Part shown: positions 1-29,016 of the stretch, piece after piece
Layout: each line of letters opens with the position of its first letter
Numbering within the stretch: the stretch's first letter is position 1
IMG/VR virus record: IMGVR_UViG_3300017917_002394
Location: 1 to 29,016 of that record
Direction: 5' to 3' (one strand)
DNA: 29,016 bases
Source: a virus
Notes under the pieces: model-generated
Told to the model about the DNA's origin: nothing
Database searches by the model: none
The model's input: the letters and a program-made list of their open reading frames with translations, nothing else
Made by a program: the position numbers and the translations under genes

Positions 1-4
1 AATT

Positions 5-442
5 ATGCGTGAAGAACTTGATAATGCTCTATGTGTAAAGTATCCTAAAATCTTTGCACAACGAAACCTACCTATGAATGAAACCGCTATGTGTTGGGGT
101 TTCTGTTGTGGTGATGGTTGGTATGATATTCTCGATTCTTTGTGTAATCAGATTCAACACCATATTGACTGGAAACAGGAACAAAAAGAGAAATACAATC
201 GTGGTGAAGGTTGTGCTCAAGTAGTAGCGGTGCAGGTCAAAGAGAAATTTGGAGGCCTGCGCTTCTACTATGATGGTGGTGATGATGTGATTGATGGCAT
301 GGTTCGCATGGCCGAATCTTGGGCATCCAGAACTTGTGAAACCTGTGGTGATAAAGGTGAACACCGAGTGATTGGTGGATGGCATTATGTTGCATGTGAC
401 AAACATGCTCGAAAGGAAAATGATGACGATTTATCTGAATGA
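5..442 (+). CDS. Conserved phage protein with C-terminal zinc-binding cluster
   Basis: A 145-residue protein of unknown function. The N-terminal half has a Cys-rich segment (C30, C34, C35) followed by a GDGW motif and a short helix ending in LC. The middle has a V-K-E-K-F-G-G-L-R-F-Y-Y segment. The C-terminus has C111-x2-C114 and C131-x2-H134, which should form a small zinc finger. This order of motifs is one I recognise from conserved hypothetical proteins of many tailed phages, but no activity is known to me. The start at base 5 is the first ATG in the window in this frame; an upstream start outside the window cannot be excluded. The 3' end overlaps the next gene by 23 bases, so the two are probably translated together. 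Confidence 0.75.
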   Translation: MREELDNALCVKYPKIFAQRNLPMNETAMCWGFCCGDGWYDILDSLCNQIQHHIDWKQEQKEKYNRGEGCAQVVAVQVKEKFGGLRFYYDGGDDVIDGMVRMAESWASRTCETCGDKGEHRVIGGWHYVACDKHARKENDDDLSE

Positions 443-860
443 TGACCGAGATTATTCTGAAGTAATTGAAGGTTGGGTGCGTGAGTTTATTTGCACCATG
501 GATGATGGTCGTTTAGAACCGGGTGATGCATCTGGTGATGCACCATTTGGCGTGAAAATCATCTTTGATGGTTATGGTTACGATGAAGAAACCGATGAAG
601 AAAATGCAAACGAAAACATGATGAGTTTTGCGGTGTTCATTCACAAGAATTCATTGGATGAAGAATTTCCTCCACACGAATTGACACCATGGGCATTGAT
701 TCATCGACCAAAAGAAGAAGTTTGTATTTGGGTATGGTATGATGTTGAGAATGATGAAGTTGATATCATACCCTTTGAAGATAACAATTCTACCGAACTT
801 GACCATGAGTTTGTTACCGAATTGATTTTCGAAATCGACAAAAGAGACCGAGGCGAATAA
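420..860 (+). CDS. Acidic hypothetical protein
   Basis: About 146 residues, strongly acidic (many D/E), with no membrane segment and no recognised motif. The frame is open from 372, but the ATG at 420 is preferred because an AAAGGA ribosome binding site lies just upstream; a second ATG follows at 423. The gene overlaps the end of the preceding zinc-cluster gene by 23 bases. Its own stop codon lies inside the stem of a terminator hairpin, so it ends this transcription unit. Acidic small phage proteins sometimes mimic DNA or bind host enzymes, but nothing here shows that. Confidence 0.65.
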   Translation: MMTIYLNDDRDYSEVIEGWVREFICTMDDGRLEPGDASGDAPFGVKIIFDGYGYDEETDEENANENMMSFAVFIHKNSLDEEFPPHELTPWALIHRPKEEVCIWVWYDVENDEVDIIPFEDNNSTELDHEFVTELIFEIDKRDRGE

Positions 861-880
861 TGGATATTTGCCTCATTTTT
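850..880 (+). terminator. Rho-independent terminator before rnh
   Basis: GAGGCGAATA (850-859) pairs with TATTTGCCTC (865-874) over 10 bp with one G-U pair and a 5-base loop, followed by ATTTTT. The stem contains the stop codon of the upstream gene. It separates the first two genes from the RNase H unit. Confidence 0.7.
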
Positions 881-909
881 ATCGCTACTTGAACTATAAT
901 AGATATATT

Positions 910-1758
910 ATGATAATTTTCGACTTCAATCAAGTAGCAATCTCAAATCTGATGGAACAAATCGGTAGTTCAAAGACTGCCGTAGATGAATCGTTGGTTC
1001 GCCATATGATTCTAAACACCATCAGAACATATGTAAAGAAATTCAAAGAATCTCATGGACCTGAAGTTGTCATTGCTTGTGACAATAAAAACTACTGGCG
1101 CCGTGAAATCTTTCCACATTACAAGGCAGGTCGTAAGAAAGCTCGTGAAGCATCTGGTCACGATTGGTCGACTATCTTTGATTGCCTCAATAAAATTCGT
1201 GATGAATTGCGTGACTATTCTCCATACAAGGTAATTTCAGTTGATACTTGTGAAGCGGATGATATCATTGCAACCTTGGTTCAAAAACATTCTTCAACAC
1301 AAAAGATAATGATTTTGTCCTCTGACAAAGACTTTGCACAATTGCAGAAGTTTCCAAATGTTGAACAATTTTCACCTATTCTAAAGAAGTTCATTAAAGA
1401 ACCTCTGCCTGCCGCACAATTGAAACAAATGATTATTCGTGGTGACAAAGGTGACGGCATTCCAAATATTCTTTCAATGGATGATGTGTTTGTTACTGGT
1501 GGTCGCCAGAAACCAATCACAGAAGCAAAGATTATTAATTGGATGAATCAAGAAGCAAAAGAATTTTGTAACGAAGAAATGTTGCGTAATTATTCTCGCA
1601 ACGAAACTCTAATTGATTTGACGAAGATTCCACAAAGATTGGTGGATGAAATACTACATACATATGAGAACGCAAAAGGCCATTCAAAACAACAGTTTAT
1701 GAATTACATGATTGCGAACCGTCTCAAAAACCTAATTGAAGTGATTGATGAATTCTAA
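910..1758 (+). CDS. rnh: RNase H / 5'-3' FEN-like exonuclease
   Basis: A 282-residue homologue of T4 RNase H (305 residues), a flap-endonuclease family enzyme that removes RNA primers and adjacent DNA from lagging-strand fragments. Metal-binding acidic residues of the family are visible: D5 in the N-terminal FDFN strand, D58 in ACDNKNYW before the basic helical arch (YKAGRKKAR), the E115-A-D117-D118 cluster, D139 and D141 in SSDKDF, and the helix-hairpin-helix start G-D-K-G-D-G-I-P-N (178-186). The frame is open from 868, but the ATG at 910 matches the family N-terminus. There is no Shine-Dalgarno sequence, and a TATAAT lies at 895-900, so the mRNA leader may be only a few bases. In T4 rnh is adjacent to dsbA; here it is about 12 kb away from dsbA. 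Confidence 0.93.
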   Translation: MIIFDFNQVAISNLMEQIGSSKTAVDESLVRHMILNTIRTYVKKFKESHGPEVVIACDNKNYWRREIFPHYKAGRKKAREASGHDWSTIFDCLNKIRDELRDYSPYKVISVDTCEADDIIATLVQKHSSTQKIMILSSDKDFAQLQKFPNVEQFSPILKKFIKEPLPAAQLKQMIIRGDKGDGIPNILSMDDVFVTGGRQKPITEAKIINWMNQEAKEFCNEEMLRNYSRNETLIDLTKIPQRLVDEILHTYENAKGHSKQQFMNYMIANRLKNLIEVIDEF

Positions 1759-2183
1759 TGATTGAAGCTAGACTATTTTCAGAAATTTTCGAAGAATTTG
1801 AACGGGCTGAATCCAGAGCCGATAAGATTGCAGTTCTACGAAAATATTGGCACCCAAAACTGCAAGAGTTTTTGGAATACGCCTTTAATCCCAATATCCA
1901 TTTCGATGTGATACCTCCAAAAACTTGGAGACCTGCCATTGAACCGCCTGGTTTGAATGTCACATATCTTGATTTGGAAATCCCAAAACTATATCGGTTC
2001 ATCAAAGACCATCCACATCGGTCTGGTAACTTAGAACCAGAAAAACAAACAAAACTTTTAAAAGTTGTTTTAGAATCTTTACACCCATCTGAATCAGAAT
2101 TGTTATTGAAACTGATTAAGAAAAATTTGGGTGTTAAAGGACTTACAGTTAAAATTGTTCAAGATGCAATGTCTGGGAAGTAA
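1758..2183 (+). CDS. DUF6433-like conserved T4-like phage protein
   Basis: A 141-residue soluble, largely helical protein. Its layout (N-terminal helix, a N-P-N-I-x-F segment near residue 49, a central P-P-G-L-N-V-T segment, and a C-terminal helix with LHPSE and GVKGLTVKIVQDA) matches from memory a small family found beside rnh or structural genes in marine T4-like phages (DUF6433). The C-terminal part resembles the N-terminal accessory region of some phage DNA ligases, which is a weak hint only. The start overlaps the rnh stop by one base (TAATG), so the gene is co-translated with rnh. Function is unknown. Confidence 0.7.
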   Translation: MIEARLFSEIFEEFERAESRADKIAVLRKYWHPKLQEFLEYAFNPNIHFDVIPPKTWRPAIEPPGLNVTYLDLEIPKLYRFIKDHPHRSGNLEPEKQTKLLKVVLESLHPSESELLLKLIKKNLGVKGLTVKIVQDAMSGK

Positions 2184-2185
2184 TT

Positions 2186-2950
2186 ATGAAAGTTGCGGTT
2201 GTTACGCCAACAATTGGTAGTATTCACCTGTCTCAATGTGTGGAATCCGTTGATTCTCAAACTTATGAAGATTTAACGCACTACATTTTTATTGATGGTG
2301 AAAAAGAGCATGGTAATAAAGTGTGGCATCAACTTGAAGGTGCCACTAAAGTTAAAACTGTTCGACTAGAAGAAAATGTTGGCAAAGGATGGTATGGTCA
2401 CCGTGTTTATGCGGCCTGTTCATTCTTGGTCAATGCCGATATCATCTGTTACTTGGATGAAGATAATTGGTTTGACGCTTGCCATGTGACAAAGTTGGTT
2501 AACAAAATTCAAGAAGGAAATGATTGGGCTTTTTCTTTAAGGAAAATTTATGATAAAGAAGGAAATTATCTTTGCGAGGACAATTGTGAATCGCTTGGAA
2601 AATGGCCTGTTTATTTTAATGATGAAGTGTTCCATGTGGACACCTCATCTTTTGCCGTTAAGCGTGATGTTGCAGTCCGTATAGGACAATCATGGTACGG
2701 TCAATGGGGTGCCGATAGACAATTCTTTCATAATATTCGACACCATTTTCCCAAATATGATTGCACTGGTGCTCACACCATGTGTTATCGTTTGGATGGT
2801 AACGAAAACTCTGTCAATAAAGATTTCTTTACTGAAGGTAATGAAATGCAAAGACAGAAATATAATGGTGAATTTCCATGGAACTCTACGAAGAAACATG
2901 TCCAGATACTCGAACCGATTATGATTGGGCCGGGGATTCAGTTAGTATGA
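2186..2950 (+). CDS. Family 2 (GT-A) glycosyltransferase
   Basis: A 254-residue protein with the GT-A fold of family 2 glycosyltransferases, which move a sugar from a nucleotide-sugar donor to an acceptor. The N-terminus (VAVVTPTIGS) is the first Rossmann-like strand, Q25-T-Y is the usual SQTY motif, and D91-E-D93 in CYLDEDNW is the DxD metal/nucleotide site. W98-F-x9-H and the later D-R-Q-F-F segment fit the acceptor side. No membrane segment is present, so it probably acts in the cytosol. Its stop overlaps the epimerase start by four bases. Likely targets are virion proteins, phage DNA bases or host surface sugars; the sequence does not decide between them. Confidence 0.88.
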   Translation: MKVAVVTPTIGSIHLSQCVESVDSQTYEDLTHYIFIDGEKEHGNKVWHQLEGATKVKTVRLEENVGKGWYGHRVYAACSFLVNADIICYLDEDNWFDACHVTKLVNKIQEGNDWAFSLRKIYDKEGNYLCEDNCESLGKWPVYFNDEVFHVDTSSFAVKRDVAVRIGQSWYGQWGADRQFFHNIRHHFPKYDCTGAHTMCYRLDGNENSVNKDFFTEGNEMQRQKYNGEFPWNSTKKHVQILEPIMIGPGIQLV

Positions 2951-3891
2951 AAACAGCATTGATTACAGGTGTCTCAGGATACCTTGGTTCGCATTTGGCG
3001 AAAGCACTAAAACAATCTGGTTGGAAAGTTGTTGGTGTGGATATTCAACATACCACAAATCAATATGTCGACCTTTTTCATCCATGCAATGTAAATGATG
3101 CAGAATCACTACATCTTCTTTTTGATAGAGTGAATATTGATGTGGTGTTTCATTTGGCAGGAAGAATTGAGGTTGGTGAATCAGTAAAATATCCAACAGT
3201 CTTTTGGCATAACAACACCGCAGGAACAAACACACTATTGGATGTGATGACCTATTGGGGTGTAAGAAACATTGTATATTCTTCAACGGCAGGTGTTTAC
3301 AGTTCTAAAGCCGAAGCATTGAAAGAAACCGATGAAGTGAATCCGATGAACAACCCATACGCAGGAAGTAAGTATGCTGCGGAGTTGGCAATTCGTCAAT
3401 CTGGTATCAATCATATCATCTTTAGATATTTTAATCTCGCAGGTGCTGACCCTGAGAACGAAATGGGTGAGTGCCATGAACCAGAGACACATCTGATTCC
3501 ACGAATTCTCCAAAATCTAAATAATTTCACTATTTACGGGAATGACTACGATACTCCTGATGGTACTTGTGTGAGAGATTATGTTCATGTCAGCGATATT
3601 GCTGATGCACATGTTCTTGCTGCTAAGTATTTGACAGAGGGTGGTGATTCTCAGATTCTTAATTTAGGAACGGGCAGAGGTTATTCGGTACAAGATATTG
3701 TTAACCTGGTTAAGAAAATAACCGGGGAAGAAGTTAAATATCGGTATGAGTCCAGACGGGCAGGTGACCCTCCGTTTCTGTTTGCCGATGTTTCTTTAGC
3801 CGAAAAAGTATTGACTTACCGACCGAAACATGATATAGTCTCCATTATTCAGACCGCATATAATTGGCAAACAAGAAATGACAATCCCTAA
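2947..3891 (+). CDS. galE: UDP-glucose 4-epimerase-like NAD-dependent sugar epimerase
   Basis: A 314-residue extended short-chain dehydrogenase/reductase. The NAD-binding motif TGVSGYLGSH is at residues 7-16, the S-S-T strand at 112-114 and the catalytic Y138-x3-K142. The segment around GTCVRDYVHVSDIADAH is typical of GalE (UDP-glucose/UDP-galactose interconversion). The frame extends upstream to 2878, but the ATG at 2947 gives the family N-terminus and makes a four-base overlap (ATGA) with the glycosyltransferase stop. The pair probably supplies and then transfers a hexose in one pathway. The exact substrate (Glc/Gal, GlcNAc/GalNAc or an acid sugar) cannot be told from sequence alone. Confidence 0.88.
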   Translation: MKTALITGVSGYLGSHLAKALKQSGWKVVGVDIQHTTNQYVDLFHPCNVNDAESLHLLFDRVNIDVVFHLAGRIEVGESVKYPTVFWHNNTAGTNTLLDVMTYWGVRNIVYSSTAGVYSSKAEALKETDEVNPMNNPYAGSKYAAELAIRQSGINHIIFRYFNLAGADPENEMGECHEPETHLIPRILQNLNNFTIYGNDYDTPDGTCVRDYVHVSDIADAHVLAAKYLTEGGDSQILNLGTGRGYSVQDIVNLVKKITGEEVKYRYESRRAGDPPFLFADVSLAEKVLTYRPKHDIVSIIQTAYNWQTRNDNP

Positions 3892-4447
3892 AATCCATGA
3901 CATGGCGCTTGGCGCCGATGACCTCATTGGTCTTGGTTTACTCAAAAGTCACATCCATGTTCTGCATGGCGATATCGATGAAGATAATATCGCTGATGCA
4001 ATCAAGTGGGTTATCTTTGAGAACACCGATGACCGAGAAAAAGTCCTAACTCTTTATATCAATTCAACAGGCGGAAGTCTGTGTGATGCATTTGCATTGA
4101 TTGATATTATGCGTAACTCAAAACATCCTATTCAAACCATTGGCATGGGTAGTGTTATGTCGGCAGCATTTATGATTTTTGTTGCTGGCACAAAAGGCCA
4201 TAGGTATCTCGCAAAGAACACCAGTATTCTTTGTCACCAATTTTCAGAAAACACCGAAGGTAAGTATCACGACCTTAAAGCTTCTTTGAAAGAAAGTGAG
4301 AACATGAATTCTCGTATGGTTGAACTTATCAAAGAATGTACCGATTTATCCACTAGAGTTATTAAGACCAAGCTTCTGCCGCCAAGTGATGTTTGGTTGA
4401 CTGTGGATGAAGCACTAGAACTTGGCATTGCAGACCATATCCTTTGA
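3878..4447 (+). CDS. clpP: ClpP-like ATP-dependent protease subunit (S14 serine peptidase)
   Basis: A 189-residue homologue of the Clp protease core subunit. Aligned with bacterial ClpP by eye, YINSTGGS (60-67) is the substrate-binding strand, S95 in GSVMSAA is the nucleophile, H120 in ILCHQ the base, and D171 in PPSDVWLTVDEAL the third triad residue, so it should be active. The C-terminal L-G-I-A-D-H-I-L matches the ClpP G-L-I-D-x-I-L region. ClpP forms a double-heptamer barrel fed by ClpX or ClpA unfoldases; no unfoldase is in the window, so it would use a host one. It overlaps the epimerase end by 14 bases. An alternative start is the ATG at 3902. A head-maturation role is possible, but T4-like phages normally use a different protease (gp21) for that. 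Confidence 0.85.
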   Translation: MTIPKIHDMALGADDLIGLGLLKSHIHVLHGDIDEDNIADAIKWVIFENTDDREKVLTLYINSTGGSLCDAFALIDIMRNSKHPIQTIGMGSVMSAAFMIFVAGTKGHRYLAKNTSILCHQFSENTEGKYHDLKASLKESENMNSRMVELIKECTDLSTRVIKTKLLPPSDVWLTVDEALELGIADHIL

Positions 4448-4468
4448 GGAGGTTCACTAAAAACCAAA

Positions 4469-4621
4469 ATGTTAGGTGGAAAAAAAGTTTATAAAACTGT
4501 CAGGACGAAGTATAAAAAACAAGAAGATGAAAATCCTTATCCCAAAAACAAAAAGAAGCACCATGACAAGTCAACATATCGAATGTTGAAGCAACAACAG
4601 AAAGAAGATTATGTCGTATAG
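4469..4621 (+). CDS. Small, very basic protein
   Basis: A 50-residue protein, about 30% Lys, with K-K and H-H clusters and no hydrophobic segment. It follows the clpP stop by 22 bases with an AGGAGG-like sequence at 4447-4452, though spacing to the ATG is long. The 3' end overlaps the next mini-gene by 11 bases. The composition suggests nucleic acid or ribosome binding. Function is unknown, and its reality rests on the compact overlap and open frame. Confidence 0.5.
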   Translation: MLGGKKVYKTVRTKYKKQEDENPYPKNKKKHHDKSTYRMLKQQQKEDYVV

Positions 4622-4778
4622 AGACCTATTACTCAAACAAATCGGTGAACTGGAAAGAAAAATCGCTGAAGCACAAGGCGACAAATTGCAATTGGAAAAA
4701 GAATTGCAAAAATTGAAAGTTGCGGAGTTTGAGGAAGATATGCGAGAATCAAGCGACCAGCGCCTACTCAAAGGTTAG
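4611..4778 (+). CDS. Small coiled-coil protein
   Basis: A 55-residue protein almost entirely predicted as one amphipathic helix: leucine and isoleucine recur at heptad spacing through residues 5-40 (LLLKQIGELERKI then LQLEKELQKLKV), rich in E and K, so a dimeric coiled coil is likely. It overlaps the preceding mini-gene by 11 bases and has GAAAGAAG upstream as a ribosome binding site. It is the last gene before an inverted repeat and an early promoter. Function is unknown. Confidence 0.6.
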   Translation: MSYRDLLLKQIGELERKIAEAQGDKLQLEKELQKLKVAEFEEDMRESSDQRLLKG

Positions 4779-4791
4779 TGAACACTAACAT

Positions 4792-4813
4792 GGTGTTGTA
4801 AAAAAACAACACC
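4792..4813 (+). repeat. Inverted repeat with A-rich loop upstream of early promoter
   Basis: GGTGTTGT (4792-4799) and ACAACACC (4806-4813) form an 8 bp perfect stem around a six-A loop. It ends five bases before the -35 box at 4819. A 19-base core, TGTTGTAAAAAAACAACAC, recurs at 5240-5258. No U-tract follows, so it is not a standard terminator; it may be an operator or an attenuating hairpin. Confidence 0.6.
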
Positions 4814-4818
4814 AGCAC

Positions 4819-4847
4819 TTGACAATTCCATCCTTCCGTGATAGGAT
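4819..4847 (+). promoter_or_regulatory. Sigma70-type early promoter with near-leaderless start
   Basis: TTGACA at 4819-4824, a 17-base spacer, then TAGGAT at 4842-4847. Transcription should begin around 4853-4855, that is, at or next to the ATG at 4854. The sequence AGGATGGA covering the -10 box could act as a ribosome binding site only on transcripts that start further upstream. Confidence 0.75.
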
Positions 4848-4853
4848 GGAACA

Positions 4854-5273
4854 ATGATGAAAATTGTCAAAGAAATCACGGTATGGAACGGTATTGAATA
4901 CCGACCTCCGAACCACACTTATCTCCTAAATTCAAAAAATCAAATTGTCGCTTTTGCAAAATGGCACAGCGATGAAATTGATGAATTAAAATCCAGAATT
5001 GTCCTTGATAAACGATACCGCAAATTCGTTGAGGACAATCATTCTGGTTTATCTAAACTAATCCCAAAATACAGTTCCGAAAATATACCCGAAGAAAAAC
5101 AGGAAGAATTTAAACCTGTTTATGAAAGAACCTTCAAGGTAAAATCTAAAGGAAAAGAATACATTGTCGGCTTTGCAAATAACCAATTAACCTGTTCCTG
5201 CATCGGATTTGGTTATCGTAGGAAGTGCAAACATGCTGATGTTGTAAAAAAACAACACTTTCCGAGCGTGTAG
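4854..5273 (+). CDS. SWIM-type zinc finger protein
   Basis: A 139-residue protein ending in a SWIM motif: C114-x-C116-x8-C125-x-H127, set in LTCSCIGFGYRRKCKH. SWIM domains bind zinc and mediate DNA or protein contacts, known from SWI2/SNF2 ATPases, MuDR transposases and stand-alone phage and bacterial proteins. The N-terminal part (residues 1-60) has a W-N-G-I-E-Y-R-P-P segment and no recognised fold; residues 90-112 form two beta strands (TFKVKSKGKEYIVGF) usual just before SWIM. It is the first and only gene of its unit, right behind a strong promoter, so early expression is likely. The start could be either of two adjacent ATGs (4854, 4857). Confidence 0.8.
   Translation: MMKIVKEITVWNGIEYRPPNHTYLLNSKNQIVAFAKWHSDEIDELKSRIVLDKRYRKFVEDNHSGLSKLIPKYSSENIPEEKQEEFKPVYERTFKVKSKGKEYIVGFANNQLTCSCIGFGYRRKCKHADVVKKQHFPSV
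5240..5258 (+). repeat. Second copy of TGTTGT/ACAACA inverted repeat
   Basis: TGTTGT (5240-5245) and ACAACA (5252-5257) around a six-A loop; together with the following C it is identical over 19 bases to the copy at 4794-4812. This copy lies inside the last codons of the SWIM gene, 27 bases before the next -35 box. Confidence 0.6.
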
Positions 5274-5284
5274 GCATCTGCTGG

Positions 5285-5313
5285 TTGACAATTCGGCAGA
5301 TATGGTATACAAT
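5285..5313 (+). promoter_or_regulatory. Sigma70-type early promoter
   Basis: TTGACA at 5285-5290, 17 bases, TACAAT at 5308-5313. It is embedded in GCTGGTTGACAATTCGGCAG (5280-5299), which recurs exactly at 6308-6327 around another promoter. Predicted start is near 5320, before the GAGAAAGG ribosome binding site of the gene at 5344. Confidence 0.85.
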
Positions 5314-5343
5314 GATTCCATAATGATTGAGAAAGGTTACAAA

Positions 5344-5574
5344 ATGACTGATTTTGAAAAGAATTGCTACGGTATGACCGAGTCCCAAATTCGTGAGCAA
5401 TATCTGAATTCGCTTACGGTTCGGTTGTCTGGTGTTGAAATGCTTGTTGCTGGCATTTTGTCTGATTGTCAGGAAATGTTGGAAATGGGATATGACAAAG
5501 ATTCTATCCGCAAGCAATTGAACATTGCCAAATTTTGTTTGTTTGAAACTCAAGAAGCAAAGGAAACGGTATGA
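5344..5574 (+). CDS. Small hypothetical protein
   Basis: A 76-residue, mostly helical, soluble protein of unknown function. The frame is open from 5302, but the promoter -10 box is at 5308-5313, so the ATG at 5344 behind GAGAAAGG is the usable start. The central part (LTVRLSGVEMLVAGILSDCQ) is a moderately hydrophobic amphipathic helix. The stop overlaps the next start as ATGA. It is the first gene of a unit running through four small genes to 6249. Confidence 0.65.
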   Translation: MTDFEKNCYGMTESQIREQYLNSLTVRLSGVEMLVAGILSDCQEMLEMGYDKDSIRKQLNIAKFCLFETQEAKETV

Positions 5575-5756
5575 GCAAGATGAATGATTTTGTGGTGACC
5601 TCTGTGGTCAATAATTTGATTAATATGTCCGATTCGGACTTGCAGAAGGTTGCGATTCTGTTGGCGAATTTTCCCAACGGCGAAAAGTTGGCAGACCTGA
5701 TTGGTTTTGCCCTGTTTGATAAAAGTGTGGTTGCTGATGAAGTGGAGGTTGTATGA
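5571..5756 (+). CDS. Small hypothetical protein
   Basis: A 61-residue acidic protein. Residues 3-34 look like two helices (VVTSVVNNLIN, then DLQKVAILLANF), followed by NGEKLADLIGFAL and an acidic tail ending EVEVV. No known domain is seen. It overlaps the genes on both sides by four bases (ATGA), showing co-translation. Confidence 0.6.
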   Translation: MSKMNDFVVTSVVNNLINMSDSDLQKVAILLANFPNGEKLADLIGFALFDKSVVADEVEVV

Positions 5757-5914
5757 TTAGAACGATTCTAGGTTTCTTTTTAGTATTTGGTGCCGTTGGC
5801 GGTATGGATGCCCAACCTCTTGCTTCTAATGCCGTATTTGCCTCACAAATTATTATGGCAGTGATAGGATTGGCACTAATGTATTTTGGCACCAAAAAAC
5901 TTTCGCAAGAATGA
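5753..5914 (+). CDS. Small membrane protein with two hydrophobic segments
   Basis: A 53-residue protein. Residues 4-18 (TILGFFLVFGAVGG) and 29-46 (FASQIIMAVIGLALMYFG) are hydrophobic, separated by a short loop with MDAQPL; the C-terminus is K-K. It should span the inner membrane twice in a hairpin. A similar small protein starting M-I-R-T-I-L-G-F is, as I recall, common in T4-like phages of aquatic bacteria, with no known role; holin-like function is possible but unsupported, since the lysis genes are elsewhere. It overlaps both neighbours by four bases. Confidence 0.7.
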   Translation: MIRTILGFFLVFGAVGGMDAQPLASNAVFASQIIMAVIGLALMYFGTKKLSQE

Positions 5915-6249
5915 TTATCTATACCCATCAAAAATCCAAGAAGCGCAAACCAAATGCGAAACAGCGTGAGCTTGCTCGTGATTGGGAAGAATTGCTCAAA
6001 AAGTATGAGACTAAAAAACCTCTCAAAGTGAGTGCTTCTACAAAATCGTATGTATCGCCAAAACCATTTATTCGGGAAACACCAAAGTATCCTAGTTTGA
6101 ATAGTCCTGGTGGTTCTTGCACAAAACCAATTCATGGTAAAGTCTATACAGGCACCGCCATGAAAGGTATTGGTACTTTGCACAAATCTAATGCCGTGCC
6201 TATTTTCACGGATGAAGAAGCCAAAGACCAAGCGGCCATGCGTAGATAA
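5911..6249 (+). CDS. Conserved phage hypothetical protein
   Basis: A 112-residue protein. The N-terminal 35 residues are very basic (KSKKRKPNAKQR) and end in a helix (LARDWEELLKKYE). The middle is proline- and serine-rich and probably extended. The last 40 residues carry a segment I recognise from many phage hypotheticals: Y-T-G-T-A-M-K-G-I-G-T-L-H-K-S-N-A-V-P-I-F, ending in M-R-R. No function is known to me. It overlaps the membrane protein gene by four bases and ends its transcription unit. Confidence 0.7.
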   Translation: MIIYTHQKSKKRKPNAKQRELARDWEELLKKYETKKPLKVSASTKSYVSPKPFIRETPKYPSLNSPGGSCTKPIHGKVYTGTAMKGIGTLHKSNAVPIFTDEEAKDQAAMRR

Positions 6250-6277
6250 AAGTATTACAAATCAATAGGTTAGCAGA

Positions 6278-6295
6278 TGTTGTTTTTTCGCAACA
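6278..6295 (+). repeat. TGTTG/CAACA inverted repeat upstream of early promoter
   Basis: TGTTG (6278-6282) and CAACA (6291-6295) around TTTTTTCG. It is related to the inverted repeats at 4792 and 5240 and again lies just upstream of a promoter (18 bases to the -35 box). The stem is only 5 bp and the T-run is in the loop, so termination is doubtful. Confidence 0.45.
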
Positions 6296-6312
6296 AATCG
6301 TTCCTAGGCTGG

Positions 6313-6341
6313 TTGACAATTCGGCAGTTTGCTGATATAAT
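6313..6341 (+). promoter_or_regulatory. Consensus sigma70 early promoter
   Basis: TTGACA at 6313-6318, 17 bases, TATAAT at 6336-6341: a perfect match to the bacterial consensus in both boxes and spacing. It shares 20 identical bases with the promoter at 5285. Predicted start is near 6348; the GAGAAAGG ribosome binding site and the ATG at 6374 follow. Confidence 0.92.
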
Positions 6342-6373
6342 AGTCCTATGATGATGAGAAAGGCAGTTATATT

Positions 6374-7123
6374 ATGAATTTACTATCTACTGGAAACCCT
6401 AAGGTCTTGAAAGGTCTGAAGCAAGGTTTTAATACTTACATTATGCACCTTGCACCAGCCAATCTTTCTGGTTATGAAACCTGTCCTAAACGGACTGCCG
6501 GTTGCACCTCTGCTTGTTTGAATACTGCTGGTCGTGGTGGTATGTTTAAAAAAGGCGAAACCACTAACGCTATTCAAAAAGCTCGTATTCGCAAAACCAA
6601 AATGTTTTTCGAAAATCGTACCGAGTTTTTTGCACAATTGGTAAAAGATATTGAATTGGGTATCAAGCAAAGTGCCAAAAAAGATTTGATTCCTGTTTTT
6701 CGTTTGAATGGTACAAGCGACCTCTCATTTGAAAAGTATGAAGTGGTTCGTAATGGTAAATTGTTCCGTAATATTTTCGCTGCATTTCCTGAAGTCCAAT
6801 TCTATGACTACACCAAAATTCTTGGTCGTAAAGTGAATGAGATTTCCAATTATCATTTGACCTTTAGTGCTGCTGATGGTAATGATATTGATGTGGCAAA
6901 AGCAATTGCACAAGGTTATAATGTTGCAACGGTGTTTGGTTTGAAAAAGACTGAAGCAATGCCTGAATCTTACATGGGTCGTCCTGTGTTTAATGGTGAT
7001 GAATCTGATTTGAGATTCCTTGACCCGAAAGGTGTTGTGGTTGGTTTGTATGCCAAAGGTAAAGCGAAAAAAGATACCTCTGGTTTTGTGAAATATCCTA
7101 CTATTATGTTGAAAGCTGCTTAA
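6374..7123 (+). CDS. Gp88-family phage protein
   Basis: A 249-residue protein of the phage Gp88 family (named after mycobacteriophage gene 88). The family signature is the early Cys cluster: C37-P in YETCPKRTAGC, C44, and C48 in SACLNTAGRG. Further on, G-T-S-D-L-S-F-E (around 113) and S-A-A-D-G-N-D (around 165) are conserved-looking acidic motifs, and G-R-P-V-F-N-G-D-E-S-D-L-R-F-x-D closes the domain. The cysteines suggest a metal or iron-sulfur site; the biochemical role is not known to me. It is the first gene behind the strongest promoter of the window, so it should be highly expressed early. Its stop overlaps the next start by one base. Confidence 0.8.
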   Translation: MNLLSTGNPKVLKGLKQGFNTYIMHLAPANLSGYETCPKRTAGCTSACLNTAGRGGMFKKGETTNAIQKARIRKTKMFFENRTEFFAQLVKDIELGIKQSAKKDLIPVFRLNGTSDLSFEKYEVVRNGKLFRNIFAAFPEVQFYDYTKILGRKVNEISNYHLTFSAADGNDIDVAKAIAQGYNVATVFGLKKTEAMPESYMGRPVFNGDESDLRFLDPKGVVVGLYAKGKAKKDTSGFVKYPTIMLKAA

Positions 7124-7347
7124 TGATTACGATTGATATTAAAGAACAATATGACCAACGCCATGGTGGTCCTTTTGACCGTGGTGCCTGTGACAGTTAT
7201 TATAATCGTCCGTATCGACCACATTTCTTCCGTGGTGACACCTATCAAAGTGAAGAAGTGGTTGCTTTGACCAGTAAAGAACTTGAAGCATACAATGCAG
7301 GTTATGAATACAATGAACAATTTGGTGATAAGAAAGATTGGGGTTAA
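7123..7347 (+). CDS. Conserved small phage protein
   Basis: A 74-residue protein. It starts ITIDIKEQYDQRHGGPFDRG, then a Y-Y-N-R-P-Y-R-P-H segment, and ends in a helix with A-Y-N-A-G-Y and the terminal D-W-G. I recognise this motif order from conserved hypothetical proteins in many phages. Rich in Tyr, Gly and Arg, soluble, function unknown. The TAATG junction ties it to the Gp88 gene. Confidence 0.7.
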   Translation: MITIDIKEQYDQRHGGPFDRGACDSYYNRPYRPHFFRGDTYQSEEVVALTSKELEAYNAGYEYNEQFGDKKDWG

Positions 7348-7349
7348 AA

Positions 7350-7568
7350 ATGACAATTCGTGATAAAATTGATTCTGGTTCTATTGTTATTGACCTGACA
7401 GGTCCTGAAGGAAATGCATTTGCTCTGATGGGTTATGCTAGTCGATTGGCTCGCCAACTTGGTCTGGATGCAAAACAAATTGTGGCAGAAATGCGAAGTG
7501 GTGACTATGAAAACCTCGTTAATGTTTTCGATAGTTATTTTGGTGATTATGTGATTTTGGAGAAGTAA
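7350..7568 (+). CDS. Small hypothetical protein
   Basis: A 72-residue acidic protein. An upstream in-frame ATG at 7338 lies inside the previous gene, but the ATG at 7350 with GGGG just upstream is preferred. The N-terminal strand I-V-I-D-L-T-G-P-E-G-N-A-F-A-L and the following A-x-R-L-A-R-Q-L-G helix recur in phage hypotheticals I have seen; a function is not known. The C-terminus ends in acidic and aromatic residues (YFGDYVILEK). Confidence 0.65.
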   Translation: MTIRDKIDSGSIVIDLTGPEGNAFALMGYASRLARQLGLDAKQIVAEMRSGDYENLVNVFDSYFGDYVILEK

Positions 7569-7569
7569 A

Positions 7570-7956
7570 ATGGGAACTCGTAGCTTGACTTTTGTTTACG
7601 ATGGTGACAAACCGATGATTAACATGTACCGTCAATTCGATGGTTATCCTTCTGGTCACGGAAGTGAATTGGCAGAATTTTTGACACCAATGCAAGTGAT
7701 TAATGGCATCGGTTCAGAACAAAACAAAGTTGGTCGTTTTGCAAATGGCATGGGTTGTCTTGCCGCACAAATGATTGCACATTTTAAAAATAGTGTTGGT
7801 GGGTTCTATATTCATCCTGTTACCGATACTGATTGTTGGCAAGATTATGAATACCATGTTTTTGAAGATAAAGTAGTTGTGAAAAATCCTACTGAAGTGA
7901 TTTTTAGTGGTGATTGGAACAAGTTTAGAGAATATTGCGTAGAAGGTGATGAATGA
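7570..7956 (+). CDS. Conserved phage/bacterial hypothetical protein (MGTRSLT family)
   Basis: A 128-residue protein with an N-terminal M-G-T-R-S-L-T-F-V-Y-D, then M-Y-R-Q-F-D-G-Y-P-S-G-H-G, a segment widespread in uncharacterised phage and bacterial proteins. A C-terminal portion around 75-100 (GGFYIHP, then D-Y-E-Y-H-V) is predicted beta. The conserved R, D, H and Y residues look like an active or binding site, but no activity is established to my knowledge. It follows the previous stop by one base, and its stop overlaps the next start by four bases. Confidence 0.7.
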   Translation: MGTRSLTFVYDGDKPMINMYRQFDGYPSGHGSELAEFLTPMQVINGIGSEQNKVGRFANGMGCLAAQMIAHFKNSVGGFYIHPVTDTDCWQDYEYHVFEDKVVVKNPTEVIFSGDWNKFREYCVEGDE

Positions 7957-8186
7957 TTTTGAATTTACTTGATTTCAGTTCGCCTGGTTTTTCATCCGTA
8001 TATAAGGGCATACCAATGACCAAATATACACCAAAAACCAGGAAGTTGATTCGCTCTGTTGTTGGGCAACCTGTGCGATTCAAGTTCCGTGGACCTCGTC
8101 CACAAAAGTATGGCCGCTCGGCACATACCCGTCAATGTGGTTGCCTAAAAGAAGATGCGGTAACATTTTCGGTATACTTGCGATAA
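7953..8186 (+). CDS. Small basic protein
   Basis: Up to 77 residues. Two starts are possible: the ATG at 7953, which overlaps the upstream stop (ATGA) behind GAAGGTG, or the ATG at 8016 behind AAGGG, giving 56 residues. The downstream part is the likely functional core: very basic (TPKTRKLIRS, VRFKFRGPRPQKYGR) with two Cys (C-G-C) near the end, so it may bind nucleic acid. No known family is recognised. It is the last gene before the promoter at 8192. Confidence 0.6.
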   Translation: MILNLLDFSSPGFSSVYKGIPMTKYTPKTRKLIRSVVGQPVRFKFRGPRPQKYGRSAHTRQCGCLKEDAVTFSVYLR

Positions 8187-8191
8187 GGTAC

Positions 8192-8220
8192 TTGACAATT
8201 GTTCCGTGATGTGTTATACT
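8192..8220 (+). promoter_or_regulatory. Sigma70-type early promoter with extended -10
   Basis: TTGACA at 8192-8197, 17 bases, TATACT at 8215-8220, with a TG dinucleotide just upstream of the -10 box. The first bases after -35 (ATT) match the other early promoters here. Predicted start is near 8227, followed by AAAGGAG and the ATG at 8255. No TGTTGT inverted repeat is seen upstream of this one. Confidence 0.88.
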
Positions 8221-8254
8221 GTTGTTTCTAAATTGATAAAAGGAGTTTTATATT

Positions 8255-8683
8255 ATGGCTCGTGGTAAATCTGATAAACTTGCACCGTTTCAAAAACTGA
8301 TGACCGTTATGGCATCTGGCAAAGCGGTAACCGTTGATGAAATCGATGCTACTCTAGGCAAAGAGATTCACATGTACCGTCTTTCAACCTATATCTGGTT
8401 GATGAAAACTAATGCCAATGCTGTGGTCAAAGCAATCAAGAATGGTCGCAAAATCACCGCATATCAAATCGTCAATGTCGCTGATGTTAAAGACTATTTG
8501 AAACGCATTGGTGCTACAACTTTCACACCTGGTCAATCGCAAAAGATTGTCAAGGCTAAGACCAAGGCTGCACCTGCACCTAAGGTCGCTAAACTGAAAG
8601 ACTTGAAAGCGGCACCTGTTGCTGAAGAAGTGACAGAAGAAGTTATGGAAGTAACCGAAGTTACTGACAAAGAAGCTGCGTAA
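8255..8683 (+). CDS. Conserved phage protein with Lys/Ala/Pro tail
   Basis: A 142-residue protein in two parts. Residues 1-95 look like a compact helical domain with a winged-helix flavour (AVTVDEIDATLG, then YRLSTYIWLMK, then NGRKITAYQIVN). Residues 96-142 are low-complexity: first basic (KAKTKAAPAPKVAKLKDLKAAP), then acidic (EEVTEEVMEVTEVTDKEAA). Basic A/K/P tails are typical of DNA- or RNA-binding accessory proteins. It has its own strong promoter and an AAGGAG ribosome binding site, so it is probably abundant early. The role is inferred, not known. A gene-free structured stretch follows. Confidence 0.7.
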   Translation: MARGKSDKLAPFQKLMTVMASGKAVTVDEIDATLGKEIHMYRLSTYIWLMKTNANAVVKAIKNGRKITAYQIVNVADVKDYLKRIGATTFTPGQSQKIVKAKTKAAPAPKVAKLKDLKAAPVAEEVTEEVMEVTEVTDKEAA

Positions 8684-8695
8684 TGATTTCAAAAA

Positions 8696-8820
8696 TGGGG
8701 GAGTTGCGAGACTCTATGGCGAGCAGTCAGTCTGGTTTAACTAGCAGTCAGTCTCATATAGGCAGAGTCCGCTCATTCTTAAACAACAGCGACTATCGGG
8801 AGATAGCCAGCGTGCCCCTT
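8696..8820 (+). ncRNA. Putative structured non-coding RNA, unknown class
   Basis: The 160-base stretch 8684-8843 has no credible gene and is richer in G and C than its surroundings. Visible pairings: GCG plus GACTCT (8706-8715, with A8709 bulged) with AGAGTC plus CGC (8764-8772), 9 bp; CTGG with CTAG (8732-8744) as a small hairpin; CTATC with GATAG (8793-8806) closed by the GNRA loop GGGA; and GGGG (8698-8701) with CCCC (8815-8818), closing the whole into a multibranch form. A 12-base direct repeat AGCAGTCAGTCT occurs at 8722 and 8743. It would be transcribed from the promoter at 8192 by read-through. I cannot match it to tRNA, tmRNA, hammerhead or a known riboswitch. Confidence 0.45.
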
Positions 8821-8843
8821 ATAATTGATATCATTTTAAAATT

Positions 8844-9104
8844 ATGACAAACGATGTTTTTGAGTATCTAAAAAGTAGGCGTGAGTTCAAACTCAGCCAC
8901 AAGATTTGGCAAAAAAGATTGTTTGACCCATCGAATAAAGATGATGTTCAGGAATACAAATACTTTCTGGAAAACAATAGATGGAAAGAAAGATGCCCAT
9001 TCATTTTAGAATGGCCGCATTTGACGATTACAGATATGATTCGAACACAATTGATTGAACATTATATTGATGATATGGTGAATGATGCAAAACAAAGAAA
9101 ATGA
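8844..9104 (+). CDS. Conserved hypothetical protein
   Basis: An 86-residue protein rich in aromatic and basic residues: DVFEYLKSRREFKLSH, then WQKRLFDPSNKDDVQEYKYFL, then W-K-x-x-C-P-F-I-L-E-W-P-H-L-T, ending in a helix (LIEHYIDDMV). No known domain. The ATG at 8844 has only a weak ribosome binding site after an A/T-rich leader (TTTTAAAATT). It overlaps the MazG-like gene by 23 bases and begins a run of overlapping genes to 9754. Confidence 0.65.
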   Translation: MTNDVFEYLKSRREFKLSHKIWQKRLFDPSNKDDVQEYKYFLENNRWKERCPFILEWPHLTITDMIRTQLIEHYIDDMVNDAKQRK

Positions 9105-9369
9105 AATTTTACTTATTGCACAGGAAGAATGTGCAGAAGTAACACAAGCGATTAGTAAAGTTTTTCGATTTGGTTTTGATTCTGTCCACAATGACAAAAC
9201 AAACAAACAAAGGTTAGAAGAAGAAATTGGCGACCTGATGTGTATGTTTCAGTTGATGGACGAAAAAGAACTAATTGATTGGACCAGAGTTTCTGTTGCA
9301 GCTTCAATGAAAAGAGAGAAGTTGAAAAAATGGTCTGACATTTTCGATAAAGAACCGGAAATACACTAA
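9082..9369 (+). CDS. mazG: MazG-like nucleotide pyrophosphohydrolase
   Basis: A 95-residue single-domain all-alpha NTP pyrophosphohydrolase. The EExxE-ExxD metal motif is present: E15-E16-C-A-E19 and E48-I-G-D51. These enzymes hydrolyse (d)NTPs to NMP plus pyrophosphate; phage versions are thought to clean or remodel nucleotide pools, and a role on ppGpp has been discussed. The length is that of a minimal MazG/dUTPase-superfamily domain, shorter than E. coli MazG. Start could be either of two adjacent ATGs (9082, 9085). The stop overlaps the next start by one base (TAATG). Confidence 0.82.
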   Translation: MMQNKENEILLIAQEECAEVTQAISKVFRFGFDSVHNDKTNKQRLEEEIGDLMCMFQLMDEKELIDWTRVSVAASMKREKLKKWSDIFDKEPEIH

Positions 9370-9584
9370 TGAATTGGGTATTGGTCATCTGGTTGGCATC
9401 TTCAAACAATTACACCATCTACGAAAAATTTGATTCGCAAGAAGCTTGTCTTTCAAAACAAGTGACTGTGACTAAAGCATTGAACCAGGCGGATTCTAAA
9501 ATGAAAACGGAATGCCGAACAAGAAAACCTGGTGATGTATTTCGTAAAGGTGAAGTGACGGTTACAAGGTACATACTACGATGA
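9369..9584 (+). CDS. Small protein with N-terminal hydrophobic segment
   Basis: A 71-residue protein. Residues 1-11 (MNWVLVIWLAS) are hydrophobic and could be a short signal or anchor, followed by Y-T-I-Y-E-K-F and two cysteines (C27, C49) that could form a disulfide outside the cytosol. The C-terminus is basic (TRKPGDVFRKGEVTVTRYILR). Small Cys-pair proteins of this build occur in several phages, function unknown. The gene overlaps both neighbours by one to four bases. Confidence 0.6.
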   Translation: MNWVLVIWLASSNNYTIYEKFDSQEACLSKQVTVTKALNQADSKMKTECRTRKPGDVFRKGEVTVTRYILR

Positions 9585-9754
9585 TTAATTACCTCAAATA
9601 TAGTGGCGCTTCTGTTACAATAACAATTAACCCGTATCATTGGCGATACATGCCAATGCTATACAAAGACACTACCGATTGGAATGATGAGACACATTGT
9701 TTCTCGTTCCTATTTTTGACATTGAGAATTTGGATTGACAACGGAGATTGGTGA
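9581..9754 (+). CDS. Small conserved aromatic-rich phage protein
   Basis: A 57-residue protein, rich in W, Y and F: I-N-P-Y-H-W-R-Y-M-P-M near residue 17 and a C-terminal F-S-F-L-F-L-T-L-R-I-W-I-D-N-G-D-W. The pattern N-P-x-H-W then F-L-x-L-T-x-R-x-W-I-D is one I recognise from small proteins in various phages. It overlaps the previous gene by four bases (ATGA) and the next by one (TGATG). Function is unknown. Confidence 0.65.
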   Translation: MINYLKYSGASVTITINPYHWRYMPMLYKDTTDWNDETHCFSFLFLTLRIWIDNGDW

Positions 9755-10041
9755 TGAAATATTATAGTGAATTGTCGGACATTGAAACGCAAATCATTCG
9801 CTTGAGTTCTATGTCAAGCGTGTTGCGTGTAATTTCTATTGGTGCTGAACAAGCAAATGATGAAGATGTGCGAAATGCACTTTGGTACATTGAAGGTTCG
9901 ATTGAGAACATCCACGATTGTCTCAATGCACGATTTAATGAATTGTGGGAAGCAGTTCGTGAAGATGATATTGCACCTGAAGAAAAACATCAAGGTGGTA
10001 TGAAAAAGAAAAAAATGATGACTGATAGGGACCTGCCATGA
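9754..10041 (+). CDS. Hypothetical helical protein
   Basis: A 95-residue protein predicted to be almost all helix (ELSDIETQIIRLSSMSSVLRVI, then VRNALWYIEGSIENIHDCLNARFNELWEAV), with a charged tail ending in K-K-K-K-M-M-T-D-R-D-L-P. The ATG at 9754 behind GGAG is the start; the frame extends upstream to a TTG at 9748. It overlaps the next gene by four bases. The W-Y-I-E-G-x-I-E motif recalls small phage helical-bundle proteins; no function is known. Confidence 0.65.
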   Translation: MKYYSELSDIETQIIRLSSMSSVLRVISIGAEQANDEDVRNALWYIEGSIENIHDCLNARFNELWEAVREDDIAPEEKHQGGMKKKKMMTDRDLP

Positions 10042-10607
10042 ACATATTTTATCTTGACCGACATCCAAAAACCTGTGCAGAAATGCACCTGGATAAACAT
10101 GTGGTCAAGATGATTATTGAATATGCTCAACTCATGTCAACCGCACACCGTGTTCTTGACGGTGAAGAATATTATGACTTAACCGCAAACAATCGTAAAA
10201 TCAAAAGATGGCGATTGAAAGATGACCGTGAAGCAAAACTAATGAAGGCTTCACATGTCAATCATCCATCAGCGGTATGGGTCAGACAGTCAAAAGAAAA
10301 TTATACTTGGCTGTATCAAATGTGGGTGTGTCTTTTGCGTGAATATACTTTTCGTTATGGTAAAACTCATGCGTGTGCTAGGTTAATTGATGTTCTTGCG
10401 GAGATACCCCACAACCTACAAGAGAAATTATTTACAGAACCTACACCTGCAATGCCAGATGAATGTAAAATTGCCGGTGACTCTCTTGCATCGTATCATA
10501 AATATTACATTGAACGAAAAGTAGGTTTTGCAAAATGGACAAAGCGACCAGTACCTACCTGGTTCGCAACTGCTGTGAGTGATAATGCCAACATACGAAT
10601 TTCTTAA
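10038..10607 (+). CDS. Conserved phage protein (MNIFYLD family)
   Basis: A 189-residue protein. It begins N-I-F-Y-L-D-R-H-P-K-T-C-A-E-M-H-L-D-K-H-V-V-K-M-I-I-E and continues with Q-L-M-S-T-A-H-R, then H-P-S-A-V-W-V-R-Q-S-K-E-N-Y-T-W-L. This His- and Asp-rich sequence is, from memory, widespread in uncharacterised phage proteins of T4-like and podovirus genomes. The conserved H17, D19, K20 and H21 look like an active site, but the reaction is not known to me. It overlaps the FmdB-like gene by 23 bases and the helical protein by four. Confidence 0.72.
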   Translation: MNIFYLDRHPKTCAEMHLDKHVVKMIIEYAQLMSTAHRVLDGEEYYDLTANNRKIKRWRLKDDREAKLMKASHVNHPSAVWVRQSKENYTWLYQMWVCLLREYTFRYGKTHACARLIDVLAEIPHNLQEKLFTEPTPAMPDECKIAGDSLASYHKYYIERKVGFAKWTKRPVPTWFATAVSDNANIRIS

Positions 10608-10887
10608 TACAGAAACAGGTGAAGAATTTGAAGTCTTAATGAAGATTTCAGAGCGTGAAGAATATCTAAAAAACAATCCACACATTCAACCACTACTCTC
10701 TGCACCCGCTTTAGTGTCGGGTGTTTCTACTTCAAACTCCAGAACTGGTCGTGTGCCATCTGGTTTCAATGAAGTTCTTTCCAAAGTTGCAGAAGCACAC
10801 CCAACATCAAAGGTTGCTCAGAGACACGGTAAAAAATCTATCAAACAAATTAAGACAGAACAAATTGTCAAAAAACATCTAGGATAA
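10585..10887 (+). CDS. FmdB-like small protein lacking the zinc cysteines
   Basis: A 100-residue protein starting M-P-T-Y-E-F-L-N-T-E-T-G-E-E-F-E, which resembles the N-terminus of FmdB-type zinc-ribbon regulators, but it has no cysteines, so the ribbon cannot bind zinc. The T4-like version continues with M-K-I-S-E-R-E-E-Y-L-K-N-N-P-H-I-Q-P, a segment I know from cyanophage homologues. The tail is basic and helical (KSIKQIKTEQIVKKHLG). An ATG at 10579 is in frame, but 10585 matches family starts. Function is unknown. It lies directly upstream of the PD-(D/E)XK nuclease. Confidence 0.7.
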   Translation: MPTYEFLNTETGEEFEVLMKISEREEYLKNNPHIQPLLSAPALVSGVSTSNSRTGRVPSGFNEVLSKVAEAHPTSKVAQRHGKKSIKQIKTEQIVKKHLG

Positions 10888-10892
10888 CCAAA

Positions 10893-11564
10893 GTGAATTT
10901 CAACCATGTAAAACTAGATGCCTTAAATTTTGAACTAGAATCTGTAACTACCGAGAGTGGTCGAACATATAAAACACCGAGTGGTAAAGAGTATCCATCT
11001 ATCACTACGGTACTATCTTCATACAACAAGAAAGCGCTTTTCGAATGGCGTCAAAGAGTTGGTGAAGAGGAGGCGAATCGGGTAGCTCGTAAAGCATCCA
11101 ATCGTGGCACCAAGTTGCACAATACTGTTGAAAATTATTTGCTCAACGAAATGTCACCTGTTCAAATGCATACGATGATGCCAGATACTAAGGAGTTATT
11201 CCTTAAACTAAAACCTTTTTTAGATACACATGTAAGCAACATTTATGGCATCGAACAACCCTTGTTTAGTGACGAACTACGCCTCGCAGGAAGGTGTGAT
11301 TGCATCGGTGAATGGGATGGAAAAATCTCAATCATTGACTGGAAGACCGCAAATCGTCCCAAAGAAAAGTCCCAAATTGCCAATTATTTTATGCAGGCCT
11401 CAGCATATGCAGAAATGTTCGGAGAACGAACAGGACTCACCATCGACCAAATCGTAATCGCCATCGCAGTTGAAAATGAAGAACCCCAAATTTTCATTGA
11501 AGAAAAGTCTAAATATCTACCTGAATTAAAAAATTATATCGGCAAGTATTGGGATAAAGCTTGA
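10893..11564 (+). CDS. PD-(D/E)XK (RecB/Cas4-type) exonuclease
   Basis: A 223-residue nuclease of the RecB/MGME1-like branch. Motifs in order: S-I-T-T-V-L-S (36-42), R71-G-T-x2-H76 in the first helix, E121 in G-I-E-Q, D136 in G-R-C-D, D149-W-K151 (the D/E-x-K element) and Q168-x3-Y in the last helix. Such enzymes cut single-stranded DNA ends and serve phage recombination or host DNA breakdown. No Cys cluster is present, so it is not an iron-sulfur Cas4. The start is a GTG at 10893 behind AGGATAA. Its TGA stop (11562-11564) lies inside the -35 box of the tmRNA promoter. Confidence 0.85.
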   Translation: MNFNHVKLDALNFELESVTTESGRTYKTPSGKEYPSITTVLSSYNKKALFEWRQRVGEEEANRVARKASNRGTKLHNTVENYLLNEMSPVQMHTMMPDTKELFLKLKPFLDTHVSNIYGIEQPLFSDELRLAGRCDCIGEWDGKISIIDWKTANRPKEKSQIANYFMQASAYAEMFGERTGLTIDQIVIAIAVENEEPQIFIEEKSKYLPELKNYIGKYWDKA

Positions 11565-11589
11565 CTTTTTCTTTGATACAAGATATAAT
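11561..11589 (+). promoter_or_regulatory. Sigma70-type promoter for the tmRNA
   Basis: TTGACT at 11561-11566, 17 bases, TATAAT at 11584-11589. The stop codon of the nuclease gene overlaps the -35 box. The predicted start near 11596 coincides with the expected 5' end of the tmRNA acceptor piece. Confidence 0.85.
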
Positions 11590-11596
11590 TATCAGT

Positions 11597-11657
11597 ATTC
11601 GTTGAAGTTGTTTGAAAGTTGTTGTGGACGGCGGTGCAAATCCGCCCACCTCCACCA
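11597..11657 (+). ncRNA. tmRNA acceptor piece (tRNA-like 3' half)
   Basis: T-stem GGCGG (11630-11634) and CCGCC (11642-11646), a 7-base loop TGCAAAT, acceptor strand CACCTCC (11647-11653), discriminator A11654 and CCA. The loop has G where most T-loops have U/pseudouridine at position 55. Bases 11608-11624 form the 3' side of P2. The 5' end is set by the promoter and is approximate. Confidence 0.85.
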
Positions 11658-11745
11658 AAAGCACATTAGTATGAAGGTCAGGAAATACTGTATTGTGAGT
11701 TCCTAGGACTCTTGTTCACCGCAATACCTTGAATGTGCTTTTGGT
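11658..11745 (+). other. Excised spacer of the permuted tmRNA precursor
   Basis: In the precursor the acceptor stem continues as a perfect helix: 11647-11667 pairs with 11732-11752 over 21 bp with one G-U. Within the spacer GTATTGTG (11690-11697) pairs with CGCAATAC (11720-11727), and GAGTTC pairs with GGACTC inside that. Cuts at 11657/11658 and 11745/11746 would release the two mature pieces, probably by RNase P at the 5' side and 3' trimming enzymes at the CCA side. Confidence 0.8.
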
Positions 11746-11907
11746 GGGGGTGTTATAGATTCGACATGGCAATAATTAAAACAATGGAGAATCGTCAGAC
11801 AAGGCGTAAAAATCAAAATAAAATAAATGCAAATGACGAAAGTTATGCATTAGCGGCCTAAACGCTGCTTAGGGTTTCGGTGAGTTCCTCGTAACAGAAT
11901 ACTCACC
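11746..11907 (+). ncRNA. tmRNA coding piece
   Basis: Begins GGGGGTG, then the D-loop analogue with GATTCGAC, the P2 5' strand, an A-rich single-stranded run before the resume codon, the tag frame (11829-11861) and a P5-like hairpin in which AGCGGC (11852-11857) pairs with GCTGCT (11864-11869). A last hairpin GGTGAGT (11879-11885) with ACTCACC (11901-11907) probably marks the 3' end. Confidence 0.85.
11829..11861 (+). other. tmRNA proteolysis tag reading frame (ANDESYALAA)
   Basis: Resume codon GCA at 11829, then ten sense codons in all giving ANDESYALAA, with TAA at 11859-11861. The C-terminal A-L-A-A is the ClpX/ClpA recognition end in E. coli. Only residue 5 (S for N) differs from the E. 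coli tag. Confidence 0.92.
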
Positions 11908-11923
11908 ACTTATAAGGATTTCT

Positions 11924-12091
11924 ATGAATCACAAAAAAAAGAAACCTAAAAATGCTCGTGCAGGTTGTTTGATGTGTAAACCAAACAAGATGAACGGATG
12001 GAATAAAGACAAACTTGGACACACCGGGTTTGGTAAGTTAAAAGATGTGGCACATTCTAAGGATGATTTGAAAAGTGAAAGTTTATATTAA
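11924..12091 (+). CDS. Small basic Cys-containing protein
   Basis: A 55-residue basic protein directly behind the tmRNA. The N-terminus is KKKKPKN, then C15-L-M-C18-K-P-N-K-M-N-G, a motif (C-x2-C-K-P-x-K-x-N-G) that I recognise from tiny phage and cyanobacterial proteins. Two cysteines are too few for a zinc site by themselves unless it dimerises. AAGGA lies upstream of the ATG. The 3' end overlaps the next gene by 17 bases. Its place next to the tmRNA may be chance; ribosome or RNA binding is only a guess. Confidence 0.65.
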   Translation: MNHKKKKPKNARAGCLMCKPNKMNGWNKDKLGHTGFGKLKDVAHSKDDLKSESLY

Positions 12092-12788
12092 CAAGTATAA
12101 AGACCATTGGATTAGTCCTTACACAATCATCGACTATGCCTTCTTTTGGACTGATTGGTCAAAATGCAGTCGTAAGAAAGGTATCCCAAGCCTTGAAGAT
12201 GAAAAAAACTATGTTGAACATCCTGAGTGGGTTGAAAAGGCAACAGATTATTTGACACCAATTAGTCGTGCAATTCAATGGGTGTGGGATAAAGTTGACC
12301 GCAAGATTGACTATGTGAAAATTGACCGTTGGGATACTTGGTCGATGGACCACACATTGTCTTACATCATTCTTCCAATGTTAAAACAGTTGAAGGAAGA
12401 TAAACATGGCGCACCTTTTGTTGATGATGAAGATGTTCCAGAAGAATTGAAATCAACATCGGCACCACCAAAAGAAAATGAATATGACACCGATGCGAAC
12501 CATTTCAAAAGATGGGATTATGTCCTTGATGAAATGATTTTTGCATTTGAACACAAGGTCGATGATTCTTGGGAAGATGCGTACCGTTCAGGTAACATTG
12601 ACACTATTTGGGTACCTGTTGATGCAAAAGGTAATGAAGTTCCAAAAGGTGAACACAAATATTACCAGATGAAAAATGGACCTAATCACACCTACGAATG
12701 TGACTATGATGCGATTCAAAAAGTCCATGATAGAATGAAGAATGGATTCCGTCTATTTGGTAAGTATTATGAAGCATTGTGGGATTAA
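12075..12788 (+). CDS. Conserved phage hypothetical protein
   Basis: A 237-residue acidic protein. Recognisable conserved blocks are D-x-W-D-T-W-S-M-D-H-T-L-S-Y-I-I-L-P-M-L-K-Q-L-K (around 100), H-G-A-P-F-V-D-D-E-D-V-P (around 128), R-W-D-Y-V-L-D-E-M-I-F-A-F-E (around 163) and the terminal G-F-R-L-F-G-K-Y-Y-E-A-L-W-D. I know these blocks from hypothetical proteins of very many phages, where the protein is nearly always present and uncharacterised. Translation starts at a GTG (12075) inside the preceding gene; no nearby in-frame ATG fits better. A late-promoter-like element follows its stop. Confidence 0.8.
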   Translation: MKVYINKYKDHWISPYTIIDYAFFWTDWSKCSRKKGIPSLEDEKNYVEHPEWVEKATDYLTPISRAIQWVWDKVDRKIDYVKIDRWDTWSMDHTLSYIILPMLKQLKEDKHGAPFVDDEDVPEELKSTSAPPKENEYDTDANHFKRWDYVLDEMIFAFEHKVDDSWEDAYRSGNIDTIWVPVDAKGNEVPKGEHKYYQMKNGPNHTYECDYDAIQKVHDRMKNGFRLFGKYYEALWD

Positions 12789-12794
12789 AAACCA

Positions 12795-12801
12795 CTAAAT
12801 A
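12795..12801 (+). promoter_or_regulatory. T4-like late promoter candidate (CTAAATA)
   Basis: CTAAATA resembles the T4 late -10 box TATAAATA and the variants reported for cyanophages. It stands alone, with no -35 box, in the intergenic gap 58 bases before the ATG at 12859. A start near 12808 is expected. Confidence 0.5.
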
Positions 12802-12805
12802 AAAG

Positions 12806-12829
12806 ACTGGCATCACACACTTAGCCAGT
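12806..12829 (+). promoter_or_regulatory. 5' leader hairpin behind the late promoter
   Basis: ACTGGC (12806-12811) pairs with GCCAGT (12824-12829) around a 12-base loop. It would sit at the very 5' end of a transcript from the CTAAATA element, where such hairpins protect phage mRNAs against decay. Confidence 0.5.
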
Positions 12830-12858
12830 AAACACACTTAACACACAGGAGAAGTAAA

Positions 12859-13137
12859 ATGTCAAATATGACACCGTTCGAGATTCGCCTTGAACTACTA
12901 AAAATGGCGAAAGACATGCTTGAGCAAGATTATTATGCCAAGCGTGAACAAGTTAGCAACGAATATGCCACCAAGTGCGAAGTTGCTAAAATACATGGTA
13001 GTGAAATCCCGGCACACCCAGGTTTTGCACCATATCCAGTCGAAGCTGATATCATTGCCAAAGCGCAAGTATTAAACGGCTTCGTTTCACAAATCCCAAA
13101 CTCTACACAAGAAAAGACTAGCAAAAAGTCCACCTGA
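12859..13137 (+). CDS. Conserved T4-like phage small protein
   Basis: A 92-residue protein starting S-N-M-T-P-F-E-I-R-L-E-L-L-K-M-A-K-D-M-L, a long helix, followed by a central A-K-x-H-G-x-E-I-P-A-H-P segment and a P-Y-P-V-E-A-D-I-I-A-K-A helix; the tail is S/T/K-rich. I recognise this from cyanophage-type T4-like genomes, where it is conserved and unnamed. It has a good AGGAG site and its own late-type promoter and leader hairpin, so it is probably made in quantity late in infection. Function is unknown. Confidence 0.72.
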   Translation: MSNMTPFEIRLELLKMAKDMLEQDYYAKREQVSNEYATKCEVAKIHGSEIPAHPGFAPYPVEADIIAKAQVLNGFVSQIPNSTQEKTSKKST

Positions 13138-13190
13138 TGGGATCGGGCCGTGGATACTTGTATCTGCGGTCCTTAACTTTAAGGAGAATT

Positions 13191-13742
13191 ATGCAAGTTC
13201 GCATTTTATTCACTCTCGTTATTGTAACAATCATTTTAGGTTTTAGTGTTGCAATAGCAAATCATCAACCTAATATGCCATACAAAGCATATTATAACAA
13301 TTTAACGGCAGAAACTAAAAAACAAATTGAGTGTCTTGCCGAAAACATTTATTTTGAAGCCGGTTATGAACCTCAACAAGGTAAAGTTGCCGTTGCTTTC
13401 GTGACACTTAATCGTGTAAAGAGCAAACACTTTGAAAATGATATTTGTGGTGTCGTAAAACAAAAGGCCGGCGGTGTTTGCCAATTCTCATGGTATTGCG
13501 AAGAAAGGCCTAAGGCAATATCACAAGGTATGGTCTTGACAAATAGCAATAACTCGTTGTATAATGACATTAGAAATTTAGCCATATATGTTTATGCTAA
13601 CTATGAAATGCTTGATGACCCAACTAAAGGTGCATTGTTCTATCATGCGGATTATGTTTCACCCGGTTGGCGAAATATGGAAAAAACGGCAGTAATTGGC
13701 AGACACATTTTCTATAACAGAAAGGATTTAAAAGGTATATGA
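13191..13742 (+). CDS. SleB-type cell wall hydrolase (endolysin candidate)
   Basis: A 183-residue protein. Residues 5-23 form a membrane segment (ILFTLVIVTIILGFSVAIA), so it is a signal-anchor protein exported to the periplasm. Residues 45-180 match the SleB/Hydrolase_2 domain, a lytic transglycosylase-like fold cutting peptidoglycan glycan strands: L-A-E-N-I-Y-F-E-A (49-57) holds the catalytic Glu (E56), followed by V-A-x-V-x-L-N-R-V and C-Q-F-S-W-Y-C. The frame is open from 13137, but AAGGAG before the ATG at 13191 fixes the start. SAR-type export would let it act without a classical holin. It overlaps the small membrane protein by four bases; together they look like a lysis cassette. Confidence 0.85.
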   Translation: MQVRILFTLVIVTIILGFSVAIANHQPNMPYKAYYNNLTAETKKQIECLAENIYFEAGYEPQQGKVAVAFVTLNRVKSKHFENDICGVVKQKAGGVCQFSWYCEERPKAISQGMVLTNSNNSLYNDIRNLAIYVYANYEMLDDPTKGALFYHADYVSPGWRNMEKTAVIGRHIFYNRKDLKGI

Positions 13743-14005
13743 ACACGAAAGTATCCGACTTAATTAAAATAGATTCTACATTTATTGTTTGTTTGACTTT
13801 GATTTTTTTGGCATCGATTGCAGGTCTAAGTTACTATTACATTACAGACCGAACATTGATGGCATCAAATATTGATAGTGCAATTGCTAAAGGTATTGAC
13901 CCACTATCTGTTCGTTGTTCATATTCAAAAAGTGAAGATTTGATTTGTGTTGCATTTGCGGCTTCAGCACAATCACATAATGTAGCACCAACCGCTAAAA
14001 AATAA
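13739..14005 (+). CDS. Small single-span membrane protein, possible lysis accessory
   Basis: An 88-residue protein. Residues 14-35 (TFIVCLTLIFLASIAGLSYYY) form one membrane span with the short N-terminus probably inside. The outer part has two Cys (C60, C70) that may form a disulfide, in S-V-R-C-S-Y-S-K-S-E-D-L-I-C-V-A-F-A. It overlaps the SleB-type hydrolase gene by four bases. Holin, antiholin or spanin-like roles fit this place, but no lipobox or typical holin pattern is seen. I recall similar proteins in T4-like phages without assigned function. Confidence 0.65.
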   Translation: MNTKVSDLIKIDSTFIVCLTLIFLASIAGLSYYYITDRTLMASNIDSAIAKGIDPLSVRCSYSKSEDLICVAFAASAQSHNVAPTAKK

Positions 14006-14021
14006 TTGAAGGAGTTTTATT

Positions 14022-14291
14022 ATGGCAGTTCAGCAGTTAACCATTAACCAACTTTCACAACCTGACCGTGAAAAGTTGTTTAAGATTGTTAAAGAATGTT
14101 CCGATTCTCTAACCAGAATCGAAGGTGAGAATGACTATATTAGGGAAAGCATTGCAGAGACTTCAAAGCAAATGCAATTGCCTAAAAAGTTAGTTGCGAG
14201 GTTGGTTAAGGTTTATCACAAGCAAAACTTTGATGAAGAAGTTGCTGTGCATGAACAATTTGAAACTTTATATGAATCGGTGGTGAAATAA
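14022..14291 (+). CDS. dsbA: DsbA-like double-stranded DNA-binding protein
   Basis: An 89-residue protein, the same length as T4 DsbA, which binds late promoter regions and enhances late transcription. The similarity is in the C-terminal half: E-N-D-Y-I-R-E-S-I, then L-P-K-K-L-V-A-R-L-V-K-V-Y-H-K-Q-N-F, then E-Q-F-E-T-L-Y-E-S-V, against T4's N-E-L-I-K-D-I, M-F-N-R-L-L-A-L-Y-H-K-D-N, V-V-E-L-Y-D-T-V. A strong AAGGAG site precedes the ATG. The genes behind it (33, 59, 32) are in T4 order, which strongly supports the assignment. In T4, rnh comes first in this block; here it does not. Confidence 0.85.
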   Translation: MAVQQLTINQLSQPDREKLFKIVKECSDSLTRIEGENDYIRESIAETSKQMQLPKKLVARLVKVYHKQNFDEEVAVHEQFETLYESVVK

Positions 14292-14716
14292 TGTCTCGTT
14301 ATACTTTTAAATGTGAACACTTTGATTATAGCAATCCTTTCAATCCAGATGAGAAGATTGCTTCTACAATTACACAAGAGTTTCGTGCAGAATCTCTAAA
14401 TGATGTTTTGGAAAACTTTGAAATGTTTTTGCGTGGTTCTGGATTTTACTTTGAGGGAGTTGTAGATATCGTTGAACCAGAGGGAGACAAACCCGATGCT
14501 TGGATTGCAGATGTTGGTGAGAAACCTACATCAGAGGAACTTGCACCTAACCAAGCTTGGGCGGCAACAGTTCAGTCTTTAATGAATCCACCAAAGTTTC
14601 GTGCCAATGCTTGTGAAGTTTGTGGGCTCGATAAGAAAATGATGGAGAGACACAATTGTTACGATGACAATTGCCCTGTTTACGCACCAAAACAAAAGAT
14701 TGCTGAGGGTTCTTAA
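14291..14716 (+). CDS. Zinc-cluster protein inserted in the dsbA-33 block
   Basis: A 141-residue protein without a T4 counterpart at this place. Residues 1-75 look like a beta-rich domain (YTFKCEHFDY, then AESLNDVLENFEMFLRGSGFYFEG). Near the C-terminus C108-x2-C111 and C123-x4-C128 (with H121) make a probable zinc site. The gene shares one base with each neighbour (TAATG type), so it is translated in line with the late transcription genes. I recognise the fold of the N-terminal part from T4-like aquatic phages only loosely; function is unknown. Confidence 0.65.
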   Translation: MSRYTFKCEHFDYSNPFNPDEKIASTITQEFRAESLNDVLENFEMFLRGSGFYFEGVVDIVEPEGDKPDAWIADVGEKPTSEELAPNQAWAATVQSLMNPPKFRANACEVCGLDKKMMERHNCYDDNCPVYAPKQKIAEGS

Positions 14717-14940
14717 TGCCAACAAAAGATGAAATGGCCAAGTTCGCCAAAGCCATTGACGCTCTTGTTTCTAAGACCGATTACAACTATATTGAAGCGA
14801 TTGTAGAATACTGTAAAGAGACAGGACTCGAAATCGAAGTGGCGGCAACATTAGTAAATGCTAACTTGAAGTCTAAGTTGGAAAATGATGCCATGGACAA
14901 TAACATGTTGAAAGAGAAAAGTTCTCGTTTGCCATTATGA
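14716..14940 (+). CDS. 33: Late promoter transcription co-activator (gp33-like)
   Basis: A 74-residue homologue of T4 gp33 (112 residues), which bridges host RNA polymerase and the sliding clamp at late promoters. The block Y-N-Y-I-E-A-I-V-E-Y-C-K-E-T-G-L-E then S-K-L-E-N-D-A-M-D-N-N-M-L matches T4's S-Y-L-E-A-T-T-A-F-L-E-E-N and E-K-I-Q-S-E-A-I-D-E-N-L-L. It lacks about 35 N-terminal residues of the T4 protein, as other aquatic T4-like versions do. The C-terminal end, S-S-R-L-P-L, replaces T4's clamp-binding L-D-F-L-L, so a different clamp contact is implied. It overlaps gene 59 by four bases. Confidence 0.82.
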   Translation: MPTKDEMAKFAKAIDALVSKTDYNYIEAIVEYCKETGLEIEVAATLVNANLKSKLENDAMDNNMLKEKSSRLPL

Positions 14941-15527
14941 CTGGTTATGAAGCGTTTAGTTTATATGAATCTCTAAAACTGCACTTCAACAAGGACTCTT
15001 ACGATTTTTTCAAATACAACGGTAAAACAAATATAACTGTTACCTCATTTGAGAATCGTAAAGACAAATACCATTTCTACAAACTATCTCGGAAATATTC
15101 CGATAAAGAGGAACTTACCAACTTCATTATCTCCAATCTAATTGTAAGTGAACGATTGTGGGTCGGAGACTTGTTAAGTGAAGATGCTGATATCAGATAC
15201 AGAGAACGAAAAAAAGTTCTCCAAAGTCTTTCCTATGTGTTTGAGAATGATTGTAAGTCTCTATTTGAAAGTGTAAGTGACCCGAATGAGGTAATCAAAA
15301 CAGAAGGTGATTACCCGGTACTGCTGACAAAGGCATTACGAAAAGAGGTGTCAATTGAAACGATTATCATATTGGACAAGATACTAGGTTTCTTGCCTAT
15401 GTGGAATAAAAAACTTACAGACACGGTAAGATGGCCTGAATATCATCGAAAACTTATCAAGTATGCCGCATTTCTTCCAAATGATGTAGTAAAATACAAA
15501 ATGTTATTGAAAAAGGTTTTACAATGA
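14937..15527 (+). CDS. 59: DNA helicase loader (gp59-like)
   Basis: A 196-residue homologue of T4 gp59 (217 residues), which loads the gp41 helicase onto gp32-coated forks. Shared features are an N-terminal helix with Y-E-S-L-K-L-H-F-N, F-E-N-R-K-D-K-Y-H-F-Y-K-L-S-R-K-Y (T4: R-R-D-K-Y-F-F-Q-K-L-S-E-K-Y), then L-T-N-F-I-I-S-N-L-I-V and W-V-G-D-L (T4: I-F-I-S-N-L-V-A, W-I-G-D-I), and I-E-T-I-I-I-L-D near the C-terminus. It is all-helical, without cysteines needed for metal. It overlaps genes 33 and the HAD gene by four bases each, and lies two genes before 32, as in T4 order with one insertion. Confidence 0.9.
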   Translation: MTGYEAFSLYESLKLHFNKDSYDFFKYNGKTNITVTSFENRKDKYHFYKLSRKYSDKEELTNFIISNLIVSERLWVGDLLSEDADIRYRERKKVLQSLSYVFENDCKSLFESVSDPNEVIKTEGDYPVLLTKALRKEVSIETIIILDKILGFLPMWNKKLTDTVRWPEYHRKLIKYAAFLPNDVVKYKMLLKKVLQ

Positions 15528-16015
15528 AAAAATTATACCTTGATATGGATGGTGTTCTTTCCGATTTCGAAGGTTCGTTTTCTGGTCACTATGGACCTGA
15601 AACACTAAAAACCCGAGATAAGAAACTGTGGACAGAAGAATGGCCTAACTTCATTTTGGAGAAAAAAGGTTTTGAACATCTACCTTGGTGGCCAGGTGGA
15701 CAAGAATTGGTAAAGTTTGCCAAAAATCTTGCATTGCAGGGCATTGAAGTTGAAATTCTTACTTCATCTGGTGGTGAAAAATACCACGAAGAAGTTAAAG
15801 AACAAAAGATTGCATGGTTGAAGAAAAATGGTATCGCATTTAAACCGAATGTTGTGCCTGGTCGTAAACATAAGAAAGATTATGCGGGACCTGGTGTCGT
15901 TTTAGTTGATGATACCTTAGATGTTATTCAATCATTCAATAAAGCAGGCGGTATCGGCATACATCACAAAGATATAGGCGATACTATTGAAAAACTTAAA
16001 ATGTTGCTTGCTTGA
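15524..16015 (+). CDS. HAD-family 5'(3')-deoxyribonucleotidase-like phosphatase
   Basis: A 163-residue haloacid dehalogenase-fold enzyme. Motif I is D7-M-D9-G-V, with D7 the expected nucleophile; motif II is T80-S-S-G; a basic stretch G-R-K-H-K-K-D (113-119) supplies motif III lysine; motif IV is V128-D-D130. The W-W-P-G-G segment and size match phage and bacterial 5' nucleotidase, deoxy type (NT5C family), which dephosphorylate dNMPs. It is inserted between 59 and 32, where T4 has nothing, and overlaps 59 by four bases. A nucleotide-pool role beside replication genes is sensible but inferred; other small phosphatase substrates are possible. Confidence 0.82.
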   Translation: MKKLYLDMDGVLSDFEGSFSGHYGPETLKTRDKKLWTEEWPNFILEKKGFEHLPWWPGGQELVKFAKNLALQGIEVEILTSSGGEKYHEEVKEQKIAWLKKNGIAFKPNVVPGRKHKKDYAGPGVVLVDDTLDVIQSFNKAGGIGIHHKDIGDTIEKLKMLLA

Positions 16016-16018
16016 ACA

Positions 16019-16025
16019 CTAAATA
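16019..16025 (+). promoter_or_regulatory. T4-like late promoter candidate (CTAAATA) before gene 32
   Basis: CTAAATA, the same as at 12795, placed 75 bases before the gene 32 ATG. It partly overlaps a 14-base perfect palindrome ATATAAGCTTATAT at 16023-16036. Confidence 0.5.
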
Positions 16026-16055
16026 TAAGCTTATATTATGTTTATGTGGATAAGT

Positions 16056-16088
16056 CGTTTATATACCGTTAATACTCCGTTTATACGA
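16056..16088 (+). repeat. Three tandem 11-base repeats in the gene 32 leader
   Basis: CGTTTATATAC, CGTTAATACTC and CGTTTATACGA begin at 16056, 16067 and 16078, an exact 11-base period. They end just before the AAAGGAAA ribosome binding site (16088-16095). In T4, gp32 represses its own mRNA by cooperative binding to an unstructured A/U-rich leader behind a pseudoknot; these repeats may be the local counterpart or an operator. Confidence 0.6.
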
Positions 16089-16099
16089 AAGGAAATACA

Positions 16100-16993
16100 A
16101 TGAGTAGTTTTGCAAATCTTAAGCGTGGTCGCACAGACCTCGCCAAACTCACAAAGGCTATCGAAGCCACCTCCCAATCCGCTGAAAGCGGTTCTAAAGA
16201 AGATACCCGATTCTGGCAACCTGAAGTAGATAAAGCAGGTAATGGCATGGCTATTATCCGTTTTCTACCCGCACCTGCCGTTGATGGCGATGATGCATTG
16301 CCTTGGGTTCGCACCTTTAGTCACGGTTTTCAAGGACCAGGCGGTTGGTTTATCGATAACTGCTTGACCACTCTAAATGAGAAGTGTCCAGTTTGTGAAC
16401 ACAACAATACATTATGGAATTCTGGCATCGAAGCGAACAAAGATATCGCTCGTAAACAGAAGCGTAAACTTTCTTACATTGCAAATATTCTCGTAGTCTC
16501 TGACCCTGCCAATAAACAAAACGAAGGTCAAATTCGTTTGTTCAAATTTGGTAAGAAAATTTTTGACAAGATTACAGAAGCAATGAATCCTGAATTCGAA
16601 GATGAAAAGGCAGTCAACCCATTTGATTTGTGGGAAGGTGCTAACTTCAAGTTGAAGATTCGTAATGTTGAGGGTTATCGTAACTATGACAAATCAGAGT
16701 TTGCGGAAGTATCTGCACTCTTTGGTGGTGATGATGAGAAACTTGAAGCACTTTGGAAATCTGAACATGGTTTGAAAGAGTTTACTGAAAAGAAACAATT
16801 CAAATCTTATGAACAGTTGAAAACACGCCTCGACAAAGTTCTCGGTTTTGATGGTGCTGCACCTGCAACAAAAACTAAAGCCGCTGATTCTGTCGTTTCA
16901 TCTATCAAAGATGAAGATGTTTCAATGATTGATAAGTCGATTAGTGATGATGAAGATTTGGATTATTTCAAATCCCTCGCAGAACAAGATTAA
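16100..16993 (+). CDS. 32: Single-stranded DNA-binding protein (gp32)
   Basis: A 297-residue homologue of T4 gp32 (301 residues), which coats single-stranded DNA in replication, recombination and repair. The basic N-terminal cooperativity region contains L-K-R-G-R-T-D-L-A-K-L. The zinc site is H75, C88, C96 and C99 (H-x12-C-x7-C-x2-C), the same order as T4 H64/C77/C87/C90. The DNA-binding core continues through R-K-L-S-Y-I-A-N-I-L-V-V-S-D-P and G-Q-I-R-L-F-K-F-G. The tail is acidic (SISDDEDLDYFKSLAEQD), the usual docking site for gp59 and polymerase. AAAGGAAA precedes the ATG, and a strong terminator follows, so it ends the + strand block. Confidence 0.96.
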   Translation: MSSFANLKRGRTDLAKLTKAIEATSQSAESGSKEDTRFWQPEVDKAGNGMAIIRFLPAPAVDGDDALPWVRTFSHGFQGPGGWFIDNCLTTLNEKCPVCEHNNTLWNSGIEANKDIARKQKRKLSYIANILVVSDPANKQNEGQIRLFKFGKKIFDKITEAMNPEFEDEKAVNPFDLWEGANFKLKIRNVEGYRNYDKSEFAEVSALFGGDDEKLEALWKSEHGLKEFTEKKQFKSYEQLKTRLDKVLGFDGAAPATKTKAADSVVSSIKDEDVSMIDKSISDDEDLDYFKSLAEQD

Positions 16994-17013
16994 GTAATTA
17001 ATCTCTTTCTTCC

Positions 17014-17038
17014 AACCCGGCCTTGCGCCGGGTTTTTT
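17014..17038 (+). terminator. Rho-independent terminator after gene 32
   Basis: AACCCGGC (17014-17021) pairs with GCCGGGTT (17027-17034) around a 5-base loop, running into six T. It acts on the + strand; on the minus strand no U-run follows, so the converging tail genes are not clearly terminated here. Confidence 0.92.
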
Positions 17039-17039
17039 A

Positions 17040-19424
17040 TTATGCCACTCTGGCAGTTAATACTTGAGCAGTAGATGGTGCAGGTGCTCTATTTGGATTG
17101 CCTGCTGATGCAACTTCTGTTTTCTTGACCACTTGATTATTTGTAACAGGTGCATTGACAACAATTGGTGTTTGAGGTTTCTGTTGAGCTCTTTGGTCAG
17201 CGGCAACACTTGCAGATGCGGTTGAGATATCAGAACCTTGTGCTTTCGGTGTTGGTGATATCGATTCTGTTTTACCAGAAGATACATCGGTTGCTTGTCC
17301 TGTTTTACCTGCAACTGCAATTGGCGCACCTGGTTTGTTAGGGTTATCAGGTGTTGGTGCGGCACCATTTGGTTGCACATGCCAATCTTCATTTGGTACA
17401 GGTCGAATCAGACCAAATGATTCTAACCAACCAGTAGGTTTGTCTCTTGGTCCTGCCAATACATTAAGACCTTCTGCACCTTTTGAATTAATGTCAACTG
17501 CAAGGCCTTGTAAGTGTTGACTGCCACGACCTTTACCGAGAGGTGGCATTGGTTCTGCAACTTGTTGGCGTGTCTTAACAACATCACCACCATTCGCAGC
17601 AAGTGCTTTATCGAACAACTCTTTTTGTTTCTCATTACTACGATAACCAGAAGTGACAAGTAATGTTTTTCCTGTCTTTGCTTTGAAATCTGCGGCCATT
17701 GCAGCAACTCGTTTTTCAAACTCAGATTGGAAACCACTCATGTCAACACCAGTTTGTGTTTTCACTAATGATGCAAGTGAACCACCACCTGGTACGCCAC
17801 CACCTGCAAAGATTCCAACTTTCTGTGATTCAACACTCTTAGGTGCTTCTGCTTTGATTGGTGTTGGAGTACCACCGCCGGCAAAAATGCCTGTTTTCAT
17901 TGCTTCGACACCACCAAGGCCATCACGAATCATTGCAACAACTGTCTGAGCACGACCTTTAACTTGTTTGAACCATTGACTATCTGTTAGTTCTTCAGCG
18001 GCTTTACTAAAGTCACCTGATGCAAGTGCGGCTGAGGCATTTTTAAATTTCTTGTACCATGCACCACCCATATTAAATGCTAAGTCAATTAATGCACCAC
18101 GACCTTTTTCATTTGCCTTATCATAACCAGGTCCTGCTTCTGCCTGTTTTTTATGTTTTTCATAATCTTTGGCAAACAGAGCATCAATTTCTTCCATTGT
18201 GAACTCTCTGTTCCATTCAGGTGGTAGAGTTTTACCGTCACCAATTAAGTGACCAACACCAACTGTCCAAAGACCAAGAGAATCTTTATATGGTCTTGTT
18301 CTCACACCTTCATGTTTTTTAATCATGTCCATAATCCACTTATCGTCACCTGTTGGAGTAGGAACTTTAGGTGGTGCGGCTTCTTTGGTTGGTGTAGTAG
18401 GTGGTTTTGCGGCAGGTGCTGCAGCTGCAGGTGCTTCTCTTACTGGTTTTCCTGCCGCAGCTTTTTCTTCTGCAACTTTTACTTCTTCTGCAACAACTCT
18501 CGCAGATTTCTTTTGCAGATTCATTCTTTCACGGACAATTTCATCTTCACCCGTGTATTGTGCATTTCTTTCTGCTATTTCAAGGCGTCTTAATTCTTCT
18601 CGTTTTCTTTGAAGTTCTTCTTCATTTTCTTTTCGAATTCTTTCCGCTTCTTGGTCAACAGGTACTTCAACTGTTTTTGGTTTTGGTGCGGGACCTAAAA
18701 AGTATTCTTTAACTACATTGAACTTTTCTGCGAACCAAGTTGTAAATTTATCAAAGAAGTTCGATACTGCATCTGCCACAGGTTTGAAGAAATCGACAAC
18801 TTGGTCCATAAAACCCGCAACCATGTCTTTGTCGATAAGACCAAAGGTAAAGAAATCTACAATCTCTCCAATACCACCTTTAAGTGCTTCCCAAATAGAA
18901 CCCGTTTCTTGCCATTTTTCCCATGCGCCTGTAAATCCTTGCCACAATGTTGTAATGATTAATGCGGGTATTGCCAATCTTCCCAAAACTCTAAGAATGT
19001 TTTTTGGTGAAAAGACTGTTTTCATTCCCTTCAGTAGGGTATCTTTTAATTTTTTAGGAGACAGAGCATCGGTAATTTTTTTACCAAATTTACCTTTTTT
19101 GAACATGTCGCCTAAGTTGCCAAATAAACCACCATCTTTTTTATCAGCGGGTTTTTCTTTAACGACTTGTGGTGAATACTTTTCTTTTTGGACTTCAAGT
19201 TTCTTTTCTAATTCACTTGCCTTTAAGAAGTGCATGTCCGCACCAGTAGATGCGGTACCACCACGCATTTTAACTAACTTAGCAATATTTTGCCCAGCAA
19301 CATTCAAGTCCCTTGCCATCGAAGGAACTGATAAGAAATTCTTTGCAATAATCTTTAGAAAGATTACATTATCTGAAGATGATTCTTCTTTTGCGTTAAC
19401 TGGACTTGGTGACATTTTTGGCAT
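17040..19424 (-). CDS. Large tail protein with lysozyme (GH24) and M15 peptidase domains
   Basis: A 794-residue virion-type protein. Residues 22-240 share sequence with the neighbouring 647-residue protein: K-I-I-A-K-N-x-L-S, a hydrophobic region at 140-165 and F-x-K-W-x-E-T-G-S. Residues 255-325 are a charged coiled coil, 328-358 an Ala/Pro linker. Residues 362-500 are a T4-type lysozyme with E372, D381 and T387 at the exact spacing of T4 E11, D20, T26. Residues 565-685 are an M15 D,D-carboxypeptidase/L,D-endopeptidase domain with S-Q-H637, D644 and E679-D-W-H682. Two copies of G-I-F-A-G-G-G flank a linker. The C-terminus again matches the paralogue. It should cut both glycan and peptide bonds of the host wall during DNA entry. 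Tape-measure or hub identity is inferred. Confidence 0.88.
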   Translation of the reverse strand: MPKMSPSPVNAKEESSSDNVIFLKIIAKNFLSVPSMARDLNVAGQNIAKLVKMRGGTASTGADMHFLKASELEKKLEVQKEKYSPQVVKEKPADKKDGGLFGNLGDMFKKGKFGKKITDALSPKKLKDTLLKGMKTVFSPKNILRVLGRLAIPALIITTLWQGFTGAWEKWQETGSIWEALKGGIGEIVDFFTFGLIDKDMVAGFMDQVVDFFKPVADAVSNFFDKFTTWFAEKFNVVKEYFLGPAPKPKTVEVPVDQEAERIRKENEEELQRKREELRRLEIAERNAQYTGEDEIVRERMNLQKKSARVVAEEVKVAEEKAAAGKPVREAPAAAAPAAKPPTTPTKEAAPPKVPTPTGDDKWIMDMIKKHEGVRTRPYKDSLGLWTVGVGHLIGDGKTLPPEWNREFTMEEIDALFAKDYEKHKKQAEAGPGYDKANEKGRGALIDLAFNMGGAWYKKFKNASAALASGDFSKAAEELTDSQWFKQVKGRAQTVVAMIRDGLGGVEAMKTGIFAGGGTPTPIKAEAPKSVESQKVGIFAGGGVPGGGSLASLVKTQTGVDMSGFQSEFEKRVAAMAADFKAKTGKTLLVTSGYRSNEKQKELFDKALAANGGDVVKTRQQVAEPMPPLGKGRGSQHLQGLAVDINSKGAEGLNVLAGPRDKPTGWLESFGLIRPVPNEDWHVQPNGAAPTPDNPNKPGAPIAVAGKTGQATDVSSGKTESISPTPKAQGSDISTASASVAADQRAQQKPQTPIVVNAPVTNNQVVKKTEVASAGNPNRAPAPSTAQVLTARVA

Positions 19425-19425
19425 A

Positions 19426-21369
19426 TTATGCTCTTGCTAACATGAGTGCTAGAGTATTGTCATAAACATCAGGTAACTTAGATGGTGCATTACCACTTGC
19501 AGATTGAGAATTGTTCGTTGTTGGTGCATTAATCATCGAACCTACATCAGCAGCAGATTCCATTCTTTGTTCTTCTGCAACTTGTTGTGATGCTGCGGCT
19601 AAATCTGCACCAGATTGCATACCGCCACCAGAAATAGGACCAGGTGCACCTTCTTCGGTTGGTGCTGATGCTAATGATGCACCACCGCCACCCCCACTCG
19701 CAGGTGCGCTTAACTGACCACCACCTGAAGAACCACCAGGAATAGAAACACTACCTGCCGCCATTCCGCCACCTGAAGATGGACTTTGTGCGGGTGTTGG
19801 ACTCATACTTCCACCACCAGATGGACCAAGTCCTTCTGCACTTGGTTCGCTTGCAGGAGTTGCATTTATGTTTAATGTTGCAGAAGCGTTTGCACCTGTT
19901 GCGGTACCTGCTTCTTTTGGTGGTGCTAAACTTTGTTGTCCTGTCGCACCATTAAATGTAATTGTCGCAGACCCGTCTGTACCTGGATACTGAATGATTG
20001 AACCTTTGTCAATCGCACCAACTTTTAAATCTAATTCTTTTTGATTGTCGGCATTAAATGTGATGCCTTTGTAATTGAAATTTCCACCTGGTGAATTATA
20101 CAAGACACCATTAGGTAATTTCAAAGATATGCCACCGACCTTTTCGACAGTCTTTGCTTCTCCAGATGCCGCAGAAGGTGCTGCAGGTGGTGGAGATGCC
20201 GGTGCAGTTGCGGTTTTAGCACCTTGTCCTTCTGTTTTCTTTTTATCTTCTTTCTTTGTTACTTCAGGTTCTTCACTTCTTGGATTACTCTTAAATGGAT
20301 AATACGGTCCAACAGAACCAAGAGAATAGACGGTGCCTGTAATTGGATTTTTAATTGAACCAAAAGATATCTTAGGAATGCCAAAATTATTGACAATCCA
20401 ATCTTTCATCGTAGTAATGACACCAGATATTGTGCTTATGATTGGGTCTAAAAATTCACTTACAGAATCGAAAAGACTTTTTATCGAATCTTCACCAAAA
20501 AGACCAAACGAAAGAAAATCAACAATCGCACCAAGACCGGCAATGATTGCATCTTTTAGAGAACCTGTTTCTTTCCACTTGTCGAAAGCGGCAGTAATGC
20601 CTTTGAAAAGTGAAATGAATATAGTTGCAATTACAAATACTTTTCCAAGTATCTTTAGAATTGCACCAGGACTGAATAAGGATTTGAGACTAGAAAAAAT
20701 ACCACCTTTGAAGAAACCCATGATGGTATCAAGTATACCACCACCTTCTGTTTTCTTTTCTTTACCTTCTTTATCAACTTGCTTTGGTGCGTATTTCTGT
20801 CTTTCTGCTTCGAGTTTTGCTTCTCGCTCATCTTCTTTTAAGAAAAATCTGTCGGCACCTTCACGAGCTTCAACTTGGTCTTTTTTCTTTTTGTCTTTGT
20901 TGTAGGCTTTTGCTTCAATCTTTGTTAACTTAACGATGTTCTGTCTTAGAACATTTAAGTCACGGCTCATCATGTGGAATGATAGAGCATTCTTTGCAAT
21001 GATTTTTAGATAAGTGGTTGCATCACCACCGCTTACACCATCACCACCTTTTGAATCACCTTCTTCTTCAACGCTTTCTTTTCTTTTTTTGTTAAGTCTA
21101 CCACGCATGTAAGCGGAGAAGATATCATCTCCCTTAAACATCTCCATGTAAACTTTTTTACCAAATCTCTTTGGACTTGCGGCTCTTTTAATATCCTCTT
21201 TTACATCAGACATACCGCCTTTGACTGCCTCAGAAATACTTTCACCAGACTCTAAACGACCTTTGAGTCCTCCGCCACCTGACTGAATTTTATCTTTTAA
21301 TTCTTTAGCCGATTTGTAACCAAGTTCTTTGGCTAGAACATCGGCTAATGATTTTGGTTTATCTGCCAT
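19426..21369 (-). CDS. Large tail protein, paralogue of the hydrolase protein (tape measure/hub candidate)
   Basis: A 647-residue protein. Residues 1-100 are a helical, charged N-terminal extension; 119-330 are homologous to residues 22-240 of the 794-residue neighbour, with a hydrophobic region at 235-260 (ILKILGKVFVIATIFISLF) able to span a membrane. Residues 365-405 are K/A/P-rich linker, 410-490 a beta-rich domain (SLKLPNGVLYNSPGGNFNYKG), and 490-600 a Gly/Ser/Ala/Pro-rich low-complexity region. The end has N-A-P-T-T-N-N-S, matched by N-A-P-V-T-N-N in the paralogue. No hydrolase motifs. The ATG follows the stop of the frameshift product directly (TAAATG) and has only a weak ribosome binding site. 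Place behind a chaperone pair favours tape measure, but gp29 identity is unproven. Confidence 0.8.
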   Translation of the reverse strand: MADKPKSLADVLAKELGYKSAKELKDKIQSGGGGLKGRLESGESISEAVKGGMSDVKEDIKRAASPKRFGKKVYMEMFKGDDIFSAYMRGRLNKKRKESVEEEGDSKGGDGVSGGDATTYLKIIAKNALSFHMMSRDLNVLRQNIVKLTKIEAKAYNKDKKKKDQVEAREGADRFFLKEDEREAKLEAERQKYAPKQVDKEGKEKKTEGGGILDTIMGFFKGGIFSSLKSLFSPGAILKILGKVFVIATIFISLFKGITAAFDKWKETGSLKDAIIAGLGAIVDFLSFGLFGEDSIKSLFDSVSEFLDPIISTISGVITTMKDWIVNNFGIPKISFGSIKNPITGTVYSLGSVGPYYPFKSNPRSEEPEVTKKEDKKKTEGQGAKTATAPASPPPAAPSAASGEAKTVEKVGGISLKLPNGVLYNSPGGNFNYKGITFNADNQKELDLKVGAIDKGSIIQYPGTDGSATITFNGATGQQSLAPPKEAGTATGANASATLNINATPASEPSAEGLGPSGGGSMSPTPAQSPSSGGGMAAGSVSIPGGSSGGGQLSAPASGGGGGASLASAPTEEGAPGPISGGGMQSGADLAAASQQVAEEQRMESAADVGSMINAPTTNNSQSASGNAPSKLPDVYDNTLALMLARA

Positions 21370-21570
21370 TTAGTGTTTTTTTCTGGTTTGTTTCTGCAAT
21401 TCAATTCGTTCTTTTTCTTTTTTCAAATAGTCTGCTAAGAGACCAACATAGATGTTTCTTTCCCAAGGCAACATGTTTTCAAGTTCAGTCAAACTATACT
21501 TGTGATGCTGCATTAAAGCAAAGTTCGTCTGATAATAGTTGCCTAATGTATCATAACGAAATATTAGACG
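21370..21570 (-). CDS. -1 frame extension of the gp26-like protein (tail chaperone-type)
   Basis: A 66-residue open stretch in the -1 frame relative to the gp26-like gene, ending at TAA 21370-21372. It reads R-L-I-F-R-Y-D-T-L-G-N-Y-Y, then F-A-L-M-Q-H-H-K-Y-S-L-T-E-L-E-N-M-L-P-W-E-R, then a helix and a basic tail R-K-K-H. No start codon fits the beginning; the only in-frame ATG (21513, 47 residues) has no ribosome binding site. With a -1 slip in the upstream gene a 309-residue fusion results. The alternation of short product and fusion recalls lambda G and GT. A stand-alone 47-residue protein is the other possibility. Confidence 0.68.
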   Translation of the reverse strand, partial: RLIFRYDTLGNYYQTNFALMQHHKYSLTELENMLPWERNIYVGLLADYLKKEKERIELQKQTRKKH

Positions 21571-22298
21571 AAAAAATTTTGCAGACCCTTTACTGTAATG
21601 TTCTCATTGTATCCGCACTTTGGACATTTGAAATCAAGGTCTTTTTTAATTTCAGGTACTGTCTCAAAGAAGTTCTTAATTTTTTCCAAATCTTTTTGTT
21701 GTAGATTGTCCACAAACTCACGAATCTCCTCACGGGTAGAATCTTTGGTGTAGTAGATGTTTTCACTATCGTAAATGTAATCAATACAATCAACAAGAAC
21801 TTCTAACATCACCTCGTTCTCATCCATTTCTTCATACTTCTCAATCAATTCGAAAGTTGGGTATTTCAAACAAACGCCTAACTTTTCAGTAATCATAAAC
21901 TTGTTCGTATGTCCTTCGGTATGTGAAGGTTGGACTTCAAGTAGATTCAATTTGAAATCTACTGTGCCACTACATTTCTTATCTTCACCTTTTTCGTCTT
22001 TGACCATGTTGTTGCATTTGTATTTCAAGTCAACAACTTCTTCAACAGAACGGGCTCTTAGATTTAAGAACAACCATTCAAGGTCAAATGTGGGCAAGTT
22101 ATCAATGTCTAATTCATCGATAACACAATTCTTCAATACTTGACGAATAACACGAATTGTTTCTTTTGGATCCTGTGATTCGGATGCCATCAAAAATAAC
22201 TTCTGTTCTTTCACCAAGAATGGGCGAATTCGAACTGTCTTTCCAGAAGAAATCAGTTTAATCTCATATACAGGTACATCTAGTTTTGGTAAAGCCAT
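21564..22298 (-). CDS. 26: Baseplate hub protein/assembly factor (gp26-like)
   Basis: A 244-residue protein of the T4 baseplate family that includes gp26 (208 residues in T4). The N-terminus (ALPKLDVPVYEIKLISSGKTVRIRPFLVKEQKLFLMA) and helix with I-R-V-I-R-Q-V-L-K-N-C-V-I are typical. Two Cys pairs, C95 with C109 and C225-x2-C228, may hold zinc ribbons (Y-K-C, K-K-C, F-K-C-P-K-C-G). The strong GAGGATATT ribosome binding site fixes the start. The last codons contain the slippery run, so some ribosomes should make a 309-residue extended form. In T4, gp26 is needed for hub assembly; here it may serve as the tail assembly chaperone for the large proteins downstream. Confidence 0.82.
   Translation of the reverse strand: MALPKLDVPVYEIKLISSGKTVRIRPFLVKEQKLFLMASESQDPKETIRVIRQVLKNCVIDELDIDNLPTFDLEWLFLNLRARSVEEVVDLKYKCNNMVKDEKGEDKKCSGTVDFKLNLLEVQPSHTEGHTNKFMITEKLGVCLKYPTFELIEKYEEMDENEVMLEVLVDCIDYIYDSENIYYTKDSTREEIREFVDNLQQKDLEKIKNFFETVPEIKKDLDFKCPKCGYNENITVKGLQNFFV
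21570..21591 (-). promoter_or_regulatory. Programmed -1 frameshift signal
   Basis: On the minus strand T-TTT-TTC (21576 down to 21570) is a canonical X-XXY-YYZ slippery heptamer in the gp26 frame, overlapping a second one, A-AAT-TTT. An AAAGGG Shine-Dalgarno-like sequence (21586-21591) lies 9 bases upstream, as in the dnaX frameshift site. The zero-frame stop comes two codons after the slip. Confidence 0.7.
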
Positions 22299-22320
22299 AA
22301 TATCCTCGCTTAGTTAAATT

Positions 22321-23070
22321 TTATAATGCACGACCAAGTGGTAGAATCCTTGAAAGACCCGAACCAAAGAGTGCTGTTGCAGCAGCGGCAAGGTCGTAAG
22401 TGCCTTCGTAAATTGGTCGATATCTTTGGTATGCAAACTGCACCGATAAACGGTGAAAAGAATCTTCAGACCAACTTAACGACTGAGGTGCAACTCCAAT
22501 TGGAAATGCATCAATCAATTCTACTGCAAAAATCTGTTTGATAAAATCATCGTATTGAATGATTTTAATGTTTGTCATATAACGAGATTGTGCGCCTTTT
22601 GGAAATCTCAAATTGTTTGTATCAGAAGGATGAATTGCATCAATCCAACGGTCAAACAATTTTCTTTCAGAGAAATCATTGGTACACAAAAATGTTAATG
22701 TTGTGTCGCCATACTGGCTATTATATGGAACTTTAAAGGTAGGTCCATAAATTTTTACATCGGCAGTTTGTAAAGTTCTGCCTGGTAATTCTGCGGCTTC
22801 ACATTGTAAAGCCAAATAACGGGACATAGATGAATTCGATGTTCGTGATTGTTCATCTTGAGCGCCTTGACGACCAAATGCAGAACCAATTGCATCCGAT
22901 ACATCAGAAAATACCGAGTTGGGAAAATTCAAAATCTTTTCGATGATTGAATTACCAACGAAACTGTTGATGTATGGTGGAATAGGCAATACGACTTCAA
23001 ACCTTGAAGGTTTTGCTAACCCATCTTTTGCTCTAATATTAGAGAGAAATAAATTTGGTGAAAATGACAT
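22321..23070 (-). CDS. 54: Tail-tube-fold baseplate protein (gp54-like)
   Basis: A 249-residue protein with the fold of T4 tube-type proteins (gp19, gp48, gp54). Recognisable parts are P-S-R-F-E-V-V-L-P (22-30), C-E-A-A-E-L-P-G-R-T-L-Q-T (90-102), a long beta hairpin I-Y-G-P-T-F-K-V-P-Y and T-L-T-F-L-C-T-N-D-F-S-E-R-K-L-F-D-R-W-I-D. In T4, gp54 (320 residues) starts tube polymerisation on the gp48 cap. This one is shorter, and the assignment to gp54 rather than a related tube protein is by fold and gene neighbourhood. The start overlaps the upstream stop by one base (TAATG). Confidence 0.68.
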   Translation of the reverse strand: MSFSPNLFLSNIRAKDGLAKPSRFEVVLPIPPYINSFVGNSIIEKILNFPNSVFSDVSDAIGSAFGRQGAQDEQSRTSNSSMSRYLALQCEAAELPGRTLQTADVKIYGPTFKVPYNSQYGDTTLTFLCTNDFSERKLFDRWIDAIHPSDTNNLRFPKGAQSRYMTNIKIIQYDDFIKQIFAVELIDAFPIGVAPQSLSWSEDSFHRLSVQFAYQRYRPIYEGTYDLAAAATALFGSGLSRILPLGRAL

Positions 23071-23648
23071 TAAAATTTCTTCCGAGAATCTGCGTAAACT
23101 TTACTTGTTGATGCGCCGACAAAACTTTCAACGGGTAACAGAGCGGCAATGTCCCATTCATCGGCAGTTATTTCTAAGAACCGAGAATCAATGTGACTAA
23201 ACAAATATCTTTTAATACAAGGCGTTGCTTCAAATATTCTTGAGGCTGCGGCCAAGTATTCGTAATTAATACGCAATTTTGTTTTATCATCAAATCTTTT
23301 ATTTGATGCCACTTCACTTAACTTATCCAAAAGAATGATGCGCTGCTTTGGGTGAATGTAGTGCAAGTTCAACCCTAAAAAACCGTCTGGGTAGCGTTCT
23401 ATTGGAATCACCAATGGAAACCTGTCGTAGTATGGCAGCGTATCTTTGTGCTTTGGATCGTAAAAATAAAAATACATGCGACCAATAAATGACTTTTCAC
23501 GAAGCCTTTCCCTATCTCTCATCATTGAGGAAGGTGTAGGTCGTAAGTCTTTTACTTTCTTTTTCAACCATTCTCTGGCTGCGTTTGACCTTGGCGCAAG
23601 TCCTTCTTTCGCCAATGATGCTTGAATTCTATCTAATAGTGTCGCCAT
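23070..23648 (-). CDS. Conserved T4-like virion-region protein of unknown role
   Basis: A 192-residue protein. Conserved-looking blocks are R-S-N-A-A-R-E-W-L (20-28), G-R-M-Y-F-Y-F-Y-D-P-K-H-K-D-T-L-P-Y-Y-D-R-F-P-L-V-I-P-I-E-R (56-85), G-F-L-G-L-N-L-H-Y-I (89-98) and L-P-V-E-S-F near the end. The pattern is familiar from T4-like phages of cyanobacteria and other aquatic hosts, where it lies in the structural region beside gene 4, mostly without a name. It is not recognisably T4 gp2, gp3 or gp53 by eye. It is co-translated with the gp54-like gene (one-base overlap). ATAAATA lies just before its ATG on the minus strand, too close to be a convincing promoter. Confidence 0.68.
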   Translation of the reverse strand: MATLLDRIQASLAKEGLAPRSNAAREWLKKKVKDLRPTPSSMMRDRERLREKSFIGRMYFYFYDPKHKDTLPYYDRFPLVIPIERYPDGFLGLNLHYIHPKQRIILLDKLSEVASNKRFDDKTKLRINYEYLAAASRIFEATPCIKRYLFSHIDSRFLEITADEWDIAALLPVESFVGASTSKVYADSRKKF

Positions 23649-23661
23649 TAGGTTATTTATC

Positions 23662-24093
23662 TCAAAGTCCCAATTCTTTTTCGGTCACTAACTGAAAATG
23701 CCATCCATGTTCCTTACAAAATAAATCGGCAGCTTTCCATTTTGCTTGATTCACGGCATATGTGGCAACTTCTGTTAGGTATCTTTGGGTCTTGCGTTTT
23801 TGCGTTGGCATCATGGTCTGCTTATACGGTTTCACTTCTAAGATTGAAGTCTGCTCGGAGCCATCTTTCCGTTTGGTCCTGACGATGAAATCTGGAAAGT
23901 AACGATGCACTCTGTTATCGACTGGCGAAACATAAGGTATGGGCAATTCTTCCGATGCCCACCATAAGACGGCAGGGTTATCATCCAAGTATTTCATTAC
24001 CCTCAGTTCCCAATTAGAACGGTAGATAATGTTAGCCGGATTGCCCTTGTATTTGTTTGGGTTTTTTGGTCGAAACCATCCTTTGTATGACAT
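23662..24093 (-). CDS. 4: Head completion protein (gp4-like)
   Basis: A 143-residue homologue of T4 gp4 (150 residues), needed to complete filled heads. Familiar blocks are K-N-P-N-K-Y-K-G-N-P-A-N-I-I-Y-R-S-N-W-E-L-R-V-M-K-Y-L-D (9-37), S-E-E-L-P-I-P-Y-V-S-P-V-D-N-R-V-H-R-Y-F-P-D-F (47-69) and I-L-E-V-K-P (84-89), then N-Q-A-K-W-x-A-A and W-H-F-Q-L-V-T-E-K-E-L. The E-x..P-D-F..E-V-K-P arrangement is that of a PD-(D/E)XK nuclease (D68, E86, K88), as noted for TnsA-like folds. No ribosome binding site is evident before its ATG, and the divergent gene 48 promoter element overlaps that ATG. Confidence 0.9.
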   Translation of the reverse strand: MSYKGWFRPKNPNKYKGNPANIIYRSNWELRVMKYLDDNPAVLWWASEELPIPYVSPVDNRVHRYFPDFIVRTKRKDGSEQTSILEVKPYKQTMMPTQKRKTQRYLTEVATYAVNQAKWKAADLFCKEHGWHFQLVTEKELGL

Positions 24094-24098
24094 AAATA
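24092..24098 (+). promoter_or_regulatory. T4-like late promoter candidate (ATAAATA) before gene 48
   Basis: ATAAATA, close to the T4 late box TATAAATA, 27 bases before the gene 48 ATG in the divergent gap between gene 4 (minus) and gene 48 (plus). It overlaps the gene 4 start codon on the other strand. Confidence 0.55.
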
Positions 24099-24124
24099 TT
24101 ATCTATCTAACTCACAGGACAAAT

Positions 24125-25414
24125 ATGGCACTTTTTGGATTTTCCGATATCTCTTTCAATAAAGGACCTGCTACAAGAAAAGGACCTTTAGCACCACTGG
24201 TTGGTAGCCAATTTGAAAGAACAACACTTCGTTATCCTTTAGATATTGGTAATTATGACAAAGGACATTATGTTGTATTCTATGTCCGTGAACAAAAAGA
24301 AACTTCATTTGCATCAAGAGCAGTTTCTGGAGATGCGGCCACTTTTAAAAATACTGGCGGTGTTTCAGTTAAAAATTTAGGCGATGTGAATGGCCTTGCT
24401 GCAAAATTTGGAAATGAAATTTTAGGAAAAATTAATTCAGGTCTTTCACAAATCAATGGTGTGACAGGCGGTGCATTGGGTGGTATAACATCACAAATTA
24501 GTGCGGCCGCAAGTAAAGGCATTTCTGGTATCACATCAGGTATTACGAGTAGCGTCAACAATATTTTTGGCCAATCAAATATAAAATTTGGTGGCAGTTC
24601 GGCAGAAACTCAAGCAGTTATCGACAATTCAATTAAAAGAATTACTGGCGGCAGTCTCGCATTTTTAAGAACAACAAGACTGACTAAAGATGCAATCGCA
24701 CTTTATATGCCAGACACTTTGAATTATACTTATTCACAATCTTATGACCAGTTAACTTTAGGTGAAGAATTGGGCGGCCAAGGTATTGCAGCTGCGAAAT
24801 CTGTTATGGACGCCTATCAAAGTGGTGGTTTTAATGCGGCATCAGGTGCAGCTGCGAAATCTGCGGTTGAAGTTGGTACACAAAAAGTTGGCCAAGCAAT
24901 CGCAGGTGCATTAGGTTCTGCACAAACAGGGCAAGCAATTCTTGCCGCAACAGGTCGAGTTCAAAACCCAATGTTAGAAATGGTGTATAAGTCACCAAAC
25001 TTCAGAACATTCCAATTCGACTTTGTTTTCTATCCAAGAGATGAACGAGAAGCTCTTGAAGTTCAAAGAATTATTGAGAGACTTCGTTTTCATCAAGCAC
25101 CAGAAATTATGAAAGGTGCAGGCGGTTTCTTAATCCCACCTTCAGAGTTTGATATCAAATTTTATTACGGTGGTGGAGAAAACCCAAACATTCCACAGAT
25201 TGCGACATGCGTATTAACTAACTTTGATGTAAACTATGCACCAAACGGATTCTCTGCATATGAAGTCCCTGGTGAAAACAAACCAAACTTAGGTCGCACA
25301 GGTATGCCAACATCGATTCAAATTACAATGCAATTCCAAGAAATGACTTATCTGACCAAAGCCGACTTTAGAGAAGATTTGTCGAATTCTGACACATTGG
25401 CAAGAGGTAAATAA
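24125..25414 (+). CDS. 48: Baseplate tail tube cap (gp48-like)
   Basis: A 429-residue homologue of T4 gp48 (364 residues), which caps the hub and templates the tail tube. The N-terminus M-A-L-F-G-F-S-D and the C-terminal half N-P-M-L-E-M-V-Y-K-S-P-N-F-R then F-x-F-x-F-Y-P-R-D-E-R-E-A, and P-P-S-E-F-D-I-K-F-Y-Y, are typical of the T4-like family. Residues 90-170 and 220-270 are Gly/Ala/Ser-rich insertions of low complexity (GGALGGITSQISAAASKGISG), absent from T4, which explain the extra length. The frame extends upstream to 24029, but the ATG at 24125 behind AGGAC is the family start. It shares one base with gene 53. Confidence 0.88.
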   Translation: MALFGFSDISFNKGPATRKGPLAPLVGSQFERTTLRYPLDIGNYDKGHYVVFYVREQKETSFASRAVSGDAATFKNTGGVSVKNLGDVNGLAAKFGNEILGKINSGLSQINGVTGGALGGITSQISAAASKGISGITSGITSSVNNIFGQSNIKFGGSSAETQAVIDNSIKRITGGSLAFLRTTRLTKDAIALYMPDTLNYTYSQSYDQLTLGEELGGQGIAAAKSVMDAYQSGGFNAASGAAAKSAVEVGTQKVGQAIAGALGSAQTGQAILAATGRVQNPMLEMVYKSPNFRTFQFDFVFYPRDEREALEVQRIIERLRFHQAPEIMKGAGGFLIPPSEFDIKFYYGGGENPNIPQIATCVLTNFDVNYAPNGFSAYEVPGENKPNLGRTGMPTSIQITMQFQEMTYLTKADFREDLSNSDTLARGK

Positions 25415-26070
25415 TGGCGAAATATTTTAATTATTTTCCAAAAACACTTTACACTGCCAACAACCGAACAGGTGGTCTTGATACTGTAACAAATATCATT
25501 TCACGCTTTGGTTTTGAATCGTCACTCAAAAACAATTCTGCGGCATTTTACAAATACGATATACAAGAGGGTGACACACCTGAAATTATTGCGGCAAAAT
25601 ATTACGACAATCCTGAAAGACATTGGATTGTTTTAATGTTCAATGACATTTACGACCCACAATGGGACTGGCCTCTGCAATATAAATCGTTTATTGAATA
25701 TGTTGATAAAAAGTATTCTGCACCAGAGTATGCAGATACCGCAAACACATCCGTATCAGGTTTGTCTTGGGCAATGAATGTCAATAACATTCAATCGTAT
25801 GTTAAAGTGGTTACAAGAACCAACTCAGATAATGTGTCGATAGTTGAAAAATTAGATGTTGATGCCAATACATATGCAAACATTGCCGTTACAACTGCAA
25901 ATTATACGCTACAAGACAATTCTACAATCACTCAAAAAATAACAAAAGAAACCAAATCTTATTATGATTATGAGATGGAAGTAAATGAATCAAAAAGAAG
26001 TATCAAACTTCTGAAACCAGAATTTATTCCTGATGTTGAGAAAGAATTTAAAAAGGTAATTAAAGAATGA
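25414..26070 (+). CDS. 53: Baseplate wedge subunit (gp53-like)
   Basis: A 218-residue homologue of T4 gp53 (196 residues), which clamps wedges around the hub. The N-terminal F-N-Y-F-P-K-T-L-Y and a LysM-like core, Y-D-I-Q-E-G-D-T-P-E-I-I-A-A-K-Y-Y-D-N-P-E-R-H-W-I-V-L-M-F-N-D-I-Y-D-P-Q-W-D-W-P-L (48-88), are diagnostic. Residues 90-170 are a variable beta region, and the C-terminal helix I-K-L-L-K-P-E-F-I-P-D-V-E-K-E-F-K matches the family end. It overlaps gene 48 by one base and the next gene by four, so the baseplate set is one translational block. Confidence 0.9.
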   Translation: MAKYFNYFPKTLYTANNRTGGLDTVTNIISRFGFESSLKNNSAAFYKYDIQEGDTPEIIAAKYYDNPERHWIVLMFNDIYDPQWDWPLQYKSFIEYVDKKYSAPEYADTANTSVSGLSWAMNVNNIQSYVKVVTRTNSDNVSIVEKLDVDANTYANIAVTTANYTLQDNSTITQKITKETKSYYDYEMEVNESKRSIKLLKPEFIPDVEKEFKKVIKE

Positions 26071-27401
26071 GTTTCTCAGTAAAAAAGTCCACACAGTTTA
26101 AAATCAATGAACTGGTGGTCGTGACGAAAGCCGGTTCTATCGATGTGTCTGGCATCTATGAAGAATTGAACCTTTTCGATTCTATTTTATTGCCTGTAAT
26201 GAGTGGGAGTATTTTGATTCGTGATTCTGTCGGACTTTCAGGTAAGTTATTGTTCGATGGTTCTGAAAGTATTCTAATCGATATCGTCAAAGACCAAAGG
26301 TCTGATATCGCAAACTTCCGTAAAGCATTTAGAATTTACAAACAATCTGACCGAAAGGCAGAAGGTTTGAATAGTGAATTGTTTGTTTTGAATTTTGTAT
26401 CTGACGAATTAATCTTTTCAGACCAACAAAGAATTACACAATCATTTGAAGGCACATATTCTAAAGTTGTTGAAAAAATTCTTATCGATTACCTAAGAGT
26501 TCCTAATAATCAAGTTGGTGGTATTTTTGAACCTACAACGGGTATTCGTAAACTTGTTATTCCAAACTTAAAACCATTTGATGCAATTGAATGGTGTGCA
26601 AAAAGGTCCGTAGACCAAAATCAGGCACCAAACTATATGTTTTTTCAAAACTTAGTTGGTTATAACTTTGTATCTCTCTCTAAACTTCTAACACAAGACG
26701 ATTTATTGAATGTTAAATTTGAACCAAAAAATCAAACCAAATCAAGTGCATTGTTAGAATTAAGTACCGCAAGAGCATTAGAAGTGATTGCACAAACAGA
26801 CATGATTGAAAAAACAAGGTCTGGTGTTAACGCAGGTCAATTTATTGGTTTTGACCCATTGACAAGAACAACTGCCAAGAAACAAATTGGATTTGCCGAT
26901 GTGTTCAATAGTATGAAACACGCAAACGACAACCCAAATCAATCTGTAATTACAAACAGAGCCGGCGTTTCTGCAACTGAAGCCTATGATGCAAAGAAAT
27001 CTATGGCATCTATGGATGCTGCCAAACAGTTAAGCAATTATATTAAAAAAATGGATCCAACATCCATTTCAAAAATCGATAACATTGAAAACTGGTTGTT
27101 TCAAAGAAAAGCAATCATCAATAATCTAATGAGTAAGAGAGTTAAGTTGGCAATGCCAGGTAACTTTCAATTGACTTCAGGGTTCAACATCAATCTTCAA
27201 GCACCTAACTTTGGTAAAAAAGAAAAAGGTGGTGACAATGATGACCCAAGTTTAAGTGGCAAATACATCATTGTTGCTTCTCGTCATATTATTGGGTATG
27301 ATAAACACGAAACCGTAATTGAGTGTGCAACAACATCAACAAATAATGAATTTGTTCCAGTAAGCAATCCAGAACAAACATCGCAACTATTGAATTATTA
27401 A
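26067..27401 (+). CDS. 27: Baseplate hub subunit (gp27-like)
   Basis: A 444-residue protein matching the T4 gp27 hub (391 residues), which forms the trimeric ring between tube and gp5 spike. The N-terminal domain (F-K-I-N-E-L-V-V-V, I-Y-E-E-L-N-L-F-D-S-I-L-L-P-V-M-S-G-S-I-L-I-R-D) is the usual tube-like domain. The middle has a L-N-F-V-S-D-E then F-D-A-I-E-W-C-A-K-R-S segment. About 50 extra residues near 270-330 (N-A-G-Q-F-I-G-F-D, K-K-S-M-A-S-M-D-A) probably form an insertion. Its position between 53 and 5 agrees with the gp27-gp5 complex of T4, although T4 itself keeps gene 27 apart. No stop-start gap beyond one base to gene 5. Confidence 0.82.
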   Translation: MSFSVKKSTQFKINELVVVTKAGSIDVSGIYEELNLFDSILLPVMSGSILIRDSVGLSGKLLFDGSESILIDIVKDQRSDIANFRKAFRIYKQSDRKAEGLNSELFVLNFVSDELIFSDQQRITQSFEGTYSKVVEKILIDYLRVPNNQVGGIFEPTTGIRKLVIPNLKPFDAIEWCAKRSVDQNQAPNYMFFQNLVGYNFVSLSKLLTQDDLLNVKFEPKNQTKSSALLELSTARALEVIAQTDMIEKTRSGVNAGQFIGFDPLTRTTAKKQIGFADVFNSMKHANDNPNQSVITNRAGVSATEAYDAKKSMASMDAAKQLSNYIKKMDPTSISKIDNIENWLFQRKAIINNLMSKRVKLAMPGNFQLTSGFNINLQAPNFGKKEKGGDNDDPSLSGKYIIVASRHIIGYDKHETVIECATTSTNNEFVPVSNPEQTSQLLNY

Positions 27402-27402
27402 T

Positions 27403-28548
27403 ATGGATGAAAATAAAAAAGATTTTGCAGGTGCGGGTGGGTTCGTATGGTGGATTGGATTTGTTGAAAACAGAGATGACCCACTAAAACTAGGTCGTCT
27501 GAAAGTTCGATGTGTTGGTTGGAATGCCGATAATAAAATGCAATTGCCAACTGATGCACTACCTTGGGCTCAAGTTGTATATCCAGTAAACAATACAAAT
27601 CCATATTCACCAAAAGAAGGTGACATGGTGTTTGGATTCTTTATGGATGGTGAAATGTCACAACAGCCTGTTGTCATTGGTGCGTTTCCTAGTATTCCAT
27701 TGAAGGCCGCAAATGTGCAAGAAGCATTTAGTGACCCAAGAACTGCATCCGAACTTGCTTCTGCACCTAGAAGTCCAGAATCAAAAACATACAATACAGA
27801 TGGAACAGGCATCGTAATTACCGAGAAATCACAAGCAAGTAATTACCCGCTCAACTTAGATGAACCATCAACATCAAGAATTGCAAGAAACGATTCTGAC
27901 ACGATTAACAAAACATTCATCCAAGAACGAAAAGACAATGTAGTAACTGGTGTAGAAACTTTCAATTCTACATGGGATGAACCCGAAACAAAATATAATG
28001 CCGTTTATCCATACAACAATGTAATGGAAACTGAATCTGGTCACCTTGTCGAATACGATGATACGCCAGGTAAAGAAAGAATTCATATTGCACACCGAAA
28101 TGGTAGTTTCACAGAATGGTATCCTGATGGTGATAGAGTAGAAAAAATTACAAAAGACAATTACTCTATCATAATGAAAGACAACAATGTTTACATTATG
28201 GGTAAGTGCAATATTACTGTTCAAGGTGATGCAGAAATCTATGTCAAAGAAAATGCATGGCTAAAAGTAGATAAAAATGTGACTGCACAAGTTGGTGGAA
28301 ATGCTGATGTAAATATTGATGGGAATGTTGATGTAACAGTTGGTGGTAACTACAACGAAACAGTTAGTGGTTCTTATACTGTTCGTTCCGACGGAAATAT
28401 GAAATTCGATGCGCCAAATATTAACTTGAATAGTGGTACTCAAGGCGCAGCTCGTATTGGTGATACTGCCGATACTGGAGATGCAGGAAATGCGGTTGGT
28501 TCCAATAAGATTGAAACTGGTTCTTCAACAGTTATCATTGGAGGTTAA
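27403..28548 (+). CDS. 5: Baseplate central spike (gp5-like) without lysozyme domain
   Basis: A 381-residue homologue of T4 gp5 (575 residues). Residues 12-95 are the OB-fold domain (G-F-V-E-N-R-D-D-P-L-K-L-G-R-L-K-V-R-C-V-G-W, then P-W-A-Q-V-V-Y-P-V, then G-D-M-V-F-G-F-F). The T4 lysozyme domain that should follow is absent; instead comes a variable linker (95-200). Residues 200-350 are the triple-stranded beta-helix with short repeats of the type G-N-x-x-V-x-V-x (NADVNIDGNVDVTVGGNYNETVSG), which builds the spike needle. The C-terminus S-S-T-V-I-I-G-G is usual for spikes that bind a PAAR tip. It follows the gp27 stop by one base. The missing wall-cutting activity is probably supplied by the 794-residue tail protein. 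Confidence 0.88.
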   Translation: MDENKKDFAGAGGFVWWIGFVENRDDPLKLGRLKVRCVGWNADNKMQLPTDALPWAQVVYPVNNTNPYSPKEGDMVFGFFMDGEMSQQPVVIGAFPSIPLKAANVQEAFSDPRTASELASAPRSPESKTYNTDGTGIVITEKSQASNYPLNLDEPSTSRIARNDSDTINKTFIQERKDNVVTGVETFNSTWDEPETKYNAVYPYNNVMETESGHLVEYDDTPGKERIHIAHRNGSFTEWYPDGDRVEKITKDNYSIIMKDNNVYIMGKCNITVQGDAEIYVKENAWLKVDKNVTAQVGGNADVNIDGNVDVTVGGNYNETVSGSYTVRSDGNMKFDAPNINLNSGTQGAARIGDTADTGDAGNAVGSNKIETGSSTVIIGG

Positions 28549-28560
28549 GATAAATAGAAG

Positions 28561-28971
28561 ATGGCAACAGTTGACACTAACGAAAATTTTACAAGAAACT
28601 TCCGTGACTTGGATTTGAGTTTTAACATTCATCCAGTCCGTAAGGATATCAATACTTACAAAAATGAGTATGCGGTCATCAATTCTATTAAGAATCTTGT
28701 TTTGACCAATCACTACGAGAGACCTTTTCAACCAGAACTCGGAAGTAACATTCGCCGACTTTTGTTTGAAAATGTCGATTCAGTCATGGCCGCTCAGATT
28801 GAACGAGAGATAGAAGAAACAGTTAACAATTTTGAGCCTAGAGCCGAAATTTCAAAAGTTACTGCGATTGCTGCACCTGACGAAAACAGATACAATATTT
28901 TACTGGAGTTTTTCGTCATCAACAATCCAAACCCAATTACAATTAATTTTTTCCTAGAACGGATTAGATAA
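28561..28971 (+). CDS. 25: Baseplate wedge subunit (gp25-like)
   Basis: A 136-residue homologue of T4 gp25 (132 residues), the small lysozyme-like-fold wedge protein conserved in all contractile systems (TssE in type VI secretion). Typical are D-L-D-L-S-F-N-I-H-P (18-27), A-V-I-N-S-I-K-N-L-V-L-T-N-H-Y-E-R-P-F-Q-P-E-L-G-S (38-61), where the E-R-P-F-x-P-E-L-G loop contacts the sheath, and a C-terminal F-F-L-E-R-I-R. It is behind a GGAGG site at some distance (28540) and an ATAAATA at 28550 that may be chance. Confidence 0.93.
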   Translation: MATVDTNENFTRNFRDLDLSFNIHPVRKDINTYKNEYAVINSIKNLVLTNHYERPFQPELGSNIRRLLFENVDSVMAAQIEREIEETVNNFEPRAEISKVTAIAAPDENRYNILLEFFVINNPNPITINFFLERIR

Positions 28972-28973
28972 AA

Positions 28974-29016
28974 ATGGCAGACCGTTTAAGAGTTACCGAA
29001 CTTGATTTTGATACAA
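28974..29016 (+). CDS. 6: Start of baseplate wedge subunit gp6 (partial)
   Basis: The frame opens at ATG 28974 and runs to the window end: M-A-D-R-L-R-V-T-E-L-D-F-D-T, 14 residues visible. In T4-like genomes gene 6 (wedge ring protein) follows 25, and cyanophage-type gp6 proteins start with a similar L-x-V-x-E-L-D-F-D. The identity rests on position and these few residues; the rest lies outside the window. Confidence 0.7.
   Translation, partial: MADRLRVTELDFDT

Follow-up and report, generated by a model that had tools for sequence, protein, structure and literature searches.

A two-piece, circularly permuted tmRNA gene from a T4-like phage, and probable small protein genes in the intervening segments of its relatives

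Introduction

The window analysed here is the whole of a 29,016-base metagenomic virus record, itself a fragment, in which a preliminary description made from the letters alone had placed a circularly permuted two-piece tmRNA gene at 11561–11910. The locus raises the questions of whether this is a genuine gene of that kind, what a phage could do with it, and how it stands to the permuted tmRNAs of bacteria and of other phages.

Results

Identification of the Gene and Its Parts

The region was searched with cmscan against Rfam, and two covariance models matched it well over their gathering cut-offs: RF01850 (beta_tmRNA) at 11559–11931 with 125.4 bits (cut-off 84; E 3.9e-38), and RF04321 (tmRNA_permuted) at 11597–11861 with 124.7 bits (cut-off 47; E 2.9e-24). 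ARAGORN, which is independent of Rfam, reported a permuted tmRNA at 11565–11952 with the tag ANDESYALAA*. At 11559–11931 the contig, which is that of a T4-like phage, carries a two-piece tmRNA gene in circularly permuted form, and the Infernal check proposed in the preliminary description bears out its central claim. The parts of the gene are the following:

11561–11589, + strand: sigma-70-type promoter, TTGACT-17-TATAAT, near-consensus (11/12)
11597–11657, + strand: acceptor piece (P2 5' strand, T-arm, acceptor 3' strand, ACCA), from the RF04321/RF01850 alignment with coordinates checked; its 5' end is inferred from the promoter
11630–11646, + strand: T-arm GGCGG-TGCAAAT-CCGCC, read from the sequence
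11647–11653, + strand: acceptor 3' strand CACCTCC, read from the sequence
11654–11657, + strand: ACCA, with the encoded CCA, read from the sequence
11658–11745, + strand: intervening segment of 88 nt, predicted to be excised (inverted repeat, fold, covariation in phages)
11746–11931, + strand: coding piece (acceptor 5' strand, TTCGAC region, P2 3' strand, tag, 3' hairpin), from RF01850 to 11931
11746–11752, + strand: acceptor 5' strand GGGGGTG, G1 at 11746, forming 7 bp with CACCTCC including G3-U70
11829–11861, + strand: tag reading frame ANDESYALAA-stop (GCA to TAA), from ARAGORN
11879–11907, + strand: 3' hairpin of the coding piece, read from the sequence

The order of the halves given in the preliminary description, with the acceptor half and its CCA running to 11657 in front of the coding half from 11746, agreed with the coordinates and with the covariance model alignment, in which the P2 pairs said to join the two halves were also present. 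The 7-bp acceptor stem with G3-U70, the tag with its stop codon and the promoter directly in front were likewise found as described. The RNA has alanine identity, and its tag is of the proteolysis type. Its extent required a small correction: the end at 11910 was close, and the transcribed gene probably reaches about 11907–11931. The expected transcription start from the promoter is the first base of P2. The T-loop is TGCAAAT instead of TTCRANT. As a separate observation, both in the window (11734–11861, with an ATG near 11734) and in the phage relative L002 no stop codon interrupts the tag's frame upstream over much of the coding piece, probably by chance.

The surroundings of the gene are those of a T4-like phage:

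3878–4447: ClpP-family protein (PF00574, E 4.8e-34)
10893–11564, + strand: exonuclease, PD-(D/E)XK, phrog_298 (PHROG E 8.4e-71; PF12705)
11924–12091, + strand: conserved phage gene of 55 aa (MNHKKKKPKNARAG...), of no known family, a relative of which is encoded at 20 viral loci
12075–12788, + strand: phrog_11543 gene of unknown function (PHROG E 1.3e-44)

The stop codon of the exonuclease gene overlaps the -35 box of the tmRNA promoter, and the 55-aa gene had no Pfam match. T4-like families assigned by PHROG in the contig include exonucleases, ssDNA-binding protein, baseplate hub and tail tube cap, the last having its best match among named phages in Pelagibacter phage HTVC008M (27% identity).

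Conservation in Related Viral Contigs

Relatives were fetched by a protein search with phrog_11543, which yielded 80 viral contigs. RF04321 scored over its cut-off in 38 of them (28/50 plus 10/30), and where the upstream DNA of a close relative reached far enough, its tmRNA mostly ended 100–354 nt before phrog_11543. Pattern scans added further viral copies, and after ARAGORN and deduplication 180 distinct viral and 15 distinct bacterial permuted tmRNAs were obtained; the search patterns bias both sets, which also hold a few false or misfiled rows (the bacterial loci L195 and L414 are counted among the viral set), so that counts drawn from them are descriptive.

Within the viral set, G3-U70 was kept in 177/180 sequences and ACCA in 177/180, while the tag began with AND in 146/180 and ended in LAA in 159/180. 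The acceptor stems GGGGGTG/CACCTCC, GGGCCTG/CAGGTCC, GGGCCAG/CTGGTCC, GGGGATG/CATCTCC and GGGGCTG/CAGCTCC differ by compensatory changes. Since the acceptor finder rewards pairing, a subset was repeated with motif anchoring that makes no use of acceptor pairing; all seven acceptor positions were paired in 17/17 distinct sequences, with changes at pairs 4, 5 and 6. Promoters scoring 11 or 12 of 12 preceded the gene in 46/176 phage relatives, against about 0.1% of shuffled upstream regions, and the -10 box of these strong promoters mostly lay 42–46 nt before the T-arm (40 in the window). These results indicated that related viral contigs commonly carry the gene and that it is subject to selection there.

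Some variants were also observed. The T-loop of the window recurred in 9/180 distinct viral tmRNAs, and L109, L121 and L544 carry GGCAGTA or a similar T-loop rather than TTCRANT (GGCAGTA in 7/180). Long predicted tags, of 28 and 21 residues and ending in ALAA or AVAA, were seen in the viral permuted tmRNAs L366/L426 and L242.

A Helix Extending the Acceptor Stem

The window contains an inverted repeat of 21 nt (11647–11667/11732–11752; 95% complementary), and the resulting hairpin has a fold z of -6.4. The ends of the segment, 11658–11667 together with ACCA on one side and 11732–11745 on the other, pair as a helix of 14 bp that prolongs the acceptor stem. Across 174 distinct viral tmRNAs, positions 5 to 12 (A73 = 0) were paired in 89–97%, with several Watson-Crick types, and sliding the partner usually reduced the pairing, although A-/T-rich positions near the stem stayed high in some slides. 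A helix of about 14 bp extending the acceptor stem therefore covaries in phages, and it is present likewise in 14 bacterial copies, which led us to discard the idea that it is a phage speciality. The sole other weak matches near the gene came from microRNA models, which do no more than mirror the hairpin.

At the junction with ACCA, a C74xA(-2) mismatch was found in 161/174 viral and 9/14 bacterial copies (for example at the L082–L121, L239–L358 and L391–L402 junctions). The window has G(-2), with TGGT instead of TGAT, so that pairing runs fully through ACCA and the C74 mismatch is absent; four bacterial permuted tmRNAs are likewise fully paired. E. coli RNase P recognises unpaired RCCA, and the absent mismatch might slow RNase P on the RNA of the window. 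Segment length was 24–42 nt in 14/15 bacterial copies (the remaining one doubtful, at 5), 88 nt in the window, and mostly 44–248 nt, up to 342, in phages. The window's segment showed no convincing homology to any other.

Proposed Working of the Gene and Alternatives

We consider it very probable, from the parts present in the sequence, that the gene is a functional phage copy of a two-piece betaproteobacterial-type tmRNA that would act with the SmpB, RNase P and alanyl-tRNA synthetase of the host. Host RNA polymerase would start at the promoter 11561–11589 and make a single precursor beginning at P2, in which the halves of the tRNA-like domain would pair and the intervening segment would fold back as a hairpin that stacks on the acceptor stem. 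Host RNase P would then cut at 11746 and 3' processing would occur at 11657, removing the segment and leaving two RNAs that would stay joined through the acceptor stem and P2. After charging by the host alanyl-tRNA synthetase through G3-U70, host SmpB would deliver the tmRNA to ribosomes stalled on broken mRNAs, which should be common during infection; the ribosome would switch to the tag ANDESYALAA and end at UAA, and the tagged fragment would pass to ClpXP. We infer transcription and its timing, processing, charging and rescue; for rescue activity the sequence gives the parts and the known biology of permuted tmRNA suggests their use.

No phage-encoded SmpB was found in the records of 19 phage relatives, in a search that detected its positive controls. 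A phage SmpB as partner was accordingly rejected, and the host protein would be needed. Tagged proteins are usually degraded by ClpXP. The ClpP-family protein at 3878–4447 may be a candidate head maturation protease, the class in which PHROG places it, and a link to tag degradation is possible. Comparison with host tags, as the preliminary description had suggested, found the tag pattern in many Beta- and Gammaproteobacterial genomes, for which reason naming a host by this pattern was rejected. The exact 33-base tag sequence had no match in viral contigs. Searched as DNA, the tmRNA region found no counterpart among named phages, which left no host identified by this route.

Alternatively, the RNA could serve as a decoy, drawing off SmpB and ribosomes of the host and so blocking its trans-translation. 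Precedent exists in the tag-less tmRNA of mycobacteriophage DS6A, as reported in PMC11915505, and the fully paired intervening segment of the window could mean that its RNA is poorly processed. Against this, the window has an unbroken tag frame with its LAA end, the CCA and G3-U70, all of them conserved in other phages as well, whereas a degradable tag is something that a decoy could do without; this reading is improbable. Another origin to be weighed is the accidental acquisition of a host ssrA fragment that now drifts without function, given that ssrA is a common integration site and that temperate phages carry ssrA ends (PMC9004378). Against this, the gene is complete and stands in a T4-like structural and replication context, its structure is kept by compensatory change in many phages, and it is far from any bacterial copy found. 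The nearest phage relative, L002, had identities of 97% and 87% in the two parts of the coding half, whereas the best Burkholderiales tmRNAs reached at most 69% identity with that of the window (in a sample of 300 Burkholderiales genomes, 17 scored over the permuted-tmRNA cut-off, of which ARAGORN called the last three one-piece). Because of this difference we regard the gene as phage-adapted rather than a recent host fragment, and an accidental fragment as very unlikely. Misassembly or host DNA in the contig, conceivable for a metagenomic fragment of 29,016 bases, is scarcely credible, the order tmRNA–55-aa gene–phrog_11543 being seen again in independent contigs, which already refute it, and L002 being 97% identical across the 3' half.

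Probable Protein Genes Nested in the Segments of Relatives

The intervening segments of the relatives contained a further feature. In 31 of the 167 viral segments tested, a reading frame of 22–101 codons filled most of the segment. Most of these frames ended exactly at the TGA/TAA of the TGAT/TAAT before G1 and most others about 12 nt earlier, with the Shine-Dalgarno sequence in one arm of the helix and the stop codon in or beside the other. Terminal frames with a Shine-Dalgarno-like site were compared with shuffles that kept the arms: nine had at least 25 codons (0.76 expected) and six at least 40 codons (0.00 expected). A Shine-Dalgarno-like site was present in the 5' arm of 21/31 segments with nested frames and of 4/136 others (Fisher p 1.7e-15, a guide only, the related sequences not being independent).

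The 73-codon frame of L480, inside a tmRNA of 86.9 bits, encodes a PGDYG-domain protein (PF14083, 27.8 bits against a cut-off of 27; phrog_419, E 9.7e-12). A frame of 101 codons was conserved in three viral contigs, L543, L544 and L545 (3001–3303), at 76–88% identity, with differences of 14/14/39 and 5/4/21 by codon position, mostly at the third; a scan of IMG/VR for it returned only these three loci. Around this frame RF04321 gave 101 bits in L543 and 84.9 bits in L545, and L544 had a weaker match, to the coding half only, with the acceptor half visible by eye. Many short nested frames resemble single membrane-spanning peptides, among them a 22-codon membrane-like family (MKPYE...) that occurs in ten contigs and lies inside the tmRNA segment in those examined. 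Further nested-gene loci include L464, L452, L440, L086, L002, L008, L116, L275 and others. In the window's own segment the longest frame had 11 codons (p 0.29), and a nested protein gene in the window was rejected on this basis.

Taken together, these data suggest as a likely reading that the excised segment is, in this phage group, a site at which small protein genes are gained and lost, about 30 relatives having one there; that translation of the frame and folding or maturation of the tmRNA should be mutually exclusive on a single transcript; and that the window would hold a gene-less version of the site. More speculatively, the placing of the ribosome-binding site in one arm and of the stop codon in or near the other should set translation of the nested gene against folding of the precursor. 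This competition could tie tmRNA maturation to ribosome supply, or the site could simply be a compact place for a small gene.

No description of protein genes nested in tmRNA segments was found in the literature searched, which mostly did not include subscription journals. If the reading is true, protein genes within the removed segment of a tmRNA precursor would be a new gene arrangement, with a testable link between free ribosomes, small-protein translation and maturation of a rescue RNA, and this wider result outweighs the window's gene in importance. The greater length of the segments in phages, compared with those in bacteria, may be due to such nested genes. Annotation pipelines will miss such small genes and may split such tmRNAs.

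Comparison With Known Systems

The preliminary description had held a split tmRNA to be undescribed in T4-like phages. This does not stand: a two-piece ssrA in the T4-like myophage Melnitz, which infects OM43 (Methylophilales), was published in 2022, together with 53 two-piece tmRNAs among 18,146 public phage genomes and permuted tmRNAs in 17/47 related contigs (PMC9004378). A tmRNA database of 2025, in which RF04321 was built, lists 79 phage tmRNA sequences (PMC11915505). We also confirmed a permuted tmRNA in the pelagiphages Mosig and HTVC008M. The window shares with Melnitz and the pelagimyophages a T4-like myophage context and a permuted two-piece tmRNA that lies behind an early-type promoter. 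The Melnitz tmRNA was grouped with alphaproteobacterial tmRNAs (PMC9004378), whereas the best model for the window is betaproteobacterial. It was also linked to a glutamine riboswitch (PMC9004378); in the window no riboswitch model, glnA-type included, matched at E<=1 in 11500–12000, and a Melnitz-like riboswitch near the gene was rejected.

Mycobacteriophage DS6A likewise carries a tmRNA; as cited in PMC11915505, that RNA has no tag frame and inhibits the host tmRNA, whereas the tag of the window is intact. With the bacterial permuted tmRNAs of RF01850 and RF04321 the gene shares its order of parts, the tRNA-like domain, the tag and the segment helix, and its promoter falls inside the beta_tmRNA model. 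It differs from them in being phage-borne and in its segment of 88 nt, against 24–42 nt (14/15). Two-piece tmRNAs being already known from phages, the window's gene is a further case, of betaproteobacterial type.
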